From Spirosoma panaciterrae DSM 21099 (GTDB lineage Bacteria; Bacteroidota; Bacteroidia; Cytophagales; Spirosomataceae), in the NCBI RefSeq assembly GCF_000374025.1, contig NZ_KB893228.1, positions 186,001-250,000 of the forward strand: 64,000 nt of DNA, given 5' to 3'. Below the pieces are notes generated by a model that searched no databases, was not told the origin of the DNA, and was given only the letters and a program-made list of their open reading frames with translations. This document shows positions 1 through 64,000 of this stretch, piece after piece. A program made the translations under genes and the position numbers. Position 1 is the stretch's first letter. The number at the start of each line of letters is the position of its first letter.

Positions 1-209
1 CTGGCAAACTGGTACGCGGGCTGCCCGATACCTTGTGGGTAAAAATTCCCCGAAAACGGATTTCGGACAACTACGATGAAGAGGTTCCGCTGAATCAACT
101 TCGTCATCCACTCCTGCATACCAGTGCCGATCGTGTGGCCGTTAGCTTTGAGGTCGGCGAACTGCTATCACCACAATTAAAACTTAATGGCGAAAAAGTG
201 AAAAAGTGA
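1..209 (+). CDS. C-terminal end of a probable YbbR/CdaR-like protein (5' end outside window)
   Basis: An open frame enters from the left edge (first full codon at base 3) and stops with TGA at 207-209. It encodes about 68 residues, including the stretch VRGLPDTLWVKIPRK and the charged end GEKVKK. A YbbR-like protein directly upstream of coaE is a common Cytophagales order, and the mixed beta-strand-like composition fits, but the fragment is too short to prove the family. The last codons are made of a GAAAAAGT-type repeat that forms the left arm of the hairpin before coaE, so the terminal residues may be repeat-derived rather than conserved. Confidence 0.5.
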   Translation, partial: GKLVRGLPDTLWVKIPRKRISDNYDEEVPLNQLRHPLLHTSADRVAVSFEVGELLSPQLKLNGEKVKK

Positions 210-261
210 AACTGGATACGCCAGCCTTCTGCTCGTTCGATTTTTCGCTCTTTCGCTCTTT
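189..261. repeat. Repeat-armed hairpin between the upstream gene and coaE
   Basis: The left arm (about 189-212) is a purine-rich tandem of GAAAAAGT words. The right arm (about 235-261) is its pyrimidine-rich counterpart built from TTTCGCTC words, and it ends at the coaE start codon. Pairing is imperfect. The upstream gene's TGA stop (207-209) lies inside the left arm. This is one of about ten hairpins of this type in the window. It could act as a terminator or an RNA processing site. Confidence 0.6.
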
Positions 262-870
262 ATGAAACGACCTCTTCAAATAGGTGTTACGGGAGGTATT
301 GGCTCTGGTAAAAGCACCGTTTGCCAGGTATTCCGGGCCTTGGGCATCCCGATCTACGAAGCCGATGAACGTGCCAAATGGCTCACCGAGCATGACCCCA
401 TTCTGAAAGCGGATATTAAGCGCGTACTTGGCCCGGAAGCTTACAGCACAACGGGACAGTACAATAGAGCCTGGGTAGCTTCGCAGGTGTTTGGCGCTCC
501 CGAACGCCTGTCGGCACTCAATGCCGTGATTCACCCCCGCGTTTTTGCCGATACAGCTTCCTGGATAAACCAGCAGACGGGTAAACCGTATGTCATCAAA
601 GAAGCGGCTTTGATGAAAGCGGCTGGCGATAATAACTCCCTCGACAAAGTGGTGGTGGTTCAGGCCTCCGTTTTACTGCGTATCGAACGGATACGAAAAC
701 GCGACCCGCACCGATCGGAAAACGAAATTCAGAACATTATTGCCCGGCAGATCAGCGATGAAGAACGGCTGAAAATTGCCGATTATATTCTTGAAAACGA
801 CGAAAGCCAGTTGCTGCTTCCGCAGATCGTCCGTCTTCATGAGGAATTTTTGCGCCTTGCCGCCAATTAA
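262..870 (+). CDS. coaE: Dephospho-CoA kinase
   Basis: This enzyme phosphorylates the 3'-hydroxyl of dephospho-CoA with ATP, the last step of coenzyme A synthesis, in the cytoplasm. The 202-residue product has the usual length. Its N-terminus carries the P-loop GGIGSGKST (about residues 10-18), followed by DERAK in the substrate-binding region. The lid region contains IERIRKRDPHRSENEI and the end has the typical DYILEN segment. The ATG at 262 follows directly on the pyrimidine-rich hairpin arm. The gene lies just downstream of the probable YbbR-like gene and probably shares its transcript. The family assignment is firm. Confidence 0.95.
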   Translation: MKRPLQIGVTGGIGSGKSTVCQVFRALGIPIYEADERAKWLTEHDPILKADIKRVLGPEAYSTTGQYNRAWVASQVFGAPERLSALNAVIHPRVFADTASWINQQTGKPYVIKEAALMKAAGDNNSLDKVVVVQASVLLRIERIRKRDPHRSENEIQNIIARQISDEERLKIADYILENDESQLLLPQIVRLHEEFLRLAAN

Positions 871-921
871 TGCCCTTTCGGCTGTAATTTGTGGGCTATC
901 ACTCATCAATAGCCCAATCGA

Positions 922-2586
922 ATGAAACAACGTTTCCTCCTCTTTGCCAGTTGTGCCGGTAGCTTTCTGCTCGGTGCTTTCATAGCCAGCAACGATCCTA
1001 AAAAACCCATTACGTCCGATATGGTCGAAGTGGCTTCCCGCATTTTCGATCTGGAATTTACCCCCGCCGAGCGCGATTCGATGCTCGACAATCTGAACAA
1101 CGCCCGGCAGAATTATGAAGCCCTGCGAAAGATTGACTTACCCAACGACATCGCTCCAGCCCTTTATTTCAATCCATTACCAGCTGGCTTCATGATGCCA
1201 GCCGGCCCTTCGTCGTTCAAAGCCTCGGCACAGAATACCGTTACTTTACCCAAAAATCGCGATGAACTGGCCTTTTATACCGTTAGTCAATTAAGCCAGT
1301 TGATCCGTACCAAACAGATCTCGTCCGTTGAGCTTACGCAGTTTTTCCTGAATCGGCTCAAAACCTACGACCCGAAGCTGCACTGCCTGATTACCACCAC
1401 CGACGAACTGGCAATGGCCCAGGCCAAACGGGCGGATGCTGAACTAAAAGCAGGAAAATATCGGGGGCCATTGCATGGGATTCCGTATGGAGCCAAAGAC
1501 CTGTTGGCTACCAAAGGCTATAAAACGACCTGGGGCGCCAATCCATACAAAGACCAGACAATCGACATGGACGCCACCGTGATCCGAAAACTGGAAGAAG
1601 CAGGCGCCGTACTATGTGCTAAAATGACCTTGGGGGCCCTGGCTATGGGCGACGTGTGGTATGGCGGCATGACGCGTAACCCCTGGAATCCCACTACCGG
1701 CTCCAGTGGTTCGTCGGCAGGTTCGGCTTCCAGTGTATCGGCAGGTCTGCTGCCTTTTGCCATTGGTACCGAAACCTTGGGGTCCATAGTCTCACCCTCC
1801 ACAATTTGCGGCACCACGGGGCTCCGTCCGACCTTTGGGCGCGTCAGCCGTCATGGCGCTATGGCTTTAAGCTGGAGCATGGATAAAATCGGACCGATCA
1901 CCCGGTCGGTAGAAGATTGCGCACTGGTTTTTAACGCAATTTATGGCCCCGATGGAGCCGACCCAACGGTTGTGGCAGCCCCTTTCCGGTATGCTCCTCT
2001 GGCTACGTTGAAAGGTATGCGCATCGGCTATGTCAAAAAAGCCTTTGAAAGCAATTATCCCAATCGAGCCAATGATTCGCTTACGCTGCAAGCCCTGCGC
2101 CATCTGGGTGCCGAACTGATCCCATTTGACTTGCCAACGAGTGTACCGGCCAATCGCATTTCGTTTTTGCTGGGCGTGGAAGCAGCGGCAGCATTCGATG
2201 AACTAACCCGATCGGGCCGTGACGATTTGCTGACCCGCCAAACCAAGAATGCCTGGCCCAACTCGTTTCGTTCGTCGCGCTTTGTCCCTGCCGTTGAATA
2301 CATCCAGGCCAACCGCGCCCGAACCAAACTCATCAATGAAATGGCGGCTCAGTTAAAATCAGCTAAACTGGATGTATATGTATCGCCAGCCTATGCGGGC
2401 GGCAATCTAACCCTGACCAACCTGACGGGGCATCCTTGTGTAGTACTTCCTAACGGGTTTACCAAACAAAATATGCCTACCAGCATCACCTTCATGGGGC
2501 AGCTCTTTGAAGAGGGCAAAGTACTGGCCGTTGCGAAGGCGTACCAGGACGCAACCCAGTGGCATAAAAAGCACCCCGTTCTCTAA
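922..2586 (+). CDS. Secreted amidase-signature family hydrolase
   Basis: This is a 554-residue amidase-signature enzyme that hydrolyses C-N bonds of amides; its substrate cannot be told from sequence. The Ser-cisSer-Lys triad is visible: Lys in PYGAKDLL (about residue 192), cis-Ser in GSSGSSAGS (about 260) and the nucleophile region GTETLGSIVSPSTICG (about 281-297). The first 23 residues form a hydrophobic export signal, unlike cytoplasmic GatA, so it probably acts in the periplasm. A long N-terminal extension of about 120 residues precedes the amidase core. It lies 51 nt after coaE on the same strand, with no terminator between them. It is not GatA, because gatB/gatC neighbours are absent and a signal peptide is present. 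Confidence 0.85.
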   Translation: MKQRFLLFASCAGSFLLGAFIASNDPKKPITSDMVEVASRIFDLEFTPAERDSMLDNLNNARQNYEALRKIDLPNDIAPALYFNPLPAGFMMPAGPSSFKASAQNTVTLPKNRDELAFYTVSQLSQLIRTKQISSVELTQFFLNRLKTYDPKLHCLITTTDELAMAQAKRADAELKAGKYRGPLHGIPYGAKDLLATKGYKTTWGANPYKDQTIDMDATVIRKLEEAGAVLCAKMTLGALAMGDVWYGGMTRNPWNPTTGSSGSSAGSASSVSAGLLPFAIGTETLGSIVSPSTICGTTGLRPTFGRVSRHGAMALSWSMDKIGPITRSVEDCALVFNAIYGPDGADPTVVAAPFRYAPLATLKGMRIGYVKKAFESNYPNRANDSLTLQALRHLGAELIPFDLPTSVPANRISFLLGVEAAAAFDELTRSGRDDLLTRQTKNAWPNSFRSSRFVPAVEYIQANRARTKLINEMAAQLKSAKLDVYVSPAYAGGNLTLTNLTGHPCVVLPNGFTKQNMPTSITFMGQLFEEGKVLAVAKAYQDATQWHKKHPVL

Positions 2587-2650
2587 CAGGAGAGCCTTTA
2601 CAAAGCAAACCTTTCCGAATACAGTTCGTTTAAGTTTATAGACATACTTA

Positions 2651-3235
2651 ATGAACAGCGTTATGAAACGGTTATTGATAGTTTTAAGCATAGTAGCTGC
2701 TGCTTTCGGCTGCTCTCCCCGCGTGGCGGTGGATAGCAATAGTCGGGTAGACTTCAGCAAATACAAAACGTTTGCCTGGATGGACTCCGACGTGAGGGCC
2801 GGGCAAAATCCACTTTACTATAACCAGCTAGCCACAGAAAGCGTCGAAAATACGATGAGCGATGTGTTGCGGCAGAAAGGCCTGACAGAGAATAATTCAC
2901 AGCCCGACTTAATTATTGGCTACCATTTCTTTGTCGAAAACAAAACCCGTACGGTTGCGAATTCAACATCGCCGTTCTATGGCCCTTACCTGGGCTGGGG
3001 CCGATGGGGTTACCGTGGCTGGGGACCTGGCTGGTGGGGTTGGGGTGGAACCCAGTACACACAAGAGCAATACCAGGCCGGTACACTAGTCGTCGACATG
3101 GTTGATGCCCGTACCCACAAATTGGTCTGGCGTGGCTCTGTACAAAATGCCGTAGCTGATCCATCCCGTATCACAGCTCAGCTTACTAAAGAAGCGGAAC
3201 GAATTGTTGAGAAATTTCCCGAGCGGACGAGTTAA
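2651..3235 (+). CDS. DUF4136-family lipoprotein
   Basis: The 194-residue product has a lipoprotein signal ending in AAFGC (Cys 21 from this start). A second in-frame ATG at 2663 (MKRLLIV) gives a more standard signal and may be the true start. After the Cys come DFSKYKTFAWMD and the C-terminal VVDMVDARTHKLVWRG, both typical of DUF4136, a family of envelope lipoproteins of unknown function. The middle holds a Gly/Trp-rich stretch (GWGRWGYRGWGPGWWGWGG), probably a flexible surface-exposed segment. A strong terminator follows at 3255-3300. Family membership is clear; function is unknown. Confidence 0.85.
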   Translation: MNSVMKRLLIVLSIVAAAFGCSPRVAVDSNSRVDFSKYKTFAWMDSDVRAGQNPLYYNQLATESVENTMSDVLRQKGLTENNSQPDLIIGYHFFVENKTRTVANSTSPFYGPYLGWGRWGYRGWGPGWWGWGGTQYTQEQYQAGTLVVDMVDARTHKLVWRGSVQNAVADPSRITAQLTKEAERIVEKFPERTS

Positions 3236-3254
3236 CCAATCACCTACTCTTTCT

Positions 3255-3300
3255 AAAACCTGCTGTTGGCCGGACGATCCGGAAAACAGCAGGTTTTTTT
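3255..3300 (+). terminator. Rho-independent terminator after the DUF4136 gene
   Basis: A perfect 13-bp stem pairs AAAACCTGCTGTT (3255-3267) with AACAGCAGGTTTT (3285-3297) and runs into a T tract to 3300. It starts 20 nt after the stop codon of the lipoprotein gene. Confidence 0.9.
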
Positions 3301-3489
3301 GTGCCTATAGCGGGCTCACGCTGTGAGCGTTGTCCACTATCTACCCATAACGGTCCGGTGATACAGTGACGAAAACAACTTAGAGCGTCTAACTGCGTAT
3401 CAAAGCGGTTGGGCGCAGAAACCTCGTTTACAGCTAGCTAAGATGTTGCTTATCGTCGTTAATGACTTCATACTTAACCTACATTCACT

Positions 3490-4851
3490 ATGCCTGTAAA
3501 TCTGTTAGAAGTAGCAACGAGTTATTTTGATAATGATCTTGTCGGCCAGATAAGCAACATGCTGGGCGAAACTCAGCGGAATACTCAGAAAACAGTTGAA
3601 GGCGCTTTACCTTCACTCCTGGGTGGCTTAGCTCAAAAATCATCGGAGTCTGGTGGTACCAGTACCATTATGCATCTGATTGGCGAACTGATGACGCCAA
3701 ATCAGGTAACCAGTAAAGGGCTTACCCCTGCCGACGATCTTCTGCACAACTTAAGTAATATATTGGCAAAAAGCGATCCATCCAGCAACCTTCTGGCTCT
3801 GGGTGCCCGCATTACCCAAAGCATTTTTGGTGAAAAAACGAGCCCGGTTACGAACGCATTAGCTGCATATAGTGGCGTAAAACAATCGTCGGCCTCTTCG
3901 ATACTGAATATAGCCGGGCCGGTTTTACTGAGCCTTCTGGGCCAAAAATCGGCTGGCGACGGTGCTGGCGTTTCCGGACTGGCCGCGCTACTCAAGAGCC
4001 AGACAAGCCACGTTGAGTCGGCATTTCCATCGGGTCTGGGCTCGCTCCTGGCAGCTATCCCCGGTCTGGGCTTACTAAGCCGCCTGGCCAACAATCCCGG
4101 GGCGGTCAGCCAGGAGCCGATTGTGCGTTCGCAGTCGTCTTACCCAGCGTATGCGGAAGATGAGGAGGCATATTCGGGCGGAAATCGCTGGCTTCCCTGG
4201 CTATTGTTAGCGCTGGGTGCATTGGCCCTGTTTTTTGTACTTCGCTCCTGTAATAAAGAAGAAAAACCAGTTGATAATCCGATTGAAGCTGTTGTTGACA
4301 GTACGGCTTCTACCATACAGGCAGCTACCGATTCGGCAGGCGCCACACTCGACTCCGCAGCGCAGGCCTTCAAAGATGCCACCGCCAAACTCGGCACCTT
4401 CGCCAAACGCAAACTACCATCGGGCCTCGAACTGAACATCCCCGAATTAGGTATAGAGAATAAGCTCATTCAGTTTATTGAAGACAAGAGTAAGCCCATC
4501 GACAAAACAACCTGGTTCAATTTTGACCGTTTATTATTCGACACAGGCAAATCGACCCTTCGCCCCGAATCGCAGGAGCAGCTTACCAATATTGTTGCGA
4601 TCCTGAAAGAATACCCAAACGTACACATTAAACTTGGCGGCTATACCGATAATACGGGAAGTATAGCGCTTAACAAAAAATTGTCGCAGGAGCGGGCCAA
4701 TTCCGTTATGGGTGAGCTGGTCCGACAGGGTATCGACCAAGCGCGGCTAACTGCCGAAGGGTATGGCCCCGAACATCCGGTAGCGTCGAACGACACACCG
4801 GCAGGCCGGGTCGAAAATCGACGGATTGCGATCCGTGTGACGCAGAAATAA
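3490..4851 (+). CDS. DUF937 - transmembrane - OmpA peptidoglycan-binding protein
   Basis: This is a 453-residue envelope protein. The N-terminal half (about 1-200) is DUF937/YidB-like, beginning VNLLEVATSYFDNDLVGQIS and containing GALPSLLGGL. A single membrane segment WLPWLLLALGALALFFVLRSC lies at about 234-254, followed by an Ala/Ser/Asp-rich spacer. The C-terminal OmpA domain (about 342-453) carries FDTGKSTLRPESQ, GGYTDNTGS, LSQERANSV and GRVENRRI, the usual diaminopimelate-binding signature. It therefore probably anchors to peptidoglycan on the periplasmic side with the DUF937 part in the cytoplasm, although this topology is inferred. A paralog without the OmpA domain lies at 28112-29023. 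The gene is monocistronic, bounded by terminators at 3255-3300 and 4866-4919. Confidence 0.9.
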   Translation: MPVNLLEVATSYFDNDLVGQISNMLGETQRNTQKTVEGALPSLLGGLAQKSSESGGTSTIMHLIGELMTPNQVTSKGLTPADDLLHNLSNILAKSDPSSNLLALGARITQSIFGEKTSPVTNALAAYSGVKQSSASSILNIAGPVLLSLLGQKSAGDGAGVSGLAALLKSQTSHVESAFPSGLGSLLAAIPGLGLLSRLANNPGAVSQEPIVRSQSSYPAYAEDEEAYSGGNRWLPWLLLALGALALFFVLRSCNKEEKPVDNPIEAVVDSTASTIQAATDSAGATLDSAAQAFKDATAKLGTFAKRKLPSGLELNIPELGIENKLIQFIEDKSKPIDKTTWFNFDRLLFDTGKSTLRPESQEQLTNIVAILKEYPNVHIKLGGYTDNTGSIALNKKLSQERANSVMGELVRQGIDQARLTAEGYGPEHPVASNDTPAGRVENRRIAIRVTQK

Positions 4852-4865
4852 AATCCAGAGGCCAA

Positions 4866-4919
4866 CTATACACTAAAGAAGCCGAAAGTGGATCCACTTT
4901 CGGCTTCTTTAGTGTATAG
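4866..4919. terminator. Perfect 54-bp palindrome, bidirectional terminator
   Basis: Bases 4866-4892 are the exact reverse complement of 4893-4919, with no unpaired loop; the centre is GGATCC. The element lies between two convergent genes (stops at 4851 and 4934), and each strand ends its stem with a T-containing stretch (CTTCTTTAGTGTATAG). It is best read as a two-way terminator, but a loopless 27-bp stem is unusual. Confidence 0.85.
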
Positions 4920-4933
4920 CCCTATACCCAAGT

Positions 4934-5839
4934 CTACCAAAGTTTGGCTGGGTAAGCCCCTTCATCGTGCAGTTTCTTTAAAGCGCTCTGCACCGTTGGC
5001 TTATCGTCGGGGTAGGTCACCCCAAACCAGGCCGACCGACTGCGAAATACTTTACAGTGACCCGTATTGGTTTCGATCAGGTTCGTCATTACCGTCGGGA
5101 TATAAAATTCGGCTTTGGGGGAGTCGATGTTGGCAAGGGCATAGCTTTCAAACTGGTGCTGCACCAGCGGAAACACACTCGGCTTGAACCCCCAGAAGTT
5201 CATCGAAACAGGGGTCTCGGGCGACAGTGGGGTGACGCCATCGGCTTCTTCAAACACAATTCTCTTTTCGCCATTCTCGGTTTCGTAAATTTTTGTCCGT
5301 TCGATCACCGAAATAAGGTTCCCATTTTCAGCTACTTCGCAGACCCCGCGCGATACTGACCCATTTTCGGAAAGTGTATTTTTGACTTCGTAGCCTACCA
5401 TGGCATGAAGCTCATCATCCGTATCTGTTTTCAGGAAGTCGCTGATAAGCTGGAACGCTTCGAGGCCATAAAAATCATCGGCATTAATCACCGCAAAGGG
5501 AGTTTGCGTATGGTTTTTAGCACACAGCATAGCGTGGCCCGTTCCCCAGGGTTTGGTACGCTTAACAGGTCCCAGCTCAGCAGGCACATAAGAATCAAGA
5601 GCCTGAATGGCATAATCTATTTCGATTTTACCAGCCAGCTTCGCTCCAAAAACCTCTTCAAAATCCTGACGAAGTTCTTCCCGAATTATAAACACAACCT
5701 TGCCGAAACCAGCCCGAATTGCATCGAAAAGTGAATAATCAATGATGGTTTCGCCGTTCGGCCCAAACTGATCAAGTTGTTTGATACCTCCATAGCGGCT
5801 ACCCATACCAGCCGCCAGAATCAAAAGCGTAGGTTGCAT
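4934..5839 (-). CDS. NDP-sugar nucleotidyltransferase family protein
   Basis: The 301-residue product opens with LILAAGMGSRYGGIKQL, the nucleotide-binding G-x-G-x-R loop of sugar-1-phosphate nucleotidyltransferases. FAVINADDFYG carries the metal-binding Asp pair, and GTGHAML is a base-recognition segment. Enzymes of this kind join a sugar phosphate to NTP, giving an NDP-sugar and pyrophosphate. Which sugar and nucleotide are used cannot be decided here. No left-handed beta-helix acyltransferase domain is present. It stands alone, ending at the shared palindromic terminator. The upstream region 5840-6145 must serve both this gene and the divergent hmgA. Confidence 0.85.
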   Translation of the reverse strand: MQPTLLILAAGMGSRYGGIKQLDQFGPNGETIIDYSLFDAIRAGFGKVVFIIREELRQDFEEVFGAKLAGKIEIDYAIQALDSYVPAELGPVKRTKPWGTGHAMLCAKNHTQTPFAVINADDFYGLEAFQLISDFLKTDTDDELHAMVGYEVKNTLSENGSVSRGVCEVAENGNLISVIERTKIYETENGEKRIVFEEADGVTPLSPETPVSMNFWGFKPSVFPLVQHQFESYALANIDSPKAEFYIPTVMTNLIETNTGHCKVFRSRSAWFGVTYPDDKPTVQSALKKLHDEGAYPAKLW

Positions 5840-6145
5840 TTTTAGTCGTTAGTTATCTTTTGAGAAAAGGATTTAACGCAGCGATAAAAAGGCTCCTAAA
5901 GGTCGCTGTGTACCGCCTTGATATCTGTGTATCTCTGTGTTATAGTCCTTTTATAAATGAGTTTAGCCCAAAATTAGGAAAAAGGGATATGTACCAACAT
6001 CTAAACTGGACTCCAGCCTATTTTATCCAATATAACACCATTTAATAGAAATTTTTCTAAACAATATACCATTTACAAAAGTTGTCGTTATAATTGTATG
6101 CTAAACAACAATTGTCAAAGCAATTAATTACAAGCCATCTAAACC
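5840..6145. promoter_or_regulatory. Divergent intergenic region between the nucleotidyltransferase gene and hmgA
   Basis: These 306 AT-rich bases hold the promoters for two divergent genes. A 9-bp stem with one mismatch (5876-5884 with 5903-5911) lies near the minus-strand gene. A 6-bp inverted repeat with a 10-nt spacer at 6092-6113 lies near hmgA. No exact TAnnTTTG box and no convincing small gene was found. Confidence 0.5.
6092..6113. promoter_or_regulatory. Candidate operator upstream of hmgA
   Basis: AATTGT (6092-6097) and ACAATT (6108-6113) form an inverted repeat 33 bases before the hmgA start. MarR regulators bind AT-rich palindromes of about this size, and a MarR gene sits inside the same cluster at 9512-9949. 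The link between the two is inference only. Confidence 0.3.
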
Positions 6146-7303
6146 ATGCCTTTTTACCATACCCTCGGCCAGATACCTCCCAAACGGCACACGCAGTTTA
6201 CGAAGCCGAATGGGCAAGGCTTTTATTATGAGCAATTGTTCGGAACGATCGGTTTTGAAGGCATGTCGTCCCTGCTCTATGAGGTGCATCGTCCAACCAT
6301 GGTGCGGGAAGTGCTGGACAGCGTTGACGTAACCCCAAAACTGGCCGTCGAAAAAAATATGCTCTCCCGAAAGTTGATTGGCTTCAACCTCAAACCAGCC
6401 GATGATTTTCTGGAAAGCCGAATTCCGCTGCTGGTCAACAACGATCTGATTTTTGGTTTGGCGGCTCCCCGTCAATCACTTACCAGCTACTTCTACAAAA
6501 ATGCCGATTCCGACGAACTCCTGTTTGTTCATAAGGGCTCTGGCCGCTTGCGGACTTTACTGGGAACCGTACCGTTTCAGTATGGCGACTATCTGGTTAT
6601 TCCACGGGGTATGATTTACCAGATCGAGTTCGATACGGATGCGAACAGGTTGTTGTATGTCGAGTCGCATTCGCCGATCTATACACCCAAACGATATCGG
6701 AATCATTTTGGTCAGTTGCTCGAACACGCTCCCTTCTGTGAACGGGACATTGTGCGGCCATGCGATCTTGAAACGTACGATGAAACGGGTGACTTTCTGA
6801 TCAAGATCAAAAAGCAGGGAGCCATTCATTCGCTGGTGTACGCGTCGCACCCCTTCGATGTAGTTGGCTGGGATGGCTACAATTACCCTTATGGTCTTTC
6901 CATTTTCAACTTCGAGCCCATTACGGGCCGTGTTCACCAACCCCCTCCGGTGCATCAGACCTTCCAGACCGATTCGTTTGTCGTCTGTTCGTTTGTTCCC
7001 CGGCTGTTCGATTATCATCCGCTGGCAATCCCGGCTCCCTACAACCACTCGAACATCGACTCCGATGAGGTCATATATTATGTCGATGGTGATTTTATGA
7101 GTCGAAACGACATCGCTCAGGGGCATATCACCTTACATCCCGGCGGTATTCCGCATGGTCCGGCTCCGGGTGCTATGGAACGAAGCATTGGCAAGAAAGA
7201 AACGCAGGAATATGCCGTCATGGTCGATACGTTCCGTCCTCTCATGCTGACCGAACAGGCGCTCCTGATCGACGATGGAAAGTATTATAAATCCTGGCTG
7301 TAG
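6146..7303 (+). CDS. hmgA: Homogentisate 1,2-dioxygenase
   Basis: This enzyme opens the ring of homogentisate with O2 to give 4-maleylacetoacetate, using Fe(II) in the cytoplasm. The 385-residue product has the compact length seen in Bacteroidota. It carries the HVHQ-like segment GRVHQPPPVHQTFQ, then PYNHSNIDSDEVIYYV (metal-binding His and Glu) and HPGGIPHGP (third His) near the C-terminus. It is the first gene of the phenylalanine/tyrosine cluster that continues through hppD, phhA, marR and fahA. Its TAG stop (7301-7303) lies inside the first half of a palindromic repeat pair (7300-7409). Confidence 0.93.
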   Translation: MPFYHTLGQIPPKRHTQFTKPNGQGFYYEQLFGTIGFEGMSSLLYEVHRPTMVREVLDSVDVTPKLAVEKNMLSRKLIGFNLKPADDFLESRIPLLVNNDLIFGLAAPRQSLTSYFYKNADSDELLFVHKGSGRLRTLLGTVPFQYGDYLVIPRGMIYQIEFDTDANRLLYVESHSPIYTPKRYRNHFGQLLEHAPFCERDIVRPCDLETYDETGDFLIKIKKQGAIHSLVYASHPFDVVGWDGYNYPYGLSIFNFEPITGRVHQPPPVHQTFQTDSFVVCSFVPRLFDYHPLAIPAPYNHSNIDSDEVIYYVDGDFMSRNDIAQGHITLHPGGIPHGPAPGAMERSIGKKETQEYAVMVDTFRPLMLTEQALLIDDGKYYKSWL

Positions 7304-7409
7304 AGACGCGACCCTTCGCGTCTCCTGACCGGATGGCTCTTACGCCAAAGGGTTTACTAACGTTAACCAATTGCTGGCGCATATGAGACGCGAAGGGTCG
7401 CGTCTCTAC
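7300..7409. repeat. Inverted pair of 25-bp palindromic (REP/BIME-like) units
   Basis: A 25-bp unit at 7300-7324 recurs as its exact reverse complement at 7385-7409. Each unit is itself a hairpin, GAGACGCGA-CCCT-TCGCGTCTC (9-bp stem, 4-nt loop). The 60 bp between them show no gene. The pair fills the gap between hmgA and hppD and includes the hmgA stop codon. Its form is that of REP/BIME elements mobilised by RAYT transposases, but no RAYT gene is in the window. Confidence 0.85.
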
Positions 7410-7430
7410 ACACAACATCAACAAACCCGT

Positions 7431-8570
7431 ATGGAAACGCTCGAACTCGTAGAAAACCAACCTATTTCCTCAACTAATCAGGAGGATTTTTTACCCCTCA
7501 ACGGGACAGATTATCTTGAATTATACGTGGGCAACGCCCGCCAATCGGCCCACTATTTTCAGACGGCTTTTGGCTTTCAGCCCGTTGCCCATGCGGGTCT
7601 GGCAACAGGGCTACGCGACCGTGAATCATATGTAGTACAACAGGGAAAAATTCGGCTTGTACTCACCTCTCCCCTCCATGCTGATAGCGACATAGGTCGT
7701 CACATTGACCAGCATGGCGATGGGGTACGGGTGGTCGCTTTATGGGTCGATGATGCAACGCGTGCCTTCAACGAAACCATTCGCCGGGGCGCGAAACCCT
7801 ATATGCAGCCCACACGCGAGCAAGACGATAGGGGCTACGTGGTGCGATCGGGCATTCATACGTATGGCGATACAATCCATGTTTTTGTCGAACGAAACGA
7901 CTACAAAGGCGTATTCCTGCCGGGCTATGAACTCTGGCAGCCCGACTATCACCCCAGCGACGTGGGCCTGAAGTACGTAGACCATATGGTTGGAAACGTA
8001 GGCTGGCATGAGATGAATGTGTGGATGAAATTTTACCACGATGTCATGGGTTTTCAGCAACTCGTTTCGTTCGACGACAAAGACATTTCGACGGAGTATA
8101 CGGCCCTGATGAGCAAAGTAATGAGCAATGGCAATGGTCGTGTAAAATTCCCGATCAATGAACCGGCCGAAGGCAAGAAAAAGTCCCAGATTGAAGAATA
8201 CCTGGATTTTTACGGTGGGCCCGGCGTACAGCATATTGCCGTAGCGACCGACAATATTGTAGAAACGGTGCTGGCGCTGCGTCAACGGGGGGTCGAGTTC
8301 CTGAGCGTACCCGATACCTATTACGACGATCTGTCTGAGCGAGTAGGGGCAATTGATGAAGCAATGGATACGCTACGCCCGCTCGGCATTCTGGTCGACC
8401 GCGACGACGAAGGGTACCTGTTGCAGATTTTCACGAAACCCATTTGCCCTCGCCCTACGCTTTTTTTCGAAATCATTCAGCGCAAAGGAGCGCGTTCATT
8501 CGGAAAAGGCAATTTCAAAGCCCTCTTTGAAGCCATCGAACGCGAACAAGCCTTACGGGGGACACTTTAG
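7431..8570 (+). CDS. hppD: 4-hydroxyphenylpyruvate dioxygenase
   Basis: This enzyme converts 4-hydroxyphenylpyruvate and O2 to homogentisate and CO2 with Fe(II), giving hmgA its substrate. The 379-residue product has two vicinal-oxygen-chelate halves. The N-terminal half contains DYLELYVGNARQSAHYF; the C-terminal half carries the metal ligands in YVDHMVGNV (His), GVQHIAVAT (His) and TLFFEIIQRKGARSFGKGNFKALFEAIE (Glu, with the gating C-terminal helix). The ATG at 7431 (METLELVEN) is preferred. An upstream in-frame ATG at 7371 would start inside the palindromic repeat and adds no conserved sequence. Confidence 0.95.
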   Translation: METLELVENQPISSTNQEDFLPLNGTDYLELYVGNARQSAHYFQTAFGFQPVAHAGLATGLRDRESYVVQQGKIRLVLTSPLHADSDIGRHIDQHGDGVRVVALWVDDATRAFNETIRRGAKPYMQPTREQDDRGYVVRSGIHTYGDTIHVFVERNDYKGVFLPGYELWQPDYHPSDVGLKYVDHMVGNVGWHEMNVWMKFYHDVMGFQQLVSFDDKDISTEYTALMSKVMSNGNGRVKFPINEPAEGKKKSQIEEYLDFYGGPGVQHIAVATDNIVETVLALRQRGVEFLSVPDTYYDDLSERVGAIDEAMDTLRPLGILVDRDDEGYLLQIFTKPICPRPTLFFEIIQRKGARSFGKGNFKALFEAIEREQALRGTL

Positions 8571-8579
8571 AAATTATCA

Positions 8580-8658
8580 ATGAGTGAATGATAGAATGAT
8601 TGAATAGAAAAGCTTACGCTAGCCATTCAATCATTCAATCATTCTATCATTCACTCAT
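8580..8658. repeat. Repeat-armed hairpin with a perfect 26-bp stem between hppD and phhA
   Basis: Bases 8580-8605 pair perfectly with 8633-8658 across a 27-nt loop. Both arms are imperfect tandems of GAATGATT/GAGTGAATG words, and the right arm is followed by a further ATTCAATCATT unit. The element sits between two genes of one pathway, so it could attenuate the distal part of the operon or protect the upstream mRNA. Confidence 0.85.
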
Positions 8659-8671
8659 TCAATCATTGACC

Positions 8672-9397
8672 ATGAACCAGACCTATTCCCACTATACTCC
8701 CGACGATCAGGCCGTTTGGCGGTTGCTGTTCGAGCGGCAAATGGCCCAATTGCCCGGTAAGGCAAGCCAGGCTTATCTGGACGGAATTGTTGCGACAGGC
8801 TTTCGGGCCGACCGTATCCCTGATTTTGAGCAGGACCTGAACCCACGGCTGAAACTCTTGACGGGCTGGCGGGTTTGTGCTGTAGACGGACTGATTCCGA
8901 ATCGGGAATTTTTTGAACTGATGGCAAATCGGAATTTCCCGGCAACGACCTGGCTTCGTCGTCAGGACCAGTTGGCGTACCTGCCCGAACCCGATATGTT
9001 TCATGACACATTTGGGCATGTACCGATGCTGTCGAACCAGGCTTTCTGCGATTTTCTGGCCGCCCTTAGCCGAATAGCCTTACACCATATTGACAGCGAA
9101 GAAGCCATTGCCATGATTTCGCGGTTATACTGGTATACGGTCGAATTCGGGTTAATTCAGGAAGGCCATGAATTGCGGATTTACGGCGGGGGTATTCTGT
9201 CGTCGATGGGTGAAACCACGTACAGCTTGTATAGCCCTGTACCCAAACGCGTTCTGTATGATGTTGAAGTACTGCTCAAAACACCGTATATCATCGACCA
9301 TTTTCAGGAGCAATATTTCGTCATTGACTCGTATGACCAGCTTTATCATTCTATACCGCAAATTGAATCGGTACTGGAGGCACTGCTAGTGAGTTAA
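8672..9397 (+). CDS. phhA: Phenylalanine 4-monooxygenase
   Basis: This iron- and pterin-dependent enzyme hydroxylates phenylalanine to tyrosine. The 241-residue product is the single-domain bacterial form. It contains FHDTFGHVPML with the two iron-binding histidines, and RLYWYTVEFGLI with the iron-binding glutamate. GGGILSSMGETTYS matches the following substrate-binding loop. The ATG at 8672 (MNQTYSHYTPDDQAVW) is chosen because the upstream extension (from 8600) is just translation of the hairpin repeat. It completes the entry of phenylalanine into the homogentisate route. No pterin carbinolamine dehydratase gene is adjacent. Confidence 0.95.
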   Translation: MNQTYSHYTPDDQAVWRLLFERQMAQLPGKASQAYLDGIVATGFRADRIPDFEQDLNPRLKLLTGWRVCAVDGLIPNREFFELMANRNFPATTWLRRQDQLAYLPEPDMFHDTFGHVPMLSNQAFCDFLAALSRIALHHIDSEEAIAMISRLYWYTVEFGLIQEGHELRIYGGGILSSMGETTYSLYSPVPKRVLYDVEVLLKTPYIIDHFQEQYFVIDSYDQLYHSIPQIESVLEALLVS

Positions 9398-9428
9398 GTT
9401 TATTGTCAGTAGCTTCGCGTCAGTAGAA

Positions 9429-9490
9429 GGTCATTGAGGTCATATTCGCGTTTATAAGCAACAAATGACTTGCCCTGACTACCTAATGAC
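9429..9490. repeat. Weak repeat-armed hairpin between phhA and the MarR gene
   Basis: GGTCATTGAGGTCAT (9429-9443) is countered by ATGACT (9465) and AATGAC (9485), so the arms are built from GGTCATTGA-type words in inverted orientation. Pairing is interrupted. It looks like a degenerate member of the same hairpin class. Confidence 0.4.
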
Positions 9491-9511
9491 GCCAAGCCAT
9501 GACTTTTCCCA

Positions 9512-9949
9512 ATGACGCATCCATCTGATACGCGTGCTTATTTTTTTAAGATTGACACCACAATTAAGAAGATTCGAAACGCCCTGCAAAAACAATTCAA
9601 CGATGCAGGCTTCGATCTAACTGTCGATCAGTGGGTTGTGATTGACCATCTTTATCGAAACCCGGGCATCAGCCAGAATACGATTTCGGAAATGACCACC
9701 AAAGACGCCCCGACGGTTACCCGAATTATTGACTTGCTTTCGCAAAAAGGGCTTACCGAACGACGCATGACGGATACTGATCGGCGAAAATTTCTGGTGT
9801 ACCTGACCGAGGCTGGAGAAGCCAAATACCACGAAGTATTGCCTGTTGTATCGGCCATGCGACGCAAAGGCTGGGGCGACCTGAGCGACGAGGATTACCA
9901 ACACTTCGTCCGAATTATGGATTCGATTTACAGTAACATTAGCGACTGA
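9512..9949 (+). CDS. MarR-family transcriptional regulator
   Basis: The 145-residue protein has the MarR winged helix: DLTVDQWVVIDHLYRNPGIS, the recognition helix region MTTKDAPTVTRIIDLLSQKGL, and the wing RRMTDTDRRKFLVYLTEAG. MarR proteins bind palindromic operators as dimers and are released by small, often aromatic, ligands. Its place between phhA and fahA suggests that it senses phenylalanine, tyrosine or an intermediate such as homogentisate and controls this cluster; that role is inferred. Possible operators are the inverted repeat at 6092-6113 and sequences in the hairpins on either side of the gene. Confidence 0.9.
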   Translation: MTHPSDTRAYFFKIDTTIKKIRNALQKQFNDAGFDLTVDQWVVIDHLYRNPGISQNTISEMTTKDAPTVTRIIDLLSQKGLTERRMTDTDRRKFLVYLTEAGEAKYHEVLPVVSAMRRKGWGDLSDEDYQHFVRIMDSIYSNISD

Positions 9950-10022
9950 GGAAAAAGGGATGGACATAGGAAATGAAGGTTACTTGTTTCCCTTTCGTCT
10001 CTATCTTCCTTCGTCCCTTTCC
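9950..10022. repeat. Repeat-armed hairpin between the MarR gene and fahA
   Basis: A purine-rich arm (GGAAAAAGGGATGG...GAAATGAAGG, about 9950-9979) faces a pyrimidine-rich arm (CCTTTCGTCTC...CGTCCCTTTCC, about 9991-10022). Pairing is imperfect. It begins directly after the MarR stop codon (9947-9949). Confidence 0.5.
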
Positions 10023-10036
10023 AACTCGTTCACCTT

Positions 10037-11212
10037 ATGTACGGCATCTTCAGCTATGGCATTGCTTCGCCCCGTGTCGGGTTCAAACACGGCAATTATG
10101 TGCTCGACCTGGAAGTGGTTGGACTACTAGGGTATTTTGATGGATTAGCCCTTGATCCGGCCGTATTTGCACAGTCTGTACTGAACGATTTCATTGCCTT
10201 AGGAAAGCCTGTTCACCTGGCCGTTCACCAGCGTTTAACTGAACTTCTTGCCAACGACACGAATACCTTCGCTGAGGTTCATGATCAGGTATTTATCCAC
10301 CTGTCGCGGGTACAGATGCATCTGCCTGTCCGTATTGGCGACTATACCGATTTTTATGCGGGTATTCATCATGCCGAAAACGTGGGGCGCATGTTCCGGC
10401 CCAATGCCGATCCGTTACTACCCAACTACAGGCATCTGCCCGTCGCTTACCACGGTCGGGCGTCATCCATCGTGGTATCCGGCACCCCCATTCGCCGACC
10501 CAGTGGGCAGTTTTTGAATGAGAGCAGGCAACCTGTTTTTGGCCCCTCGCAGAAGCTGGATTTTGAACTGGAACTAGGGCTAATTATTGGTAAGTCGAAT
10601 CCATTGGGCAACCCCATACCAATAACCGATGCCGAAGACTATATTTTTGGCGTGACACTCTTCAACGACTGGTCGGCCCGCGACATTCAACGGTGGGAAT
10701 ACCAACCGCTGGGGCCATTTCTGGGAAAAAACTTTGCCTCGAGCTTGTCGGCCTGGGTGGTTCCCTTTGAAGATTTAGAACCGTTTCGTGTTGCAGGACC
10801 AACCCAGAACCCAACACCCCTACCCTATCTGCATAGCGATAATCCGGCTCATTTCGATCTTGACCTGGAGGTTTGGCTACAACCTGATGATGGTGAACAC
10901 ATCTGTATCAGTCAGACCAATACGCGCTATCTCTACTGGAGTTTTGCGCAGATGATCGCTCATCACACGGCTGGCGGCTGTAACCTGAACGTGGGCGATG
11001 TACTGGCTACAGGTACTATTTCAGGCGATACACCCGGCAGCTACGGCTCCCTACTTGAACTAAGCTGGAACGGTGAACGCCCATTGCATATAGCTAAAAC
11101 AGTAACCAGAACCTTTCTGGACGATGGCGATCGGGTAACGTTTCGGGCAAAGGGACGAACTAAGCGTAGTGCCCTTGAGTTTGGGGAAGTAGAAGGCAAA
11201 ATCTATTCATGA
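10037..11212 (+). CDS. fahA: Fumarylacetoacetase
   Basis: This enzyme splits 4-fumarylacetoacetate into fumarate and acetoacetate, the last step of tyrosine degradation. The 391-residue product has the FAH layout: an N-terminal SH3-like part, then DYTDFYAGIHHAENVGRMFR (metal-binding Asp and catalytic His), AYHGRASSIVVSG, KLDFELELG (metal-binding Glu) and DWSARDIQRWEYQPLGPF. The isomerase (maiA) that would convert maleyl- to fumarylacetoacetate is not found beside it. Its stop overlaps the start of the following flavin reductase gene by 4 nt (ATGA), so the two are co-translated. Confidence 0.95.
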   Translation: MYGIFSYGIASPRVGFKHGNYVLDLEVVGLLGYFDGLALDPAVFAQSVLNDFIALGKPVHLAVHQRLTELLANDTNTFAEVHDQVFIHLSRVQMHLPVRIGDYTDFYAGIHHAENVGRMFRPNADPLLPNYRHLPVAYHGRASSIVVSGTPIRRPSGQFLNESRQPVFGPSQKLDFELELGLIIGKSNPLGNPIPITDAEDYIFGVTLFNDWSARDIQRWEYQPLGPFLGKNFASSLSAWVVPFEDLEPFRVAGPTQNPTPLPYLHSDNPAHFDLDLEVWLQPDDGEHICISQTNTRYLYWSFAQMIAHHTAGGCNLNVGDVLATGTISGDTPGSYGSLLELSWNGERPLHIAKTVTRTFLDDGDRVTFRAKGRTKRSALEFGEVEGKIYS

Positions 11213-12102
11213 GAACCGTCAATCCAGCCGATTTGGCCCCAAATGAGTTTTATCGATACATGATTGGTACCGTGGGGCCACGGCCCATTGCGTTTGCCAG
11301 TACGGTTGATGCGCACGGGAATATCAATCTGAGTCCATTCAGTTTTTTCAACATTGCCGGCTACAACCCACCGACGCTGATTTTCATTCCGACTATTAAC
11401 CGACACGGGCATAAAAAACACACACTCCTCAACCTGGAAGAAGTTGGTGAAGTGGTGATCAACATTGTCAACTATGCCATGGTGGAACAGATGTCGCTGA
11501 CGAGTGCTGAATTTGAACGGGGCATCAACGAATTTGAAAAAGGGGGCTTTACGGCCATTCCTTCAGATCGGGTTCGACCACCCCGCGTGGCCGAATCACC
11601 TGCTTCGTATGAATGCCTGGTCCGGCAGATTATTCCGATGAACCAACGGGCAGCCGATTCGCCTGGAGCAGGCCATCTGGTCATCTGCGAAATTGTCATG
11701 GCTCATTTTCAGGAAGCAATTTTTGATGAAAAAGGTCTTATCGATCCTCATCGTATTGATCTGATTGGACGCATGGGCGCGGATTGGTATGCTCGGGCGC
11801 AGGGCGATGCGGTATTTGAAGTAGCTCGCCCGAAAGTAGGGATTGGGGTCGATACGATTCCGGCTTCGATCCGAAACAGTACCATTCTATCGGGGAACGA
11901 TCTGGGAAAATTGGGTAGCTTTTCAACCCTCCCGACGCCGGAGGAAATTAGTGCTTATAAGGAGTCCGGAATTCTGAACGACATATTTGACGAAGCGCGA
12001 TACGGTTGCCAATACCTACCGGACTTACTTCACCTTCGAGCAAAAAAGTTATTAGCGGATAATAACGTTAAAGAAGCCTGGCTAACGCTACTGGCGATTT
12101 AA
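11209..12102 (+). CDS. Flavin reductase domain (FMN-binding split-barrel) protein
   Basis: The 297-residue protein opens RYMIGTVGPRPIAFASTVDAHGNINLSPFSFFN, which is the flavin-binding signature of the flavin reductase/split-barrel family. It then continues with GEVVINIVNYAMVEQM. The C-terminal ~100 residues extend beyond the core domain. Such proteins bind FMN and either reduce flavin for a partner oxygenase or act on their own substrates. The ATGA overlap with fahA argues for a role tied to tyrosine catabolism, but no partner monooxygenase needing reduced flavin is in the cluster. The exact reaction is unknown. Confidence 0.85.
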   Translation: MRTVNPADLAPNEFYRYMIGTVGPRPIAFASTVDAHGNINLSPFSFFNIAGYNPPTLIFIPTINRHGHKKHTLLNLEEVGEVVINIVNYAMVEQMSLTSAEFERGINEFEKGGFTAIPSDRVRPPRVAESPASYECLVRQIIPMNQRAADSPGAGHLVICEIVMAHFQEAIFDEKGLIDPHRIDLIGRMGADWYARAQGDAVFEVARPKVGIGVDTIPASIRNSTILSGNDLGKLGSFSTLPTPEEISAYKESGILNDIFDEARYGCQYLPDLLHLRAKKLLADNNVKEAWLTLLAI

Positions 12103-12109
12103 AGTCGAA

Positions 12110-12466
12110 TCATTTGACCTTCTCCAGATAGACTGTATCCTGCTGGCTAACAGCTCTAAACACGCTTTTCTGAGTAACGTACCCTTTTTTAGAAAAGCTT
12201 AGTTGTAAACAAGGGCATCTGAAGAGTCCACCATCCAGAAAATGGACTCTGAAACCGCCCAAAGAGTCTGTTGAGTTACTAGGTTGGGAATGCTGTGGCT
12301 GATCCGTGTCAGGTAATTTGCTCACTTGAACATCCGCAATAGGCTGCCGCAGAACTTTTTCCAGAACGACACCTTTTGCGATTTGCACACAATCACATCC
12401 CCATAAAAGGATACATATGGAAATAGATAAACCAGATAGCCCGCTTGCAACATGTGGTATTCTCAT
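12110..12466 (-). CDS. Small lipoprotein with a carboxypeptidase-regulatory-like fold
   Basis: The 118-residue product has a signal sequence ending in the lipobox LLWGC (Cys about 24). The segment GVVLEKVLRQPIADVQV, followed after a spacer by SLGGFRVHF and SFSKKGYVTQK, resembles the short beta-sandwich repeats (carboxypeptidase-regulatory-like) common in Bacteroidota surface proteins. No catalytic residues are evident. It overlaps the end of the ABC permease gene by 4 nt on the same strand, so it is the last gene of that transcript. Its function is unknown; a cell-surface accessory to the transporter is possible but unproven. Confidence 0.65.
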   Translation of the reverse strand: MRIPHVASGLSGLSISICILLWGCDCVQIAKGVVLEKVLRQPIADVQVSKLPDTDQPQHSQPSNSTDSLGGFRVHFLDGGLFRCPCLQLSFSKKGYVTQKSVFRAVSQQDTVYLEKVK

Positions 12467-14019
12467 CGTTCCATATAATTCACCAAATCTTCAATCGTCT
12501 TAATTCCTAACTGCTTTGCCTGATCTCGTCGCATCATCAGGCAATAACTGTTGTTAAACCCTAGCGGTTTCAGCCAGTTCAGTTGATACTGCTGATGAAA
12601 TTGATGCTGTACGTAATCATATATCGAATCAGATTGCATGGACAGATTTGCCAGGGTATGCGCAGATGGTTGTAGAATTACCAATAGCCCCGTACCCGTA
12701 TATTCTGGGTAGAAATCGATGGCTCCCGTCCGCAAGGCATCAAAACAGATTTGCGTGCCTCCAAGTCCCGTTTTAGTAACGACCCGCAACGAAGTCTGCC
12801 CTTCGATCAACTGGCGGTAGATTTCAGCCAGAATGTATTGCTCCGTAAACACTTTCGACCCCATCACTACAGTTTCAGAGCGTTGGCGCGGCTCTGGCCG
12901 TTTATACAAACCAACTCGCGTTAAAAAAGTACGAGCTACCGATTCGGGCGACTGCTTTTCATAATCGACCTGATAATTCAGAGCTGTCATGACCGAATCC
13001 GTCAATTTCCCAGCCAGCAGATTCAGGGTCTGACCCAACTCTGGAAAACGATTCAACGTCACTTGCCGAACCATAGGCGCTGCATCGTATGGCGGAAATG
13101 CGTGTCGATTATCGGCCAGAACCAGCAAATCAAACGCCTGAATACGGCCATCGGTCGAGTACCCACTAATGATGTCGACCTGTCCACTACGAATGGCTTC
13201 ATACATCAGGTTCTGGTCAATCAATCGGGGATGTAGATTTAGGCCATAGGTCTTCTGCAAACCGGGGTAGCCATCGGCACGGCCGTAAAACTCATGCGCA
13301 AAACCAGCTATCAACTTATCCTGCTGAATGGGTAACCAGTAAAAAGCCGATAGAAATGGCATCAGCGCAATAAAAGCCACTGCCCCTATGCGTAGTTTCC
13401 GTACCGACAGTCGTTGTAACGAGGCCAGGGCAACATCGAAGCCAATGGCAAGCAAGGCCGCCGGAATAGCCCCCGCCATCATCATATTTACGTTACTGAG
13501 CGCAATACCGCTAAAAATGAACTCGCCCAGGCCACCCGCAGCGACGTAGGCCGCCAGTGTCGCTACACCTACATTAATCACCGTTGCGGTACGAACACCC
13601 GCAAAAATCACGGGCAGGGCCAGCGGCAACTCCACCTTCGTCAACACCTGACGATTGGTCATCCCAATGCCCCGGGCTGCTTCTTTAACAGATGCATCTA
13701 CTTCTGTAATACCTACATAGGTATTTCGGATAATGGGCAGTAATGCATACAGGAAAAGAGCCATCAGAGCCGGGCCCACGCCAATGCCTAAAACCGGAAT
13801 CAGGAAGCCAAGTAAAGCCACGCTAGGCACCGTTTGCAACACTCCGGCAATACCCAACACACTACCGGCTAATCGCGAGCGACGCGAAATCAGAATCCCC
13901 AGCGGTACACCCAACAAGAGTGCAAGCAGTAATGAAACCGCCGTCAGTCCGATATGCGTTAAGGTTTGCTCCAGCAATTTATCGGCATGCTCCCGAACAA
14001 ACGTCAAGAAATCAGTCAT
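12463..14019 (-). CDS. ABC permease fused to a circularly permuted OpuC-type substrate-binding domain
   Basis: The 518-residue product starts best at 14019 (MTDFLTFVREHADK); an in-frame ATG at 14058 adds 13 residues inside the ATPase gene. Residues 1-205 are an OpuCB/ProW-type permease with the EAARGIGM coupling loop. A further membrane helix spans about 210-229. The remaining sequence is an OpuCC-type binding domain in swapped order. Residues 234-372 match the family's C-terminal half (FYGRADGYPGLQ, YSTDGRIQAFDL, LAGKLTDSVM, LNYQVD). Residues 383-513 match its N-terminal half (VVMGSKVFTEQYILAEIY, DFYPEYTGTGLL, LGFNNSYCLMMRR, GIKTIEDL). Likely ligands are betaine, choline, carnitine or, by homology to EgtU, ergothioneine. 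Confidence 0.9.
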   Translation of the reverse strand: MTDFLTFVREHADKLLEQTLTHIGLTAVSLLLALLLGVPLGILISRRSRLAGSVLGIAGVLQTVPSVALLGFLIPVLGIGVGPALMALFLYALLPIIRNTYVGITEVDASVKEAARGIGMTNRQVLTKVELPLALPVIFAGVRTATVINVGVATLAAYVAAGGLGEFIFSGIALSNVNMMMAGAIPAALLAIGFDVALASLQRLSVRKLRIGAVAFIALMPFLSAFYWLPIQQDKLIAGFAHEFYGRADGYPGLQKTYGLNLHPRLIDQNLMYEAIRSGQVDIISGYSTDGRIQAFDLLVLADNRHAFPPYDAAPMVRQVTLNRFPELGQTLNLLAGKLTDSVMTALNYQVDYEKQSPESVARTFLTRVGLYKRPEPRQRSETVVMGSKVFTEQYILAEIYRQLIEGQTSLRVVTKTGLGGTQICFDALRTGAIDFYPEYTGTGLLVILQPSAHTLANLSMQSDSIYDYVQHQFHQQYQLNWLKPLGFNNSYCLMMRRDQAKQLGIKTIEDLVNYMER

Positions 14020-14746
14020 GCAGCCGGTGGGGTTTATCGTCCAGAAAATCCCGAACAAAATCCGAAGCAGGTGATGTCAGTAACGCATCGGGCGTGGCTA
14101 CCTGTACAATCCGACCAGCATCCATCAGGGCGATGCGATCCGCCAATTCCAGTGCTTCGCTTACATCGTGGGTAACAAGCACTACGGTCGTTTCCCGCAA
14201 CTCGTTCAGTCCGAACAACTCCCGACGAACCTGCCGACGTGTAAATGGATCAAGTGCCCCAAATGGCTCATCCATCAGTACGATAGACGGTCGGACAGCC
14301 AATGCCCTGGCCAGACCAACCCGCTGGCGCTGCCCACCACTCAACTCGGCAGGGTATCGGGCCAATAGCGTTTGTGGCAATCGCAGTTTATTGATAAGTT
14401 CATTAGTGCGTTCCCGAATCATCTCTGGCCCCCAGTCAAGTAATTTAGGCACTGTAGCAATCGCTTCCGCAACGGTATAATGCGGAAACAAGCCTCCATC
14501 CTGAATAACATAACCGATCCGTCGCCGAAGCTCGAAAGCAGCCTGTTTCATGACATCGACTCCGTCTACCCGGATCGAACCGCTGGTAGGCTCAATCAGG
14601 CGATTGACCATTTTGAGCGTAGTGGTTTTACCGCATCCGCTGGTGCCTAACAACACCAGTGTTTCGCCCTGCGCAATGGTGAGCGAGAGATCAAAAACAG
14701 CCGTGTATGACGCAAAACGCTTGGTGAGGTTTCGTATTTCAATCAT
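14012..14746 (-). CDS. ABC transporter ATP-binding protein (OpuCA/ProV-like)
   Basis: The 244-residue ATPase powers the permease fusion encoded directly downstream. It has Walker A LGTSGCGKTTT, the Q-loop region YVIQDGGLFPHYTV, signature LSGGQRQRVGLARAL, Walker B VLMDEPFGALDPF and the switch His in VLVTHDV. It lacks the C-terminal CBS pair of OpuCA and is therefore a short form. It overlaps the permease start by 8 nt (or 47 nt if the upstream ATG is used), so translation is coupled. Together with the fusion protein it forms a complete two-gene importer. Confidence 0.93.
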   Translation of the reverse strand: MIEIRNLTKRFASYTAVFDLSLTIAQGETLVLLGTSGCGKTTTLKMVNRLIEPTSGSIRVDGVDVMKQAAFELRRRIGYVIQDGGLFPHYTVAEAIATVPKLLDWGPEMIRERTNELINKLRLPQTLLARYPAELSGGQRQRVGLARALAVRPSIVLMDEPFGALDPFTRRQVRRELFGLNELRETTVVLVTHDVSEALELADRIALMDAGRIVQVATPDALLTSPASDFVRDFLDDKPHRLHD

Positions 14747-14808
14747 CTAGCACAGTTATTCCTTGCCCAGGTTTATCGTATACTTTATTGAAGACACAAA
14801 AATGGAAG

Positions 14809-15009
14809 CTAATCCGTTTCTTCGAGCATAAAGATATACTCAACCGGCTTACCGAAAACCTGCGCCAGCTTCAGGGCCAATATGGTCGACGGAACGTAAC
14901 GGCCAGCCTCAATGGAGTTGATCGTTTGCCTACTTACGCCAATTCGATCAGCCAGATCGGCCTGCGACAGACTCTGTTCGGCCCGTTCAACTTTCAGTCG
15001 GTTTTTCAT
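14809..15009 (-). CDS. Small XRE-family DNA-binding protein
   Basis: This 66-residue protein is a single helix-turn-helix of the Cro/CI type: SQADLADRIGVSRQTINSIEAGRYVPS, with LALKLAQVFGKPVEYIF at the end. It matches the compact YozG-like regulators that often follow a small membrane protein gene in Bacteroidota and Firmicutes. It overlaps the upstream membrane protein gene by 23 nt, so they form one translational unit. The likely target is the pair of palindromes at 15480-15545 in front of the operon, which would give autoregulation (inferred). Confidence 0.9.
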   Translation of the reverse strand: MKNRLKVERAEQSLSQADLADRIGVSRQTINSIEAGRYVPSTILALKLAQVFGKPVEYIFMLEETD

Positions 15010-15475
15010 AACGTAAGAGGGTATTGCCGAACATGAGCCAGCGAAAACGAATGATGAATACCAGCAAAACGGTAAACATATTATAAATCATGACGGTAAA
15101 GAAGGCACCATCATAGAACACGAGAATAGCAATAGCCAAAATAATATAGTTGGCGTAAACGCTCCACTGCAAGGCTTCGAGCCGAAGCTGACTAATCATT
15201 TCGTCTTCAACCTCCTCACGCGAGAAAGCAATGAATATCAGCCCGACGATAACCCCAATGGCGGCTATTTCATCAGTCATATTATCACTATTAAAGAAAG
15301 CATTCAGGCTAAGGCTTTTTTCCTGAACCAGACTCTTCTTTCTGAATAGTGCTTCAATCAAAGAAATAACATCAAAATTACCATACAGAGCCGCCAGCCC
15401 GAGAAGTGCCGATGGCACAAAAATGAACCAGCCAATCAGGCGGTACGAATGCGGAAAAAGCCATTTTGTTTTCAT
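14987..15475 (-). CDS. Four-helix membrane protein paired with the XRE regulator
   Basis: The 162-residue protein has four predicted membrane segments (about 12-32, 70-88, 106-124 and 126-146), separated by a charged loop that contains FSREEVEDEMISQLRLEALQ. No enzymatic motif is visible. Pairs of such small membrane proteins and YozG-like XRE regulators recur in bacterial genomes, and the membrane partner is thought to sense a signal or hold the regulator, but its role is not established. It is the first gene after the duplicated operator at 15480-15545. Confidence 0.8.
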   Translation of the reverse strand: MKTKWLFPHSYRLIGWFIFVPSALLGLAALYGNFDVISLIEALFRKKSLVQEKSLSLNAFFNSDNMTDEIAAIGVIVGLIFIAFSREEVEDEMISQLRLEALQWSVYANYIILAIAILVFYDGAFFTVMIYNMFTVLLVFIIRFRWLMFGNTLLRYEKPTES

Positions 15476-15479
15476 CAGT

Positions 15480-15545
15480 ATGTAAAGTTTGTTTTACACC
15501 ACAAACGTAAAATACATTTTCCATATTGTAAAACAAACTTTACAT
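15480..15545 (-). promoter_or_regulatory. Promoter with duplicated palindromic operator for the membrane-protein/XRE operon
   Basis: A 19-bp sequence at 15480-15498 recurs as its exact reverse complement at 15527-15545. Each copy contains the near-palindrome TGTAAA-N6-TTTACA. Between them, on the minus strand, is a perfect Bacteroidota -7 box TACGTTTG (15502-15509), with TTTG of the upstream copy (15534-15537) 23 nt before it as a -33 element. One operator thus overlaps the -33 box and the other lies just downstream of the -7 box, an ideal layout for repression by the XRE protein encoded in the operon. Confidence 0.8.
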
Positions 15546-15591
15546 TCTAAACTATGTGAACTTTTGCCAAGTGAGCCAAAATAGGGACGTG

Positions 15592-15648
15592 TTTGTCATG
15601 CTGACAAAGGAAGCATCTTCGGCAGCTACAATGCGTCAGCCTGACAAA
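15592..15648. repeat. Inverted repeat around a GTCATGCTGAC-type intergenic repeat
   Basis: TTTGTCATGCTGAC (15592-15605) pairs with GTCAGCCTGACAAA (15635-15648) with one mismatch. The inner part AAAGGAAGCATCTTCGG is a word that I recall as frequent in Bacteroidota intergenic DNA. The element lies between the rhaM stop and the XRE operon promoter. It may be a dispersed non-coding repeat or a terminator for rhaM. Confidence 0.5.
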
Positions 15649-15676
15649 AAAGAAGCTTTAGATAATCACGAATAAT

Positions 15677-16003
15677 TTACAGCTTGAAAATCTGATCCAT
15701 GAGTACCCATTTTTCGCCGGGCTTAGCCATCGGCAGGGCTTGCTGATAGGTCCACATCAGCGCTTCCCACTCCTGCACCTTGGGATTAGTCGCATCGGCT
15801 GCGGCTTTGGCTTCGAAGGAGAACGTTTCGTCGGTTTCCATAATCATGAACAACCGATTCCCAATCCGGTAAATCTCCATGTCGGTAATGCCCGACTCGC
15901 GAATACTGGCTTCTATTTCAGGCCGGAGACGTTCATGATATTGTTCGTATTCAGCAATCAGCGAGGGATCGTCTTTCAGATCAAGGGCAAGGCAATAACG
16001 CAT
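15677..16003 (-). CDS. rhaM: L-rhamnose mutarotase family protein
   Basis: The 108-residue protein has the RhaM layout: MRYCLALDLKDDPSLIAEYEQYH, MEIYRIGNRLFMIMET, and the C-terminal WEALMWTYQQALP...KPGEKWVLMDQIF. RhaM interconverts the anomers of L-rhamnose, and close relatives act on L-fucose. The ATG at 16003 is chosen; the longer frame to 16078 only translates the inverted repeat. A fucosidase (24365-25708) is in the same window, so fucose could be the real substrate. Next to manA it hints at a small sugar-isomerisation unit. Confidence 0.88.
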   Translation of the reverse strand: MRYCLALDLKDDPSLIAEYEQYHERLRPEIEASIRESGITDMEIYRIGNRLFMIMETDETFSFEAKAAADATNPKVQEWEALMWTYQQALPMAKPGEKWVLMDQIFKL

Positions 16004-16005
16004 CG

Positions 16006-16111
16006 GAACCGGGATTTTTGTGATTAAACTGACCGACTTTGATGATGCTTTCGAAGAAAGCTTAGCTAACCAAATCAAAGTCAGTCACAAAAATCATAAA
16101 AATCCCGGTTC
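16006..16111. repeat. Long imperfect inverted repeat between manA and rhaM
   Basis: The right arm (16071-16111) ends AAAATCATAAAAATCCCGGTTC. The left arm (16006 to about 16044) starts GAACCGGGATTTTTGTGATT and shares most positions with the reverse complement. The centre GCTTTCGAAGAAAGC is itself a hairpin, so the whole ~106 bp can fold into one rod. It fills the manA-rhaM gap and begins 2 nt upstream of the rhaM start codon. The GGTTC end and AATCATAAAAATC core look like a dispersed Bacteroidota repeat. Confidence 0.75.
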
Positions 16112-16115
16112 AGAC

Positions 16116-17096
16116 TTACGGCACGTAGGTTTCCAGAACGGTCATGTCACCGTCGGGGACGAGAGTTACCTGGTTGATGGAAGCCGGAATCAGGGCGCAC
16201 TGGCCCATTTTGAGCGATACACTGTAGCCCCCCGTCGTTTCGATGGTTAAGCCCCCGCCTACGCAGATCAGGATAACGAACGAGTCAATGTGGGTGTAAT
16301 CGTGCGCCACTTCCTGATTGAAATTCAGCACGTTCGTTACGAAATAGTCACTCTTAACGGCGTTGACACTTTCGTTTAGTTTCTTGTCATACTGGGTTTT
16401 GTATTGCCCATAGTAGTGGTAATCAATTGCATCGACCGCCTGTTCGGTATGAAGTTCGCGCTTTTGCCCGGTTGTGGCATCCACCCGGTCGAAGTCATAA
16501 ATCCGGTAGGTTGTATCAGAGGTCTGCTGGATTTCGGCCAGTAATAGCCCCTTACCAATGTAGTGAACCCGACCTGCCGGCAGGAAAAATACATCGCCCG
16601 GCTGAGCGGTTTCGATATTAAGCAGGTCCTGAATCGTGTTGTCCGCAACGGCTTTTACATACTCGTCTTTCGTGACTTCGCGATTGAAACCAGAGTTCAG
16701 CCTGGCCCCTGTGTCAGCCTGCATGATGTACCACATCTCGGTTTTGCCGAAGCCCGTTCCCCGCTCCTTCGCCAAGGCATCGTCTGGATGCACCTGAATC
16801 GACAGATCGTCGTTGGCATCGATAAATTTGATCAGTAGTGGAAAACGGTTTCCATACTGGGCATATACATGCTCGCCAACCAGTTTTTCCTTGTACTGCT
16901 CTACCAGCTCATGCAGCGATTTTCCCTGTAAGCTACCTTCTTTGACAATTGACTCATTCCCCTCCACATCCGATACTTCCCAGGTTTCGCCACAATTGGG
17001 CAGTGGCGCAAAGTCTTTGTCAAGTATGGTTTTAATTTTCTGTCCACCCCATATTTTGTCTTTAAAAATGGTTTCGAAGGTTAGCGGATACAACAT
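16116..17096 (-). CDS. manA: Class I mannose-6-phosphate isomerase
   Basis: This zinc enzyme interconverts mannose 6-phosphate and fructose 6-phosphate, feeding GDP-mannose and surface-sugar synthesis or mannose use. The 326-residue product has the short bacterial form. It contains KIWGGQKIKTIL, DDLSIQVHPDD (Zn-binding Gln and His), GKTEMWYIM (Glu) and AGRVHYIGKGLLLAEIQQTSDTTYRIYDF (His and the conserved Arg region). It is transcribed ahead of rhaM, separated by the 106-bp inverted repeat. The upstream gap to 17335 carries promoters for both directions. Confidence 0.93.
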   Translation of the reverse strand: MLYPLTFETIFKDKIWGGQKIKTILDKDFAPLPNCGETWEVSDVEGNESIVKEGSLQGKSLHELVEQYKEKLVGEHVYAQYGNRFPLLIKFIDANDDLSIQVHPDDALAKERGTGFGKTEMWYIMQADTGARLNSGFNREVTKDEYVKAVADNTIQDLLNIETAQPGDVFFLPAGRVHYIGKGLLLAEIQQTSDTTYRIYDFDRVDATTGQKRELHTEQAVDAIDYHYYGQYKTQYDKKLNESVNAVKSDYFVTNVLNFNQEVAHDYTHIDSFVILICVGGGLTIETTGGYSVSLKMGQCALIPASINQVTLVPDGDMTVLETYVP

Positions 17097-17165
17097 GAGT
17101 AGCGATTGATGAATAAACTATGATAAACCGAATAATTAACCGCCAAGGTACAGCATTTGTTGGTT

Positions 17166-17219
17166 GAGGGCAATTAGGCCCTCCATGAGGCAAAAATTTA
17201 TCTATTAACAGGTAGATAA
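17166..17219. promoter_or_regulatory. Two small inverted repeats in the manA / PSD1 divergent region
   Basis: GAGGGC (17166-17171) pairs with GCCCTC (17178-17183), and TTATCTA (17198-17204) with TAGATAA (17213-17219). They lie between the divergent manA (start 17096) and the DUF1549/DUF1553 gene (start 17335). They may be operators or RNA hairpins; no regulator can be assigned. Confidence 0.35.
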
Positions 17220-17334
17220 GTCACCCTGACTCGTTTATTAGAAACAGACAATAAGCATCTGAATCACCGTATCTTACCCTATTAGCAAACAGCCGCTTTG
17301 GTGTTCAGGCCGAAGCGAACATTTTAATAACGGC

Positions 17335-20085
17335 ATGAAACCCTATTGGTTGGTTGGTATTCTGGGGGCTCTTCTGCTAGCAGCCTTTACCTTACGCGGA
17401 CTTTTCTCGTCCGAGAAGATTAGCTATAACCAGCATATTCGCCCGATTTTCAACGCCAAATGCATTACCTGCCATGGCGGCATCAAGCAAAGTGGCGGCT
17501 TTAGTCTGTTGTTTCGGGAAGATGCATTAGGCAAAGCGAAGTCAGGTAAATACGCCATTGTGCCAGGCCATGCCGACGAATCGGAACTAGTCAGACGGCT
17601 GGTGATCGATGACCCCGAACTACGGATGCCGCTTGAGCATGAGCCCCTGACAAAGCAGGAAGTCGATCTGATTCGCACCTGGATCGATCAGGGAGCCGAA
17701 TGGGAAGACCACTGGGCCTATATCCCCCCCGACCGGAGCATAACCCCGCCCAACACAGGTGATTCCTTTGCAAAAAACGGGATTGATCGCTTCGTTTATG
17801 ACCGCCTGCAGCAGGAAGGGCTTAGTCCCTCGCCCGAAGCCGATAAAGCTACCCTTCTGCGCCGGGTGAGCCTGGATTTGACAGGCTTGTCCCCCACGGC
17901 TCAGGAAGCGGCTGATTTTTTAAAAGACAACGCCCCAAATGCCTACGAAAAACTGGTCGATAAGCTCATTCAATCACCCCGTTTTGGCGAACGCTGGGCA
18001 TCCATGTGGCTCGATCTGGCCCGTTATGCCGACTCGAAGGGGTATGAAAAAGACCTTGAACGCAGCATCTGGCTTTACCGCGACTGGGTCATCCGGGCCT
18101 TCAATCAGGATATGCCGTTCGATCAGTTTACGATTGACCAACTGGCGGGCGATCTGCTTCCTGCCCATACTCCCTTAGCCGCCGATAACCACCTGATCGC
18201 AACGGCGTTTCACCGCAATACCATGTCGAACGACGAGGGTGGTACCAATGACGAAGAATTCCGAAATATGGCCCTGATCGATCGGGTCAGTACAACCTGG
18301 GAAGTATGGCAGGGCACTACAATGGCTTGCGTACAATGCCACAGCCACCCTTACGATCCCATTCGGCAAGAGGAATTTTATAAGTTTTTTGCGTACTTCA
18401 ACAACAGTCAGGATGCCGATCTGTATAACGAAAAACCCAAACTGTACACCTTTACGCCCGAAAACGAGCAAAAAGTAAAACAGCTCATGGCCTGGATCAA
18501 TACGCGGTCCAGCTCTCCGACCATCAAGCCAGCCAACCCGTCGTTAAATCTGAATCTACAGCGTCAGGACTTACTGAGCCAGCTTGGTTACCGGAAAATA
18601 GAGGCTGAGGATTTCGACAGCACCAGCCGCCACATTGAACTGTACGACAACCAGACCACTATTATGCAGACGACCGAAGGGGCCTTCTGCATGTATAATG
18701 ATGTGGATTTAACCAACGTGTCTAGTGTTACCTATCGCTACACGACGTCATTCCCCTCTTTTGTTGAACTGCATCTCGACCGGCCTGATGGACTGCTCAT
18801 CAGTCGCGCACACGTACCCGCCACGCAGGAGGGCGATCCGGGAGCCTGGTACAAATGGAAAACGTTTGGCACCTTTCGCGCACCTGTCCAAAAAACGACT
18901 GGTCGGCACGCGCTGTTTGTCGTGTTCCGCAAGGATAAAGAGTTCCGAAGCGACCTGCTCCACGTCGACTGGCTACAACTGGGCGTTGCCAATGCCCCCA
19001 TCGATCACAACCCCGAACTTCACCAGCTAGTCGATTCATTAGCTGCCGTACCCGCCATTTCGACCCCCGTGATTCTCGAACGGCCAATCAGCCGGAGCCG
19101 TAAAACGAGTGTATTTATCCGGGGCAACTGGCTCACCAAAGGCAAACCAGTCAATCCCGATGTGCCGCATTCGATTCGTCGGGCGGCTACTCAACCGATG
19201 GAAAATCGGCTGCAAATGGCCCACTGGCTGGTTGGTCGCGACAATCCGCTTACGGCACGGGTGATGGTGAATCGGTTTTGGGAGCAGCTTTTCGGGTATG
19301 GTCTGGTCGAAACTCTGGAAGATTTCGGAACGATGGGCGCTAAGCCTACTCACCCGGAATTGCTCGATTGGCTGGCCGTTCGGTTTCAGGATGAGTACAA
19401 ATGGAGTGTTAAAAAGCTGTTGCGCGATATGGTGCTTTCAGCTACTTATCGGCAGTCGGCCCTGGTTTCGCCCGAACTTCAGAAAAAAGACCCGCGCAAT
19501 CTGCTTCTGGCGCGTGGCCCCCGGGTTCGCCTGACAGCCGAGCAAATCCGCGATCAGGCGCTGGCTGTCAGTGGTCTGCTCAACGATAAACTATACGGTC
19601 CCAGTGTCCGGCCCTTTAACCCAACGAATGGCTCCTGGAAAGAGGAAAAACCCGACAATCGCCATCGTAGAGCCTTGTATACGTTCTGGCAGCGGACCAA
19701 CCCGTACCCATCTATGGTTACCTTCGATACGCCCCAGCGAAATCTGTGCGTATCCCGACGGGTGCGGACCAACACCCCTTTACAGGCGCTGATTACGCTC
19801 AACGACACAGTCTATACGGAAGCGGCTCATGGGCTGGCTTCGTTTATGAGTCGGCAAAAGGGCAATTTACCCCAGAAGCTTACGGCGGGCTATCAGCAGG
19901 TGATGTACCGTAAACCGTCGGACGAAAAACTGACCTTGCTGGAAAAATTCTATACGGACGCTCTTCATCTGAATACGCAAAAAAAGCACTCCAAAACCCT
20001 CCCATCAACGCAAACCCCTGAGTTTGGTGCGCTATCGATGGTGGCGAATGTACTGTTGAACCTGGACGAAACACTAACCAAATGA
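17335..20085 (+). CDS. PSCyt1-DUF1549-DUF1553 multidomain protein with an inserted CBM6-like domain
   Basis: The 916-residue protein has an N-terminal membrane anchor (about 4-24), then a c-type haem site CITCH at 43-47 (PSCyt1). This is followed by DUF1549 with [25 protein letters not shown] and a second CVQCH at about 332-336, and a C-terminal DUF1553 from about residue 640 ([12 protein letters not shown]). Between them, about 420-547, lies a beta-rich insertion starting IEAEDF and ending HVDWLQLG, typical of CBM6-like carbohydrate binding. These proteins were first described in Planctomycetes and are always paired with DUF1501 proteins. The role is probably extracytoplasmic and redox- or sugar-related, but unproven. 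The ATG overlap with the next gene shows coupling. Confidence 0.9.
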
Positions 20086-21560
20086 AACGACTCACCCTCT
20101 TCGATGAGGCCGTATTGAATCAGGCCACGTTCAACACCCGACGGCATTTTCTGAAACAGTGCACGTCGGGTTTAGGCTCGCTGGCGATGCTGTCGATGCT
20201 GGAAAGTTGTGGGTTCGGAAGTCCACAAACAACCAACGACAACCCGTTGAAACCACTGAGCCCTATCCAGTCGCCCAAAGCGAAGCGGGTATTGTTTATG
20301 CACATGGAGGGCGCACCGTCACAACTGGAGTTATTTGATTATAAACCTGAACTGGCTAAGCTGGATGGGCAGCTCTGCCCTCCATCATTGCTGGAAGGAA
20401 AACGGTTTGCGTTCATCAAAGGGGTTCCGAAAATGCTGGGGCCTCAGTCCTGTTTTGAGCAGCATGGTCAATCGGGAGCCTGGCTTTCCGATTATTTCCA
20501 GCACTGGCCCAAGATCGTCGATGAGCTTACATTTCTGAAGGCCATGCATACCGACGAGTTCAATCATGCGCCTGCTCAGTTGTTTATGCATACGGGTAGT
20601 CCACGGTTAGGTCGCCCCAGTCTGGGCGCATGGGTCACGTACGGTCTAGGGTCCGAAAACCAGAACTTGCCGGGCTATGTGGTGCTGGTATCAGGTCAGG
20701 AACCCAGCGCGGGAAAATCCGTTTGGGGAAGCGGCTTCCTGCCTACAGTGTATCAGGGCGTACAATGCCGATCGATGGGCGAACCCGTACTCTACATCAA
20801 AAACCCGGCGGAAGTCAGCGATAGCCTTCGCAAAAAATCCATCGAGGTCATCAACCAGATCAACGAACTGGAACATCAGGAAATTGGTGACCCCGAAATC
20901 CTGAGCCGGATTTCGCAGTATGAACTGGCTTACCGTATGCAATCGGAAGTACCCGAAACGATGGACATTACCGATGAGCCCCAATGGGTACAGGACTGGT
21001 ACGGTGCCAAACCGGGCGAAGCATCCTTTGCCAACAACTGTCTGCTGGCCCGCAAACTGCTCGAAAAAGGCGTCCGATTCGTCCAGCTTTTTGATCGGCG
21101 CTGGGACTCGCACGGCACCGACGCAGGAAGTGGTGTTGGCGACGGTCTGCGCCGTAATATTCAAGTTATCGACAAGCCCGTTACAGCTTTGATTCAGGAT
21201 CTGAAACAGCGCGGTCTACTCGACGATACGCTGGTGGTCTGGGGTGGAGAATTTGGGCGTACCCCTATGATGGAGAATCGGGCAGGGGACAACGATTCCC
21301 CCTTCAAAGGGCGTGATCATCATATCGATGCTTTTACGATGTGGATGGCGGGTGGTGGTATTAAAGCCGGTTATTCTCATGGCGAAACCGACGAAATTGG
21401 CTATTACGGTGTTCGCAATAAAACCCACATTCACGACCTACAGGCCACGATCCTGCATGTACTCGGTTTCGATCACGAAAAATTCACGTTCCCTTTCCAG
21501 GGCCGCAACTTCCGGCTCACTGATGTTCACGGTAAAGTTATTCACGACATTCTTGCCTAA
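20082..21560 (+). CDS. DUF1501 (sulfatase-like fold) protein with a Tat signal
   Basis: The 492-residue protein starts inside the stop of the preceding gene (ATGA, 4-nt overlap). The N-terminus has the twin-arginine motif RRHFLK (about 20-25), followed by a hydrophobic stretch and SCGFG, so export through Tat is expected. The body carries HMEGAPSQLELFDYKP, HGQSGAWLSDYF, QLFDRRWDSHG and VVWGGEFGRTPM, which are DUF1501 landmarks. The fold is related to alkaline phosphatase/sulfatase. It is the standard partner of DUF1549/DUF1553 proteins; the substrate is unknown. Confidence 0.92.
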   Translation: MKRLTLFDEAVLNQATFNTRRHFLKQCTSGLGSLAMLSMLESCGFGSPQTTNDNPLKPLSPIQSPKAKRVLFMHMEGAPSQLELFDYKPELAKLDGQLCPPSLLEGKRFAFIKGVPKMLGPQSCFEQHGQSGAWLSDYFQHWPKIVDELTFLKAMHTDEFNHAPAQLFMHTGSPRLGRPSLGAWVTYGLGSENQNLPGYVVLVSGQEPSAGKSVWGSGFLPTVYQGVQCRSMGEPVLYIKNPAEVSDSLRKKSIEVINQINELEHQEIGDPEILSRISQYELAYRMQSEVPETMDITDEPQWVQDWYGAKPGEASFANNCLLARKLLEKGVRFVQLFDRRWDSHGTDAGSGVGDGLRRNIQVIDKPVTALIQDLKQRGLLDDTLVVWGGEFGRTPMMENRAGDNDSPFKGRDHHIDAFTMWMAGGGIKAGYSHGETDEIGYYGVRNKTHIHDLQATILHVLGFDHEKFTFPFQGRNFRLTDVHGKVIHDILA

Positions 21561-21712
21561 CCTGACCGTACACCTGCACTGATAATTATCAGGATTATAC
21601 CTGTATCCGCTCATAATACCGGCCTAAGCATTGCCCTTCCTTTGTATTGTCAACACGAATTAAAGGTATTCATGGAAGGTGTTTAAACGACGCTTTCCCC
21701 AACAACAAGGTT

Positions 21713-22468
21713 ATGGATCAGGACTTAGCAGGAAAAACAGCATTGGTAACCGGAGCCGCTTCGGGTATTGGCAAAGCTACCGCCATCTTATACGCTCAAC
21801 ATGGCGCACATGTAATGCTGTCGGACGTCGATGAGGTACAGGGCCAGCAGGTGGCCGAAGAAATACTGGCGAGTGGAGCCAAGGCTCGGTTTTTCAAAGC
21901 GGATGTAGGCGATCCAGCGCAATGCCGCCAGTTGGTACAGGAAACAGTCGAGACCTTTGGCAGACTTGATATTGCCTTCAACAACGCGGGCATTGGTGGC
22001 GAAATGAATGCGACTGGCGATTACTCGATTGAAGGCTGGAACCACATCATCAACATCAACCTCAACAGTGTTTTTTACTGCCTGAAATACGAACTGGAAG
22101 CTATCCTTAGCCAGAATACGGGCGGCTCCATCATCAATATGGCCTCGATTTTGGGGCAGGTCGGTACGGCTTCGGCGCCTGGTTATGTGGCGGCTAAACA
22201 CGGTATTCTGGGCTTGACCCAAACGGCCGCTATCGAATACGCCCAGAAAGGCATTCGGATCAATTCGGTTGGACCTGGCTATATCGACACACCTTTGCTG
22301 CGCATATTACCCGACGAAGCCCGTCAGGCAGTGGCTGCGCTTCACCCCATTGGTCGATTGGGTCGGTCAGAAGAAGTGGCCGAACTGGTAGTCTGGCTTT
22401 CGTCGGATAAGGCTTCGTTTGTAACGGGCTCCTACTATCCCGTCGATGGTGGTTATCTGGCCCAGTAA
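21713..22468 (+). CDS. SDR-family oxidoreductase
   Basis: The 251-residue classical short-chain dehydrogenase has the NAD(P)-binding TGAASGIG, NNAG (FNNAGIGG), the catalytic Ser in INMASILG, Tyr-x3-Lys in GYVAAKHG, and ends with SYYPVDGGY. SDYDVDEV-type residues after beta2 (SDVDEV) place an Asp where NAD-preferring enzymes have it. The ATG at 21713 (MDQDLAGKTALVTG) is chosen over 21647, because the 22 extra residues are not conserved. The substrate is unknown. It follows the DUF1501 gene by about 150 nt and is closed by a strong terminator. Confidence 0.9.
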   Translation: MDQDLAGKTALVTGAASGIGKATAILYAQHGAHVMLSDVDEVQGQQVAEEILASGAKARFFKADVGDPAQCRQLVQETVETFGRLDIAFNNAGIGGEMNATGDYSIEGWNHIININLNSVFYCLKYELEAILSQNTGGSIINMASILGQVGTASAPGYVAAKHGILGLTQTAAIEYAQKGIRINSVGPGYIDTPLLRILPDEARQAVAALHPIGRLGRSEEVAELVVWLSSDKASFVTGSYYPVDGGYLAQ

Positions 22469-22474
22469 ATTTCC

Positions 22475-22524
22475 AAAAGCAATACCCATCAGAAGGTTAG
22501 ACCCTTTTGATGGGTATTGCTTTT
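22475..22524. terminator. Bidirectional terminator between the SDR and GH9 genes
   Basis: A perfect 17-bp stem pairs AAAAGCAATACCCATCA (22475-22491) with its complement at 22508-22524, followed by a run of T to 22528. The convergent GH9 gene ends at 22531, so the structure serves both strands. Confidence 0.93.
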
Positions 22525-22530
22525 TTTTGA

Positions 22531-24297
22531 TTACTTACCCATTTCACGCTGCAAGGCGTCGATGGCAGCCGTTAGATACACCATCGGTGCATTCCAGTTG
22601 ATGGCTATTTCGTTCGATGCATACGAGCAGGACTGATCCAGGTAAACTTCGTCGGCGATAGTGGTCGTATAGCCCGAACACTTATCCTGCCGGGCGGCAT
22701 TGGCATTGGTACCACCCGACAACAAACCCGGCACAGGTGCTTCGATACCATCGGCTACCGAAGGGCGGTGGTGCGGATTCAGGGTTGATTTATGCCCAAA
22801 ACCCGTTAAAAATGAGTAGCCAACAGCATTACGGCCCAACAGATAATCAAGATTGGTTAGGGCGTAGGTTAGGTATTTTTTATCCGATGTGAGTCGATAG
22901 GCCTGAATCAAGGCAATGCCCTGATTAGCCGCAACGGAACTGCTGCCCCAAATAAAATCTTTCGCCGATTTACCCATAACCGTACCGAATGCCTGTTCGT
23001 TGGCCCCATCAATCAATTCATCGGCCAGCTTCAGAATATGCTTTCTGGCCGCAACGAGTTCGGTTCGATTTTGTACGGCCTTGTCTTTAGCAAAGCGAGC
23101 CAGGGTGTAATAGGCCAGCGTCCGTACCTGAGGCCAGGCGGGCAGGGGTGTATTATCGTCGGGGAATAGGTTTATGGCGGTTGCATAAGCCTCCTTTTTC
23201 GTCGTGACAAACAATTCAGCAGCCGCCCAAATCCATTCGTCGCTGGCGTTTCGGTCCTCGTAGCTTCCGGTGGTCACGTCGGGGTCGAATTGTTTGTTCA
23301 TGTCGTTTTGCCGATAATACAGCTCCGGGTTCTTTTGTGCCCATTGCCAGGCTGTTTCAGCGGCTGTCAGGCAGGAGTCGGCTAGCCCGGGCAATTCACG
23401 CACAAAAGGTTTATATACACGGGCTGCCTGAGCCATCACGGCAGCAAAGTCGAGCGTGGCGGTTATACTCTTCTGAACAACGTAACGATCTTTAGTGGCT
23501 TTATCGGGCATCACCATGCCATCAAACCCGGCATTGGTGAGTTTATGATACACACCGCCATCGGCCGGGTCCTGCATGGTCAGCATCCAGCGTAAATTCC
23601 ACAGAGTTTCATCCAGCAAATCGGGAATGGCGTTCGTACTTTCAGGAATATTTGTTTTCAGCGATCGACAATAGGCCGGAAAATCTTCGTACAGTGACAG
23701 AAGCGTGCCCATCGTAATACCCGAATTGACGATATACTTATTGTAATCGCCCGCATCGTACCAGCCACGGGGGGATGAAATAATCGTTCCCACGGGCCGA
23801 CTGGCCGAAGCCGCCGATGGATGAATCAACACCCGCGTATCGGGATGGCCTGCCGGCCGACTCCATTTACCAGCATAGGTTGCGGATAAATCAACGGATA
23901 CACGCTGGTAATAAAATCCTTTCAGCGAGCCAATAGCTGCTGCCCGGTGTACATCGGGTTCAATCCGAAAGGGGGCCGATTGCCCTACCCCCGGAATATG
24001 GACAACAAACGTACCTGTCGTTTTCAGAACGGAGAAATCAGCCGTGAGCGTCTTTTTTCCAGAAATAGCGTTTGTACGGGGCAGGCTCAGCCCCCCTTTA
24101 AACACGACCTTTTTACCATCCGGCGTTCTGATCTCGAATGCCCCGGATGCCTGTCCAACAACAATAGCAATCTTGGGTGCGCCAGGGTAAAAACCAAGCT
24201 GGTTGAGCCGAATCGAGTCCGATAAAGATTGCGCGGATACGTTTAGCAGGTTCCCCAAAAGGAGGGCCGTCAGCACCATGGTAGATTGAACGTTCAC
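22531..24297 (-). CDS. Glycoside hydrolase family 9 (endoglucanase-like), secreted
   Basis: The 588-residue protein has a signal peptide (to about NVSAQ, residue 23) and an N-terminal immunoglobulin-like CelD_N domain with SIRLNQLGFYPGAPK. The (alpha/alpha)6 GH9 domain contains GWYDAGDYNKYIVNSG (the catalytic-base Asp pair), NPHHRPS and, near the end, DQSCSYASNEIAINWNAP with the proton-donor Glu. GH9 enzymes cut beta-1,4-glucans such as cellulose by inversion. There is no T9SS domain. It follows the GH29 gene on the same strand, so the two may be co-expressed for plant-polymer use. Confidence 0.93.
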   Translation of the reverse strand: MNVQSTMVLTALLLGNLLNVSAQSLSDSIRLNQLGFYPGAPKIAIVVGQASGAFEIRTPDGKKVVFKGGLSLPRTNAISGKKTLTADFSVLKTTGTFVVHIPGVGQSAPFRIEPDVHRAAAIGSLKGFYYQRVSVDLSATYAGKWSRPAGHPDTRVLIHPSAASASRPVGTIISSPRGWYDAGDYNKYIVNSGITMGTLLSLYEDFPAYCRSLKTNIPESTNAIPDLLDETLWNLRWMLTMQDPADGGVYHKLTNAGFDGMVMPDKATKDRYVVQKSITATLDFAAVMAQAARVYKPFVRELPGLADSCLTAAETAWQWAQKNPELYYRQNDMNKQFDPDVTTGSYEDRNASDEWIWAAAELFVTTKKEAYATAINLFPDDNTPLPAWPQVRTLAYYTLARFAKDKAVQNRTELVAARKHILKLADELIDGANEQAFGTVMGKSAKDFIWGSSSVAANQGIALIQAYRLTSDKKYLTYALTNLDYLLGRNAVGYSFLTGFGHKSTLNPHHRPSVADGIEAPVPGLLSGGTNANAARQDKCSGYTTTIADEVYLDQSCSYASNEIAINWNAPMVYLTAAIDALQREMGK

Positions 24298-24322
24298 CAG
24301 CAGCTAGTAAGAGGTTTATACA

Positions 24323-24351
24323 TCTCCCGAAAAGCGAAACTTTCCGGGAGA
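24323..24351 (-). terminator. Hairpin between the GH29 and GH9 genes
   Basis: TCTCCCG (24323-24329) pairs with CGGGAGA (24345-24351), with weaker inner pairs. It lies in the 67-nt gap between the GH29 stop (24365) and the GH9 start (24297). No clear T run follows on the minus strand, so it may be an attenuator or stability element. Confidence 0.45.
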
Positions 24352-24364
24352 CCAGGAGCTTTTT

Positions 24365-25708
24365 TTACTCCCTCGACGATGCTTTATAAACACCCACTTC
24401 AGCTAACTCTACTGGTCCATTCGCGTTATTAATGAACAAACGAAGCTTCGTTGATTTTATAGCCGGAAATCGTAATAGTCGTTTATAACCGACAGTCGTA
24501 AAGGTTTGGATGGGTTGCCAATTGGAGCCATTCCAATACTCGACCCGACCACTGGCAATTCGCTGGCCATTGGCAATATTTTCCTGAATCGAAATCCGGT
24601 CGAACTCCGCTTCTTTCCCCAACTCAATAACCAGGGGCTGATTGGCCGACAGGGTCGTAAACGTAGCCAATTTTTTATCGGTTAGCTTGGGCTGTTTGAC
24701 CACCAGATTGGTCTTGAAGGTTTCATCCAGAATACTCCGAAACTCTTTCAAACTGGCCAGGTCAGGTTCTGAAAATAAGCCTTCACGATTTGGCGGTACA
24801 TTTAGCAACAGCAAACTATTTCGCCCAACCGACTGGTAATACAAATTCACCAGGTTCTTTCCCGAACGCACTTTGGTATCTTCGGCGGCATGATAAAACC
24901 AGCCGGGTCGGATGGATACGTCGGTTTCGGCGGGCACCCACTGTTTTCCGGCGGCATCGCCCCGGTTGAGGTATTTTGAGTCGGCAACGCCTGGAGCCAG
25001 GCCCTCGGTATTGATGGTCGACCAGCAGGTTTCGCCCGCATTCCCCGCTTCGTTTCCTACCCAGCGTACATCGGGTCCGGCATCCGAAAACATAACCGCA
25101 TTCGGTTGCAGCTCCCGAACTAGTGCCCAGTAACCGGCAAAATCGTAGGTCATGTCTTTGGCATTTTCACCTTTAGCTCCGTCGAACCAAACCTCCGATA
25201 CAGGCCCATAGTTGGTCAGTAACTCCCGAAGCTGGCTTTTGTAATAGTCGTTGTACGCGGCTGTACCATAGCGAGGCTCGTGACGATCCCAGGGCGATAG
25301 ATATACGCCGAATTTCAGCCCAAACTCCCGGCAGGCATCCGCAACTTCTTTTACCACGTCGCCTTTTCCGTTCTTCCAGGGGCTGTTTTTAACGGAATGT
25401 TCCGTCATTTTGGATGGCCACAAGCAAAACCCATCGTGGTGTTTGGCTGTTATGATCGCCATTTTAAAACCAGCGTCTTTCAGCGCCTTGATCCACTGCC
25501 GGGTATCGAGTTTGGTAGGATTGAAAATAGCCGGGCTTTCGGTCCCGTCGCCCCATTCCTTATCCGTAAAAGTGTTGACTGTAAAGTGCAGAAAAGCCGT
25601 GGTTTCGAGGGGTTGCCAGGCCAGTTGGCGGGGGGTGGGTTTGGGCTGTGCATTAGCAATGACTACGCTCAATAACACTATGAAACCCGTAAAAAAAGAA
25701 TGACGCAT
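24365..25708 (-). CDS. Secreted GH29 alpha-L-fucosidase
   Basis: The 447-residue protein has a signal peptide ending near VIANAQ (about residue 20). The GH29 barrel contains TAKHHDGFCLWPS, GVYLSPWDRH and SEVWFDGAKGE, where the Asp is the family's nucleophile. The C-terminal ~100 residues (LTDKKLATFTTLSANQPLVIE...ANGPVELAEVGVY) form a galactose-binding/F5-8C-like sandwich. The enzyme releases L-fucose from glycans with retention. A neighbouring RhaM-type mutarotase could handle free fucose. It lies upstream of the GH9 gene, 67 nt apart. Confidence 0.93.
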   Translation of the reverse strand: MRHSFFTGFIVLLSVVIANAQPKPTPRQLAWQPLETTAFLHFTVNTFTDKEWGDGTESPAIFNPTKLDTRQWIKALKDAGFKMAIITAKHHDGFCLWPSKMTEHSVKNSPWKNGKGDVVKEVADACREFGLKFGVYLSPWDRHEPRYGTAAYNDYYKSQLRELLTNYGPVSEVWFDGAKGENAKDMTYDFAGYWALVRELQPNAVMFSDAGPDVRWVGNEAGNAGETCWSTINTEGLAPGVADSKYLNRGDAAGKQWVPAETDVSIRPGWFYHAAEDTKVRSGKNLVNLYYQSVGRNSLLLLNVPPNREGLFSEPDLASLKEFRSILDETFKTNLVVKQPKLTDKKLATFTTLSANQPLVIELGKEAEFDRISIQENIANGQRIASGRVEYWNGSNWQPIQTFTTVGYKRLLRFPAIKSTKLRLFINNANGPVELAEVGVYKASSRE

Positions 25709-25730
25709 AAACGAATAGAACTAGTAACCA

Positions 25731-25770
25731 GCGATTATTTTTGGCTATAAAAGTACCCAAAAATAATCGC
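25731..25770 (-). terminator. Hairpin after the M20 peptidase gene
   Basis: A perfect 14-bp stem pairs GCGATTATTTTTGG (25731-25744) with CCAAAAATAATCGC (25757-25770) across a 12-nt loop, 21 bases past the M20 stop codon. It lies upstream of the GH29 gene on the same strand and separates the two units. Confidence 0.75.
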
Positions 25771-25791
25771 TAAACGCTGAGGTCACTGCAT

Positions 25792-26877
25792 TTACACCAC
25801 TTGTTCCAGCATCTGAATGTAGCCTTGTACGCCTTCGGCAATTTCACGCAGATAAATAAATTCGTCGGCCGAGTGAGAACGCCCCGAGTGTCCGGGGCCA
25901 CATTTGAGCGACGGACAACTTAAGAGTGCCTGATCGGAGGTTGTTGGCGAGCCATATGTATGTCGCCCAAGTGCCAGCCCCGCCTTCACAATCGGGTGAT
26001 CGGCGGGTATACTGGATGGTTTCAGCCGGATCGAACGTGGCTTTACTTCTGCCTGAATGTGCGACTGGATGGTTTCGATCACGTCTTCAAGTGTGTACTG
26101 CTCCGTAACCCGAACATCGATGGTGTAGGTACAGGTATCCGGTACCACGTTATGCTGCGTTCCGGCATTGATGATGGTAACCGATAGCTTGATTGGCCCT
26201 AACGTTGGCGATACTTTGGGGAACTGATAAGTTGTCAACCAGTTAATATCCTGGATGGCTTTGTAGATCGCATTTTCGCCTTCATTACGAGCCGCATGCC
26301 CACTTACCCCGTGTGCTGTACAATCGAGCACGAGCAATCCTTTTTCGGCAATCGCCAACTGCATTTCGGTCGGTTCGCCCACAATTGCAAAATCAATGGG
26401 TGGCAATAGCGGCAATATCAGTTCCAGGCCATCACGCCCCGAAATTTCTTCTTCGGCCGTGGCCGCTATCACCACATTGTACGCCATATCCGGGCGACTG
26501 TAAAAATAGACAAAGGTTGCCAGCAGCGATACCAGACAACCGCCTGCATCATTACTTCCCAGGCCAAACAATTTCCCGTCCTCCTCCAGAGGGGTAAACG
26601 GGTCTAGCGTCCAGGATTTATTGGGTTTAACCGTATCGTGATGCGAATTCAGCAGCAATGTTGGCTTAGCCGGATCAAAGTATTGATTCTGAGCCCACAC
26701 GTTGTTTTTCAGACGTTGATAAGGAATCTGTTTTTCCTGAAAAAAGGCTTCGATAAGAGCCGCTGTCTGGGCCTCTTCCCGACTGAATGAAGGGGTGGCA
26801 ATCAGTCGTTTGAGCAAAGCGAGAGCTTCTGCCGAAAGAGTAGCCTGCGTGGGGTTATTCGCGGTTAGCTGAGACAT
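25792..26877 (-). CDS. M20-family deacylase, probable ArgE-type N-acetylornithine/citrulline deacetylase
   Basis: The 361-residue product carries the M20 metal and catalytic residues: LLLNSHHDTVKP (His, Asp), GLGSNDAGG (bridging Asp), ATAEEEISG (catalytic Glu pair), GEPTEMQLAIAEKG and the final His in GPGHSGRSHSADEF. The dimerisation part contains HGVSGHAARNEGENAI. In Bacteroidota such proteins usually deacylate acetyl- or succinyl-citrulline/ornithine in arginine synthesis; no arginine gene is adjacent, so this is family-based. The ATG at 26877 is chosen because a perfect -7 box lies just upstream (26898-26905), inside the longer frame to 26949. Confidence 0.85.
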   Translation of the reverse strand: MSQLTANNPTQATLSAEALALLKRLIATPSFSREEAQTAALIEAFFQEKQIPYQRLKNNVWAQNQYFDPAKPTLLLNSHHDTVKPNKSWTLDPFTPLEEDGKLFGLGSNDAGGCLVSLLATFVYFYSRPDMAYNVVIAATAEEEISGRDGLELILPLLPPIDFAIVGEPTEMQLAIAEKGLLVLDCTAHGVSGHAARNEGENAIYKAIQDINWLTTYQFPKVSPTLGPIKLSVTIINAGTQHNVVPDTCTYTIDVRVTEQYTLEDVIETIQSHIQAEVKPRSIRLKPSSIPADHPIVKAGLALGRHTYGSPTTSDQALLSCPSLKCGPGHSGRSHSADEFIYLREIAEGVQGYIQMLEQVV

Positions 26878-26897
26878 AGAAAAGAGCATTGGCCACT

Positions 26898-26905
26898 CAA
26901 AGATA
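26898..26905 (-). promoter_or_regulatory. Promoter -7 box for the M20 gene
   Basis: The minus strand reads TATCTTTG, a full match to the Bacteroidota TAnnTTTG consensus, about 20 nt before the chosen ATG at 26877. No clear -33 TTTG was found. It supports the shorter start. Confidence 0.5.
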
Positions 26906-27007
26906 CGACCAATGGTTGATAAGCAGCCAGAATCAGCCAGATACTGCATAGATGATTCTTATCAAGACCGAGATCGATCCGACCAGATGCCCGTACGTAT
27001 GTTCTGA

Positions 27008-27892
27008 CTAGCCTTCGTAATATTTTACCCCTTTTTCCCGCAAAAACGCTTTGATTACGTCGACGTGTACGCAGCGGCCTACATTCAGAAATGGGTAGTT
27101 CGAAACCCGCCGTTTCCGGCCATTGACCAGTACTTCGTGGTCTTCGATGTCGAATCCAAGATGGAGGTGGCTGGTAGCCGACTGCATACCAAAAATAAGC
27201 CCGTTCATATCGAAAAGCGGGCCGCCACTCTGGCCACGCAACCCGGGCGTACTCATCTCGATACCGGGAAGCCCCCGATTATCCACCGTCAAACGAGTGA
27301 CGATACCGTCGATCGGAAACGACGGCGATGACGCTCGCCCGACAACATACCATTCAATGTCGTCAATGGATGGATTGTACCGAAAGTTTGTAAACTCAGG
27401 AAATGGATAACCCAGTCTACACAAACTACGGCCCGGTTTTATACGCGATGTATCGCCCAGAAATGTAGCATAGGAGCTATAAAGTATACGTTTGTAGCCT
27501 TCAAACCGAAGTAGTGCCAGATCCTGAGTCGGATGTCGGTATATGTTCAGTCGCTGAAACTGATCAACACACCCAATAAAATTATTTCGAATGCGAATAA
27601 TGGCGTCCGGACTTAGTTTGAATTTTGTCTCGAGCTGGCTAATCAGGTGATTCGCATTCTTCTCCCGAAGCACATCCCGGCGGGCCCCCTGAAACTCACG
27701 GTAGTTTTGAAAAATGGCATCTGCCTGCGCCACTAAGTCGGCTACGTGTTTGCAGGTTATGGCGCACGCTTCTTCATTCACAAAAAACAAGGTAGCCGTT
27801 CCGGGTATAATGCCATCATGCCCATACAGCCGGACAATCGAATGCAACGGGCGGGTAAATAAATCAACGCGTTCTATGGCGTCAACAAACAT
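27008..27892 (-). CDS. Trypsin-like serine protease, no signal peptide
   Basis: The 294-residue protein has a chymotrypsin-fold triad: His in ITCKHVADL, Asp in HPTQDLALLRF and Ser in LRGQSGGPLFD. The start MFVDAIERVDLFTRPLH and the absence of a hydrophobic leader suggest that it acts in the cytoplasm or as part of a complex. No PDZ domain is present, so it is not DegP/HtrA. An insertion of about 60 residues rich in charged helices (EFQGARRDVLREKNANHLIS) follows the His region. It stands alone, 120 nt from the M20 gene; its substrate is unknown. Lone trypsin-like proteases of this kind are sometimes effectors in bacterial conflict systems, but no partner is seen. Confidence 0.85.
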   Translation of the reverse strand: MFVDAIERVDLFTRPLHSIVRLYGHDGIIPGTATLFFVNEEACAITCKHVADLVAQADAIFQNYREFQGARRDVLREKNANHLISQLETKFKLSPDAIIRIRNNFIGCVDQFQRLNIYRHPTQDLALLRFEGYKRILYSSYATFLGDTSRIKPGRSLCRLGYPFPEFTNFRYNPSIDDIEWYVVGRASSPSFPIDGIVTRLTVDNRGLPGIEMSTPGLRGQSGGPLFDMNGLIFGMQSATSHLHLGFDIEDHEVLVNGRKRRVSNYPFLNVGRCVHVDVIKAFLREKGVKYYEG

Positions 27893-27986
27893 AATACGTC
27901 AGTAAATCGGTTATGGTACAAGTACGCAAATAAGGCTGCAAGTTAACCAATACAAACGCACTCAGGCACCCAATCACTAACCCATT

Positions 27987-28076
27987 CTATTTATTTTTGA
28001 CTTTTACCTCCACCTCGACCGGCCCAACAGCTCTCTCTGGCAACGACCCAATCAGCAGAAGTCCGCCTGGGCGCAT
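27987..28076 (-). other. Possible 29-codon ORF or gene remnant
   Basis: An ATG at 28076 opens a 29-codon frame ending at 27987, with the composition of a protein C-terminus (RAVGPVEVEVKVKNK). An in-frame stop directly precedes the ATG. It lies in the 219-nt gap between the DUF937 gene and the protease gene. It may be the relic of a degraded gene; nothing supports expression. Confidence 0.2.
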
Positions 28077-28111
28077 TTAGGGCGTTGATGCCGGTGCTCG
28101 ACTACCGATGT

Positions 28112-29023
28112 TTAGCGGTTTAGCCCCGAAGAGTCCCGTATACCAAGCGGTCCTGAGGCTGTTGAGTCGGTCACTTGACCATTCGCATCTTCAATACTCT
28201 GTTTGGTGGCGGCCGATGTGTCTTCCATTGCGTTTGACTCTACCGTTCGGGTCGAATCCGTACTAACCCCATCGATACCGTTCTGATTTTGGCTGCATTT
28301 CTGAATTAAAAGCGCTAGAACCAGTACAGCGATGGCTATCATGGCCCAGCGCAACCAGCGCACGTTTTCGTGACGACGATCCCCTTCAGGACTTTTCGGA
28401 ATGTTTGGATTAATGACGTTATTGCTGAAGTTGTCTGTACCCTGCACGTCAGTTTGTGGACCGTTGGGGGTTACAAGTTCGTCGAACCCCAGGAGGCCCC
28501 CTACCCCATCCAGTTCTTTGGGCAGCATCTGACGAAATTCCGTAGCCTGGCCCAGTAACAGGGTTTGTAGCCCTTCTGTGGTCAAGCCTTTTTCCTGCTC
28601 CTGACGCCCCAGAACCCCCATCAGAATGGTACCAGTCTGCGTCAGTACTTCCAGCACTGACTGCGGTTTAGCACCACTGTACAGGCTAATGAGTTCAGTA
28701 ACTTTGGTAAGCTTATCGTCAAAAATATGCTCCAGAAAATCACGCCCGGGCGCTGTGTTCTCGGCGGTCACTAACGGGTTACCCGTCACCTGGCTCAGAT
28801 CTAGCGGTGTGTTTCGGTAATCACTTTTATCTAAAAAATGAATAAGAGAAGCGGCCCCACCCGTAGCCTGAACCCGGCGAGTAAGTCCGCCCAAAAGCGT
28901 TGGCAAAACACCACCGATAACGTTCTGGATCGTAGCCGACGATTCGTTTAGTTCACTGCCAAACTGGTCAATTACAGCGGGGGTGAACTGTTCTCTCAGA
29001 TATGAAATTAAATGAACGGCCAT
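28112..29023 (-). CDS. DUF937-transmembrane protein (paralog lacking the OmpA domain)
   Basis: The 303-residue protein begins like the one at 3490-4851: VHLISYLREQFTPAVIDQFG, then GVLPTLLGGL and SLYSGAKPQSVLE. A single membrane helix, WLRWAMIAIAVLVLALLIQKC, lies at about 221-242. A short Ser/Thr/Asp-rich tail of about 55 residues follows and ends GPLGIRDSSGLNR. The OmpA domain of the paralog is absent, and no remnant of it is seen downstream. The tail would be periplasmic if the topology matches the paralog. Its function is unknown. Confidence 0.85.
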   Translation of the reverse strand: MAVHLISYLREQFTPAVIDQFGSELNESSATIQNVIGGVLPTLLGGLTRRVQATGGAASLIHFLDKSDYRNTPLDLSQVTGNPLVTAENTAPGRDFLEHIFDDKLTKVTELISLYSGAKPQSVLEVLTQTGTILMGVLGRQEQEKGLTTEGLQTLLLGQATEFRQMLPKELDGVGGLLGFDELVTPNGPQTDVQGTDNFSNNVINPNIPKSPEGDRRHENVRWLRWAMIAIAVLVLALLIQKCSQNQNGIDGVSTDSTRTVESNAMEDTSAATKQSIEDANGQVTDSTASGPLGIRDSSGLNR

Positions 29024-29097
29024 GAGTTAATCGTACGTTGAGATCAATACAACCACGCTTAGGCCGAAATGTTCTTTTTGTCAGGCATTTATAAATT

Positions 29098-29161
29098 TAT
29101 AGGGCTGCCGGGTTAGGCTGTTGATCTATTAATAACAACAGCCTAACCCGACAGCCCTATA
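29098..29161 (-). terminator. Long hairpin after the Kbp-like gene
   Basis: Bases 29098-29123 pair with 29136-29161 as a 26-bp stem with one G-U position and a 12-nt loop. It lies 24 nt past the stop codon of the BON-LysM gene. The stem is GC-rich in the middle (GGGCTGCCGGGTTAGG) but has no T run. It also sits upstream of the DUF937 gene. Confidence 0.85.
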
Positions 29162-29185
29162 CTTAGCTGAATTTAGAGCCCGGTT

Positions 29186-29653
29186 TTACAGTTGCGGAAT
29201 CCGCAGAACCTGGTCGGGATAGATTTTGTCAGGATCGCTCAACATCGGTTTGTTGGCTTCGAAGATGATTCCGTATTTCATCGGATCGCCATATACCTCC
29301 TTCGCAATTTTCGACAGTGAATCTCCCGATTTTACGGTGTAGTATTTTCCTTCAGGAGCTGGTGTGTCTACGGTGAGCTGGTTATCAACAGCCGATACTC
29401 CCTCAACGTTACCCACAGCCAGTGCAATTTTCTCAGCATCTTCCTGAGTTTTTACCGACCCCGATATGGTAACCGTATCGCCTTTGGTTTTTACAGTCAG
29501 GCTATTATAGGCCAATCCAAGCTTCTTTACATGGTCGAGTAACGCCTGAGCCCGAACGGGTTCTACTTTCTCTGCCTGAACTGGATCAGGGGCAGCTTCC
29601 TCTTTGTGAAAAATTTTTTCGCCTACTCCTTTGAAAAACGATAAAAGACCCAT
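29186..29653 (-). CDS. kbp: BON-LysM protein, Kbp (YgaU)-like
   Basis: The 155-residue protein matches E. coli Kbp in length and order. It starts MGLLSFFKGVGEKIFH, has a BON domain at about 40-100 (VKTKGDTVTISGSVKTQEDAEKI...VEGVSAVDNQ) and a C-terminal LysM domain (YYTVKSGDSLSKIAKEVYGD...IFEANKPML...IYPDQVLRIP). E. coli Kbp is a cytoplasmic K+-binding protein, and no signal peptide is seen here either. The ATG at 29653 is preferred over 29698, since MGLLSFFK is the conserved start. It stands alone and divergent from the SGNH gene. Confidence 0.9.
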   Translation of the reverse strand: MGLLSFFKGVGEKIFHKEEAAPDPVQAEKVEPVRAQALLDHVKKLGLAYNSLTVKTKGDTVTISGSVKTQEDAEKIALAVGNVEGVSAVDNQLTVDTPAPEGKYYTVKSGDSLSKIAKEVYGDPMKYGIIFEANKPMLSDPDKIYPDQVLRIPQL

Positions 29654-29867
29654 TGGTTTAGAATGATTTAAAATGAAACATGCAGTAATGGTTGGCAAGT
29701 ACGCGAACCCATCTCAGACAAACAACAGTTGTGGATATTGGTTTGTTTACTACCTTCCGGTCTATCATTTGCATTTGACGCAGAATGAGTCGTCTGGTAA
29801 CAGAAAGCCGTTACTTTTACGTTCTTTTTTTACAATTTCTTATTATTCAAATAAACTATACACCCGA

Positions 29868-31193
29868 ATGCATGCTGCTAGCCGATTTCGATGGGCACTT
29901 ATAGTAACCGTAGTGGTTAGTATAAATGCCTGTACGAATAATGACATTGATCCGAATGGATCAAGCACAGGGACTCCGACTAAAGGTTCGGCTGATTTTA
30001 CGAAATATGTGGCTGTAGGAAATTCCTTAACCTCTGGCTACGCCGACAATGGACTTTATCGCGACAGTCAGCTCAATTCATATCCGAACATTCTGGCAGG
30101 TCAGTTCAAAACAGTGGGTGGGGGCGATTTTATCCAGCCCCTATTCTCGGAGGCACAGGCTGCCGGGTCCGGTTATATCAAGTTGGTTAAAGTACCGAAT
30201 CCATCCGATCCAACTTCACTGGCCAGTTCATTAGGGCAGGTAGCGCCAGCGGCCATTCGAGGTACAAGCCCGGGTGGTGGCGGCCCACTCTACACTAAAT
30301 TTACAGGTACGAATCAGAATCTGGGCGTTCCTGGCATCCGGATGGCCGATCTGCTGTCGCCGGGTTATGGTTCCTCTCTAGGAAACCCGTACTTCGAGCG
30401 CCTGCTGCCCGACCAAAGCTCAACCACTTATTTCCAGTATGCCAGTGATAATCTGAACGGAGCCACGTTCTTTACCTGCTGGTTGGGCAACAACGATGCA
30501 CTGGGGTATGCCTTGGCCGGTGGGGTAAGCGCCGATAACCTGACTTCTACGACGCTCTTCACGACAAACTTTACGGCCATCATGAACAAACTGACCGAAG
30601 GCGGTCGGAAGGGTGTCGTGATCGGTATTCCTACCGTTACAATGACTCCTTATTTTACGACCGCTACCGATCAGATCAATGCGTTGCTGAAGGTACAGGG
30701 GCTATCAGGACTGGCAATCAGCTCTAAATCGGCTCCCGGGGGCGTACGCCTGTCAGGAGCGGGTGATTATTTTTTACTTTCTATTGCCTCAGTTCTTAAC
30801 AGCTTCATTGCCAAAGGGGTTGGGCTTAGCGCATCCAATCCGGTACCTGACCAGTATGTGCTGGACGCCAGTGAAGTAAGCACGCTGAACACGCGCATCA
30901 ATGAATTCAATACCATTATGAAAACCCAGGCCGATGCCAAAGGGCTGGTCTACGTCGATGTAAACCCTATTTTTCAGCAACTGGCACAAACCGGCGGCTA
31001 CAAACTTAATGGCATTACATATTCGACGGTCTTCATTCAGGGAGGTGTTTTCAGCCTGGATGGTATTCACCTGACCCCCGCCGGCTATGCTATGGTAGCC
31101 AACGAAATCATAAAAGGCATAAATACGAAATACGGTTCAACTATTCCTCAGGTCAATCCAGCCAACTACCGTCGGGTGTTGCTGCAACAATAA
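29868..31193 (+). CDS. SGNH/GDSL-type hydrolase lipoprotein
   Basis: The 441-residue protein starts at 29868 (MHAASRFRW), giving a lipoprotein signal that ends SINAC (Cys 22). The esterase blocks are present: VGNSLTSGYADNG with the nucleophile Ser (about 53), CWLGNNDALGYA with the oxyanion Asn, and LDGIHLTPAGYAMVANE with the Asp-His pair. Such enzymes cleave esters, often on glycans or lipids, at the outer membrane. It is followed after 4 nt by a barrel protein gene, so the two form an operon. The longer frame from 29673 runs through non-conserved leader sequence. Confidence 0.9.
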   Translation: MHAASRFRWALIVTVVVSINACTNNDIDPNGSSTGTPTKGSADFTKYVAVGNSLTSGYADNGLYRDSQLNSYPNILAGQFKTVGGGDFIQPLFSEAQAAGSGYIKLVKVPNPSDPTSLASSLGQVAPAAIRGTSPGGGGPLYTKFTGTNQNLGVPGIRMADLLSPGYGSSLGNPYFERLLPDQSSTTYFQYASDNLNGATFFTCWLGNNDALGYALAGGVSADNLTSTTLFTTNFTAIMNKLTEGGRKGVVIGIPTVTMTPYFTTATDQINALLKVQGLSGLAISSKSAPGGVRLSGAGDYFLLSIASVLNSFIAKGVGLSASNPVPDQYVLDASEVSTLNTRINEFNTIMKTQADAKGLVYVDVNPIFQQLAQTGGYKLNGITYSTVFIQGGVFSLDGIHLTPAGYAMVANEIIKGINTKYGSTIPQVNPANYRRVLLQQ

Positions 31194-31197
31194 ATCT

Positions 31198-31995
31198 ATG
31201 AGATTTTACCCGCTTTCATTCGCTCTGTTACTCAGCCTGACCACATCGGTAATAATGGCGCAGACTTCTGGCCGTAGTATCGAACTCGGAATCAAAGGAG
31301 GAGGAACGTTTACGCATGGTTTTACCACGGTTCCGGGTCAAACGATAGGTAGCGTTAAAGTACCTGACCTGGAAAATAAAAACAATGGTATTGGGTATGG
31401 GTATTCCGGAGGTCTATGGGCTCGAAAGAATTTTGAGACGTTCTTCATTCAGGCCGAAGTAACTTACAACCGTTTCGTATTGAAACAGAAAGCAGCCATT
31501 ACCGTCGATGTAAATGCCAATGCAGCCCTTGCCAATGCCTTGCCGGTAAGTGTACAGCCAGGCTTATTGAATGCCTCATTAAATGTAGTTTCTGAATCTA
31601 TTCTGGAAGCCGTGGATGTACCCGTTCTGATCGGAAAACGCTGGATGAATGGAAAGCTTCGCGGGTATGCCGGACCTAACTTCATTTTCGTCCAGAAAGC
31701 AGAAGCCAATCGAACCACTAGTGGGGCCATTAACGCCAATTCGACCATCAATTTCCCGCAAACTGATATTCCAGCGACAACAGGCACAACCAACCTGCTC
31801 AATAAATATGAGGCCCAGAACCTGGAAGTAAAAGATTTTACGTACGCTCTGGAGTTGGGTGTAGGCTATACACCATTGCCGTTTCTGGACGTCGATGTTC
31901 GGTATGCTGCCCCCGTTGGAGGGGTTTATAAAGACAGCAGCATTAAGGGATTTCTGGGAATAGCTACCGTTTCGCTCGGCTTTAGGGTATTCTGA
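31198..31995 (+). CDS. Outer-membrane beta-barrel (PorT-like) protein
   Basis: The 265-residue protein has a signal peptide ending SVIMAQ (about residue 21), then alternating strands such as SIELGIKGGGTFTHGF and TYALELGVGYTPLPFLDVDVRYA, and it ends in an aromatic F (LGFRVF). This is the 8-strand barrel pattern annotated as PorT-family or outer-membrane beta-barrel protein. It lies 4 nt after the SGNH lipoprotein gene and may work with it at the outer membrane. Its TGA stop (31993-31995) is the first triplet of a hairpin arm. Confidence 0.85.
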   Translation: MRFYPLSFALLLSLTTSVIMAQTSGRSIELGIKGGGTFTHGFTTVPGQTIGSVKVPDLENKNNGIGYGYSGGLWARKNFETFFIQAEVTYNRFVLKQKAAITVDVNANAALANALPVSVQPGLLNASLNVVSESILEAVDVPVLIGKRWMNGKLRGYAGPNFIFVQKAEANRTTSGAINANSTINFPQTDIPATTGTTNLLNKYEAQNLEVKDFTYALELGVGYTPLPFLDVDVRYAAPVGGVYKDSSIKGFLGIATVSLGFRVF

Positions 31996-32068
31996 TAGCG
32001 GGTAGCCATTGGTCGATAGTTTGTATTGATTTCCAGATACTGCTATCGACTGATGCCTATCGATCATT
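31993..32068. repeat. Repeat-armed hairpin enclosing both stop codons of two convergent genes
   Basis: The left arm 31993-32019 (words such as TGATAGCGGG and GGTCGATAG) faces 32043-32066 (CTATCGACTGATG, CCTATCGATCA). The barrel gene stop TGA (31993-31995) and the reverse-strand stop of the next gene (32064-32066) are the outer ends of the two arms. Pairing is imperfect. Confidence 0.6.
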
Positions 32069-32678
32069 CGGCAATCAGTGCGTAGTTTAAACCCGAAGGC
32101 TGCAGTTGGTAACGCATCATACGATAACCACCCGAAGGCTCTGCATTTGCATCGCCATCCTGATAAACCGGATACTTTCTACACAAAATACTCTGTTCTA
32201 CCCAAAGGCTATCGTGCCCCATATACCCGGCAGCAGCGGTCAATTGCCAGTTTGGGATTGTAATATCGGCTTTTCGCTCGGGTAGAAACTGCCAGGCATA
32301 CACCCGACCAAACGAACCGCTCCCATAGCTGGTGCTATACAGGTATAATTCAGGAAACCGATTCCCATCCAGGTCGGCCACTTCAGCACCAACAACGGCC
32401 CCATCTACCCGCACCTGAAAATTGGTAAGCAGCAATTCGCCCCGGTACGCTTTAATGGTGGCTTGCCGTACACGTCCTGTATCGGAAGCTGTAACCGAAA
32501 AGGTGTAAATATTAAAACGTAGTTGCTTGCTGTACTGGGGGGCTACGATCAACGGATTCCCTGTACAAGTTGCCCCATCGGTTGAATACAATTTCGTAGC
32601 CACCTGCTGTAGCCTGCCTTGCCCCAGTTGGAGAAGCCCCAATAAACCCAGAAACAGACAACCTACTTGTATACCCAT
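32064..32678 (-). CDS. Secreted protein resembling PliI-type lysozyme inhibitors
   Basis: The 204-residue product starts best at 32678 (MGIQVGCLFLGLLGLLQLGQG, a signal peptide). A perfect TAnnTTTG box at 32718-32725 lies inside the longer frame to 32720. The body has VGAEVADLDGNRFPELYLYSTSYGSGSFGRVYAWQF, which recalls the DVDGDGKPEL...SAGSG pattern of periplasmic inhibitors of I-type lysozyme, and also of VCBS-like repeats. The match is partial, so the family call is tentative. It converges with the barrel gene and follows an HxlR regulator gene on the same strand. Confidence 0.6.
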   Translation of the reverse strand: MGIQVGCLFLGLLGLLQLGQGRLQQVATKLYSTDGATCTGNPLIVAPQYSKQLRFNIYTFSVTASDTGRVRQATIKAYRGELLLTNFQVRVDGAVVGAEVADLDGNRFPELYLYSTSYGSGSFGRVYAWQFLPERKADITIPNWQLTAAAGYMGHDSLWVEQSILCRKYPVYQDGDANAEPSGGYRMMRYQLQPSGLNYALIAE

Positions 32679-32717
32679 TGAATCCGCTGACGTTGTCAAT
32701 TCATAACGACGCGAATT

Positions 32718-32725
32718 CAAAAATA
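32718..32725 (-). promoter_or_regulatory. Promoter -7 box for the PliI-like gene
   Basis: The minus strand reads TATTTTTG, a full TAnnTTTG match, 40 nt before the ATG at 32678 and just past the HxlR stop (32740). It suggests that the gene has its own promoter. Confidence 0.5.
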
Positions 32726-32739
32726 GTTGAATTCACTGG

Positions 32740-33078
32740 TCAGGGATTCAGAAACGCTTCACCAATAGACGTTAACTCCAGCAAGTGAGGAAAGATGTGC
32801 AAAGTTTTTGCGGTAAGACTATATTCAACCCGTGGCGGCACTTCGTTGTAAGACTTTTTTTCGATAACGCCCAACTCGACCAGTGCTTTAAGTTCCTGTA
32901 TCAAAACTTTCTCGCTCACTTCAGGAATCATGCGCCTAAGCTCGCCATACCGCCGGGCCTCGGTACCAATTTGATAAATAATATATAACCGCCACTTTCC
33001 ACAAATGATATCTAATGTTTTCTTCAGGGCTGTATGGTTAAAAAAGTGGGGCTTGGGAGCGTTTATTGGTTCGTTCAT
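32740..33078 (-). CDS. HxlR-family winged-helix regulator
   Basis: The 112-residue protein has the HxlR core: LDIICGKWRLYIIYQIG, RRYGELRRMIPEVSEKVLIQELKALVELG (recognition helix) and PPRVEYSLT. Its conserved Cys (ICGKW) is the redox- or aldehyde-sensing residue in HxlR relatives. HxlR proteins bind palindromic operators as dimers, often in front of their own or a neighbouring gene. A perfect ACTAACC-tttt-GGTTAGT palindrome lies 14 nt upstream of the start (33092-33109) and is the obvious autoregulatory candidate. The target genes are unknown. Confidence 0.93.
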   Translation of the reverse strand: MNEPINAPKPHFFNHTALKKTLDIICGKWRLYIIYQIGTEARRYGELRRMIPEVSEKVLIQELKALVELGVIEKKSYNEVPPRVEYSLTAKTLHIFPHLLELTSIGEAFLNP

Positions 33079-33091
33079 GAGGAATCTTATT

Positions 33092-33109
33092 ACTAACCTT
33101 TTGGTTAGT
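33092..33109. promoter_or_regulatory. Palindromic operator candidate for the HxlR regulator
   Basis: ACTAACC (33092-33098) and GGTTAGT (33103-33109) form a perfect inverted repeat with a TTTT centre, in the leader of the HxlR gene. Its size and place fit a self-binding site. Confidence 0.65.
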
Positions 33110-33458
33110 TAACTTACTGATTAAAAGGCACTTGCAACGTCATGAGCAAATATAGATATTTTAATTTAATCTGCACTACAAACTATATTTTGCCAAATTA
33201 TTTGAGCTTAAATCGCATACAGTAACTCTTTGTTAGTCAACACAAAAATTAACGCACAAATTGTTAGCATATGGTCCTATGAGGATAAAACTGTAAAATC
33301 TATGTCCATAATTCCCTTCCAGCAGAATATAATTGATATACCTGGATTTGACTTTGATCTCTTTACGACCTAAGTGTTTATTAGCCTCTCTTCTGATCCA
33401 TCAAACTTCTATACAATAGTGTCCAGAACAAGCGTAGCTGTTTTCTTTGCATAAGAAT
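33110..33458. other. AT-rich intergenic region upstream of miaA
   Basis: About 350 bases without a convincing gene. A 23-codon ORF at 33302-33373 was judged insufficient. No exact TAnnTTTG box was found on the plus strand. The region should carry the miaA promoter and perhaps part of the HxlR control region. Confidence 0.5.
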
Positions 33459-34421
33459 ATGGAGCTACCGTTCGAGGCTGCCTTGTCTCCCTGCTCAGCA
33501 GAAATAACCTCTAAGAATGATTTTGTGAAAACATTGCTTGTGATAGCCGGACCAACAGCCGTTGGCAAAACGGCCCTGTGTGTTCGATTGGCAAAACGAT
33601 TACAGACGGATGTCGTATCGGCCGATTCTCGCCAGCTATATCGTGAACTGAACATTGGTACGGCGAAACCGACATCGGACGAAATGGATGGTGTTCGGCA
33701 TCATTTTATCAACTCTCATTCCATTACGGATGCCGTAAACGCTGGCCGATATGAACGGGAATGCCTGGCTGTATTAGCCGACTTGTTTCAACAAAAAGAT
33801 GTCGTGATTTTATCGGGCGGGACTGGTTTATATATCAACGCTGTTTGTTTTGGCCTCGACGATATGCCCGTAGTAGATCCAACACTGCGTGAACGTTTGC
33901 TGAGCCGTCTGCAAAGAGAAGGGTTATCCACACTTCAGCAGGAGTTACGTCTGTTAGATCCGGTTTATGCCGAAACGGCCGACTTGCAGAACCCGATTCG
34001 GGTAACCAGAGCCCTTGAAGTATGTTTGTCGACTGGCCAACCGTATTCGTCGTTCCGGCGCAGGCAGGTAGCCGAGCGTCCATTTCAGCCAGTTATGGTT
34101 GCTCTTGAACGCCCACGCGACGAATTATATGCCCGTATTGACGCTCGTATGGAGGCCATGCTTGATGCTGGCCTGGTTGATGAAGTTCGTACGCTTACAC
34201 CCTACCGCGATTTACCGGCCTTGCAAACGGTAGGCTATCAGGAAGTATTTCCTTATCTGGAAGGAACGTACGATTACGATGAAATGGTGCGTCTGCTCAA
34301 ACGCAACTCCCGACGTTATGCCAAGCGGCAGCTAACCTGGTTTCGAAACCAGGGAAACTATATCTGGGTAGCCCCCGATGATGAAGAAAAAGTGATTAGG
34401 TGTATGATGTATGATGTATGA
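33459..34421 (+). CDS. miaA: tRNA dimethylallyltransferase
   Basis: This enzyme transfers a dimethylallyl group to N6 of A37 in tRNAs that read UNN codons. The 320-residue product carries the P-loop AGPTAVGKT, the SADSRQLYREL segment with the catalytic Asp, GTAKP, GGTGLY and QTVGYQEV. The ATG at 33459 is chosen; a TTG at 33447 would add four residues. The C-terminal residues MMYDV are encoded by the TGTATGA repeat that forms the arm of the following hairpin, and the TGA stop lies inside it. The C-terminus may therefore have been reshaped by the repeat. Confidence 0.95.
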   Translation: MELPFEAALSPCSAEITSKNDFVKTLLVIAGPTAVGKTALCVRLAKRLQTDVVSADSRQLYRELNIGTAKPTSDEMDGVRHHFINSHSITDAVNAGRYERECLAVLADLFQQKDVVILSGGTGLYINAVCFGLDDMPVVDPTLRERLLSRLQREGLSTLQQELRLLDPVYAETADLQNPIRVTRALEVCLSTGQPYSSFRRRQVAERPFQPVMVALERPRDELYARIDARMEAMLDAGLVDEVRTLTPYRDLPALQTVGYQEVFPYLEGTYDYDEMVRLLKRNSRRYAKRQLTWFRNQGNYIWVAPDDEEKVIRCMMYDV

Positions 34422-34468
34422 TATAGGGTGTGTACACATCATACATCATACATCATACATCATACATC
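34401..34468. repeat. Repeat-armed hairpin of 7-nt units, overlapping the miaA stop
   Basis: The left arm (34401-34422) is three copies of TGTATGA and the right arm (about 34437-34468) is more than four copies of the inverse TCATACA. The stop codon of miaA (34419-34421) lies in the left arm. Both arms are near-perfect tandems, the cleanest example of the repeat-word architecture. The rhodanese gene converges from the other side, so it may also terminate transcription. Confidence 0.85.
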
Positions 34469-34480
34469 TAATTGTATCAT

Positions 34481-34774
34481 CTACTGTGCCCGATAGGCCA
34501 GCATGCCACCAATTACATTACGGACGTTATTGAATCCATTCTGTTCCAGTATTTGCTGGGCCATACCACTCCGTTTACCAGAACGGCACAGAACAATCAC
34601 CTCTTCATCCTGCAGGTCTTCGATCTCGTCCAGATTATAGGGCAGATCACCAAGTGGAATCAGTCGGACACCAATGTTGTCGGCTTCATATTCATGTGGT
34701 TCGCGCACATCGATCACATTGAGCGTTTCGCCTTTCTCAAGCCGTTCTTTCAGTTCCTGTACGGTAATATCCAT
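34481..34774 (-). CDS. Single-domain rhodanese-like protein
   Basis: The 97-residue protein is one rhodanese domain: LNVIDVREPHEYEADNI and the active-site loop VLCRSGKRSGMAQQ, whose Cys carries the persulfide. Such proteins transfer sulfane sulfur or act as thiol carriers. The start at 34774 (MDITVQELKERL) is preferred over 34780. It is the last gene of a minus-strand run downstream of the T9SS protein gene, separated from it by a hairpin. No specific pathway is indicated by its neighbours. Confidence 0.92.
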   Translation of the reverse strand: MDITVQELKERLEKGETLNVIDVREPHEYEADNIGVRLIPLGDLPYNLDEIEDLQDEEVIVLCRSGKRSGMAQQILEQNGFNNVRNVIGGMLAYRAQ

Positions 34775-34780
34775 AATCAT

Positions 34781-34841
34781 CGATGGTCAGCAGTCGGTAG
34801 CCACCCGTACGTTATCCCTAACTGACAACGAATGACCATCG
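34781..34841. repeat. Inverted repeat between the T9SS protein and rhodanese genes
   Basis: CGATGGTCA (34781-34789) pairs with TGACCATCG (34833-34841). The right side contains further words of the same kind (ACTGACAACGAATGACCATCGACCAATGAC). It looks like a short member of the repeat-armed hairpin class, and would lie 3' of the T9SS gene on the minus strand. Confidence 0.6.
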
Positions 34842-34855
34842 ACCAATGACTTGAT

Positions 34856-36826
34856 TTAATGTTGAATAATTAATTTCTGTACCACTGCCCGCTGGTCGAC
34901 GAAAAGACGAATCAAGTAGAGGCCGTCGGGAAGGTGACTAAGATCTAACGTTTGTTGACCCCGACTTGGTTCGACTGACAATAAGGTTTGTCCACCTATA
35001 TTGAGTACATCCAGGCGAGTGAGCCTGGTGTTGTCCCAGCGAATCAGGCCGGTAGTTGGGTTCGGGTAAGTCTGAAGCAGGCTTAACGGCTCGGGTTCTG
35101 TGGTGGGGGTCAGTATCCCTTTTTTATCCATCACAGGCCGAAGCATAAAAGCGCCGTTTATCTGGAAGGCTCCAATGGGTTTACCCGTATTATCCTTGCG
35201 TAGATTCTGCTCCCAGTTGGCTCCTCCATTATAGAATATATTTTCGCCAAACGGGCTATTCTTGTCAAATCCAATCCGTAATAAACTTGTATCTGCGCTG
35301 GCAATCTGCTGATAGCCCACATAAAAGGTATCCTGTACGATCACATTTTTTGTAAACTTATAATCGACAAATCCATTCCGGGTTGAAGGATATTGCATCG
35401 TAAACGATTGCTGATACAAGGCGATTCCAGGCTTTCCTTTGTTATTACCGTAAATGGTCAACACAAACGACTGGCCTGTTTGATCGGTTGTGAAAGGGAC
35501 CAGACAGGCTCTGACTGCGCCAACCGTATCGGGCTTGTTCAGAGCAAACCGAACGGCTACCTGCTCACGCTGCCGGATTTGGTAGGCATATTCCCAGGCC
35601 CCATCATCGTAAGCATAATAATTATCGAGCACAGCTACTGATGAAATGGTATCGTTGCTGAGCAGCGTTTTCGGATTGGCGCTGAAAATCGGGTTTTGAG
35701 CATCGGCCGTTTCCAAATCGATTTCATAGCGTAACGACACTTTAGGCTGCGTCAGATCAACCGTTACGGTTGGCTTTACAGTTCGGCGCTGAAAGCCGTT
35801 GACAAACGTAGGCGCCGTAATGCTATTCTGCAACAGATTGCCCGTTAGCTCATCCCGTACAATAAACCGATGCGGTGTAGGGGTCGGGTTATTGATCAGG
35901 TTGTTAATGACAGTGCTCACCGTATCGGCTAGTTCGGCCTGCCCCTTCACTTTAAACTGCGCCATGGGCATGGCTGTATACCGTTTCAGCAAGGGAGTCA
36001 ACGCCTGTTGTGTCGCAATGTCGATCATTTCCTTATCGTTCGCATTACGCCCTTTGTTCAAATACACATAATCGATATTCCAGGTGTCGAAAGGTCCGGA
36101 ACGACGCCCATAGGTCCGGAACCGAAACGCAAAAGAACCATGCAGGTAATTGGCAGGAACCTGAACAAATGCCTGACTAAACACGGTATCGGCCTGCCCA
36201 CCAGCCTTTGCCCAAATCGTTTTCCAGCTACCGGCCGCATCTTTAAACTGTACCGTCAGCGAATCGGCCGTTTGAATTACCAGCGTATCGATGTGAATCC
36301 ACCGCGAGACACCACTTGCATCGACGTATGGTTTGTCGTAAGGTGATCGCTTTGTGGTCGAGGTGTCGGGCCGCTGAATTTGAAGCGCTCCCGGATCAGG
36401 CAGTTCGCCCAGCCCCTTTGCCTGCCAGTAAAAGCTCAGAAATACCCCACTGCTGGTAGTAAGCCCGGCCAGATTGATCGGTCTGGATTCGAGCGTATCC
36501 GTATACCCTTGTTCTAATGCCGCATTTCGCACGTAAGGGCGACCGTTGGCCTGTAGGCCATCGAAGGTGGCGACATTGATCGTCGGATGACCGATGGCCA
36601 TCGTATTATTGATATAAACCCCACTACCGGCTACCCAGCGAGCCGGATCGGGCTGAGTTGATCCCGAACGGGCAGCTGCCGAAGCAAAATCATCAAAAAA
36701 AGGAAGCGACAAGGAGTTTTGGGCGCGGATATCCTGGCCAAATAAGTTGCAGGCAACCAGCAACAGGCCGCAAAAAAATTGACGGGAAACAGCTATGTAT
36801 AGCAGACTACGTAACGAAATTCTCAT
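34856..36826 (-). CDS. T9SS-exported surface protein
   Basis: The 656-residue protein has a signal peptide (to about IRAQ) and a C-terminal type A sorting domain: LLQTYPNPTTGLIRWDN, LDVLNIGGQTLL and LPDGLYLIRLFVDQRAVVQKLIIQ. The middle is beta-rich with SLPFFDDFASA...W, a jelly-roll-like start seen in many Bacteroidota surface proteins, but no catalytic motif is recognised. The C-terminal domain routes the protein through the Por/T9SS to the outer surface. The gene follows the PASTA protein gene by 23 nt, so they may be co-transcribed. Confidence 0.85.
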   Translation of the reverse strand: MRISLRSLLYIAVSRQFFCGLLLVACNLFGQDIRAQNSLSLPFFDDFASAAARSGSTQPDPARWVAGSGVYINNTMAIGHPTINVATFDGLQANGRPYVRNAALEQGYTDTLESRPINLAGLTTSSGVFLSFYWQAKGLGELPDPGALQIQRPDTSTTKRSPYDKPYVDASGVSRWIHIDTLVIQTADSLTVQFKDAAGSWKTIWAKAGGQADTVFSQAFVQVPANYLHGSFAFRFRTYGRRSGPFDTWNIDYVYLNKGRNANDKEMIDIATQQALTPLLKRYTAMPMAQFKVKGQAELADTVSTVINNLINNPTPTPHRFIVRDELTGNLLQNSITAPTFVNGFQRRTVKPTVTVDLTQPKVSLRYEIDLETADAQNPIFSANPKTLLSNDTISSVAVLDNYYAYDDGAWEYAYQIRQREQVAVRFALNKPDTVGAVRACLVPFTTDQTGQSFVLTIYGNNKGKPGIALYQQSFTMQYPSTRNGFVDYKFTKNVIVQDTFYVGYQQIASADTSLLRIGFDKNSPFGENIFYNGGANWEQNLRKDNTGKPIGAFQINGAFMLRPVMDKKGILTPTTEPEPLSLLQTYPNPTTGLIRWDNTRLTRLDVLNIGGQTLLSVEPSRGQQTLDLSHLPDGLYLIRLFVDQRAVVQKLIIQH

Positions 36827-36849
36827 TTAGCATTCGTACCGGAAAGCGT

Positions 36850-37623
36850 TTATTGATCCGGCTCAACTGGACCCACGACCCACAAATCCATTGCTTCACC
36901 AACGCGAATGCGTTCACCAGACCGGGCTTCGGGTCGTTGCCGAACCACTGTTCCAACTTCCTTCTCCGGGTCTTCAACAGAAATAATCGTGCCGACTTTC
37001 AGATTTGACCCCTGAATGGTCAGCTTGGCTTCGTCGAGCGGTAACCCTACAACGTTGGGTACCTCAAACATCGTACTTCCCAGCCCATCACCAACCTCAA
37101 GATCGATCATCGCGCCCTTTGGTACGGGCGTACCGGGTGCAATTTCTTTACCATTATACAGTTGCCGAAGCACCGAATTTTTCGCTACATCAGGCACATA
37201 CGTTGTTTCGCCCTTTTCAAGGCCAAGAGATTTCAGATTTAGCTCGGCACTCCGAAGGGTTAAATCCTGCAGATTAGGCATGGATACCATAGGTGCCGTA
37301 CGCTTGATAAGTGTTATGTATATTTTTCGCCCTTCTTTTACCTTGGCATTGGGCCGTGGGTATTGCTGAAAAACCGTTAGGGGCTGCCAGCCAGCTACAT
37401 ATGCAGAATCTATTTCGTAACGAAGCCCTCGATCTTCGAGTAGGTTCTGCATTTCTTCGAAGCTAAGCTTGGTTACATCGGGCACCGTTATCGTTTGCCC
37501 GTGATTAGTCGTAAAAGGTAGGTAAACAAAGAAAAACCCCAGGAACAAAACGACCAGCAGGGATGCGATAATGCCAATTTGAATCAGCAGGTCAGAGACG
37601 GTACGGGTGCTGATCTTGATCAT
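36850..37623 (-). CDS. PASTA-domain membrane protein without a kinase
   Basis: The 257-residue protein has an N-terminal membrane helix (about 13-33, IGIIASLLVVLFLGFFFVYL) and then three PASTA repeats. The repeats are recognisable by TVPDVTKLSFEEMQNLLEDRGL, SMPNLQDLTLRSAELNLKSLGL and EVPNVVGLPLDEAKLTIQGSNL. PASTA repeats bind peptidoglycan or beta-lactams in Ser/Thr kinases and PBPs, but here no kinase or transpeptidase domain is attached, the usual form in Bacteroidota. It lies between ribE and the T9SS protein on the same strand. It probably senses or organises the cell wall (inferred). Confidence 0.88.
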   Translation of the reverse strand: MIKISTRTVSDLLIQIGIIASLLVVLFLGFFFVYLPFTTNHGQTITVPDVTKLSFEEMQNLLEDRGLRYEIDSAYVAGWQPLTVFQQYPRPNAKVKEGRKIYITLIKRTAPMVSMPNLQDLTLRSAELNLKSLGLEKGETTYVPDVAKNSVLRQLYNGKEIAPGTPVPKGAMIDLEVGDGLGSTMFEVPNVVGLPLDEAKLTIQGSNLKVGTIISVEDPEKEVGTVVRQRPEARSGERIRVGEAMDLWVVGPVEPDQ

Positions 37624-37685
37624 TCAGGAGGTATAAGTCGGGTTAATAAAGTAAGTACAGAAAACGCCAGCGTAGTGAGAAATGC

Positions 37686-38303
37686 TCACTTTACTACGTC
37701 GCCAGCTACAAAATAAGCGTTTCCCAGCATTTTTTTGATATACTTTCCGACAATATCGAACTCAAGGTTGACCTTGGCTCCCACTGCAAGGTCGCGGAAG
37801 GTTGTATGCTCGTATGTGTACGGAATGATGGTGACCCGAAAACGATCGGGCTGCGAATTGAAAACGGTTAAACTAACCCCATTGATACAAATCGACCCTT
37901 TCTCGACCGTAATATTCCCGGACTCATCGGGTTCATACTGAAAATCGAACAGCCAGCTTCCGTTCATATCCTGCACATGGGTACATACACCCGTCTGATC
38001 GACATGCCCCTGAACAATATGCCCATCAAATCGTCCATGGGCAGGCATACAACGTTCCAGATTGACTCGATCACCTACTTTCAACTGACCAAGGTTGGTT
38101 TTCCTGAGGGTTTCGTCAACAGCCGTAACGGTATAACTCCCATCGCTCACACTGGTGACCGTCAGGCAGACGCCGTTATGGCTGACACTCTGATCAATTT
38201 TCAATTCGGAGGCCATGCCTGACTCCAATCGGAACGTAAGGTTTGTTCCTTCCGATTCGATGGCCGATATAGTGCCGGTTGTTTCAACAATACCTGTAAA
38301 CAT
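37686..38303 (-). CDS. ribE: Riboflavin synthase, alpha subunit
   Basis: This enzyme dismutates two 6,7-dimethyl-8-ribityllumazines to riboflavin and a pyrimidine. The 205-residue product has two tandem lumazine-binding repeats: MFTGIVETTGTI...LKIDQSVSHNGVCLTVT and FDGHIVQGHVDQTGVC...EKGSICINGVSLTV. It is full length. It stands alone from the other rib genes. It is 62 nt upstream of the PASTA gene and 21 nt downstream of the methyltransferase gene, so it could be transcribed with the surface-sugar cassette, an odd mix of functions. Confidence 0.96.
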   Translation of the reverse strand: MFTGIVETTGTISAIESEGTNLTFRLESGMASELKIDQSVSHNGVCLTVTSVSDGSYTVTAVDETLRKTNLGQLKVGDRVNLERCMPAHGRFDGHIVQGHVDQTGVCTHVQDMNGSWLFDFQYEPDESGNITVEKGSICINGVSLTVFNSQPDRFRVTIIPYTYEHTTFRDLAVGAKVNLEFDIVGKYIKKMLGNAYFVAGDVVK

Positions 38304-38324
38304 AAAGTCAATAGTCGATAGTCT

Positions 38325-39101
38325 TCACCGTCCCACTGGATCGGTTATAACTACTATGAACAGCGAACTACCGAACGGGGTTCGGCGAAACAGTTTTTGT
38401 TCAATTTCTGTGATGCGATAGAGTGTGTCATTTAGCCAGGGAGTAGGCAAGTACACATCCGATTGAGCCTCTTCAGCCTTACGCCACCCTATTGCCAATT
38501 GAAGTCGCTGCCATTGCCGCATTAGCAAAATTGGGATGGAAAGCGCGAAACTCCAATAGGTCGAGTCGATAATCCGCATACCCATCCCCGACATCATTTT
38601 GGCAAAATCACTCAATACAAACCTCCGAATAACCCCTACTGCAATGTCATGTTGCCCTTCAAAAGCGTTAAAAGCATTGTTGTTGCTCACGAGAATCCCC
38701 CCTGGTTTCAACCGTTGCCGCAAGGCCCGCACCAACGGAAATAAATCCGTATCGGTAAAATAGCAGAATACGTCATTGCAGATAATCGCATCATACTGAT
38801 TATGGGGCTCAAAATGAGCCAGCTCGTTCAGATTCAGCGAGGTAACCGGCAGATTTCGTTGCCGACAAACAGCAATGGCGTCTGGCGACCCATCGATACC
38901 CCGCAAATCGGTATAGCCTTTCTTCCGCAGATACTCCAGCATGCCCCCCGTTCCGCAACCCGCATCCAGAATTTTTATTGTTTTCCGATCGCCAAATTGC
39001 TTACGCAGGGTGGTCTCTACCCGTTTGTGCAGGCTTCGATACCACCACAGCTGCCCTTCCAGCCGGGCCATTTTTTCAAATTCTTCCGAATGACCGATCA
39101 T
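38325..39101 (-). CDS. SAM-dependent methyltransferase of the surface-sugar cassette
   Basis: The 258-residue protein carries motif I ILDAGCGTGGMLEYL, the acidic post-I GIDGSPDAIAV, and YDAIICNDVFCYF with motif IV. The region LKPGGILVSNNN follows. The ATG at 39101 (MIGHSEEFEKMARLEG) is chosen; the frame to 39155 adds non-conserved sequence. The last ~80 residues are hydrophobic in part (WSFALSIPILLMR), suggesting membrane contact. It sits directly after the GT2 gene and may methylate a lipid-linked sugar or a related acceptor (inferred). Confidence 0.85.
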   Translation of the reverse strand: MIGHSEEFEKMARLEGQLWWYRSLHKRVETTLRKQFGDRKTIKILDAGCGTGGMLEYLRKKGYTDLRGIDGSPDAIAVCRQRNLPVTSLNLNELAHFEPHNQYDAIICNDVFCYFTDTDLFPLVRALRQRLKPGGILVSNNNAFNAFEGQHDIAVGVIRRFVLSDFAKMMSGMGMRIIDSTYWSFALSIPILLMRQWQRLQLAIGWRKAEEAQSDVYLPTPWLNDTLYRITEIEQKLFRRTPFGSSLFIVVITDPVGR

Positions 39102-39155
39102 AAAGAAAGCGCCAGCAAGCGAAATAGGGAAACAGTAAGCGGAACACACGGGCAT

Positions 39156-40085
39156 CTAGTCATTCACTCCCGCCCCCTTTCGTTCCTTTTCTACATAGGC
39201 GGGCATTCCGCTGTAAGCCATAAATAATTTACCCAGATACTCACCCAATACGCCTAAAAAGAGCATTTGTAAACTTACTCCCATTCCGATAGCCCATACA
39301 ATAATGCCCCAATCAGGAATACTCAGTGATGGCGTGACCCACCCTACAAGTAGATATACCCCCAGTAAAAGGCTTATAGCAAACAGACCGGCACCCAACA
39401 CCGTAAAAAGTCGGATCGGCCAGAGCGAGTACCCAATAAATACATTCAGGAATAAGCTGACCAATTTCCGGATCGTGTAGCTGGACCGCCCTTCGGTACG
39501 GGCATGGTGCGGCACTTCCACACTGGTTACGTGGCGCGTTACCCGAAAAATAAGGCCATCGATGTAGGGATAAGGCCCTTTATAGCGAATAATTTCATTG
39601 ATCACCTCCCGTCGGATCAGCTTAAAACTCGAGAGGTATAACTCGCGAGGCTTTCCAATGGAGTAGGTTGTTAGTGTATTAACGAGCCAACTGCCCAGGT
39701 TTCTGAACCAGTGGTGCTCTTTCTGGGCGTAACGGCTGTAGACGACATCATAATTACCCTGCTCAGCAGTAGCTACAAGCGTCAGAATGGCCTCTGGCGG
39801 ATTCTGAAAATCATCGTCGATGATCACGGCATATTTTCCGGCAACATGATTGAGCCCACACAGAACGGCATTGAATTCGCCAAAATTTTTTCGTAGCGAC
39901 ACAAACGTTACATTCGAATACCGACTCTCCAGTCGCTGGCATACGGCTTCTGACTCATCCCGACTGCCATCATTGACTAGCACAACGTCAAAATCCTGCC
40001 CCGACAGGCAATCCTGCAGACGCTCAACCAACGGCCCTATGGTTCGTTCGCTGTTGTAGACCGGGATAATGACAGAAAGCTTCAT
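39156..40085 (-). CDS. Membrane-anchored GT2 glycosyltransferase (DPM/GtrB-like)
   Basis: The 309-residue protein has an N-terminal GT-A domain: SVIIPVYNSERTIGPLVERL, VDVVLVNDGSRDES, YAVIIDDDFQNPPEAI (the DxD-like metal site) and two C-terminal membrane helices (about 230-253 and 265-288). This layout is that of dolichol- or undecaprenyl-phosphate sugar synthases. It probably loads a sugar from an NDP donor onto a lipid carrier at the inner membrane. The DegT aminotransferase and FdtA genes upstream could supply an amino-sugar donor. Confidence 0.92.
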   Translation of the reverse strand: MKLSVIIPVYNSERTIGPLVERLQDCLSGQDFDVVLVNDGSRDESEAVCQRLESRYSNVTFVSLRKNFGEFNAVLCGLNHVAGKYAVIIDDDFQNPPEAILTLVATAEQGNYDVVYSRYAQKEHHWFRNLGSWLVNTLTTYSIGKPRELYLSSFKLIRREVINEIIRYKGPYPYIDGLIFRVTRHVTSVEVPHHARTEGRSSYTIRKLVSLFLNVFIGYSLWPIRLFTVLGAGLFAISLLLGVYLLVGWVTPSLSIPDWGIIVWAIGMGVSLQMLFLGVLGEYLGKLFMAYSGMPAYVEKERKGAGVND

Positions 40086-40144
40086 ATAGACAAAAGCGGT
40101 ATGTGATGAACAAGGAATAACAGGCTGTTGGTTAATTTGCTCTG

Positions 40145-41248
40145 TCAGTCGTTCACTCGGGCGCTAAATTCGTTAATCGACTCAATAATATAGGCAACTT
40201 CGGCATCAGTCAGGGATGGATTGAGCGGTAAGCTCAACACCTCCCGATGCAATTGCTCCGAAATTGGAAACGACAGATTTTCATACGATTCGTAGGCCCG
40301 CTGTTTATGCGGTGGAATCGGATAATGAACGTCGGTGCTGATACCTCGTTCACGCAGGTAAGTCTGCAATTGATCACGACGTGGGTGACGAATAACAAAC
40401 AAATGCCAGACATCCTGCTCAATCTGATCGGCTGGGGGGAGGAGAATCTCGGGATTCCGAAGGCCATTCAGGTATTGGGTAGCCAATGCCCGTCTCCGCT
40501 TATTTTCGGCATCAAGACCAGGGAGTTTAGCCGATAAGATAGCTGCCTGAAACTCATCCAGGCGACTATTATGCCCCTGAAAATCATTGATATATTTTTT
40601 AGACGACCCATAGTTACGTAGGGCCCGTAAACGCTGAGCCAGGGCATCATCGTTGGTTGTAATGGCTCCAGCGTCACCAAGCGCCCCTAAATTCTTGCTT
40701 GGATAAAAGCTCCATCCGGCGGCATCGCCCAGATTCCCCGCCCGCTTCAGGTTATAGGAAGCCCCATGTGCCTGCGCGGCATCTTCAAGGATCTTCAAAC
40801 CATATTGCTCGGCCAGCTTTCTGATAGGGTGCATATCACAACAACGGCCATACAGATGTACAACAATGATAGCCCTCGTTTGTGTGGTTATTGCCGCTTC
40901 AATTCGGGTAGGATCCAGTAAATAGGTTTGAGGGTCCGGTTCAACCAGCACAGGCGTCAAGCCAGCCAGCGTAACACTGAGTACGGATGCGATATAAGCA
41001 TTCGATGCCACAATAACTTCGCTACCTGCCGGAAATTCCCAGGCTTTTAACACTAGTGTCAGCGCATCCAGACCGTTGGCTACACCAATACAATGCTTCG
41101 CCTGGCAATAGGCAGCAAACGCGGTTTCAAAGGTTTCTACCTCACGACCCAATACGTACCATCCCGATTTCAGGACTCGATCAGTGGCAGCCAGAATGGC
41201 AGACTCGTACGGTTCATTAACACGCTTGAGATCCAGAAAAGGAATCAT
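40145..41248 (-). CDS. fdtB: DegT/DnrJ/EryC1-type sugar aminotransferase (FdtB-like)
   Basis: This PLP enzyme of 367 residues converts a 3-keto sugar nucleotide to the 3-amino form. It opens [19 protein letters not shown]; the PLP-binding block has [10 protein letters not shown] and the catalytic Lys in [16 protein letters not shown]. The substrate loop contains [12 protein letters not shown]. Its start overlaps the end of the FdtA-type gene by 4 nt (ATG at 41248, stop at 41245), which strongly links the two. The specific sugar (dTDP-Fuc3N or Quip3N) cannot be decided from the sequence. Confidence 0.92.
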
Positions 41249-41640
41249 TCGGAATCGGCCATAATCAGCCGACTATTGGGGTAAGGTTCGTAGATGTAAT
41301 CGTCTTTGTCGTAGGTCTCATTCGACACAACCAGCAAAATAGCATCGCTGGAGAACTCGTCCATAATGTGCCAGTCTTCTGGTTCCAGCACTAAACATTG
41401 GCGAGGAGATGTCAACTGAAATGTCGTTTCTTCTTCTCCATTGTTGGAATAAACCCGACAGCTTCCATTCAAACATATGAGCGCGTTCCAGGCACGAATA
41501 TGCCGATGGCCAGCCCGTGCTCCCTGCCCTGCTTCATAAATATAAAAAACACGCTGAATCACCCCTGGTATAATTTCTTCAAAAACGGTAAGATTGCCGT
41601 TCCCAGATGTGAATGTTTTTAATTCGTAAAGTTTAGCCAT
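41245..41640 (-). CDS. fdtA: FdtA/QdtA-type dTDP-sugar 3,4-ketoisomerase
   Basis: The 131-residue cupin matches FdtA/QdtA (WxcM-like) enzymes, which turn dTDP-4-keto-6-deoxyglucose into the 3-keto sugar. The key segment is [18 protein letters not shown] with the catalytic His pair, followed by [36 protein letters not shown]. The ATG at 41640 is chosen. It provides the substrate of the FdtB-like aminotransferase encoded directly downstream. An rmlA/rmlB pair is not in this window, so dTDP-sugar synthesis must be encoded elsewhere. A TACCTTTA box (near TAnnTTTG) lies at 41710-41717 on the minus strand. Confidence 0.9.
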
Positions 41641-41950
41641 ATTCGGAATAGTCGTTTCGACCGTGATGAAGAATGACAACGTCAGCGTCTAAAGGTATTA
41701 AAAAACCGTTAAAAGCCCAGAGACTGATTATGACGATATTGTAAATAAATCAACCTATGTGTTTAAGACAATGAAATAGGTATCGCAAGGGCGATATTAC
41801 TAATTTAATTATAAATATTTACTAATCCGTTAGCAGTTAATTCTGCAATTCTTCAATTCCCAATAAATTTTCTATTGAACACTCTAAATAACCGTCCTTT
41901 AATTTCATCACCTTTGTGTAACACTTTGACCTAAAACATTTATATAACAT
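41641..41950. promoter_or_regulatory. Divergent AT-rich intergenic region (fdtA / DUF1684)
   Basis: These 310 bases hold the promoters of two divergent genes. A near-consensus -7 box for fdtA (TACCTTTA, minus strand) lies at 41710-41717. A perfect TATCGC-AAGG-GCGATA palindrome at 41781-41796 could be an operator. No gene or RNA was recognised. Confidence 0.45.
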
Positions 41951-42586
41951 ATGATGAAAAACAAAATATTCATTACAGGCCTTTTTGTCATTGCCCTGGT
42001 CGTGCTTTACTTTTCATTTTTTGATGGTGGAAATACGTCATCGGCTGACAGCCTGAGTGAATCGGTTAACCCAGAAGCCTATCGCCAGCAAGTGGCAGAG
42101 GACCGAAAAAAGAAAGACGAGTTTTTCCGTACGGATAGCAACTCGCCGATTAGCAATAAAGCCGATTTTCGAGGACTAAGCTATTTCCAGGCTGACCCTT
42201 CGTACCGGGTTATGGCCCGGCTTGAACCGTTTGCTGACAAAACACAAAAATTGGTGGTTCGGATGAGCGATGGCAGCGAAGAAGTCTACGACAAATTTGC
42301 TCATGTAGTATTCAAGTTAAATGACGAGACCTGCCGATTATTAGTTGTTAAACTTGAAAATACCTATTCTATCCTGTTTCGGGATGGCACTTCAGGCAAG
42401 GAAACCTATGGTGGAGGACGCTATTTGGAAATTGATCCAGCCAGCCTGACCAACAATGGGGCCATATTGGATTTTAACAAGGCCTATAATCCGTATTGTG
42501 CCTATAATCCAACCTATTCGTGCCCGATCCCCCCGGCCGAAAACACACTGAGTACGCCTGTAAAGGCAGGAGAGAAATACCATTAA
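41951..42586 (+). CDS. DUF1684 protein with a membrane anchor
   Basis: The 211-residue protein has an N-terminal membrane helix or uncleaved signal (about 4-24). It then carries the DUF1684 signature: YGGGRYLEIDPASL...ILDFNKAYNPYCAYNPTYSCPIPPAENTL. The Cys pair in YCAYNP...YSCPIP is conserved in the family. DUF1684 proteins are of unknown function, usually exported. A second in-frame ATG follows directly (codon 2). The gene ends 25 nt before a terminator-like hairpin at 42611-42649. Confidence 0.9.
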   Translation: MMKNKIFITGLFVIALVVLYFSFFDGGNTSSADSLSESVNPEAYRQQVAEDRKKKDEFFRTDSNSPISNKADFRGLSYFQADPSYRVMARLEPFADKTQKLVVRMSDGSEEVYDKFAHVVFKLNDETCRLLVVKLENTYSILFRDGTSGKETYGGGRYLEIDPASLTNNGAILDFNKAYNPYCAYNPTYSCPIPPAENTLSTPVKAGEKYH

Positions 42587-42610
42587 AAGCCAGAAAGCGA
42601 ACCAATTACT

Positions 42611-42649
42611 AAAAGGATAAAGGGCTATGCATCTCCCCTTTATCCTTTT
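42611..42649 (+). terminator. Terminator after the DUF1684 gene
   Basis: AAAAGGATAAAGGG (42611-42624) pairs perfectly with CCCTTTATCCTTTT (42636-42649) and runs into TTCC. It precedes the pheT promoter. Confidence 0.8.
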
Positions 42650-42686
42650 TCCTTTCCATGCCTTCCAGCTTTCCTGCTTTCCTCCT

Positions 42687-42694
42687 TACCTTTG
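42687..42694 (+). promoter_or_regulatory. Promoter -7 box for pheT
   Basis: TACCTTTG is a full TAnnTTTG match 25 nt before the pheT ATG (42720). Transcription would start near 42700, inside the longer 42627 frame, which supports the shorter pheT start. Confidence 0.6.
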
Positions 42695-42719
42695 TAGCAA
42701 TTACCTGTTTTGCCTGTGT

Positions 42720-45149
42720 ATGGAAATTTCCTATAAATGGTTACAAGATTTTATTGAATTACCGGAATTACCGGAAGAAGTTGGCAAAATGCTAACCGCA
42801 ACGGGGCTTGAAGTTGAAGGGGTTGAGAAAATTGAAGCCATACCGGGTGGACTGGAAGGGATAGTTATTGGTGAAGTGCTGACCTGTACTAAACACCCTG
42901 ACGCCGATAAGCTAAGCCTGACCACAGTTGATGTAGGTTCTGGCCAACCATTACCTATTGTTTGCGGAGCCCCTAATGTGGCGGCAGGGCAAAAAGTAGT
43001 GGTCGCGCTTGTTGGGGCAACGTTACATCCTGCCTCAGGCGAAGCGTTTCAGATCAAAAAAGCTAAAATTCGGGGCGCTGCTTCTGAAGGAATGATTTGT
43101 GCTGAAGATGAGATTGGCCTGGGTACTTCGCACGCAGGGATCATGGTGCTGACGACTGACCTTCCCAATGGCACACCGGCTGCCCGATACTTCAACCTGG
43201 AAGCCGATTACCAGATTGCTATCGGACTGACCCCCAATCGGATTGATGCCGCTTCGCACTATGGCACGGCCCGGGATTTAAAAGCTGCGTTGAATCGCCC
43301 TCTGCGCCTACCATCGGTCGACGCATTCACCGTAAACAATACGAATCTAACCCTAGATGTACAGGTCGACGATACAGCGGCCTGTCCCCGTTACACCGGA
43401 CTGACCATCAGTGGCCTTACCGTAGCCGAGTCGCCGGAATGGCTTAAACAACGCTTGATTGCCATCGGCCAGAAACCGATCAACAATGTAGTCGACATTA
43501 CAAACTTTGTATTACACGACCTTGGGCAGCCACTCCACGCTTTCGATGCAGACAGGATAGCCGGTAACCAGGTCATCGTCAAAACGCTGCCAGAAGGGAC
43601 ACCCTTTGTTACACTGGATGGGGTTGAGCGAAAACTCAGTAGTACAGACCTGATGATCTGCGACGCTGAAAAACCCATGTGTATTGCCGGGGTGTTTGGA
43701 GGGCAGTATTCGGGGGTTTCGATGCAAACAACCAGCATCTTTCTGGAATCGGCCTATTTCTCGGCTACATCGGTTCGGAAAACGGCGCAGTATCATGGAC
43801 TCAAAACGGACGCATCGTTCCGATTCGAGCGAGGTACGGACCCCAATATGCCCGTCTTTGCCTTAAAACGGGCCGCCTTACTGATTCAGGAAATTGCAGG
43901 TGGCACCATTAGTTCAGACATTACGGATATCTACCCGAATCCAATCAAGCCATTTCGGGTAGCAGTACGCTATAGGAACATTGATCGGCTGATCGGGATA
44001 AAAATCGATCATACCGAAATTCACCGGATTCTGGAAGCCCTGGACATTCAGGCGGACGACCAGACGGACGAAGGCTTCACCGCTGTTGTACCGCCCTACC
44101 GGGTCGATGTAACGCGGGAGGCTGATGTGGTTGAGGAAATTCTGCGTATTTATGGCCTGGACAATGTCCCCTTGTCGGTACATCTGTCGGCCGACTCCCT
44201 GTCTGAGTTCCCCAAAGTAGATCCCGATGGATGGCAGAACCGGGTTGGACAACTGATGGCAGCTAACGGTTTTTACGAAATCCTGACCTTATCACTGACT
44301 CGCCCTGCCTATCATGATGCCATTCGGTCGGTCTTACCGGGCGAAGATGTCACACTGCTCAATCCACTCAGTGATGAACTTTCGGTAATGCGCCAAACGC
44401 TTCTTTTTTCGTCGCTGGAAACCTTGGCTTATAATCTGAACCGGCGGCAGAAAGATCTGAAAACCTTTGAGTTCGGCAAAGTTTATCATAAAGTAAAACT
44501 TGAAGATGGAAGCACTAAATATGTAGAGCGTATGCGATTAAGTCTGGCGATTACGGGAAACCAATCGTCAGAAAGCTGGCTTCAAAAAGGGCAATCTGTG
44601 GTTTACCACGATTTGGCTACAGCTACTCAGCGTATTCTTAATCTGTTCCGTATTAAATCGTTCGATACGCAACCTGCCGACTCAGCCATCTTCCAGTATG
44701 GGTTGACGTATATGGTCAATAAAAAACCAATTGTCAGCCTGGGCCTAGTTCAGCCGAGACTCACGAAGCTGATCGACCTGAAGCAGCCTGTTTTTTACGC
44801 TGACTTCGACTGGGCGGCCCTCCTTAAATTAGCCACAGGCAAAGTTCGTTACGAAGAAGTATCCCGTTTCCCTGAAGTTCGTCGGGATCTGTCATTAGTA
44901 ATTGACAAAGGAGTTACATTCGAACAAATCAGTCGGCTGGCTCGGCAGACCGAGCGGAAACTGTTACGGGCTATCAACGTTTTCGATGTGTACGAAGGTG
45001 ATAATCTGGGAGCCGGTAAGAAAGCGTATTCGGTCAATTTTATGCTACAGGACTCAACCCAGACCCTGACCGATGCAGCCATCGATAAAACTATGCAGCG
45101 GCTTATGAACGCTTTTGAGCAGGAACTAGGCGCTGTTATTCGTAAATAA
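42720..45149 (+). CDS. pheT: Phenylalanyl-tRNA synthetase beta subunit
   Basis: The beta subunit of the class II enzyme that charges tRNA-Phe, with editing of Tyr-tRNA. The 809-residue product starts MEISYKWLQDFIELPELPEE (42720), has the EMAP-like tRNA-binding domain (about 40-150, EVLTCTKHPDADKLSLTTVD), B3/B4 editing (IAIGLTPNRIDAASH; EDARRED-like GTPFVTLDGVERKL) and B5 (RIDRLIGIKIDHTEIHRILEAL). A core-like catalytic fold and a C-terminal ferredoxin-like anticodon-binding domain (VSRFPEVRRDLSLVID) follow. pheS is not adjacent. The downstream hairpin separates it from the coiled-coil gene. The call is firm. Confidence 0.96.
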   Translation: MEISYKWLQDFIELPELPEEVGKMLTATGLEVEGVEKIEAIPGGLEGIVIGEVLTCTKHPDADKLSLTTVDVGSGQPLPIVCGAPNVAAGQKVVVALVGATLHPASGEAFQIKKAKIRGAASEGMICAEDEIGLGTSHAGIMVLTTDLPNGTPAARYFNLEADYQIAIGLTPNRIDAASHYGTARDLKAALNRPLRLPSVDAFTVNNTNLTLDVQVDDTAACPRYTGLTISGLTVAESPEWLKQRLIAIGQKPINNVVDITNFVLHDLGQPLHAFDADRIAGNQVIVKTLPEGTPFVTLDGVERKLSSTDLMICDAEKPMCIAGVFGGQYSGVSMQTTSIFLESAYFSATSVRKTAQYHGLKTDASFRFERGTDPNMPVFALKRAALLIQEIAGGTISSDITDIYPNPIKPFRVAVRYRNIDRLIGIKIDHTEIHRILEALDIQADDQTDEGFTAVVPPYRVDVTREADVVEEILRIYGLDNVPLSVHLSADSLSEFPKVDPDGWQNRVGQLMAANGFYEILTLSLTRPAYHDAIRSVLPGEDVTLLNPLSDELSVMRQTLLFSSLETLAYNLNRRQKDLKTFEFGKVYHKVKLEDGSTKYVERMRLSLAITGNQSSESWLQKGQSVVYHDLATATQRILNLFRIKSFDTQPADSAIFQYGLTYMVNKKPIVSLGLVQPRLTKLIDLKQPVFYADFDWAALLKLATGKVRYEEVSRFPEVRRDLSLVIDKGVTFEQISRLARQTERKLLRAINVFDVYEGDNLGAGKKAYSVNFMLQDSTQTLTDAAIDKTMQRLMNAFEQELGAVIRK

Positions 45150-45151
45150 TA

Positions 45152-45226
45152 AGTGAAAGAGCGAAAGAGTGAAAGAGCGATTTAATGCGCTACCAATTCA
45201 CTCTTTCACTCTTTCGCTCTTTCACT
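45152..45226. repeat. Repeat-armed hairpin with a perfect 26-bp stem after pheT
   Basis: Bases 45152-45177 are the exact complement of 45201-45226, across a 23-nt loop. The arms are tandems of GAAAGAGC/GAAAGAGT words. The stem length equals that of the hairpin at 8580-8658, although the words differ. It lies 2 nt past the pheT stop and 10 nt before the GTG start of the next gene. Confidence 0.88.
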
Positions 45227-45236
45227 CTTTAAAACC

Positions 45237-45575
45237 GTGGTTAGCGAGCATCAAATTATTGCATTGGTGGAGCGATTTGAGCATAAGCTTAAGTTGCTCA
45301 CGAATCTGTATACCGATGCTAAAAACCAGATTGAGCAATTAGAACGAGAGAAAGAGGCCCTGCAGGAAAGCCTTAAAGCCGAGCAGGATCAGGTGAAGGA
45401 ATTACGAAAAAAATCAACTAAGGCGGAAAATAATACAGCTATTTCAAAAGATAGTGGTATAATTGTAAAAGACAACCTGTTAGGTACAGGTACGAATGCT
45501 GAATTAAAACAACAACTCGACGAGTATATCCAGGAATTAGAACGGTGTATAGCTCATTTGAGTAGTTTGTCATAA
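45237..45575 (+). CDS. Coiled-coil protein encoded next to zapA
   Basis: The 112-residue protein starts with GTG at 45237, since no ATG fits. It is a predicted coiled coil: FEHKLKLLTNLYTDAKNQIEQLEREKEALQESLKAEQDQVKELRKK, followed by a less ordered middle and a second helix ELKQQLDEYIQELERCIAHL. In Cytophagales a small coiled-coil gene commonly precedes zapA, so a role with FtsZ-ring regulators (ZapB-like) is plausible but inferred. Only about 46 nt separate it from the zapA ATG, so they form an operon. Confidence 0.75.
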   Translation: MVSEHQIIALVERFEHKLKLLTNLYTDAKNQIEQLEREKEALQESLKAEQDQVKELRKKSTKAENNTAISKDSGIIVKDNLLGTGTNAELKQQLDEYIQELERCIAHLSSLS

Positions 45576-45621
45576 ACCTAAATTGGCTCCGAGGAGTAGC
45601 CCAACTGAGCCGACTGCAGCG

Positions 45622-45909
45622 ATGGAAGAACTGTCAATTCGCGTTAAAATTGCGGATCGGACCTACAAATTGTATGTAGAGCCCGAAGCGGAAGCCGTAG
45701 TGCGCGAAGCCGCCAAGCTGATTCAGGATGAACTGAAACAATACCGGGACAAGGGCTTTTCGGAAACACAGGAAGCCCTGGCAATGATAGCCTTCGACTG
45801 CTTAGTAACTAAGCTCAGAGGAGAACGTAAAATGCAGCGATTACAACAGATGGTATTTGACAAAATCACTCAATTAGACCAGGTCGTCACGCCGGTCGTT
45901 TCGACATAG
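45622..45909 (+). CDS. zapA: Cell division protein ZapA
   Basis: ZapA bundles FtsZ filaments at the division ring. The 95-residue protein has the ZapA fold: MEELSIRVKIADRTYKLYVEPEAEAVVREAAKLI, then a long helix ALAMIAFDCLVTKLRGERKM. The ATG at 45622 is chosen; the longer TTG start at 45583 adds 13 non-conserved residues. It lies in the expected order coiled-coil gene, zapA, (6S RNA candidate), rny. Confidence 0.9.
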   Translation: MEELSIRVKIADRTYKLYVEPEAEAVVREAAKLIQDELKQYRDKGFSETQEALAMIAFDCLVTKLRGERKMQRLQQMVFDKITQLDQVVTPVVST

Positions 45910-45990
45910 ACAACCTACGGGCTATTCACCCGATATACTTTTCGCGTTTGCGTTCAGGGCACTCGTATCGAAGCAGGTTGATGGTTTTTT
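45908..45990 (+). ncRNA. ssrS: Candidate 6S RNA (ssrS) between zapA and rny
   Basis: The 105-nt gap has a closing stem CAACCT (45911-45916) with AGGTTG (45975-45980), a large internal bubble (ACGGGCTATTCACC against AAGC), and an inner stem CGATA (45931) with TATCG (45966-45970) capped by a structured loop. A T run (45985-45990) follows. A 6S RNA at the zapA-rny junction is, from memory, the usual place in flavobacterial and related genomes. 6S RNA binds RNA polymerase as a promoter mimic. The structure was folded by eye only. Confidence 0.5.
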
Positions 45991-46014
45991 GTTCAACCCT
46001 AACGATATAGTCCA

Positions 46015-47622
46015 ATGGACACTTGGTTAACAATTCTGGCTGCCCTCCTGGTTGGGGGCGGCATTGGCATACTGATTGGCCGTCAAATGATGGCAAGTGT
46101 TCGTGCAAAACACGAAAAAGAAGCCGAAGAACAGGCCGCGACGATCTTAAAAAACGCTGAGTTACAAGCCGAAAATATCAAAAAAGATCGGATACTGGAG
46201 GCAAAGGAGAAATACCTTAAACTGAAAGCAGAGTTCGAAGAAACTACGAATCAAAAGCGGAATATACTTCTTCAAAACGAGAATAAACTCAAGCAGCGCG
46301 AACAGCAGTTAGCCCAACAGGCCGATCAGCAGCGTACACGGGAAAACGAATTAAATCAGCAGCGGAACGAGATCAATCAGCAGAAAAACAGCCTTTCTCA
46401 GCAGATCGACGCCCTCAATAAACGCAAAGAAGATGTAGAAAAACGCCAGCAGGAAGCCGATCGGATGCTGGCTGATCAGGTGGCTCAGCTCGAAAAAATC
46501 GCAGGGCTTTCGGCCGACCAGGCTCGCGATCAACTGATTGAAACGCTTAAGGCCGAAGCCGAAAGCCGCGCATCCTCCTACATTAAAAGCATCATTGAAG
46601 AGGCCAAACTGACCGCTACCAAAGAGGCTAAAAAGGTGGTTATCGAAACCATTCAGCGGACAGCCACCGAACACGCTATTGAAAACTGTGTATCGGTGTT
46701 CAATATCGAGTCCGACGATGTTAAAGGAAAAGTAATTGGGCGCGAAGGCCGTAATATACGCGCTCTGGAAGCCGCTACTGGCGTTGAAATCATAGTAGAC
46801 GATACCCCCGAAGCCATTATCATTTCTGGATTTGATCCCGTCCGCCGGGAGATAGCCCGACTATCGCTCCACCGACTCGTTCAGGATGGCCGGATTCACC
46901 CGGCACGTATCGAAGAGATTGTGGCTAAAACCCGGAAGAATATCGAAGACGAGATCGTTGAAATTGGCGAGCGAACGGTTATTGATCTCGGCATTCATGG
47001 CCTCCATCCTGAACTGATCAAAATGGTAGGCCGGATGCGTTTCCGTTCCAGCTACGGCCAGAATCTACTTCAACACTCGCGAGAAGTCGCCAAGCTTTGT
47101 GCAACTATGGCGGCTGAACTAGGGCTGAATGCCAAACTGGCAAAACGGGCAGGCCTGCTTCATGATATTGGCAAGGTATGGCCCGAAGAAGCCGAACTCC
47201 CCCACGCTATTCTGGGCATGGAACTGGCGAAAAAATACAAGGAGAATCCTGAAGTGATCAATGCAATCGGCGCTCACCACGACGAGATCGAGATGACCAG
47301 CATGATTTCGCCCATTGTCCAGGTCTGCGATGCGGTATCGGGTTCGCGACCTGGTGCCCGACGCGAAATGATGGAATCGTACATCAAACGGCTGAAAGAA
47401 CTGGAAGAGCTGGCAGGAAATTTCCCCGGGGTTACGAAATGTTATGCGATTCAGGCTGGCCGGGAACTCCGAATCATGGTGGATGCAGACCACGTTTCCG
47501 ACGAACGAGCTGGTGTACTATCGTACGAAATCTCGCAGAAGATCGAAAAAGAAATGCAATACCCCGGCCAGATCAAGGTGACGGTTATTCGGGAAATGCG
47601 AGCCGTTGCTTACGCAAAATAG
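46015..47622 (+). CDS. rny: Ribonuclease Y
   Basis: This membrane-anchored endonuclease starts bulk mRNA decay. The 535-residue product has an N-terminal membrane helix (about 4-24, [20 protein letters not shown]) and a long coiled coil with many Gln/Lys/Glu (about 30-190). A KH domain ([33 protein letters not shown]) and an HD domain with [12 protein letters not shown] and AHHDE metal-binding residues follow. The end contains [12 protein letters not shown]. The layout and length are normal. A terminator follows at 47644-47688. Confidence 0.96.
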
Positions 47623-47643
47623 CCCCATACTATTTTTAGATGT

Positions 47644-47688
47644 GGATGCCGGATAGGAGTATGCTCTCCTGTCCGGCATCCGCTTTTT
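47644..47688 (+). terminator. Rho-independent terminator after rny
   Basis: GGATGCCGGA (starting at 47644) pairs with TCCGGCATCC (47672-47681), with an inner AGGAG/CTCCT stem, followed by GCTTTTTAT. It starts 22 nt after the rny stop. Confidence 0.9.
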
Positions 47689-48095
47689 ATAGTCCGCCCC
47701 TATCCCGTAATTCCTCGATTTGATCCTATACGAGCGCTACGAACCCGTCTAAATCAGGCGAAATCCCTCTCCCTCCAACAACTATTTCAGAGATTATAGC
47801 TGGACAAATAGAATTCGGCAAACGGGGCATTTTAGGAAACAGATCAATTACAATTGAACGATTTGCCATTTTTTAATAGGTAAATCCGTAACCAAACAGC
47901 ATAATATAGAACCTTTTCGCATGGTTAGAGTCAATTTTTTATCATAATAATTCAATTATTTTCAAACTTAGGCCTCTTTTTTCAGTTAAATTCTGTCAAT
48001 ATATCCTTTTGACGAATACGGGTCATCCAGCAAGCATAACCTTAGCAACGGGTCGATCTTTCAAGACAGATTTTACGCAATAGAACACGACAAGA
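47689..48095. other. Intergenic region after rny, with a 47-codon minus-strand ORF
   Basis: About 400 AT-rich bases. On the minus strand an ATG at 47869 opens a 47-codon frame (47726-47869) with the end VVGGRGISPDLDGFVALV. It has no recognisable domain and may be a relic. The right part must hold the promoter of the exported protein gene at 48096, but no TAnnTTTG match was found. Confidence 0.35.
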
Positions 48096-48770
48096 ATGAA
48101 AAAAGAGATACTGCTTCTAGTAATGATAGGTCTAATCAGCCATACCTGGTCTGCTTATGCCATCAGTTGGAACCCAGGTAAACTCATACTGCGCAACGGA
48201 GTTGAGCTTCAGGGCGAACTGAATTTCAACTGGAAAGCCGATATCGTCCAATATCGGCAGGAGGATAAGGTGAAAGCCTATTCCATCGACCAGGTAAGCA
48301 ATTTTATGTATTTCGACAACCAGCTCAATAACCTTCGCAAGTTTGTTGCGATCAACGATTGCTACCTGCTTCAGCATGGGCGACCGCAGTTTCTGGAAGA
48401 AATAGCCTCTGGAACACTGATGGTATACCGGAGCTTACGAATTACTCATACACCCGGCAATGCGGCAAATTTTGACATGGATGGTAAGCTAATGAAAAGT
48501 ACCAATGCCTTTGTGTATGTAGTCCATACGGGGAATGAATGGCTTGGCTTAAATGAATTTTATAACCAGCGCTGGCCACAACTCATGTCGCTTTACAAAG
48601 ACGACCTGAAGTATTATATAAAAAGCCCAAGAAATGAAGTATCCCGGCTTGTCAATCGAATGGTACTCATCTGCAAATACAATGCTTTGATCGCCAAGAA
48701 GCTAACGCAGGAGCCTTCGTCATCAAGTTATTTTACTACCGATCAAACCGATGGCAACAACCTTCGTTGA
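48096..48770 (+). CDS. Exported protein of unknown function
   Basis: The 224-residue protein has a signal peptide (MKKEILLLVMIGLISHTWSA). After it comes NPGKLILRNGVELQGELNFNW, a beta-strand pattern often seen at the start of Bacteroidota envelope proteins that react to a GELNF-like repeat. Then comes VQYRQEDKVKAYSIDQVSNFMYFDNQ. The C-terminal third is helical and charged (YKDDLKYYIKSPRNEVSRLVNRM) and ends in a Ser-rich tail. I do not recognise the family. It is a monocistronic gene, closed by a hairpin at 48869-48911. Confidence 0.75.
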   Translation: MKKEILLLVMIGLISHTWSAYAISWNPGKLILRNGVELQGELNFNWKADIVQYRQEDKVKAYSIDQVSNFMYFDNQLNNLRKFVAINDCYLLQHGRPQFLEEIASGTLMVYRSLRITHTPGNAANFDMDGKLMKSTNAFVYVVHTGNEWLGLNEFYNQRWPQLMSLYKDDLKYYIKSPRNEVSRLVNRMVLICKYNALIAKKLTQEPSSSSYFTTDQTDGNNLR

Positions 48771-48868
48771 TCAATGCCAGCGCACTAATAAAGCCTGGAT
48801 TCCGTAGCTTTTAGTGCCTGAAAGGCCCTTATGCTGCTACGATGTTTACGTATTTTCATAGGTATTTT

Positions 48869-48911
48869 AATCGCCTTGTTCACGGATCGTTATCTGGTGA
48901 GCAAGGCGATT
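48869..48911. terminator. Hairpin after the unknown exported protein gene
   Basis: AATCGCCTTGTTCAC (48869-48883) pairs with GTGAGCAAGGCGATT (48897-48911), with one G-U position and a 13-nt loop, and runs into TCATTT. It lies about 100 nt past the stop codon and ahead of the next promoter. The rest of the 300-nt gap holds no gene. Confidence 0.7.
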
Positions 48912-48956
48912 CATTTAGTCAATTGACTGTACTGGACCGGGCCTGCATAAATCCGT

Positions 48957-48964
48957 TACTTTTG
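48957..48964 (+). promoter_or_regulatory. Promoter -7 box upstream of the DUF4230 gene
   Basis: TACTTTTG fits TAnnTTTG. A TTG lies at 48923, but 31 nt away, which is more than the usual 17-23. Transcription from here gives a leader of about 100 nt. Confidence 0.4.
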
Positions 48965-49073
48965 CCATTGTACAGGTCTATAGACTAGGCTTTACTACCC
49001 GATTGGTATAACCGTCATCAATTCGTGCTGATCGTCTGGCATCTTATCATAAACTCTGTACATTTAACCTATT

Positions 49074-49733
49074 ATGGATTTCTTAACCGCCGTTTTTCTT
49101 GTTCTAGTAGGCGCAGGTGGAGGTGTTTTCCTAGCCAATACCCTTCGGAAACGTACCGGCCTTACCAGCATCCAGCGCGACTCTGTTCTCCTGCTCGAAC
49201 GCATTGAGAAAGTTTTCAAAGTCGTAATGGCCGAAGGCTACTTTTCAGAGATTTACAATTACCAGGACCAGAAGAAGATTTTGTATCTGCTCAATGACCC
49301 GAAAAAGGCGATGGTCATTGCCAAATCAAAAGTCCTGGTGGGGTTCGACTTTGCGAAGGTTCGGTTTCGGGCTCCGGTCAATGCCGAAAAGAAACTGGTC
49401 ATCGAATCGTTTCCAGAACCGGAAGTATTATCGATCGATACTGATTATAAGTTTTATGACATCCAGGCGGGCATTCTGAATCACTTTAGTGGAGCCGATT
49501 ATACACAGATTCTGGAAGAGGCAAAAAAAGCCATGAACGAACGGGCCATGCAAAGCGATCTGCCCAAAATTGCCAATAATCAGATTCAGTACATGATCTA
49601 CCAGTTGGCCAGTTCGATGGGCTGGCACCTGCAACTCCCCGAAGCCGAACAGCGTGAACTTGACGCCCTGAAAGCTAAGGCCGAAACGCAAAGCCAGTCC
49701 CCGAAGCTCCTGACCGGGCGTACCAACGAATAA
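49074..49733 (+). CDS. DUF4230 protein
   Basis: The 219-residue protein has an N-terminal membrane helix (about 2-24, FLTAVFLVLVGAGGGVFLA). The DUF4230 body contains RDSVLLLERIEKVFKVVMAEGYFSEIYNYQD and KSKVLVGFDFAKVRFRAPVNAEKKLVIESFPEPEVLSID, typical of this family of single-pass proteins. The C-terminal tail (ALKAKAETQSQSPKLL) is a short helix. Function is unknown; the domain faces the periplasm or cytoplasm depending on topology. It precedes the M1 peptidase gene by 71 nt and may share its transcript. Confidence 0.88.
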   Translation: MDFLTAVFLVLVGAGGGVFLANTLRKRTGLTSIQRDSVLLLERIEKVFKVVMAEGYFSEIYNYQDQKKILYLLNDPKKAMVIAKSKVLVGFDFAKVRFRAPVNAEKKLVIESFPEPEVLSIDTDYKFYDIQAGILNHFSGADYTQILEEAKKAMNERAMQSDLPKIANNQIQYMIYQLASSMGWHLQLPEAEQRELDALKAKAETQSQSPKLLTGRTNE

Positions 49734-49804
49734 AAAGCGGCTAAAATCAAGCAGATTTCAACAGATTATCCGTTTAGGTGTTAAGTCGTTATGCCCTTTG
49801 TTCT

Positions 49805-51832
49805 ATGAAAAATCTGTACTTCCTGCTTTTCTTTCCACTGCTCACCTACGCCCAGGTTGACGACGGCGGCCAGTTCTGCCGGTCTGGTAAATTGCATTAT
49901 TTTGGTCAATTAGCTAACAATCCGAAAGCGCGAATGGCCTATCCAGGCGATGCCTCGATCGACGTAACCTATTATGGCCTTGATCTGCGACTGAGCACGT
50001 CACCAGCCAGCATGACGGCCGCGACGACCATAACCCTCAAAAGCACAGTTTCCGGCCTGACCAGTTTTTTTCTGGACCTCAACTCTGCAACTACATCCAG
50101 TACTGGCCTTAAAGTCGATTCGGTCAAGGCAGGAACTCAGAAACTCACATTCCAGCACACTCAAAATAAACTGACCATTACCACGCCACAACCACTAGCG
50201 AATGGTCAGCCGCTGTCGTTCACTGTATTTTATCAGGGCGTTCCAAACAATACATCCAACGGGCCCGGTTATGTAAACTTCTCCTTTGACAAACATGGGC
50301 CCGCGGCCGATCCGGTGATCTGGACGTTAAGCGAGCCTTATGGTGCATCAGACTGGTTTCCGTGTCGCGATACCCCCGCCGATAAAGCCGATTCATCGTC
50401 AGTACGCATTACGGCACCTGCTCAATTGGTATCGGTCTCGAATGGTAAGTTGATGAGTACGACCACAAACAAGGATGGCACAAAAACGTATTTATGGAAA
50501 AATAGTTATCCGATAGCCCAATACCTGATTTCGATTGCGGTCTCGAATTATACGCAGTACGATACCCCATTTACCTACGGGAGTCAAACTATGCCCGTCA
50601 CGCACTATATTTTTCCCGAAACATTTGCAATAACTGGCATTCAAAACAACCTCGCACTAACCCCTACTATGTTGCAGTTGTTCAGTAATCGTTTTGGAGC
50701 TTACCCTTTCCTAAACGAAAAATATGGTCATGCTCAATACGGCGACAACAGTGGGATGGAGCATCAGACTATAAGCTCAATGGGGCCATCAACCATAAGT
50801 TCATCCTATCTGGGTGCTTTCACACCCACTACGATTGCTCATGAGCTAGCCCATCAATGGTTTGGTGATAAAATTACTTGCCGCGACTGGCAGAATATCT
50901 GGTTAAATGAAGGGTTTGCCTCCTATGCAGAAGCCATTTACACCGAATCGATCAATGGACAATCGGGGTATCAATCGTCCATCAACACCTTCATGAACGG
51001 CGCTCGTAATGCGCAGGGAAGCGTTTATGCACAAAGCATTACGAATGTTGACTATGTTTTCGATTATAATCGCAGCTACGCTAAAGGCGCTACTGTATTG
51101 CATATGCTCCGGGGAGTGATTGGCGATAGCACCTTCTTTCGAACTCTGAGAACCTACGCAGCCAGCCCGGTAGTGGCTTATAAGACGGCCGTAACGGAGG
51201 ATTTCCAGGCGATTGCCCAGCAGGTTTCCGAAAAAAATCTGAATTATTTTTTCAGCCAGTGGATATACGGCGCGGGTTATCCGGCTTATAAAGCCACGAT
51301 CACCACAGGAGGCACGACAGCTACGGTTCGGCTTACGCAAAGTAATGCAATGACCACTGCACCGGGTTCGTTTACGATGCCCATTCAGATGAAAGTACAG
51401 TCGGCAGCAGGCGATACAACCGTTACGGTTTTCAACGATCAGGCCGATCAGACGTTTACACTGCCCGCCCGAGGGAAGGTTACCAATGTCGTAATTGACC
51501 CCAACAACTGGATACTCAAAACGCTCACGACGACTACCACAACCACAACGGTAGTCACAGGGATTACTGAACCCAATGACATCGGTCTGCGTATCTATCC
51601 GAATCCAACAACCGAGACTATTACTGTCGATTTTACCCAGTCAACGATTGGCCCGGTCAGGCTGTCATTAACAAATCTGCTTGGGCAACAAGTCCAGACC
51701 ATCCATGAACCCAGTCTATCTTCGGGCAACTATAGTCGAAACTTCAGTCTACGCGGTCTGGCTAGCGGGCGCTATACAGTTACTGTCGAAACATCAGCGG
51801 GGCTTCAGAGCCGAGTGGTGCTGGTCAATTGA
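49805..51832 (+). CDS. M1-family metallo-aminopeptidase with a T9SS sorting domain
   Basis: The 675-residue secreted peptidase starts best at 49805 (MKNLYFLLFFPLLTYAQ signal); the frame from GTG at 49778 adds 9 residues. The M1 core has the exopeptidase motif GMEH (YGDNSGMEHQ) and zinc-binding HELAHQWFGDKITCRDWQNIW...NEGFASYAE, that is HExxH-18-E. A Thr-rich linker (LTTTTTTTTVV) leads to a C-terminal type A sorting domain (LRIYPNPTTETITVDF...LASGRYTVTVETSAG), so it is exported by T9SS and should degrade peptides on the cell surface. The stop codon lies in the left arm of the hairpin that follows. Confidence 0.92.
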   Translation: MKNLYFLLFFPLLTYAQVDDGGQFCRSGKLHYFGQLANNPKARMAYPGDASIDVTYYGLDLRLSTSPASMTAATTITLKSTVSGLTSFFLDLNSATTSSTGLKVDSVKAGTQKLTFQHTQNKLTITTPQPLANGQPLSFTVFYQGVPNNTSNGPGYVNFSFDKHGPAADPVIWTLSEPYGASDWFPCRDTPADKADSSSVRITAPAQLVSVSNGKLMSTTTNKDGTKTYLWKNSYPIAQYLISIAVSNYTQYDTPFTYGSQTMPVTHYIFPETFAITGIQNNLALTPTMLQLFSNRFGAYPFLNEKYGHAQYGDNSGMEHQTISSMGPSTISSSYLGAFTPTTIAHELAHQWFGDKITCRDWQNIWLNEGFASYAEAIYTESINGQSGYQSSINTFMNGARNAQGSVYAQSITNVDYVFDYNRSYAKGATVLHMLRGVIGDSTFFRTLRTYAASPVVAYKTAVTEDFQAIAQQVSEKNLNYFFSQWIYGAGYPAYKATITTGGTTATVRLTQSNAMTTAPGSFTMPIQMKVQSAAGDTTVTVFNDQADQTFTLPARGKVTNVVIDPNNWILKTLTTTTTTTTVVTGITEPNDIGLRIYPNPTTETITVDFTQSTIGPVRLSLTNLLGQQVQTIHEPSLSSGNYSRNFSLRGLASGRYTVTVETSAGLQSRVVLVN

Positions 51833-51883
51833 GCGAATGAGTGATTGAGTGGCCGTACATAAGCTCTTCACTCATTCGCTCAA
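51829..51883. repeat. Repeat-armed hairpin between the M1 peptidase and glgE
   Basis: TTGAGCGAATGAGTGA (51829-51844) pairs perfectly with 51868-51883, and the neighbouring words (GTGATTGAGTGG, CTCAATCACACAATC) add weaker pairing. The TGA stop of the peptidase (51830-51832) lies in the left arm, and glgE converges from the right, so it may terminate both. Confidence 0.75.
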
Positions 51884-51891
51884 TCACACAA

Positions 51892-53916
51892 TCATACTTC
51901 GATTCGGAACAGATGCATGGGCAGGCTGTATGGGTCAAGCTCTACGTAATTGTGCTCCCCCTGCCAGTTGTAATAAGCGCCCGTCAGCAAATCATGCACC
52001 TGGTAATATTGCTCTGGCCCAATACCTAATTGCCAGATCGGCACCTGAATCACACCCGCCCGACGGCTATAGGCATCTGTATTGACCACAATCAGCAATC
52101 GATTATTGTCTTTAATTTTCAGATAGGCCATAATCGCATCGTCGTTTACCGGGCAGAACTGAATATTGTTGGTAAGCTGGAGAGCGGCATTTTCGTGCCG
52201 GATTCGGTTTACGAGTGAGATCAGGTAAGTGAGCTTATTGGTCCGATCCCAATCCCAGAGTCGGATTTCGTATTTTTCCGAATTGAGGTACTCTTCTTTA
52301 TTGGGGAAAGGGACATGCTCCATCAGTTCGAACGAGGGCCCGTAAATACCATAATTGCTGACCAGCGTTGCCGCCAGAAAATACCGGATCAGAAATTGGG
52401 GTTCGTGGCCGCTCTGTAAACTATACGGGTTAATGTCATGCGTGGTCGGCCAGAAGTTCGGACGGTAATAGTATTTCATTTCCGTCTGGGTCAACTCCGT
52501 CATATACTGCTCCAGCTCATATTTTGTGTTGCGCCAGGTATAGTACGTGTACGATTGAGCAAAACCGCGTTTGCCCAATTCCTGCATAACCTTTGGACGA
52601 GTGAACGCTTCGGCCAGAAACAGCATATCAGGAAACTCTTTCTTCACTTCGGCAATGACCCACTCCCAGAACCCAAACGGCTTGGTATGCGGATTATCGA
52701 CCCGCACAATTCGAACTCCCCACGATGCCCAAACGAGCAACACCCGTTTCAGCTCTTCCCAAAGATTCTGCCAATCGTCGGTTTCGAAATAAACCGGGTA
52801 AATATCCTGATACTTTTTGGGTGGGTTCTCGGCATATTGAATCGTACCATCCGGCCGCTTTTTGAACCATTCAGGATGCTCTTTAGCCCACGGGTGATCG
52901 GGTGAGCACTGAATAGCCAGATCCATGGCTACTTCCATCCCATAGTTGGCAGCAATCGCGATCAGATGTTTAAAATCCTCGACCGTACCCAGTTCGGGGT
53001 GAATGGCATCGTGGCCACCTTCTGGCGAACCAATCCCATACGGGACACCCGGTTCGCCGGGCTGGCAGATCACCGAGTTATTTTTCCCTTTTCGGTGGGC
53101 GGTACCAATGGGGTGAATCGGTGGCAGATAGAGCACATCGAAACCCATACCCGAAATGCGCGGCAGCAGAGCCTCTACATCCTTGAACGTGCCATGCTTG
53201 CCTTCCACGCGCGAAGCCGAACGAGGAAACAGGCAGTACCAGTTACTAAATCCGGCGCGGGCTCTATCGACCTCAACACCAAGTTCGTGAATGTACCGGG
53301 TTACATGCTGCCGTTCGGGGTAGCGACTGGCATAAAACGTAAACTGGTCGCTTTCAGCAACAGACACCGCTTCGTTGTAGCGGCTTTCGTCCCGAAACAA
53401 GGCTGCCATGTCCCGAATCGCCTTCGCATCAGGGCTATCCGATATCGGTTCGCTTTTTGTTTTCGCCCCTTTTCCCTTTCCTCCTTTCTTTCGTTCTTCG
53501 GCCCCTCCTGCTCTAATCAGCATGCCATCCAGATACTGCGCACCAGCCAGCAACTCACTGGTAATCCGCTGCCCATCGGCCACTTTCAAGTGAATCTCGT
53601 GTTGCCACGACCCAGGATGATCGACCCAGGCTTCGAGGGTATAGAGATATTTTCCCTGCTTTTCGACCACAAACGACGCACCCCAGCGATCATTTACAAT
53701 CAGGGCCATTGCCGTTTCGGTCCAACTCGCATCGTCAATGTGTTTAAACAGCAGGACAGCCGTCAGGTAATCGTGTCCATCAGCGAAGATATCCGCTTCA
53801 ACGGCAATTACATCACCCGGTACGGCTTTGATAGGATACAGGCCGCCATCCAGTTCAGGAGATACATGTTCAATAACGACTCGTGACTGACCGGTAAGGT
53901 TTTCCGAAACATTCAT
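51892..53916 (-). CDS. glgE: Alpha-1,4-glucan:maltose-1-phosphate maltosyltransferase
   Basis: GlgE extends alpha-1,4-glucan by maltosyl units from maltose 1-phosphate. The 674-residue GH13_3 product has an N-terminal beta domain (VIEHVSPELDGGLYPIKAVPGDVIAVEADIF), then the barrel: DVLYLPPIHPIGTAHRKGKNN, EVAMDLAIQCSPDHPW, VRIVRVDNPHTKP (nucleophile Asp), LFLAEAFTRP (acid/base Glu) and YNPYSLQSGHEPQF. A Lys/Gly-rich linker of about 15 residues (ERKKGGKGKGAKTK) interrupts the N-terminal part. The ATG at 53916 is chosen. Partner genes (treS-maltokinase, glgB) are not next to it. Confidence 0.94.
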   Translation of the reverse strand: MNVSENLTGQSRVVIEHVSPELDGGLYPIKAVPGDVIAVEADIFADGHDYLTAVLLFKHIDDASWTETAMALIVNDRWGASFVVEKQGKYLYTLEAWVDHPGSWQHEIHLKVADGQRITSELLAGAQYLDGMLIRAGGAEERKKGGKGKGAKTKSEPISDSPDAKAIRDMAALFRDESRYNEAVSVAESDQFTFYASRYPERQHVTRYIHELGVEVDRARAGFSNWYCLFPRSASRVEGKHGTFKDVEALLPRISGMGFDVLYLPPIHPIGTAHRKGKNNSVICQPGEPGVPYGIGSPEGGHDAIHPELGTVEDFKHLIAIAANYGMEVAMDLAIQCSPDHPWAKEHPEWFKKRPDGTIQYAENPPKKYQDIYPVYFETDDWQNLWEELKRVLLVWASWGVRIVRVDNPHTKPFGFWEWVIAEVKKEFPDMLFLAEAFTRPKVMQELGKRGFAQSYTYYTWRNTKYELEQYMTELTQTEMKYYYRPNFWPTTHDINPYSLQSGHEPQFLIRYFLAATLVSNYGIYGPSFELMEHVPFPNKEEYLNSEKYEIRLWDWDRTNKLTYLISLVNRIRHENAALQLTNNIQFCPVNDDAIMAYLKIKDNNRLLIVVNTDAYSRRAGVIQVPIWQLGIGPEQYYQVHDLLTGAYYNWQGEHNYVELDPYSLPMHLFRIEV

Positions 53917-53964
53917 GCAATCATAGGTTTGATGGGTAACTCGCAAATACCAGGGCAATGTTAC

Positions 53965-53992
53965 AAAAAAGCCGGATTAGCGAACCCGGCTT
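53965..53992 (-). terminator. Rho-independent terminator after the PAP2-like gene
   Basis: AAGCCGG (53969-53975) pairs with CCGGCTT (53986-53992); on the minus strand the stem is followed by TTTTTT (53970-53965). It lies 66 nt past the stop at 54058 and upstream of glgE. Confidence 0.9.
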
Positions 53993-54057
53993 CCCATTAC
54001 CAACGAAAATTAGCAATTCTACGCCATACTTCGTATACAAAGCTTGTAAAGCTACGA

Positions 54058-55566
54058 TCATTTAGCGCCGTCAGCCTTGGCCGCAGCAACTGCCAACTGG
54101 CCGATCGACGTTCCCAGTTTAGTACCCTCATCAGTATCGAACCGATAGTGAATACCTGCATATAAACCCGATACCGATGCTTCGGTAGCCTGAGCCGCAA
54201 GTTTGGTAGCATCGCTCGGGAATAGGTAGCTCAACAACGTTGCGGCTGTACTGGAAACCGCAGCTCTATCCGATACATAACTCGGTGTGTTGGGTATGAC
54301 TGTAGCCGTTTTGATCGTCGGGTCGATCTGCGAAGGACGAGGAACAAAATAGGTGTATTGGGTGCGCCAACTGGTTGTGGTAGCATCGTGCATGGCCCGG
54401 TTCAGCAAGGCATAGGTCCGGGCCGACCGTAGCTCGTTTTGGCCATTTTCCCGAATAAACTCCTCCGTGAGCAAGTTCCATAAGCCCGACAACGAATAGG
54501 TATTGGGGCCATTGTCCCAGTAACTGGCTATGCGTGACTGATCACGCGTGCGGGAAGCGGCTATGTCGTGTACTTCGCTCAACGCTTTCTGAAAATCGGC
54601 CGAAGTGGTGGCTGGAGGAGTAGCCGGGACCAGTTTGGCAATTGATGTCGAGTCGTACCAGGTTTTTACTTTCCCAGCCAGAGGCAGAATGGGCGCACGA
54701 GCCGGGAGTTCAAGGCTGGTCCATTTTTGGTCATACGTCGCTTTTGCCAATGCCGTTTGCCAGGTATTTGATGGATCGTTGGCCGCGCCAAAACGATCAA
54801 CTTTAGCCCGGTCAATAACTTTGGCAGCCAATGTAGCCGCCAGCGCTTCGCCCGCTTTTACATCGCTCGGTACGCTGGCCCCTGCCCATATGCGGCTTTG
54901 TTTGTGTTCAGTGGCTTTAGCCTTTAAAAAAGCCACCTCGTTCGGGAATAAATATGCCAATACCTGACAGGACACTTCGGCTACGGCCGCATCTTCTGAT
55001 GGATAGGAAGGGACATCCAGCACAGGCGCCCGCGAAATCACCCCCTGTTGCTCCAGCGATGGCCGATTATACTGAAACTTGGCCCGCCAGGCTACAACCA
55101 GTGCGTCGTATTGAGCCACACTCAGCAAAGCATACACGCGGGCGGCATACGGAGCTCCGGCATACGGATTAGCTGATTCAGCAGGCGTTGTCTGCCCGGT
55201 GGCATAGTCATAACCGGGCGCAACGTTGTACTTCGCTACCAACTGTCGGGCAATCTGATTCCAGCGCAACACAGCCCCATAGGCCCAATAATTAACGGCC
55301 GTGTTCTGTTCGGGAGTTGCCGCCAGAACGCCATTTTTCACATCACTTAATTCCTGCTGATACGCTGCCGATGTGGTCGCGAGCGGTTGGGGCACACTGA
55401 TCTCCGTAGCCGCTTTGAGCACAACCGTTTTCCAGCTACCTCCATCGGCATCCGTAGATGTCGGCACAATAAAAGGTAGAACGCCCTCATCGATAGTAGG
55501 CTCCGAACAACCCGCTACCCATACCAGCAAAGCCCCTAAGGTGATCGTAACAAAAAATAGTCTCAT
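54058..55566 (-). CDS. PAP2/vanadium-haloperoxidase-like lipoprotein with an internal duplication
   Basis: The 502-residue lipoprotein (lipobox VWVAGC, Cys 20) consists of two homologous halves, about 66-256 and 322-500. Both contain ARxYALLxxAxxDA, an RPS motif (NRPS at 167-170; PRPS at 409-412) and PSYxS. The haloperoxidase/phosphatase residues are split and damaged. The PSGH histidine is replaced in both halves (PSYPSED, PSYVSDR). The first half keeps SR (224-225) but has lost the later His (AGASVPSD), while the second keeps His (GIHYRFDTDEG, His 473) but has Gly for Arg. Catalysis by either half alone is doubtful. It may act as a binding or structural protein. It is 74 nt downstream of the barrel gene. 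Confidence 0.8.
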   Translation of the reverse strand: MRLFFVTITLGALLVWVAGCSEPTIDEGVLPFIVPTSTDADGGSWKTVVLKAATEISVPQPLATTSAAYQQELSDVKNGVLAATPEQNTAVNYWAYGAVLRWNQIARQLVAKYNVAPGYDYATGQTTPAESANPYAGAPYAARVYALLSVAQYDALVVAWRAKFQYNRPSLEQQGVISRAPVLDVPSYPSEDAAVAEVSCQVLAYLFPNEVAFLKAKATEHKQSRIWAGASVPSDVKAGEALAATLAAKVIDRAKVDRFGAANDPSNTWQTALAKATYDQKWTSLELPARAPILPLAGKVKTWYDSTSIAKLVPATPPATTSADFQKALSEVHDIAASRTRDQSRIASYWDNGPNTYSLSGLWNLLTEEFIRENGQNELRSARTYALLNRAMHDATTTSWRTQYTYFVPRPSQIDPTIKTATVIPNTPSYVSDRAAVSSTAATLLSYLFPSDATKLAAQATEASVSGLYAGIHYRFDTDEGTKLGTSIGQLAVAAAKADGAK

Positions 55567-55640
55567 AGTCGTTGCTGTAACGTGCCCCTCTGATCGGCAT
55601 GGTTATACGTAAAACTCAACCTATGCAGAGGCCCACGTCA

Positions 55641-56561
55641 CTAGTTATTGGCGGTCCAATGACCAATGACAATGCCTCCATTGATTTGGGAACTCTTACC
55701 GACGTTACGCCCATCGATAATGGTATTGTAGCCAGCCGTCAGGCCAAACTGTTTCGCTAAACGCAAATAGGCTGTTGCTCCCAATCGTGTGAACCCCACC
55801 GCATTGGTCGGAAAGGGAATCCCCGGCCCAATGTCGGTTCCTTTTGTGTAAGGCGTTTGTTGCTGGCCCCAGACATCCAGGTTCAGCCACGTATTCACGT
55901 AACCGCCCCGCACAATAATCTCGGTAACGTCGGGCACGTTCACTTTCGAGCCACTATTCGGATTGAGCTGGCTAGGGTCATAATAGTTTACCACATGATC
56001 GAGTATAACCTGCCCCCGACGAATGTACCCGTACTGCCCCGTTATAAAAAAAGATTTCCCTTTCAGGTGAAGCATCGTACGGCCGTCCCAGTTTTTAGAG
56101 CCCCGCCCTATGGCAACCATCGCATCATTTACGTAATTCTGAATAGGCATGGAGTAGCCTACCGCAAACAGCCACGACAGCCTGAGTTTTTTTCCCAGTT
56201 TGTAGTCGTAAGCCTCCCATCGAAGTGTAGCCGACGCGTCCTGAAATCCTTCCTGTTTGGGAAAATAGCCTGCGCTGGCTTCGGTACGGATATATGGGGC
56301 CGCCACGATCAGATCGAGGTCATACCCCAGACCATACGTTCCGACGGCGGTCAATGCCTGCGTTGTCACCGTTCCCAGATTCGGGTTTTGGGTCTCATTT
56401 TTATTGATGAAATAGGTACTATAACTTTCCTGAGATCCAATAATGGCCAGACTGGCTTTTCGATGTCCCTGCATAAACCCGCCAATCATCCATTGGGCCC
56501 TGGCCTGATGGGTAACGAACAGCGTTGTTAGTGTAAAAAGGGCAAGAGGTAAAAATCGCAT
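55641..56561 (-). CDS. Outer-membrane beta-barrel transporter-like protein
   Basis: The 306-residue protein has a signal peptide ending HQARAQ (about residue 23). Its body alternates strands and tight turns (LGYDLDLIVAAPYIRTEASAGYFPKQ, FFITGQYGYIRRG, LRLAKQFGLTAGYNTIIDGR), as in the transporter/phenol-degradation-type barrels of Bacteroidota. It has its own -7 box (56577-56584). It lies between DUF3179 and the PAP2-like protein. A porin for a small organic compound is plausible, given the surrounding uptake genes, but this is inferred. Confidence 0.75.
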   Translation of the reverse strand: MRFLPLALFTLTTLFVTHQARAQWMIGGFMQGHRKASLAIIGSQESYSTYFINKNETQNPNLGTVTTQALTAVGTYGLGYDLDLIVAAPYIRTEASAGYFPKQEGFQDASATLRWEAYDYKLGKKLRLSWLFAVGYSMPIQNYVNDAMVAIGRGSKNWDGRTMLHLKGKSFFITGQYGYIRRGQVILDHVVNYYDPSQLNPNSGSKVNVPDVTEIIVRGGYVNTWLNLDVWGQQQTPYTKGTDIGPGIPFPTNAVGFTRLGATAYLRLAKQFGLTAGYNTIIDGRNVGKSSQINGGIVIGHWTANN

Positions 56562-56576
56562 AGGCTACGTTTGCGG

Positions 56577-56584
56577 CAAAGGTA
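56577..56584 (-). promoter_or_regulatory. Promoter -7 box for the barrel gene
   Basis: The minus strand reads TACCTTTG, a full TAnnTTTG match, 15 nt before the ATG at 56561. No -33 TTTG at the right distance was seen. It would give a very short leader. Confidence 0.5.
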
Positions 56585-56737
56585 GTCTTTGGTCCGGCTT
56601 CTGGGTTATCCGCTGGCCATTTCTGTGCCAACGGCCTTAAAATTACCCAGAGTTGCTGGACCCTACCCGAAAAACGTCAGGGGAGGCAACCTATTGCCAG
56701 CAAGCAGTAGATTCGGTGGTTTATAGCGAACAAACCG

Positions 56738-57949
56738 CTATTTATACTGCTGCGTTTGGGGATGGAACGACCGCCAGCTATGCCAGAACTCCTGATAGGC
56801 TTTCGGCATGGCAGATAGCCGACGGCCTTTCAGCGGGCCAGAAACACAGTGCCCACGCCAGGTCCAGACCGACTTCGTTTCGCGATCCGTCAGTTGACGA
56901 TTAGCATACTGGAACGTAAGCGTCTGGATACCCATCCGGCGATTCCATACGCCAAATGATACGCTATCGGAGGCTATGGCGACTAACACAGGCTCACCAC
57001 CCACGACATCATTTAGAACCCGCTGGTTTTGTAGCTGATTCCAATCGTAGGCTTTCGCAAAACCGGCATGTTCGACACCAATTACCCACGATTTCGGATG
57101 CCACGATGCCGAATCCCGTCGGGTGAGTTTACCCTTCGACAATCCCTTATCGTAGGGACGCATGCTTTTAAATTCATCGGCAAAAGCGGAATCGGCTTGC
57201 AGTACCCGCGTATTGGGGTGTTCATGCGCCCATTCGCGCAGGGTCATCTGGCGAGACGACAGAGGCATCAATGCTTTTCCACGCAACGGACCGACCACAG
57301 CCTCACCCGTTGCCTGGCGCCACCAAGTTCCGGTACGGCTGTCCTCAAACATCGCGTTGAAATGATCCATACCTACCAAGCGAAACTCGTCGGCCTGCCC
57401 CTGCACCAGTGGGGTAAATACACGACCCGTTCGGCAAACGGTACAATAGGTTACCATAATGAGCTGCCCTCCGACCGTATCCCTCACCTGATGGTGATAG
57501 CCAATCAACTGAATCGGATAAGCCGTTGCCTGTCCCAGCGCTTCGAATCCCAATACGAGTTTATCGAGTGGAATCTTGTTCTGACTCATGGGCACAACCC
57601 GCTTTGTAGTCGGCTGTAGAAACATATGGTCGGCCATCATCTGCTGATGAACCACGTACAACACCCCTCCATAGACCAGCAGCAACACCAGAGCGGTGTA
57701 TCGGTGCCATACGCTGTGAGGACGAATCAGAAGCCTGTAAGCGGGGTAAGCCAGCAGCAACAGGCCAATGCCTCGTAACCAACCCATATGCTGATGCAGC
57801 CAGTAAGCCAATTCGACCCGGCCAAGCGATGTTTCTTCTTCGGCCAACCCCAACTGGCTTCCAGGAAACGGCATAATGAAATAAACTCGGGCCGCTTCGA
57901 GACCAATCAATGCGAGTATACAGACTATGAATCCGATAACGTTTTTCAT
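56738..57949 (-). CDS. DUF3179 membrane protein
   Basis: The 403-residue protein starts best at 57949 (MKNVIGFIVCILALIGLEAARVY), giving a first membrane helix at about 3-22. Two further helices follow (about 57-75 and 85-103). The large extracytoplasmic part is DUF3179: VTYCTVCRTGRVFTP (a conserved CxxC pair), FRLVGMDHFNAMFEDSRTGTWWRQATGEAVVGPLRG and WGVWNRRMG-like FGVWNRRMGIQTL. DUF3179 proteins are of unknown function, with the CxxC suggesting redox or metal binding. It follows the CMD gene by 40 nt. Confidence 0.88.
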   Translation of the reverse strand: MKNVIGFIVCILALIGLEAARVYFIMPFPGSQLGLAEEETSLGRVELAYWLHQHMGWLRGIGLLLLAYPAYRLLIRPHSVWHRYTALVLLLVYGGVLYVVHQQMMADHMFLQPTTKRVVPMSQNKIPLDKLVLGFEALGQATAYPIQLIGYHHQVRDTVGGQLIMVTYCTVCRTGRVFTPLVQGQADEFRLVGMDHFNAMFEDSRTGTWWRQATGEAVVGPLRGKALMPLSSRQMTLREWAHEHPNTRVLQADSAFADEFKSMRPYDKGLSKGKLTRRDSASWHPKSWVIGVEHAGFAKAYDWNQLQNQRVLNDVVGGEPVLVAIASDSVSFGVWNRRMGIQTLTFQYANRQLTDRETKSVWTWRGHCVSGPLKGRRLSAMPKAYQEFWHSWRSFHPQTQQYK

Positions 57950-57989
57950 ACAGATCGTTGATCCTATTAGTTTATCTTCTGATACCTGA

Positions 57990-58592
57990 CTAATTCGTTC
58001 CCGCCACTGGAGTCGATTCGCCCGGAGGCATGTACGCATCCTGCGAAGCATAGCCATCGGCAGCTATCCGAGTGGCTCGGTAACGATACAGATCCGGTTT
58101 GTTGGGAGCTTCGGTAGCCAGTCCGTCCACATACCGATTGAACATACAGAAAGCCGCAGCAATCAGCACCGTATCGTGAATGTCGAGGTCGGTGGCTCCT
58201 TCAGCGCGGGCGGCTGCAATAAGCTCAGGGGTTACGGCCTTGCCACTTTGTTGAACTGCCCCCGCCACGGCCAGTAACGCTTTAAGCTTAGGACTGATAG
58301 CCGCCTGGTCGGGATTGCATTTGACCGATTGAACCAGACTCCAGTCGTCATCGCCGAGGTGATGACTCGCAACGGCCCCATGGATGGTCTGACAAAAGAA
58401 ACAATCGTTCAGCGACGACACATAGGTGGCAATCAGTTCGCGTTCTCCTTCGGTAAGGCTGGAATCCGGACGGCTGGCATTATCGCGCAGTAACACATTG
58501 ACCAGCGCATTGAGTGGATCGGCCGTTTGCGGGCTAAACGCCATTGGCCCACGAATTCCGGGTAATCCTTCAGGCAATTGGATATATGGCAT
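57990..58592 (-). CDS. Carboxymuconolactone decarboxylase-like protein (CxxC form)
   Basis: The 200-residue AhpD/CMD-fold protein has the peroxidase-like site LNDCFFCQTIHGA, that is C-x2-C-x3-H as in AhpD, preceded by a conserved Glu region TEGERELIATYVS. The second conserved block is IHDTVLIAAAFCMFNRYVDGLAT. AhpD-like proteins reduce peroxidases or quench peroxides through the Cys pair. The N-terminus MPYIQLPEGLPGIRG matches the paralog at 58700. It precedes the DUF3179 gene by 40 nt. Confidence 0.9.
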   Translation of the reverse strand: MPYIQLPEGLPGIRGPMAFSPQTADPLNALVNVLLRDNASRPDSSLTEGERELIATYVSSLNDCFFCQTIHGAVASHHLGDDDWSLVQSVKCNPDQAAISPKLKALLAVAGAVQQSGKAVTPELIAAARAEGATDLDIHDTVLIAAAFCMFNRYVDGLATEAPNKPDLYRYRATRIAADGYASQDAYMPPGESTPVAGTN

Positions 58593-58619
58593 AATTTTCG
58601 TTTGTTTTGCAATCTAAAT

Positions 58620-58700
58620 AGTACCCCAGCCGTAAAACAGCCGGGGACTATGACCAACCTATAATAGATGTTTTTGAAGGCTGACGGGAACGTCAGCCTT
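58620..58700 (-). terminator. Two hairpins between the CMD paralogs
   Basis: AAGGCTGACG (58677-58686) pairs perfectly with CGTCAGCCTT (58691-58700), and its right end touches the stop codon of the upstream paralog (58700-58702). A second structure AGT-ACCCCAGCC...CAGCCGGGGACT lies at 58620-58650. There is no T run, so these may tune rather than stop transcription between the two paralogs. Confidence 0.65.
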
Positions 58701-59254
58701 TATGTTGTTTTAGGCACCTGATAACCAAGAGTACCCATACGCTCACCCATAGCTTCATAAGCAGCCGGATCGGTAGGGGTCAGTGTGGCAAGTCCATCCA
58801 CGTAGCGGTTGTACATACAGAACGAAGCGGCAATCAGTACCGTATCGTGAATATCGCCGTCGGTGGCCCCTTCGGTCCGGGCAGCCGCTACCAGCGCATT
58901 CGAAACAGTACGGGCATCCGCCTGAACATGATGAGCAATGGCCAATAAAGCTTTCAGCTTCGGCGCGATCGATGCGTTGTCCGGATTATTCAGCACATCA
59001 TCAACCAGGTCGCGCTGATCACCGTACAGATAGCGGGAAGCAGCGGCATGGCTGTTCATGCAAAAAGCCGTACAGTTTTGCTTTGACACAAACGCAGCGA
59101 TCAATTCTCGTTCGGCGCTGGTCAGGGTACTATCTGGCGAACCCGATCGTAATAAGGCCTGAGCCAGTTCATAAAGCGGCTGACCCGTTTCGGGTCGATA
59201 AACGGCCAGACTCCGAATTCCGGGTAGTCCTTCAGGTAATGTGATATGTGGCAT
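58700..59254 (-). CDS. Carboxymuconolactone decarboxylase-like protein (CxxxC form)
   Basis: The 184-residue paralog starts at 59254 (MPHITLPEGLPGIRS); the frame to 59317 runs through the hairpin repeat. Its site is KQNCTAFCMNSHAA, that is C-x3-C-x3-H. Compared with the CFFC paralog, the first Cys has moved one residue forward. The second block is IHDTVLIAASFCMYNRYVDGLAT. This shift changes the usual CxxC redox pair, and therefore perhaps the chemistry. It follows the MFS gene on the same strand, with a hairpin between. Confidence 0.9.
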   Translation of the reverse strand: MPHITLPEGLPGIRSLAVYRPETGQPLYELAQALLRSGSPDSTLTSAERELIAAFVSKQNCTAFCMNSHAAASRYLYGDQRDLVDDVLNNPDNASIAPKLKALLAIAHHVQADARTVSNALVAAARTEGATDGDIHDTVLIAASFCMYNRYVDGLATLTPTDPAAYEAMGERMGTLGYQVPKTT

Positions 59255-59257
59255 ATA

Positions 59258-59326
59258 AATAAAGAGTGAAAGAGTGAAAAGGTGAAAAGTGGTTGGGTTC
59301 GCATTTCGCTCTATCACTCGTTCGCT
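59258..59326. repeat. Degenerate repeat-armed hairpin between the MFS and CMD genes
   Basis: A purine arm (AAAGAGTGAAAGAGTGAAAAGGTG, about 59260-59284, in GAAAGAGT words) faces a pyrimidine arm (GCATTTCGCTC...TATCACTCGTTCGCTCC, about 59300-59326). The MFS stop (59314-59316) lies in the right arm. Pairing is partial. Confidence 0.5.
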
Positions 59327-60567
59327 CCGGTCCGGCGTTCCGGTTCGCTCTTTAGGTAAATTGCGCTTAGGGCAATCAGAAAAGCGGCTGAAAAAATGAC
59401 CAGTGCATTTCCGATTCCTCCTAAAATCGTCGTCAGTGCTCCTACAAACAACACGGCCGTAGCCGTAAACAGACGGCCTATATTAAAACAGAACCCCGTA
59501 GCTGTAGCCCGAATCGATGCATCAAAAAGCGTTGGCACATAACTCGATAACGAACCCTGGCTGATACCCAGAAATAACGACAGCAACCCCACTTCACTGT
59601 AGATAATGGGCGAAAACGTCCGATTGCTGAGAAAGAGTATGGCACAGGCCAGAATACAGCCTACAAATGTGAATAACAGGGTGTAACGCGGCCCAATCCG
59701 GCGAACCAGAAATCCTGACGCAATGCCACCGACAATGCCGCCCATACCCAATAACATCATCATGATACCCCGTTCGGTTTGGCCGCTCTGGCCCGCAGGC
59801 AGAAGCGATTGAACCCAGGTAGGTAACCAGGAAAAAATCCCCCAGAGACCGATCAATACCGCCCCAAAAATGAGCGACCCACTGATCACATTCGGTTTGT
59901 TTTCAGGACTGAACAAATTAGGCTTTTGACCTTGGCGGCTGTTTTTACCAAGCTGCCAGCTAGCCGACTCCGGCAACAGCAGACCAATCAGGATGGCTAC
60001 CGCAATCGGAATCAGACCGACGTTGAACGCCAATCGCCAATTACTAAAACCACTTGCCAGACCACCCGTAGCTACAATACCTACCGGAAACGCCGTGGCC
60101 AATACACCCAGCACTACAGGGCGCGACGGCCCCGACCATACTTCGGACAGATAGACCGTCGATACCAGTAAAATACCACCTACACCCGCGCCTGTCAACG
60201 CCCGAAGGCCAATAAGCACATACACATCCGGCACAAAGGCTGTTGCCAGCATCGCTCCACCGCATAAACCCGTTGCCAGTACCAATGCCCGAACCCGACC
60301 GATCTGATCGGCCAAAGGGCCAAACAGAAACCCACCGATCATCCAGCCGTACAAAAATGCCGCACTGACCCAGGCTCCGGTGTTGGCAATTTCATCAGCC
60401 GAGGCTGTCTCACCGAGTAACTGCGGAAGAGCAACAGGTAAATATGTAGCCATCAATGTACTGGCCGTGCCTCCAAATAAATAGGCAACCATGCAAAGGC
60501 CAAAACTGCCCCAGGGCAAGGCTATACGCGGCTGCTCATCGATTGCAAGTAATTTAGTTTCCATCAC
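59314..60567 (-). CDS. MFS transporter
   Basis: The 417-residue protein has 12 predicted membrane helices and the sugar/aromatic-acid type MFS signatures: GWMIGGFLFGPLADQIGRVRAL (loop 2-3, with the GxxxDxxGRR-like motif) and LLPESASW after helix 6. The second half includes GGIASGFLVRRIGPRYTLL. It resembles the aromatic-acid:H+ symporter/SP-type group, so the substrate could be an aromatic or other organic acid, but this is weak. It is transcribed 17 nt after the TonB-dependent receptor, forming a TBDR-MFS two-membrane import pair. Confidence 0.9.
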   Translation of the reverse strand: MMETKLLAIDEQPRIALPWGSFGLCMVAYLFGGTASTLMATYLPVALPQLLGETASADEIANTGAWVSAAFLYGWMIGGFLFGPLADQIGRVRALVLATGLCGGAMLATAFVPDVYVLIGLRALTGAGVGGILLVSTVYLSEVWSGPSRPVVLGVLATAFPVGIVATGGLASGFSNWRLAFNVGLIPIAVAILIGLLLPESASWQLGKNSRQGQKPNLFSPENKPNVISGSLIFGAVLIGLWGIFSWLPTWVQSLLPAGQSGQTERGIMMMLLGMGGIVGGIASGFLVRRIGPRYTLLFTFVGCILACAILFLSNRTFSPIIYSEVGLLSLFLGISQGSLSSYVPTLFDASIRATATGFCFNIGRLFTATAVLFVGALTTILGGIGNALVIFSAAFLIALSAIYLKSEPERRTGANE

Positions 60568-60584
60568 CTTTAACGGGTTAGACT

Positions 60585-63374
60585 TTACCGATAATTCTGA
60601 TCGAACGTGAGCGATACGTAGTACAGGCCACCGACCGCCGGAGAGCCATAAGCCTGCACGATGTATTGGTTGGTCAGATTCGACGCGCCAATTTTAAGCA
60701 GGGTCTTATAGGCAGGCAGTTTCAACGTCACCTGCGCATCAATTAGGTTGTAAGCCTGAATGCGGCCCGGACGCAACTCATTAAATGAGCCCACCCAATC
60801 GAAGGCTTCCTGCCAATGCCAGGCTACATTGAAACCAAGATTTCTGGCAATATTCCGGTGGCCGATGGTCACGTTGGTCTTAAATCGTGGGGTGTTGAAC
60901 GCGGGGATATTGTTCGGGTCCGCATTTTGCAGATTGAATGCCGACCAGGTGCCATTACCCGTCAGATTGTAGCCGCCAAATGTAGCGTAGTTTACGCCTA
61001 ACGTAGCGCCTTGTGCCGTTACCCGGTCAGGAGCATTCGTGTATAACTGGAAGGCCTGATAGGTCGAGTTCAGAATATCCTGAGCAGCCGCCGGACTGAT
61101 GGCTCCATCGCTTCCCAGCACTGGGCTATTGGGCCGAATCACAACGGTATTCAGGATAAAATTGCGATAAGCCCCAAAATAGTAATTGGCATCGAGCGAT
61201 AATCGGCTGGTAATCAATGCCCGGTACCCGACCTCGAAGCTTTGAACCCGCTCCGGCGCGATATACGGCACATTGGATTTGACCAGTTTATCTTTATTAT
61301 TCAGGACCGCCTGCTGTGGCCCCACTTTATTGACGTCGGCCAGAAACCCATTGACAAATCCACCAATACTCGTCGAATTGAACGAGTTTTCGTACACATT
61401 CATGCCCGCACTGTTGCTCGGTGCTCCACCCAGAATCGTGATCGGCCCTACATTAAGCTTGATGAACTGATCGCTGGGGGTTGGGTTCCGATAGCCCGAT
61501 TGAAAGGATGCCCGGAAATGATGCCGATCGCTGGGCGAAAATACCGCCGAGGCCCGAGGGGTAAAATAACCCGCAAAATTCTGGTTTTTATCGTACCGCC
61601 CCGATACCGTCACCTTCAGTTTATTGGCCAGAAATGCTTTGCTCAATTGGGCAAAGGTGCCAAACTCGCTGTATTTGATTCGCCCGCCTTTGTCATCAAA
61701 CAGAGTTCCATTGGTAAATAAACTGTACTCCCGAAAATTACCCCCAATCAGCAATTCAGTCCCGGTCAGTCCCGCCGATGCCAGCGCTGAGGTCAGATTA
61801 TACTGTGCGTCGGCATGATACATATTCGTCTGGCTCAGAATACCCGCTCCGGCCAGACCTTGAATGCCAATCAGTCGTGCCTTCTGTTGTTCGTACTCGG
61901 CCGATCCGGGCAGCAAACGTCCCTGATCGGCAAACTGACGGGCCATCGTGTTGTCGTTGGCCGTTACGCCCTGTATTTTGCCCTGATAGGCCGCTGTGTA
62001 CCGATCGAACCAGGTTTGATCGGCCACGTTGGGAGCCACCACATTCCCGTTCAGATCGCGCACCCAGGTCCGGTCGATCTGCTGACCCAGCGAACGGGTA
62101 TTATAGGAATCATGCGAATCTTCCTGGTTTGTATACCCACGCACGAAAAAATTAGCGCCCCGTAACTCGATCCGATGCTGTAGCAGCGAAAAACCATCCA
62201 CCGCGAATCGGTTGCTTCCGGTATAATTGCTGGTTCCTTTGGCGTAATTGTACGAATAAATCGCTTCAAGCCTGGGCGTGATCCGGTAGTGAACGGCCCC
62301 GTTCAGTTTCAGGCTGTAGACGTTATAATCGGTCAGGTCTTTTTCCAGATAACCCGTCCGCGCAACTTTGCCAATCCCCGTAATGGTTCGATTGACTTCA
62401 TCGCCATATACATTCAGACCATTGTAGGCCGGGTTATTGGGCCCGCGTTTTTCAGGCGAGGTGGTTGCATCAACATCCGTGTAGTCGGTAGCAAACCAAT
62501 CCAGCCCTTTCATGTATGAAGCCACTAGCTTGACAGCCAACTTGTTGCCAAAAACTTTGGCGTACCGAAGCCCATAATCCTGATATAAAGCGGCTCCTGT
62601 GTTGGGGTCGTTTAGGTGATTAACGCCCATCTTGACCTCTGCGCTTAATCCCTGATACCGGAATGGGTCTTTGCTGGTCATCAGTAAGGCCCCGTTGAAA
62701 GCTGCTGGCCCGTATAGTGCCGAAGCAGCACCGGGCACTAACTCGGCACTTTCGGCATCCAGATCGCTCAGACCAAACAAGTTACCCATCGAAAAGCCAA
62801 ACCCGGCCGGTTGATTGTCTATGCCATCAATCAGTTGCAGGAAACGGCTGTTGCCAGTGCTGGCAAACCCGCGCGTGTTGATCTGCCGATAGGTTAATCC
62901 GCTGGTCACCATATCAACCCCTTTGAGGTTATTCAGTCCTTCATAAAAGGACGCCGATGGGGTTTCACGAATGGCACGGGCATCCATTTTTTCGACCGTT
63001 ACGGGTGCCCGCAGCAGACTTTCTTCTACCCGCGAGGCCGCTACGACCACATCCTGCAACGCATTGGTAGCCTGACGAAGCGTAACGGCTACGGGCTGAT
63101 TGTCATTGGCGAGAAGCACCGATTGAGCCTCATGCCCCACCATCGAAATCAGTAATGTCAGTGGTCCGCGCTGATTGGTGGTTAGGGAGAAGTCGCCTTC
63201 AGGATTCACAACGGCACCTGTCAATTGACCTTTTACCACTACGCTGGCACCTGCCAACGCCTGGCCAGTTTCGGCATCGCGTACCGTACCGCGTACCTGA
63301 CGCGACTGCGCCAGAGCGGATACCGATACGGTCAACGCCATTACCAGAATGAGTATAATCTGTTTTATCGTCAT
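60585..63374 (-). CDS. TonB-dependent receptor with an N-terminal CarboxypepD_reg-like domain
   Basis: The 929-residue outer-membrane receptor has a signal peptide (to about SALAQS). A CarboxypepD_reg-like domain follows (RQVRGTVRDAETGQALAGASVVVKG), then the plug (LQDVVVAASRVEESLLRAPVTVEKMDARAIRET...INTRGFASTGNSRFLQLIDGIDNQPAG...ASALYGPAAFNGALLMTSKD) and the barrel, which ends in an aromatic-rich strand (YVSLTFDQNYR). There is no SusD-like gene beside it, so it is not a SusC/D glycan pair. The MFS gene 17 nt downstream suggests uptake of a small compound across both membranes. Confidence 0.93.
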   Translation of the reverse strand: MTIKQIILILVMALTVSVSALAQSRQVRGTVRDAETGQALAGASVVVKGQLTGAVVNPEGDFSLTTNQRGPLTLLISMVGHEAQSVLLANDNQPVAVTLRQATNALQDVVVAASRVEESLLRAPVTVEKMDARAIRETPSASFYEGLNNLKGVDMVTSGLTYRQINTRGFASTGNSRFLQLIDGIDNQPAGFGFSMGNLFGLSDLDAESAELVPGAASALYGPAAFNGALLMTSKDPFRYQGLSAEVKMGVNHLNDPNTGAALYQDYGLRYAKVFGNKLAVKLVASYMKGLDWFATDYTDVDATTSPEKRGPNNPAYNGLNVYGDEVNRTITGIGKVARTGYLEKDLTDYNVYSLKLNGAVHYRITPRLEAIYSYNYAKGTSNYTGSNRFAVDGFSLLQHRIELRGANFFVRGYTNQEDSHDSYNTRSLGQQIDRTWVRDLNGNVVAPNVADQTWFDRYTAAYQGKIQGVTANDNTMARQFADQGRLLPGSAEYEQQKARLIGIQGLAGAGILSQTNMYHADAQYNLTSALASAGLTGTELLIGGNFREYSLFTNGTLFDDKGGRIKYSEFGTFAQLSKAFLANKLKVTVSGRYDKNQNFAGYFTPRASAVFSPSDRHHFRASFQSGYRNPTPSDQFIKLNVGPITILGGAPSNSAGMNVYENSFNSTSIGGFVNGFLADVNKVGPQQAVLNNKDKLVKSNVPYIAPERVQSFEVGYRALITSRLSLDANYYFGAYRNFILNTVVIRPNSPVLGSDGAISPAAAQDILNSTYQAFQLYTNAPDRVTAQGATLGVNYATFGGYNLTGNGTWSAFNLQNADPNNIPAFNTPRFKTNVTIGHRNIARNLGFNVAWHWQEAFDWVGSFNELRPGRIQAYNLIDAQVTLKLPAYKTLLKIGASNLTNQYIVQAYGSPAVGGLYYVSLTFDQNYR

Positions 63375-63479
63375 TTGAATTGGATCAAATAGGTAAACGA
63401 AGAGCCTGTCCGACCAAAAACGTTTGATTTTCAGTCGGCTATTCGCCCTTCAGGAAATGAGAAATTTGTTTTTTCAAAC

Positions 63480-63502
63480 GGGCAGATCAATCAAATCTGC
63501 CC
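63480..63502 (-). terminator. Hairpin after the third CMD-like gene
   Basis: GGGCAGAT (63480-63487) pairs with ATCTGCCC (63495-63502) across a 7-nt loop, 9 nt past the stop codon of the third CMD gene on the minus strand. No T run directly follows. The rest of the 136-nt gap holds the TBDR leader. Confidence 0.6.
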
Positions 63503-63510
63503 CTAATGAA

Positions 63511-64000
63511 CTAATGGGTTTGAATGGGATAACCACCCGGTGGACGCACATACCCCCTGCCCGTAATGCGTTCACCCAATGTTTGATAAAACGCCGGATC
63601 GGAAGGAGCAACGGTCTCCAGACCATCCACATACTTATTATACAGGCAGAACAGAGCCGCAATCAACACCGTATCGTGAATTTCGCGGTCGGTGGCGCCA
63701 GCTTCACGGGCACGGGCAATGGCTTCAGGTGTTACAGCACTTCCATTTTGCTGGGTAAGGGCCGCAATCTGCAATAAGGCTTTCATTTTCTCACTGACAG
63801 GAGCCGTTTCAACATCCTTCTTGACAGCCCTCGCCGTTTCATCTTCGCCCAGTAGAATATCAGCCGCTTTTGTATGGGCCGCTTCGCAGAAGGCCGTACA
63901 ATTGCGCGACGATACCAGAGCGGCAATCAGCTCACGCTCACCCGTCGTTAACGTGGAGTCTCCTCGCAGCAAAATCTGCGTAAGCTCCCGAATCGGCATG
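63511..64000 (-). CDS. Third carboxymuconolactone decarboxylase-like protein (5' end outside window)
   Basis: The frame is open to the right edge. By alignment with the paralogs at 57990 and 58700, about 25 N-terminal residues are missing, so the Met near 63999 is internal. The active-site segment is SRNCTAFCEAAHTKA, again C-x3-C-x3-H, like the 58700 paralog. The second block IHDTVLIAALFCLYNKYVDGLET is conserved. It lies upstream of the TonB receptor gene on the same strand, making three CMD paralogs around one transport pair. Confidence 0.85.
   Translation of the reverse strand, partial: MPIRELTQILLRGDSTLTTGERELIAALVSSRNCTAFCEAAHTKAADILLGEDETARAVKKDVETAPVSEKMKALLQIAALTQQNGSAVTPEAIARAREAGATDREIHDTVLIAALFCLYNKYVDGLETVAPSDPAFYQTLGERITGRGYVRPPGGYPIQTH

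What the first reader, a model, noticed from the sequence alone, without database searches (positions are those of the whole stretch)
45152..45226. A class of intergenic hairpins with arms made of locus-specific tandem words
Seen: at 189-261, 8580-8658, 9429-9490, 9950-10022, 31993-32068, 34401-34468, 34781-34841, 45152-45226, 51829-51883 and 59258-59326 the gap holds a hairpin whose arms are imperfect tandems of a 7-9 nt word. The words differ (GAAAGAGT, GAATGATT, TGTATGA, GAGTGAATG, GGTCGATAG) but the architecture is shared: repeat arm, 10-30 nt loop, inverted repeat arm. Two independent examples have exactly 26 perfect pairs. Because the words differ, they do not look like copies of one mobile element. 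Inference: they may arise by slippage plus template switching and be kept as terminators or mRNA-stability elements.
Basis: partly seen in the sequence, partly recalled or inferred. Interest (0 to 1): 0.8.

Follow-up and report, generated by a model that had tools for sequence, protein, structure and literature searches.

The report
Self-rewriting word hairpins after bacterial genes
A genus of bacteria carries very many DNA hairpins just after its genes, some with arms built from short repeated words; relatives often keep a hairpin at the same spot but rewrite its letters, probably by a copying slip between the two arms.

Summary
Real, but needs correcting. Of the ten listed sites, four (8580, 34401, 45152, 51829) are long near-perfect hairpins with tandem 7-8 nt words, two (189, 59258) are imperfect versions, 31993 is marginal, and 9429, 9950 and 34781 do not hold. 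In 864 kb of this Spirosoma genome there are 138 long inverted repeats, against 0-1 in shuffles. Words are not locus-specific: GAAAGAGTGAAAGAG (up to one mismatch) occurs 361 times genome-wide, control 1. Word arms have strict polarity, G>C in the 5' arm in 96 of 96, and different word families share an apical core, GCTGACGC. Hairpins start a few nt after stop codons. At orthologous gaps both species often keep a hairpin while its arms are rewritten. Loop inversions and mirrored changes in both arms are known marks of template switching. The terminator reading is weakened for word hairpins: no excess between convergent genes. Best reading: hairpins kept and rewritten by template switching at mRNA 3' ends and operon junctions; function unproven. 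How words spread between loci is open.

The parts
45152..45226 (.). Hairpin after pheT: 26 perfect pairs, arms 45152-45177 and 45201-45226 of GAAAGAGY words, loop 23 nt; 2 nt separate it from the stop at 45149 and 10 nt from the next start at 45237
   Evidence: words GAAAGAG[TC] genome-wide
8579..8659 (.). Hairpin after the HPPD-like gene (stop 8570): 27 perfect pairs, GAATGATT/GAGTGAAT words, loop 27 nt
   Evidence: an inverted repeat in the same gap in 27 of 29 usable genus loci
34395..34472 (.). Hairpin of GTATGAT words (28-nt arms, loop 22) that overlaps the 3' end of miaA; the stop at 34421 lies in the 5' arm; convergent gap
51828..51884 (.). Hairpin of GAGCGAAT words (17 pairs, loop 23) between the convergent M1 peptidase and GlgE-like genes
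189..261 (.). Imperfect word hairpin (GAAAAAGT/GAAAGAG type) ending at the start codon at 262
   Evidence: z -2.0, periodicity p 0.002
59258..59326 (.). Imperfect word hairpin (AAAGAGTG words) between two minus-strand genes, overlapping the 3' end of the one at 59314-60564
   Evidence: z -4.1, periodicity p 0.002
31993..32068 (.). Hairpin in a convergent gap, weak periodicity; marginal member
   Evidence: z -3.9, p 0.01
16006..16111 (.). Long hairpin of the dispersed GAACCGGGATTT family (non-word relative in the same niche)
29098..29161 (.). Long non-word hairpin whose central 10-nt block differs in mirror fashion in relative G001
   Evidence: own 215023
7299..7410 (.). Long hairpin, arms TGTAGAGACGCG..., 26 perfect pairs, loop 60 with core-like GCTGGCGC

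Best explanation
These are members of an abundant class of long intergenic hairpins of Spirosoma and some near genera (132 with arms of 18 nt or more in 1.09 Mb, so roughly 1,000 per genome by extrapolation). They sit directly after stop codons. Shown: they are far beyond chance, positions often persist while sequences are rewritten, arms change together at several sites, loops invert, and 7-nt units are gained or lost in both arms at once. Inferred mechanism: a replicating polymerase stalls in the hairpin and switches template to the other arm. This copies one arm onto the other, keeps pairing, and sometimes inverts the loop. Slippage on the tandem words changes the number of word units, which is then mirrored. 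Inferred role: the transcribed hairpin acts at mRNA 3' ends and operon junctions, most likely protecting the upstream message and separating neighbouring cistrons. In convergent gaps the long hairpins, chiefly the non-word ones, are the commonest candidate for a bidirectional terminator.
For: Excess: 138 against 0-1. Placement: gaps with a long hairpin are 74 of 385 co-directional, 23 of 82 convergent and 4 of 118 divergent (own, p 1e-6); G001 p 0.019, G021 p 0.0014 in the same direction; stop-to-hairpin median 4, 7 and 3 nt. Convergent gaps with a hairpin leave a median of 12 nt outside it, against 64 nt for hairpin-free gaps. Turnover: own versus G021, 30 gaps with hairpins in both, median arm identity 0.63, pairing 0.96; own versus G001, 17 gaps, 0.63 and 1.0; non-orthologous arms give 0.44. 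HPPD gap: 27 of 29 usable loci hold an inverted repeat of score 11 or more (17 of score 16 or more), median pairwise arm identity 0.50. Loop inversions: 2 of 25 scored G001/G021 loops against 4 of 3000 random loop pairs, plus a third at a gap where one arm is mostly lost. Mirrored 7-nt differences at 447956 and 71552. Changed tracts matching the reverse complement of sequence in the other species: 14 of 2177 tests against 0 as reverse and 0 as complement. Precedent: arm homogenisation and spacer inversion by template switching (PMC8604942, abstract and one section); creation and repair of RNA stems (PMC8794818, outline and abstract).
Against: Template switching inside one locus does not explain why the same words stand at many loci, nor family swaps: 23 of 53 own-versus-relative pairs (18 of 38 distinct own gaps) have arm identity below 0.6, and most of these involve non-word arms (own arm periodic in 6 of 23, partner in 4). 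Between the closest pair, G001 and G021, gaps with a word arm are mostly unchanged (12 pairs, median identity 0.97). No loop inversion in the 42 loops scored in the more distant comparisons, and across the genus loci only the pheT pair already counted. High pairing is partly built in, because my caller selects well-paired arms. The 14 footprints lie in at most 9 gaps, some are ambiguous because words repeat, and some are one event counted twice. Function is untested; depletion in divergent gaps is also expected if promoters do not tolerate insertions. Presence is not universal: 28 both, 20 one only of 169 G001/G021 gaps scored; pheT gap 16 of 30.
Confidence: 0.5

Rival explanations
1. They are intrinsic, mostly bidirectional transcription terminators that need no U-tract: the pyrimidine-rich 3' arm gives a weak RNA-DNA hybrid while the long stem forms (recalled principle).
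For: After-gene placement and depletion in divergent gaps. Long hairpins share a convergent gap with a canonical-type terminator in only 1 of 64 cases. Non-word long hairpins are enriched in convergent gaps, 56 in 211 against 105 in 948 co-directional.
Against: Word hairpins are not enriched in convergent gaps: 13 in 211 against 69 in 948. In co-directional gaps they end a median of 15 nt before the next start (n=69), leaving little room for a promoter. T-run of 6 or more in 10 nt on 8.5% of flanks (compact hairpins 13.9%). My canonical-type terminators are rare anyway (19 of 173 convergent gaps) and 91 of 109 convergent gaps without a long hairpin have neither, so the exclusivity is weak (p 0.27, 0.22, 0.03).
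Confidence: 0.25
2. They are small mobile hairpin elements (REP- or MITE-like), spread by a transposase and tolerated after genes.
For: Words and arm stretches recur at many loci; shared apical core GCTGACGC at 1.61 per kb of apices against 0.042 per kb of other intergenic DNA; one dispersed family (GAACCGGGATTT) aligns between loci with ends near the hairpin ends; family swaps at one gap between close relatives.
Against: Neither of the two Y1 transposase loci of the genome is flanked within the 1.5 kb fetched by word hairpins or the core, though one has a non-word hairpin; other transposase families were not searched. Loops, word and non-word together, are mostly unrelated between loci (random-pair control). 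Where only one of two species has the hairpin, the gap length differs by 40 nt or less in 37 of 58 cases and is longer with the hairpin in 18, which does not look like clean insertion in most.
Confidence: 0.3
3. Pure mutational by-product: slippage and snap-back synthesis at G-rich tracts, kept wherever selection does not remove it.
For: Strict polarity of word arms (G>C 96 of 96) and constant arm order within families (word families 21 to 0, non-word families 17 to 0) would follow if tandem G/A-rich tracts are what stalls the polymerase; mirrored changes.
Against: The HPPD gap keeps a hairpin in 27 of 29 loci despite near-complete arm turnover; tight stop-codon adjacency; near absence in Dyadobacter and Runella (2 in 318 kb, 1 in 143 kb); shared words between loci.
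Confidence: 0.25

Closest known systems
Template-switch homogenised inverted repeats (quasipalindrome correction; PMC8604942, PMC8794818)
   Same: Arms made alike by copying one onto the other, loop inversion, multi-base compensatory change.
   Different: Here many loci per genome, loops of 12 nt and more inverted, some arms made of tandem words from a shared vocabulary, placed after stop codons.
REP, BIME and REPIN palindromes with RAYT transposases (PMC3733652, passages)
   Same: Many intergenic palindromes, proposed mRNA 3'-end roles.
   Different: Published REPs have 5-13 bp stems with an end tag GTAG or CGTC and family-conserved sequence; here arms reach 17-50 nt, differ at orthologous loci, and the two Y1 transposase loci are not flanked by word hairpins.
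Cyanobacterial short tandem heptamer repeats (STRR, recalled) and TAACTGA repeats (PMC4679880, passages)
   Same: Intergenic tandem 7-nt words, scattered phylogeny that includes some Bacteroidetes.
   Different: The TAACTGA repeats are almost all direct arrays, mostly near start codons in the main genome studied; here words are paired with an inverted array and sit after stops.
Rho-independent terminators
   Same: Hairpin after a gene; non-word long hairpins favour convergent gaps.
   Different: Long loops, word arms not enriched between convergent genes, strict G/C polarity that compact hairpins lack (36 against 37).

Membership tests
Template-switch-maintained inverted repeat | Hairpin in both species although the same arms differ between them | tested here: met
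   arm identity 0.63 with pairing 0.96-1.0 (own versus G021 and G001); pairing partly built in by the caller; unrelated arms 0.44
Template-switch-maintained inverted repeat | Spacer (loop) inversion between relatives | tested here: met
   2 of 25 against 4 of 3000 random; third case; 0 of 42 in the more distant comparisons
Template-switch-maintained inverted repeat | Changed tract equals the reverse complement of sequence present in the other species | tested here: met
   14 of 2177 against 0 and 0 controls; at most 9 gaps, some ambiguous because words repeat
Rho-independent terminator | U-tract directly after the stem | tested here: inconclusive
   T-run on 8.5% of long-hairpin flanks, but only 13.9% for compact hairpins too; within the last 10 nt of the 3' arm 14.0% and 22.2%
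Rho-independent terminator | Excess between convergent genes | tested here: not met
   word hairpins 13 in 211 convergent against 69 in 948 co-directional gaps; met for non-word long hairpins (56 against 105)
Rho-independent terminator | Transcripts end at the hairpin | not testable with these tools
   no RNA data
REP/RAYT element | RAYT gene flanked by the repeats | tested here: not met
   two Y1_Tnp loci, no word hairpin or core in the flanks held; whether either is a RAYT was not tested
REP/RAYT element | Unpaired GTAG or CGTC tag at one end of a conserved short palindrome | tested here: inconclusive
   the apical core GCTGACGC holds CGTC in reverse complement, but at the apex and in a minority of hairpins; ends not tested for tags
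Known RNA family (Rfam 15) | Covariance-model match at gathering score | tested here: not met
   0 matches in the window

The most novel reading that the evidence does not exclude
A transposase-free, self-rewriting hairpin system: hairpins at gene ends draw on a genome-wide vocabulary of 7-9 nt words, and a locus can be overwritten by another locus's words through between-locus template switching seeded at the shared apex GCTGACGC, with polarity (G-rich arm first) enforced. This would be a mode of concerted evolution in which position and structure are inherited but sequence is swapped.
Probability: 0.22. Interest if true: 0.82.

Novelty: new variant of a known kind. Interest (0 to 1): 0.6.

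Why it matters
Template switching as a maker and keeper of hairpins is described for yeast genes and RNA genes (PMC8604942, PMC8794818). Here one genome offers roughly a thousand natural examples (extrapolated), with relatives close enough to read single events. It makes testable whether long stems are kept by selection or by mutation, and warns that mirrored (compensatory) changes alone do not prove RNA function. The shared vocabulary, polarity and apical core are unexplained.

Tried and rejected
Locus-specific words: rejected. One single repeat family: rejected; several word families and several non-word families share the niche. Chance: rejected. Assembly artefact: unlikely, since the class is dense in G001, a single-contig genome. 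RAYT-driven REP: not supported. I first took the low number of Y1 transposase loci as evidence against; that argument is dropped, since one RAYT can serve many REPs (recalled), and the flank test replaces it. Known RNA family: none in Rfam. Plasmid-borne spread: the hairpin at 7290-7420 has no match, and that at 45145-45235 one partial match, on a Spirosoma plasmid, among 72,556 plasmid records (BLAST's low-complexity filter was on, so word repeats may be missed). Conserved loop sequence: loops are mostly unrelated between loci, but an apical core is enriched. A U-less terminator reading was weakened. Literature: no title on such hairpins in Spirosoma among the 7 of 7 papers listed (Spirosoma, repeat, palindrom) or the 20 listed of 2,497; nor a description of this class in the listings, seen as titles and abstract starts only. 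The library lacks most subscription journals. My gene calls come from a home-made hexamer ORF finder: stops are firm, starts less so. Own, G001 and G021 samples cover orthologous regions and are not independent; gaps over 430 nt (with pads) were skipped and over 400 nt.

Full report
WHAT WAS CHECKED. The window is G000:C57:186001-250000 of an 8.13 Mb genome in 72 contigs. Its genus is Spirosoma by inference: genus relatives coincide in contig position with named Spirosoma records, for example G021 with NZ_MKUD01000001.1 (Spirosoma sp. 48-14) and G003 with S. arboris. Of the ten listed sites, four are strong word hairpins, two are imperfect ones, one is marginal and three are not supported. A window scan finds 16 inverted repeats of score 11 or more against 1-3 in five order-2 shuffles. 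In 864 kb (C1:1-400k, C2:1-400k and the window) there are 138 of score 14 or more against 0-1.

THE CLASS. In 1.09 Mb of own DNA (about 13% of the genome, not a random sample), 132 hairpins have arms of 18 nt or more and loops of 4 or more. Of these, 38 have arms periodic at lag 7-9 with p<0.01 (1.3 expected); G001 24 of 93, G021 35 of 94; the strongest single lag is 8. Word families include GAAAGAGY, GAATGATT/GAGTGAAT, TGTATGA, AGGAGTT, GGGAGGAAA and AGGGCAT. Non-word families in the same places include GAACCGGGATTT, GAACACAGATT and TTTTGTCATNCNGA.

WORDS ARE SHARED, NOT LOCUS-SPECIFIC. GAAAGAGTGAAAGAG with up to one mismatch occurs 187+174 times in the own genome against 1+0 for the reversed control. 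It is found in 36 of 36 genus genomes, though some have counts near the control, for example G024 with one hit. In a family sample of 150 genomes 113 have a match, but a clear excess over control appears only in this genus and in some genomes of genera g3, g8, g16, g18, g26 and g29. Of 41 periodic arms, 32 share an exact stretch of 16 nt or more with another place in the 1.09 Mb, against 1 of 41 for reversed arms; of 91 non-periodic arms 23 do, against 0.

POLARITY AND APEX. In 96 periodic arms from the own, G001 and G021 samples the 5' arm is A 42%, C 4%, G 35%, T 19%, with G>C in 96 and G<C in 0. Compact hairpins show no such bias (36 against 37); non-periodic long arms show a weaker one (158 against 30). 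Within a family the arm order is constant: where arrays have a neighbour within 130 nt, the 5'-arm word comes before its reverse complement 21 times for the seven word families and 17 times for the four non-word arm families scanned, the opposite order 0 times; same-strand neighbours 5, all in the GGGAGGAAA family (the words were taken from 5' arms, so this shows consistency, not direction). In named relatives, over all long hairpins, G>C holds in 29 of 32 (other Spirosoma), 8 of 8 (Fibrisoma), 16 of 19 (Fibrella and Fibrivirga), but only 4 of 8 in Larkinella. The octamer GCTGACGC lies at the apex of 27 of 386 hairpins against 0.84 expected from the genome rate. It occurs at 1.61 per kb of apices (21 hits) against 0.042 per kb of intergenic DNA outside hairpins (13 hits), in hairpins of different words and genera. 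It is absent from most hairpins, so it is a shared trait, not a defining one.

PLACEMENT. In gaps of 60-400 nt, long hairpins occur in 74 of 385 co-directional, 23 of 82 convergent and 4 of 118 divergent gaps (own); G001: 50 of 237, 21 of 40, 7 of 62; G021: 46 of 218, 20 of 51, 5 of 67. In co-directional gaps the median distance from stop to hairpin is 4, 7 and 3 nt, and from hairpin to start 21, 25.5 and 21 nt. For word hairpins alone these are 3 and 15 nt, n=69. Hairpins nearly fill convergent gaps: a median of 12 nt remains outside (n=69), against 64 nt for hairpin-free gaps (n=203). The terminator test splits the class. In gaps of 40-400 nt (211 convergent, 948 co-directional, 253 divergent) there are 26, 25 and 2 compact hairpins; 56, 105 and 8 non-word long ones; 13, 69 and 8 word hairpins. 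Word hairpins therefore do not behave like terminators, while non-word long hairpins partly do. Canonical-type terminators by my rule are rare (19 of 173 convergent gaps) and 91 of 173 convergent gaps show neither kind, so much of termination here is unexplained by either.

TURNOVER AT ORTHOLOGOUS GAPS. Orthologous gaps were compared between own, G001 and G021 (median protein identity 89-96% in the four comparisons). G001/G021: 199 gaps, 30 skipped, 28 hairpin in both, 20 in one, 121 in neither. Own/G001: 122, 20, 17, 14, 71. Own/G021: 197, 33, 30, 16, 118. Own C1/G001: 69, 15, 6, 7, 41. Median arm identity is 0.85, 0.63, 0.63 and 0.54, while median pairing inside hairpins is 0.95, 1.0, 0.96 and 0.98; the caller favours good pairing. 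Non-orthologous arms give 0.46, 0.44, 0.44 and 0.36. For pairs with a word arm on either side, arm identity is 0.97 (12 pairs, G001/G021), 0.66 (7, own/G001) and 0.66 (12, own/G021). Of 53 own-versus-relative pairs, 23 have arm identity below 0.6, which is 18 of 38 distinct own gaps; the own arm is periodic in 6 and the partner in 4, so most swaps are among non-word hairpins. Across the genus, of the 30 loci cut per gene an inverted repeat of score 11 or more starts within 60 nt of the stop in 27 of 29 usable HPPD loci, 16 of 30 pheT loci and 22 of 29 miaA loci (score 16 or more: 17, 12, 11), with median pairwise arm identities 0.50, 0.52 and 0.47. Not everything swaps: the GTATGAT word persists at miaA in several species.

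EVENT-LEVEL EVIDENCE FOR TEMPLATE SWITCHING. (a) Loop inversion between G001 and G021 at the pheT gap and at G001 447956 (offset 5,900,000): 2 of 25 scored loops, 13 of 25 unchanged; random loop pairs give 4 of 3000 inverted; 0 of 42 in the other comparisons. A third inversion with loss of most of one arm is at 594551. Genus-wide pairs at pheT, HPPD and miaA add none (1 of 105, 0 of 351, 0 of 153; the one is the pheT pair). (b) A 7-nt unit present in both arms of one species and absent from both arms of the other at 447956 and 71552. (c) At own 215023 (window 29098-29161) a central 10-nt block differs from G001 in both arms at once, with outer and inner parts kept (read by eye). (d) 14 of 2177 changed tracts match the reverse complement of sequence in the other species, 0 match as reverse or complement; they lie in at most 9 gaps, some ambiguous. 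(e) At G001 541224 the 5' arm is the reverse complement of a 3' arm that G021 largely shares, while G021's 5' side differs (read by eye). These are published marks of template switching between arms (PMC8604942: abstract and the section on spacer inversion; PMC8794818: outline and abstract only).

DISTRIBUTION. In 80 named loci around pheT, long hairpins per 100 kb are 19.8 in Fibrella (60 kb), 17.8 in Fibrisoma (44 kb), 11.3 in Spirosoma (291 kb), 4.8 in Larkinella (104 kb), 3.5 in Emticicia (142 kb), and 0.6-0.7 in Dyadobacter (318 kb), Runella (143 kb) and Pedobacter (141 kb); two Rudanella loci and two loci of Spirosoma-labelled MAGs have none.

HOW IT MOST LIKELY WORKS. Shown: excess, placement, shared words, polarity, apical core, turnover with a hairpin kept, mirrored changes at several sites. 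Inferred: replication template switching keeps and rewrites the arms; slippage changes word number; the transcribed hairpin acts at message ends and operon junctions. Not explained: how words spread between loci, and why G-rich arms come first. Between-locus template switching would explain shared words and swaps; it was not shown.

COMPARISON WITH KNOWN KINDS. The process resembles known template-switch repair of inverted repeats, and the tests for it were met. Membership among Rho-independent terminators fails for word hairpins on the convergent-excess test and is undecided on the U-tract, although individual hairpins may still terminate. Membership among REP/RAYT elements is not supported: the two Y1 transposase loci are not flanked by word hairpins. 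The tandem-word aspect recalls cyanobacterial heptamer repeats (STRR recalled; TAACTGA paper PMC4679880, passages only). A survey of inverted repeats in 118,019 genomes (PMC13155455, passages only) has no occurrence of Spirosoma or of words beginning Bacteroid in its main text.

Noticed in passing
window 34395-34472: The miaA stop codon lies inside the hairpin arm, so the hairpin encodes the last codons; in G001, G021, G008, G006 and G022 the matched region holds an in-frame stop, so hairpin turnover may rewrite the protein's C-terminus.
   Followed up: partly
G000:C1 about 147500-240300 (L038-L043): 23 minus-strand genes of 786-848 codons, many separated by purine-rich word hairpins of the GGGAGGAAAG and AGGGCAT families; gene identity not determined.
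   Followed up: no
window 16006-16111 and several own loci: A dispersed hairpin element with GAACCGGGATTT ends of about 120 nt; alignments between loci end close to the hairpin ends, as for a mobile element.
   Followed up: partly
window 45237-45575: Small ORF between pheT and zapA with a sub-threshold Pfam match to an effector family (20.1 against cut-off 23.8 bits); its place beside zapA suggests an ordinary housekeeping protein, not an effector.
   Followed up: no
L231: A record labelled Flavobacterium sp. SUN052 has a pheT 75% identical to Spirosoma and 3 long hairpins in 22 kb; it looks like a misnamed Spirosoma-group genome.
   Followed up: no
L213:9805-9981: An inverted repeat of score 68 with 74-nt arms in G088, far longer than the class average.
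   Followed up: no
L296:2885-2970: A non-word hairpin with a GTAACACGGGTGGGAACCC arm lies about 1 kb downstream of a Y1 transposase match; similar arms occur at the gap before the HPPD gene in G001 and G021.
   Followed up: no
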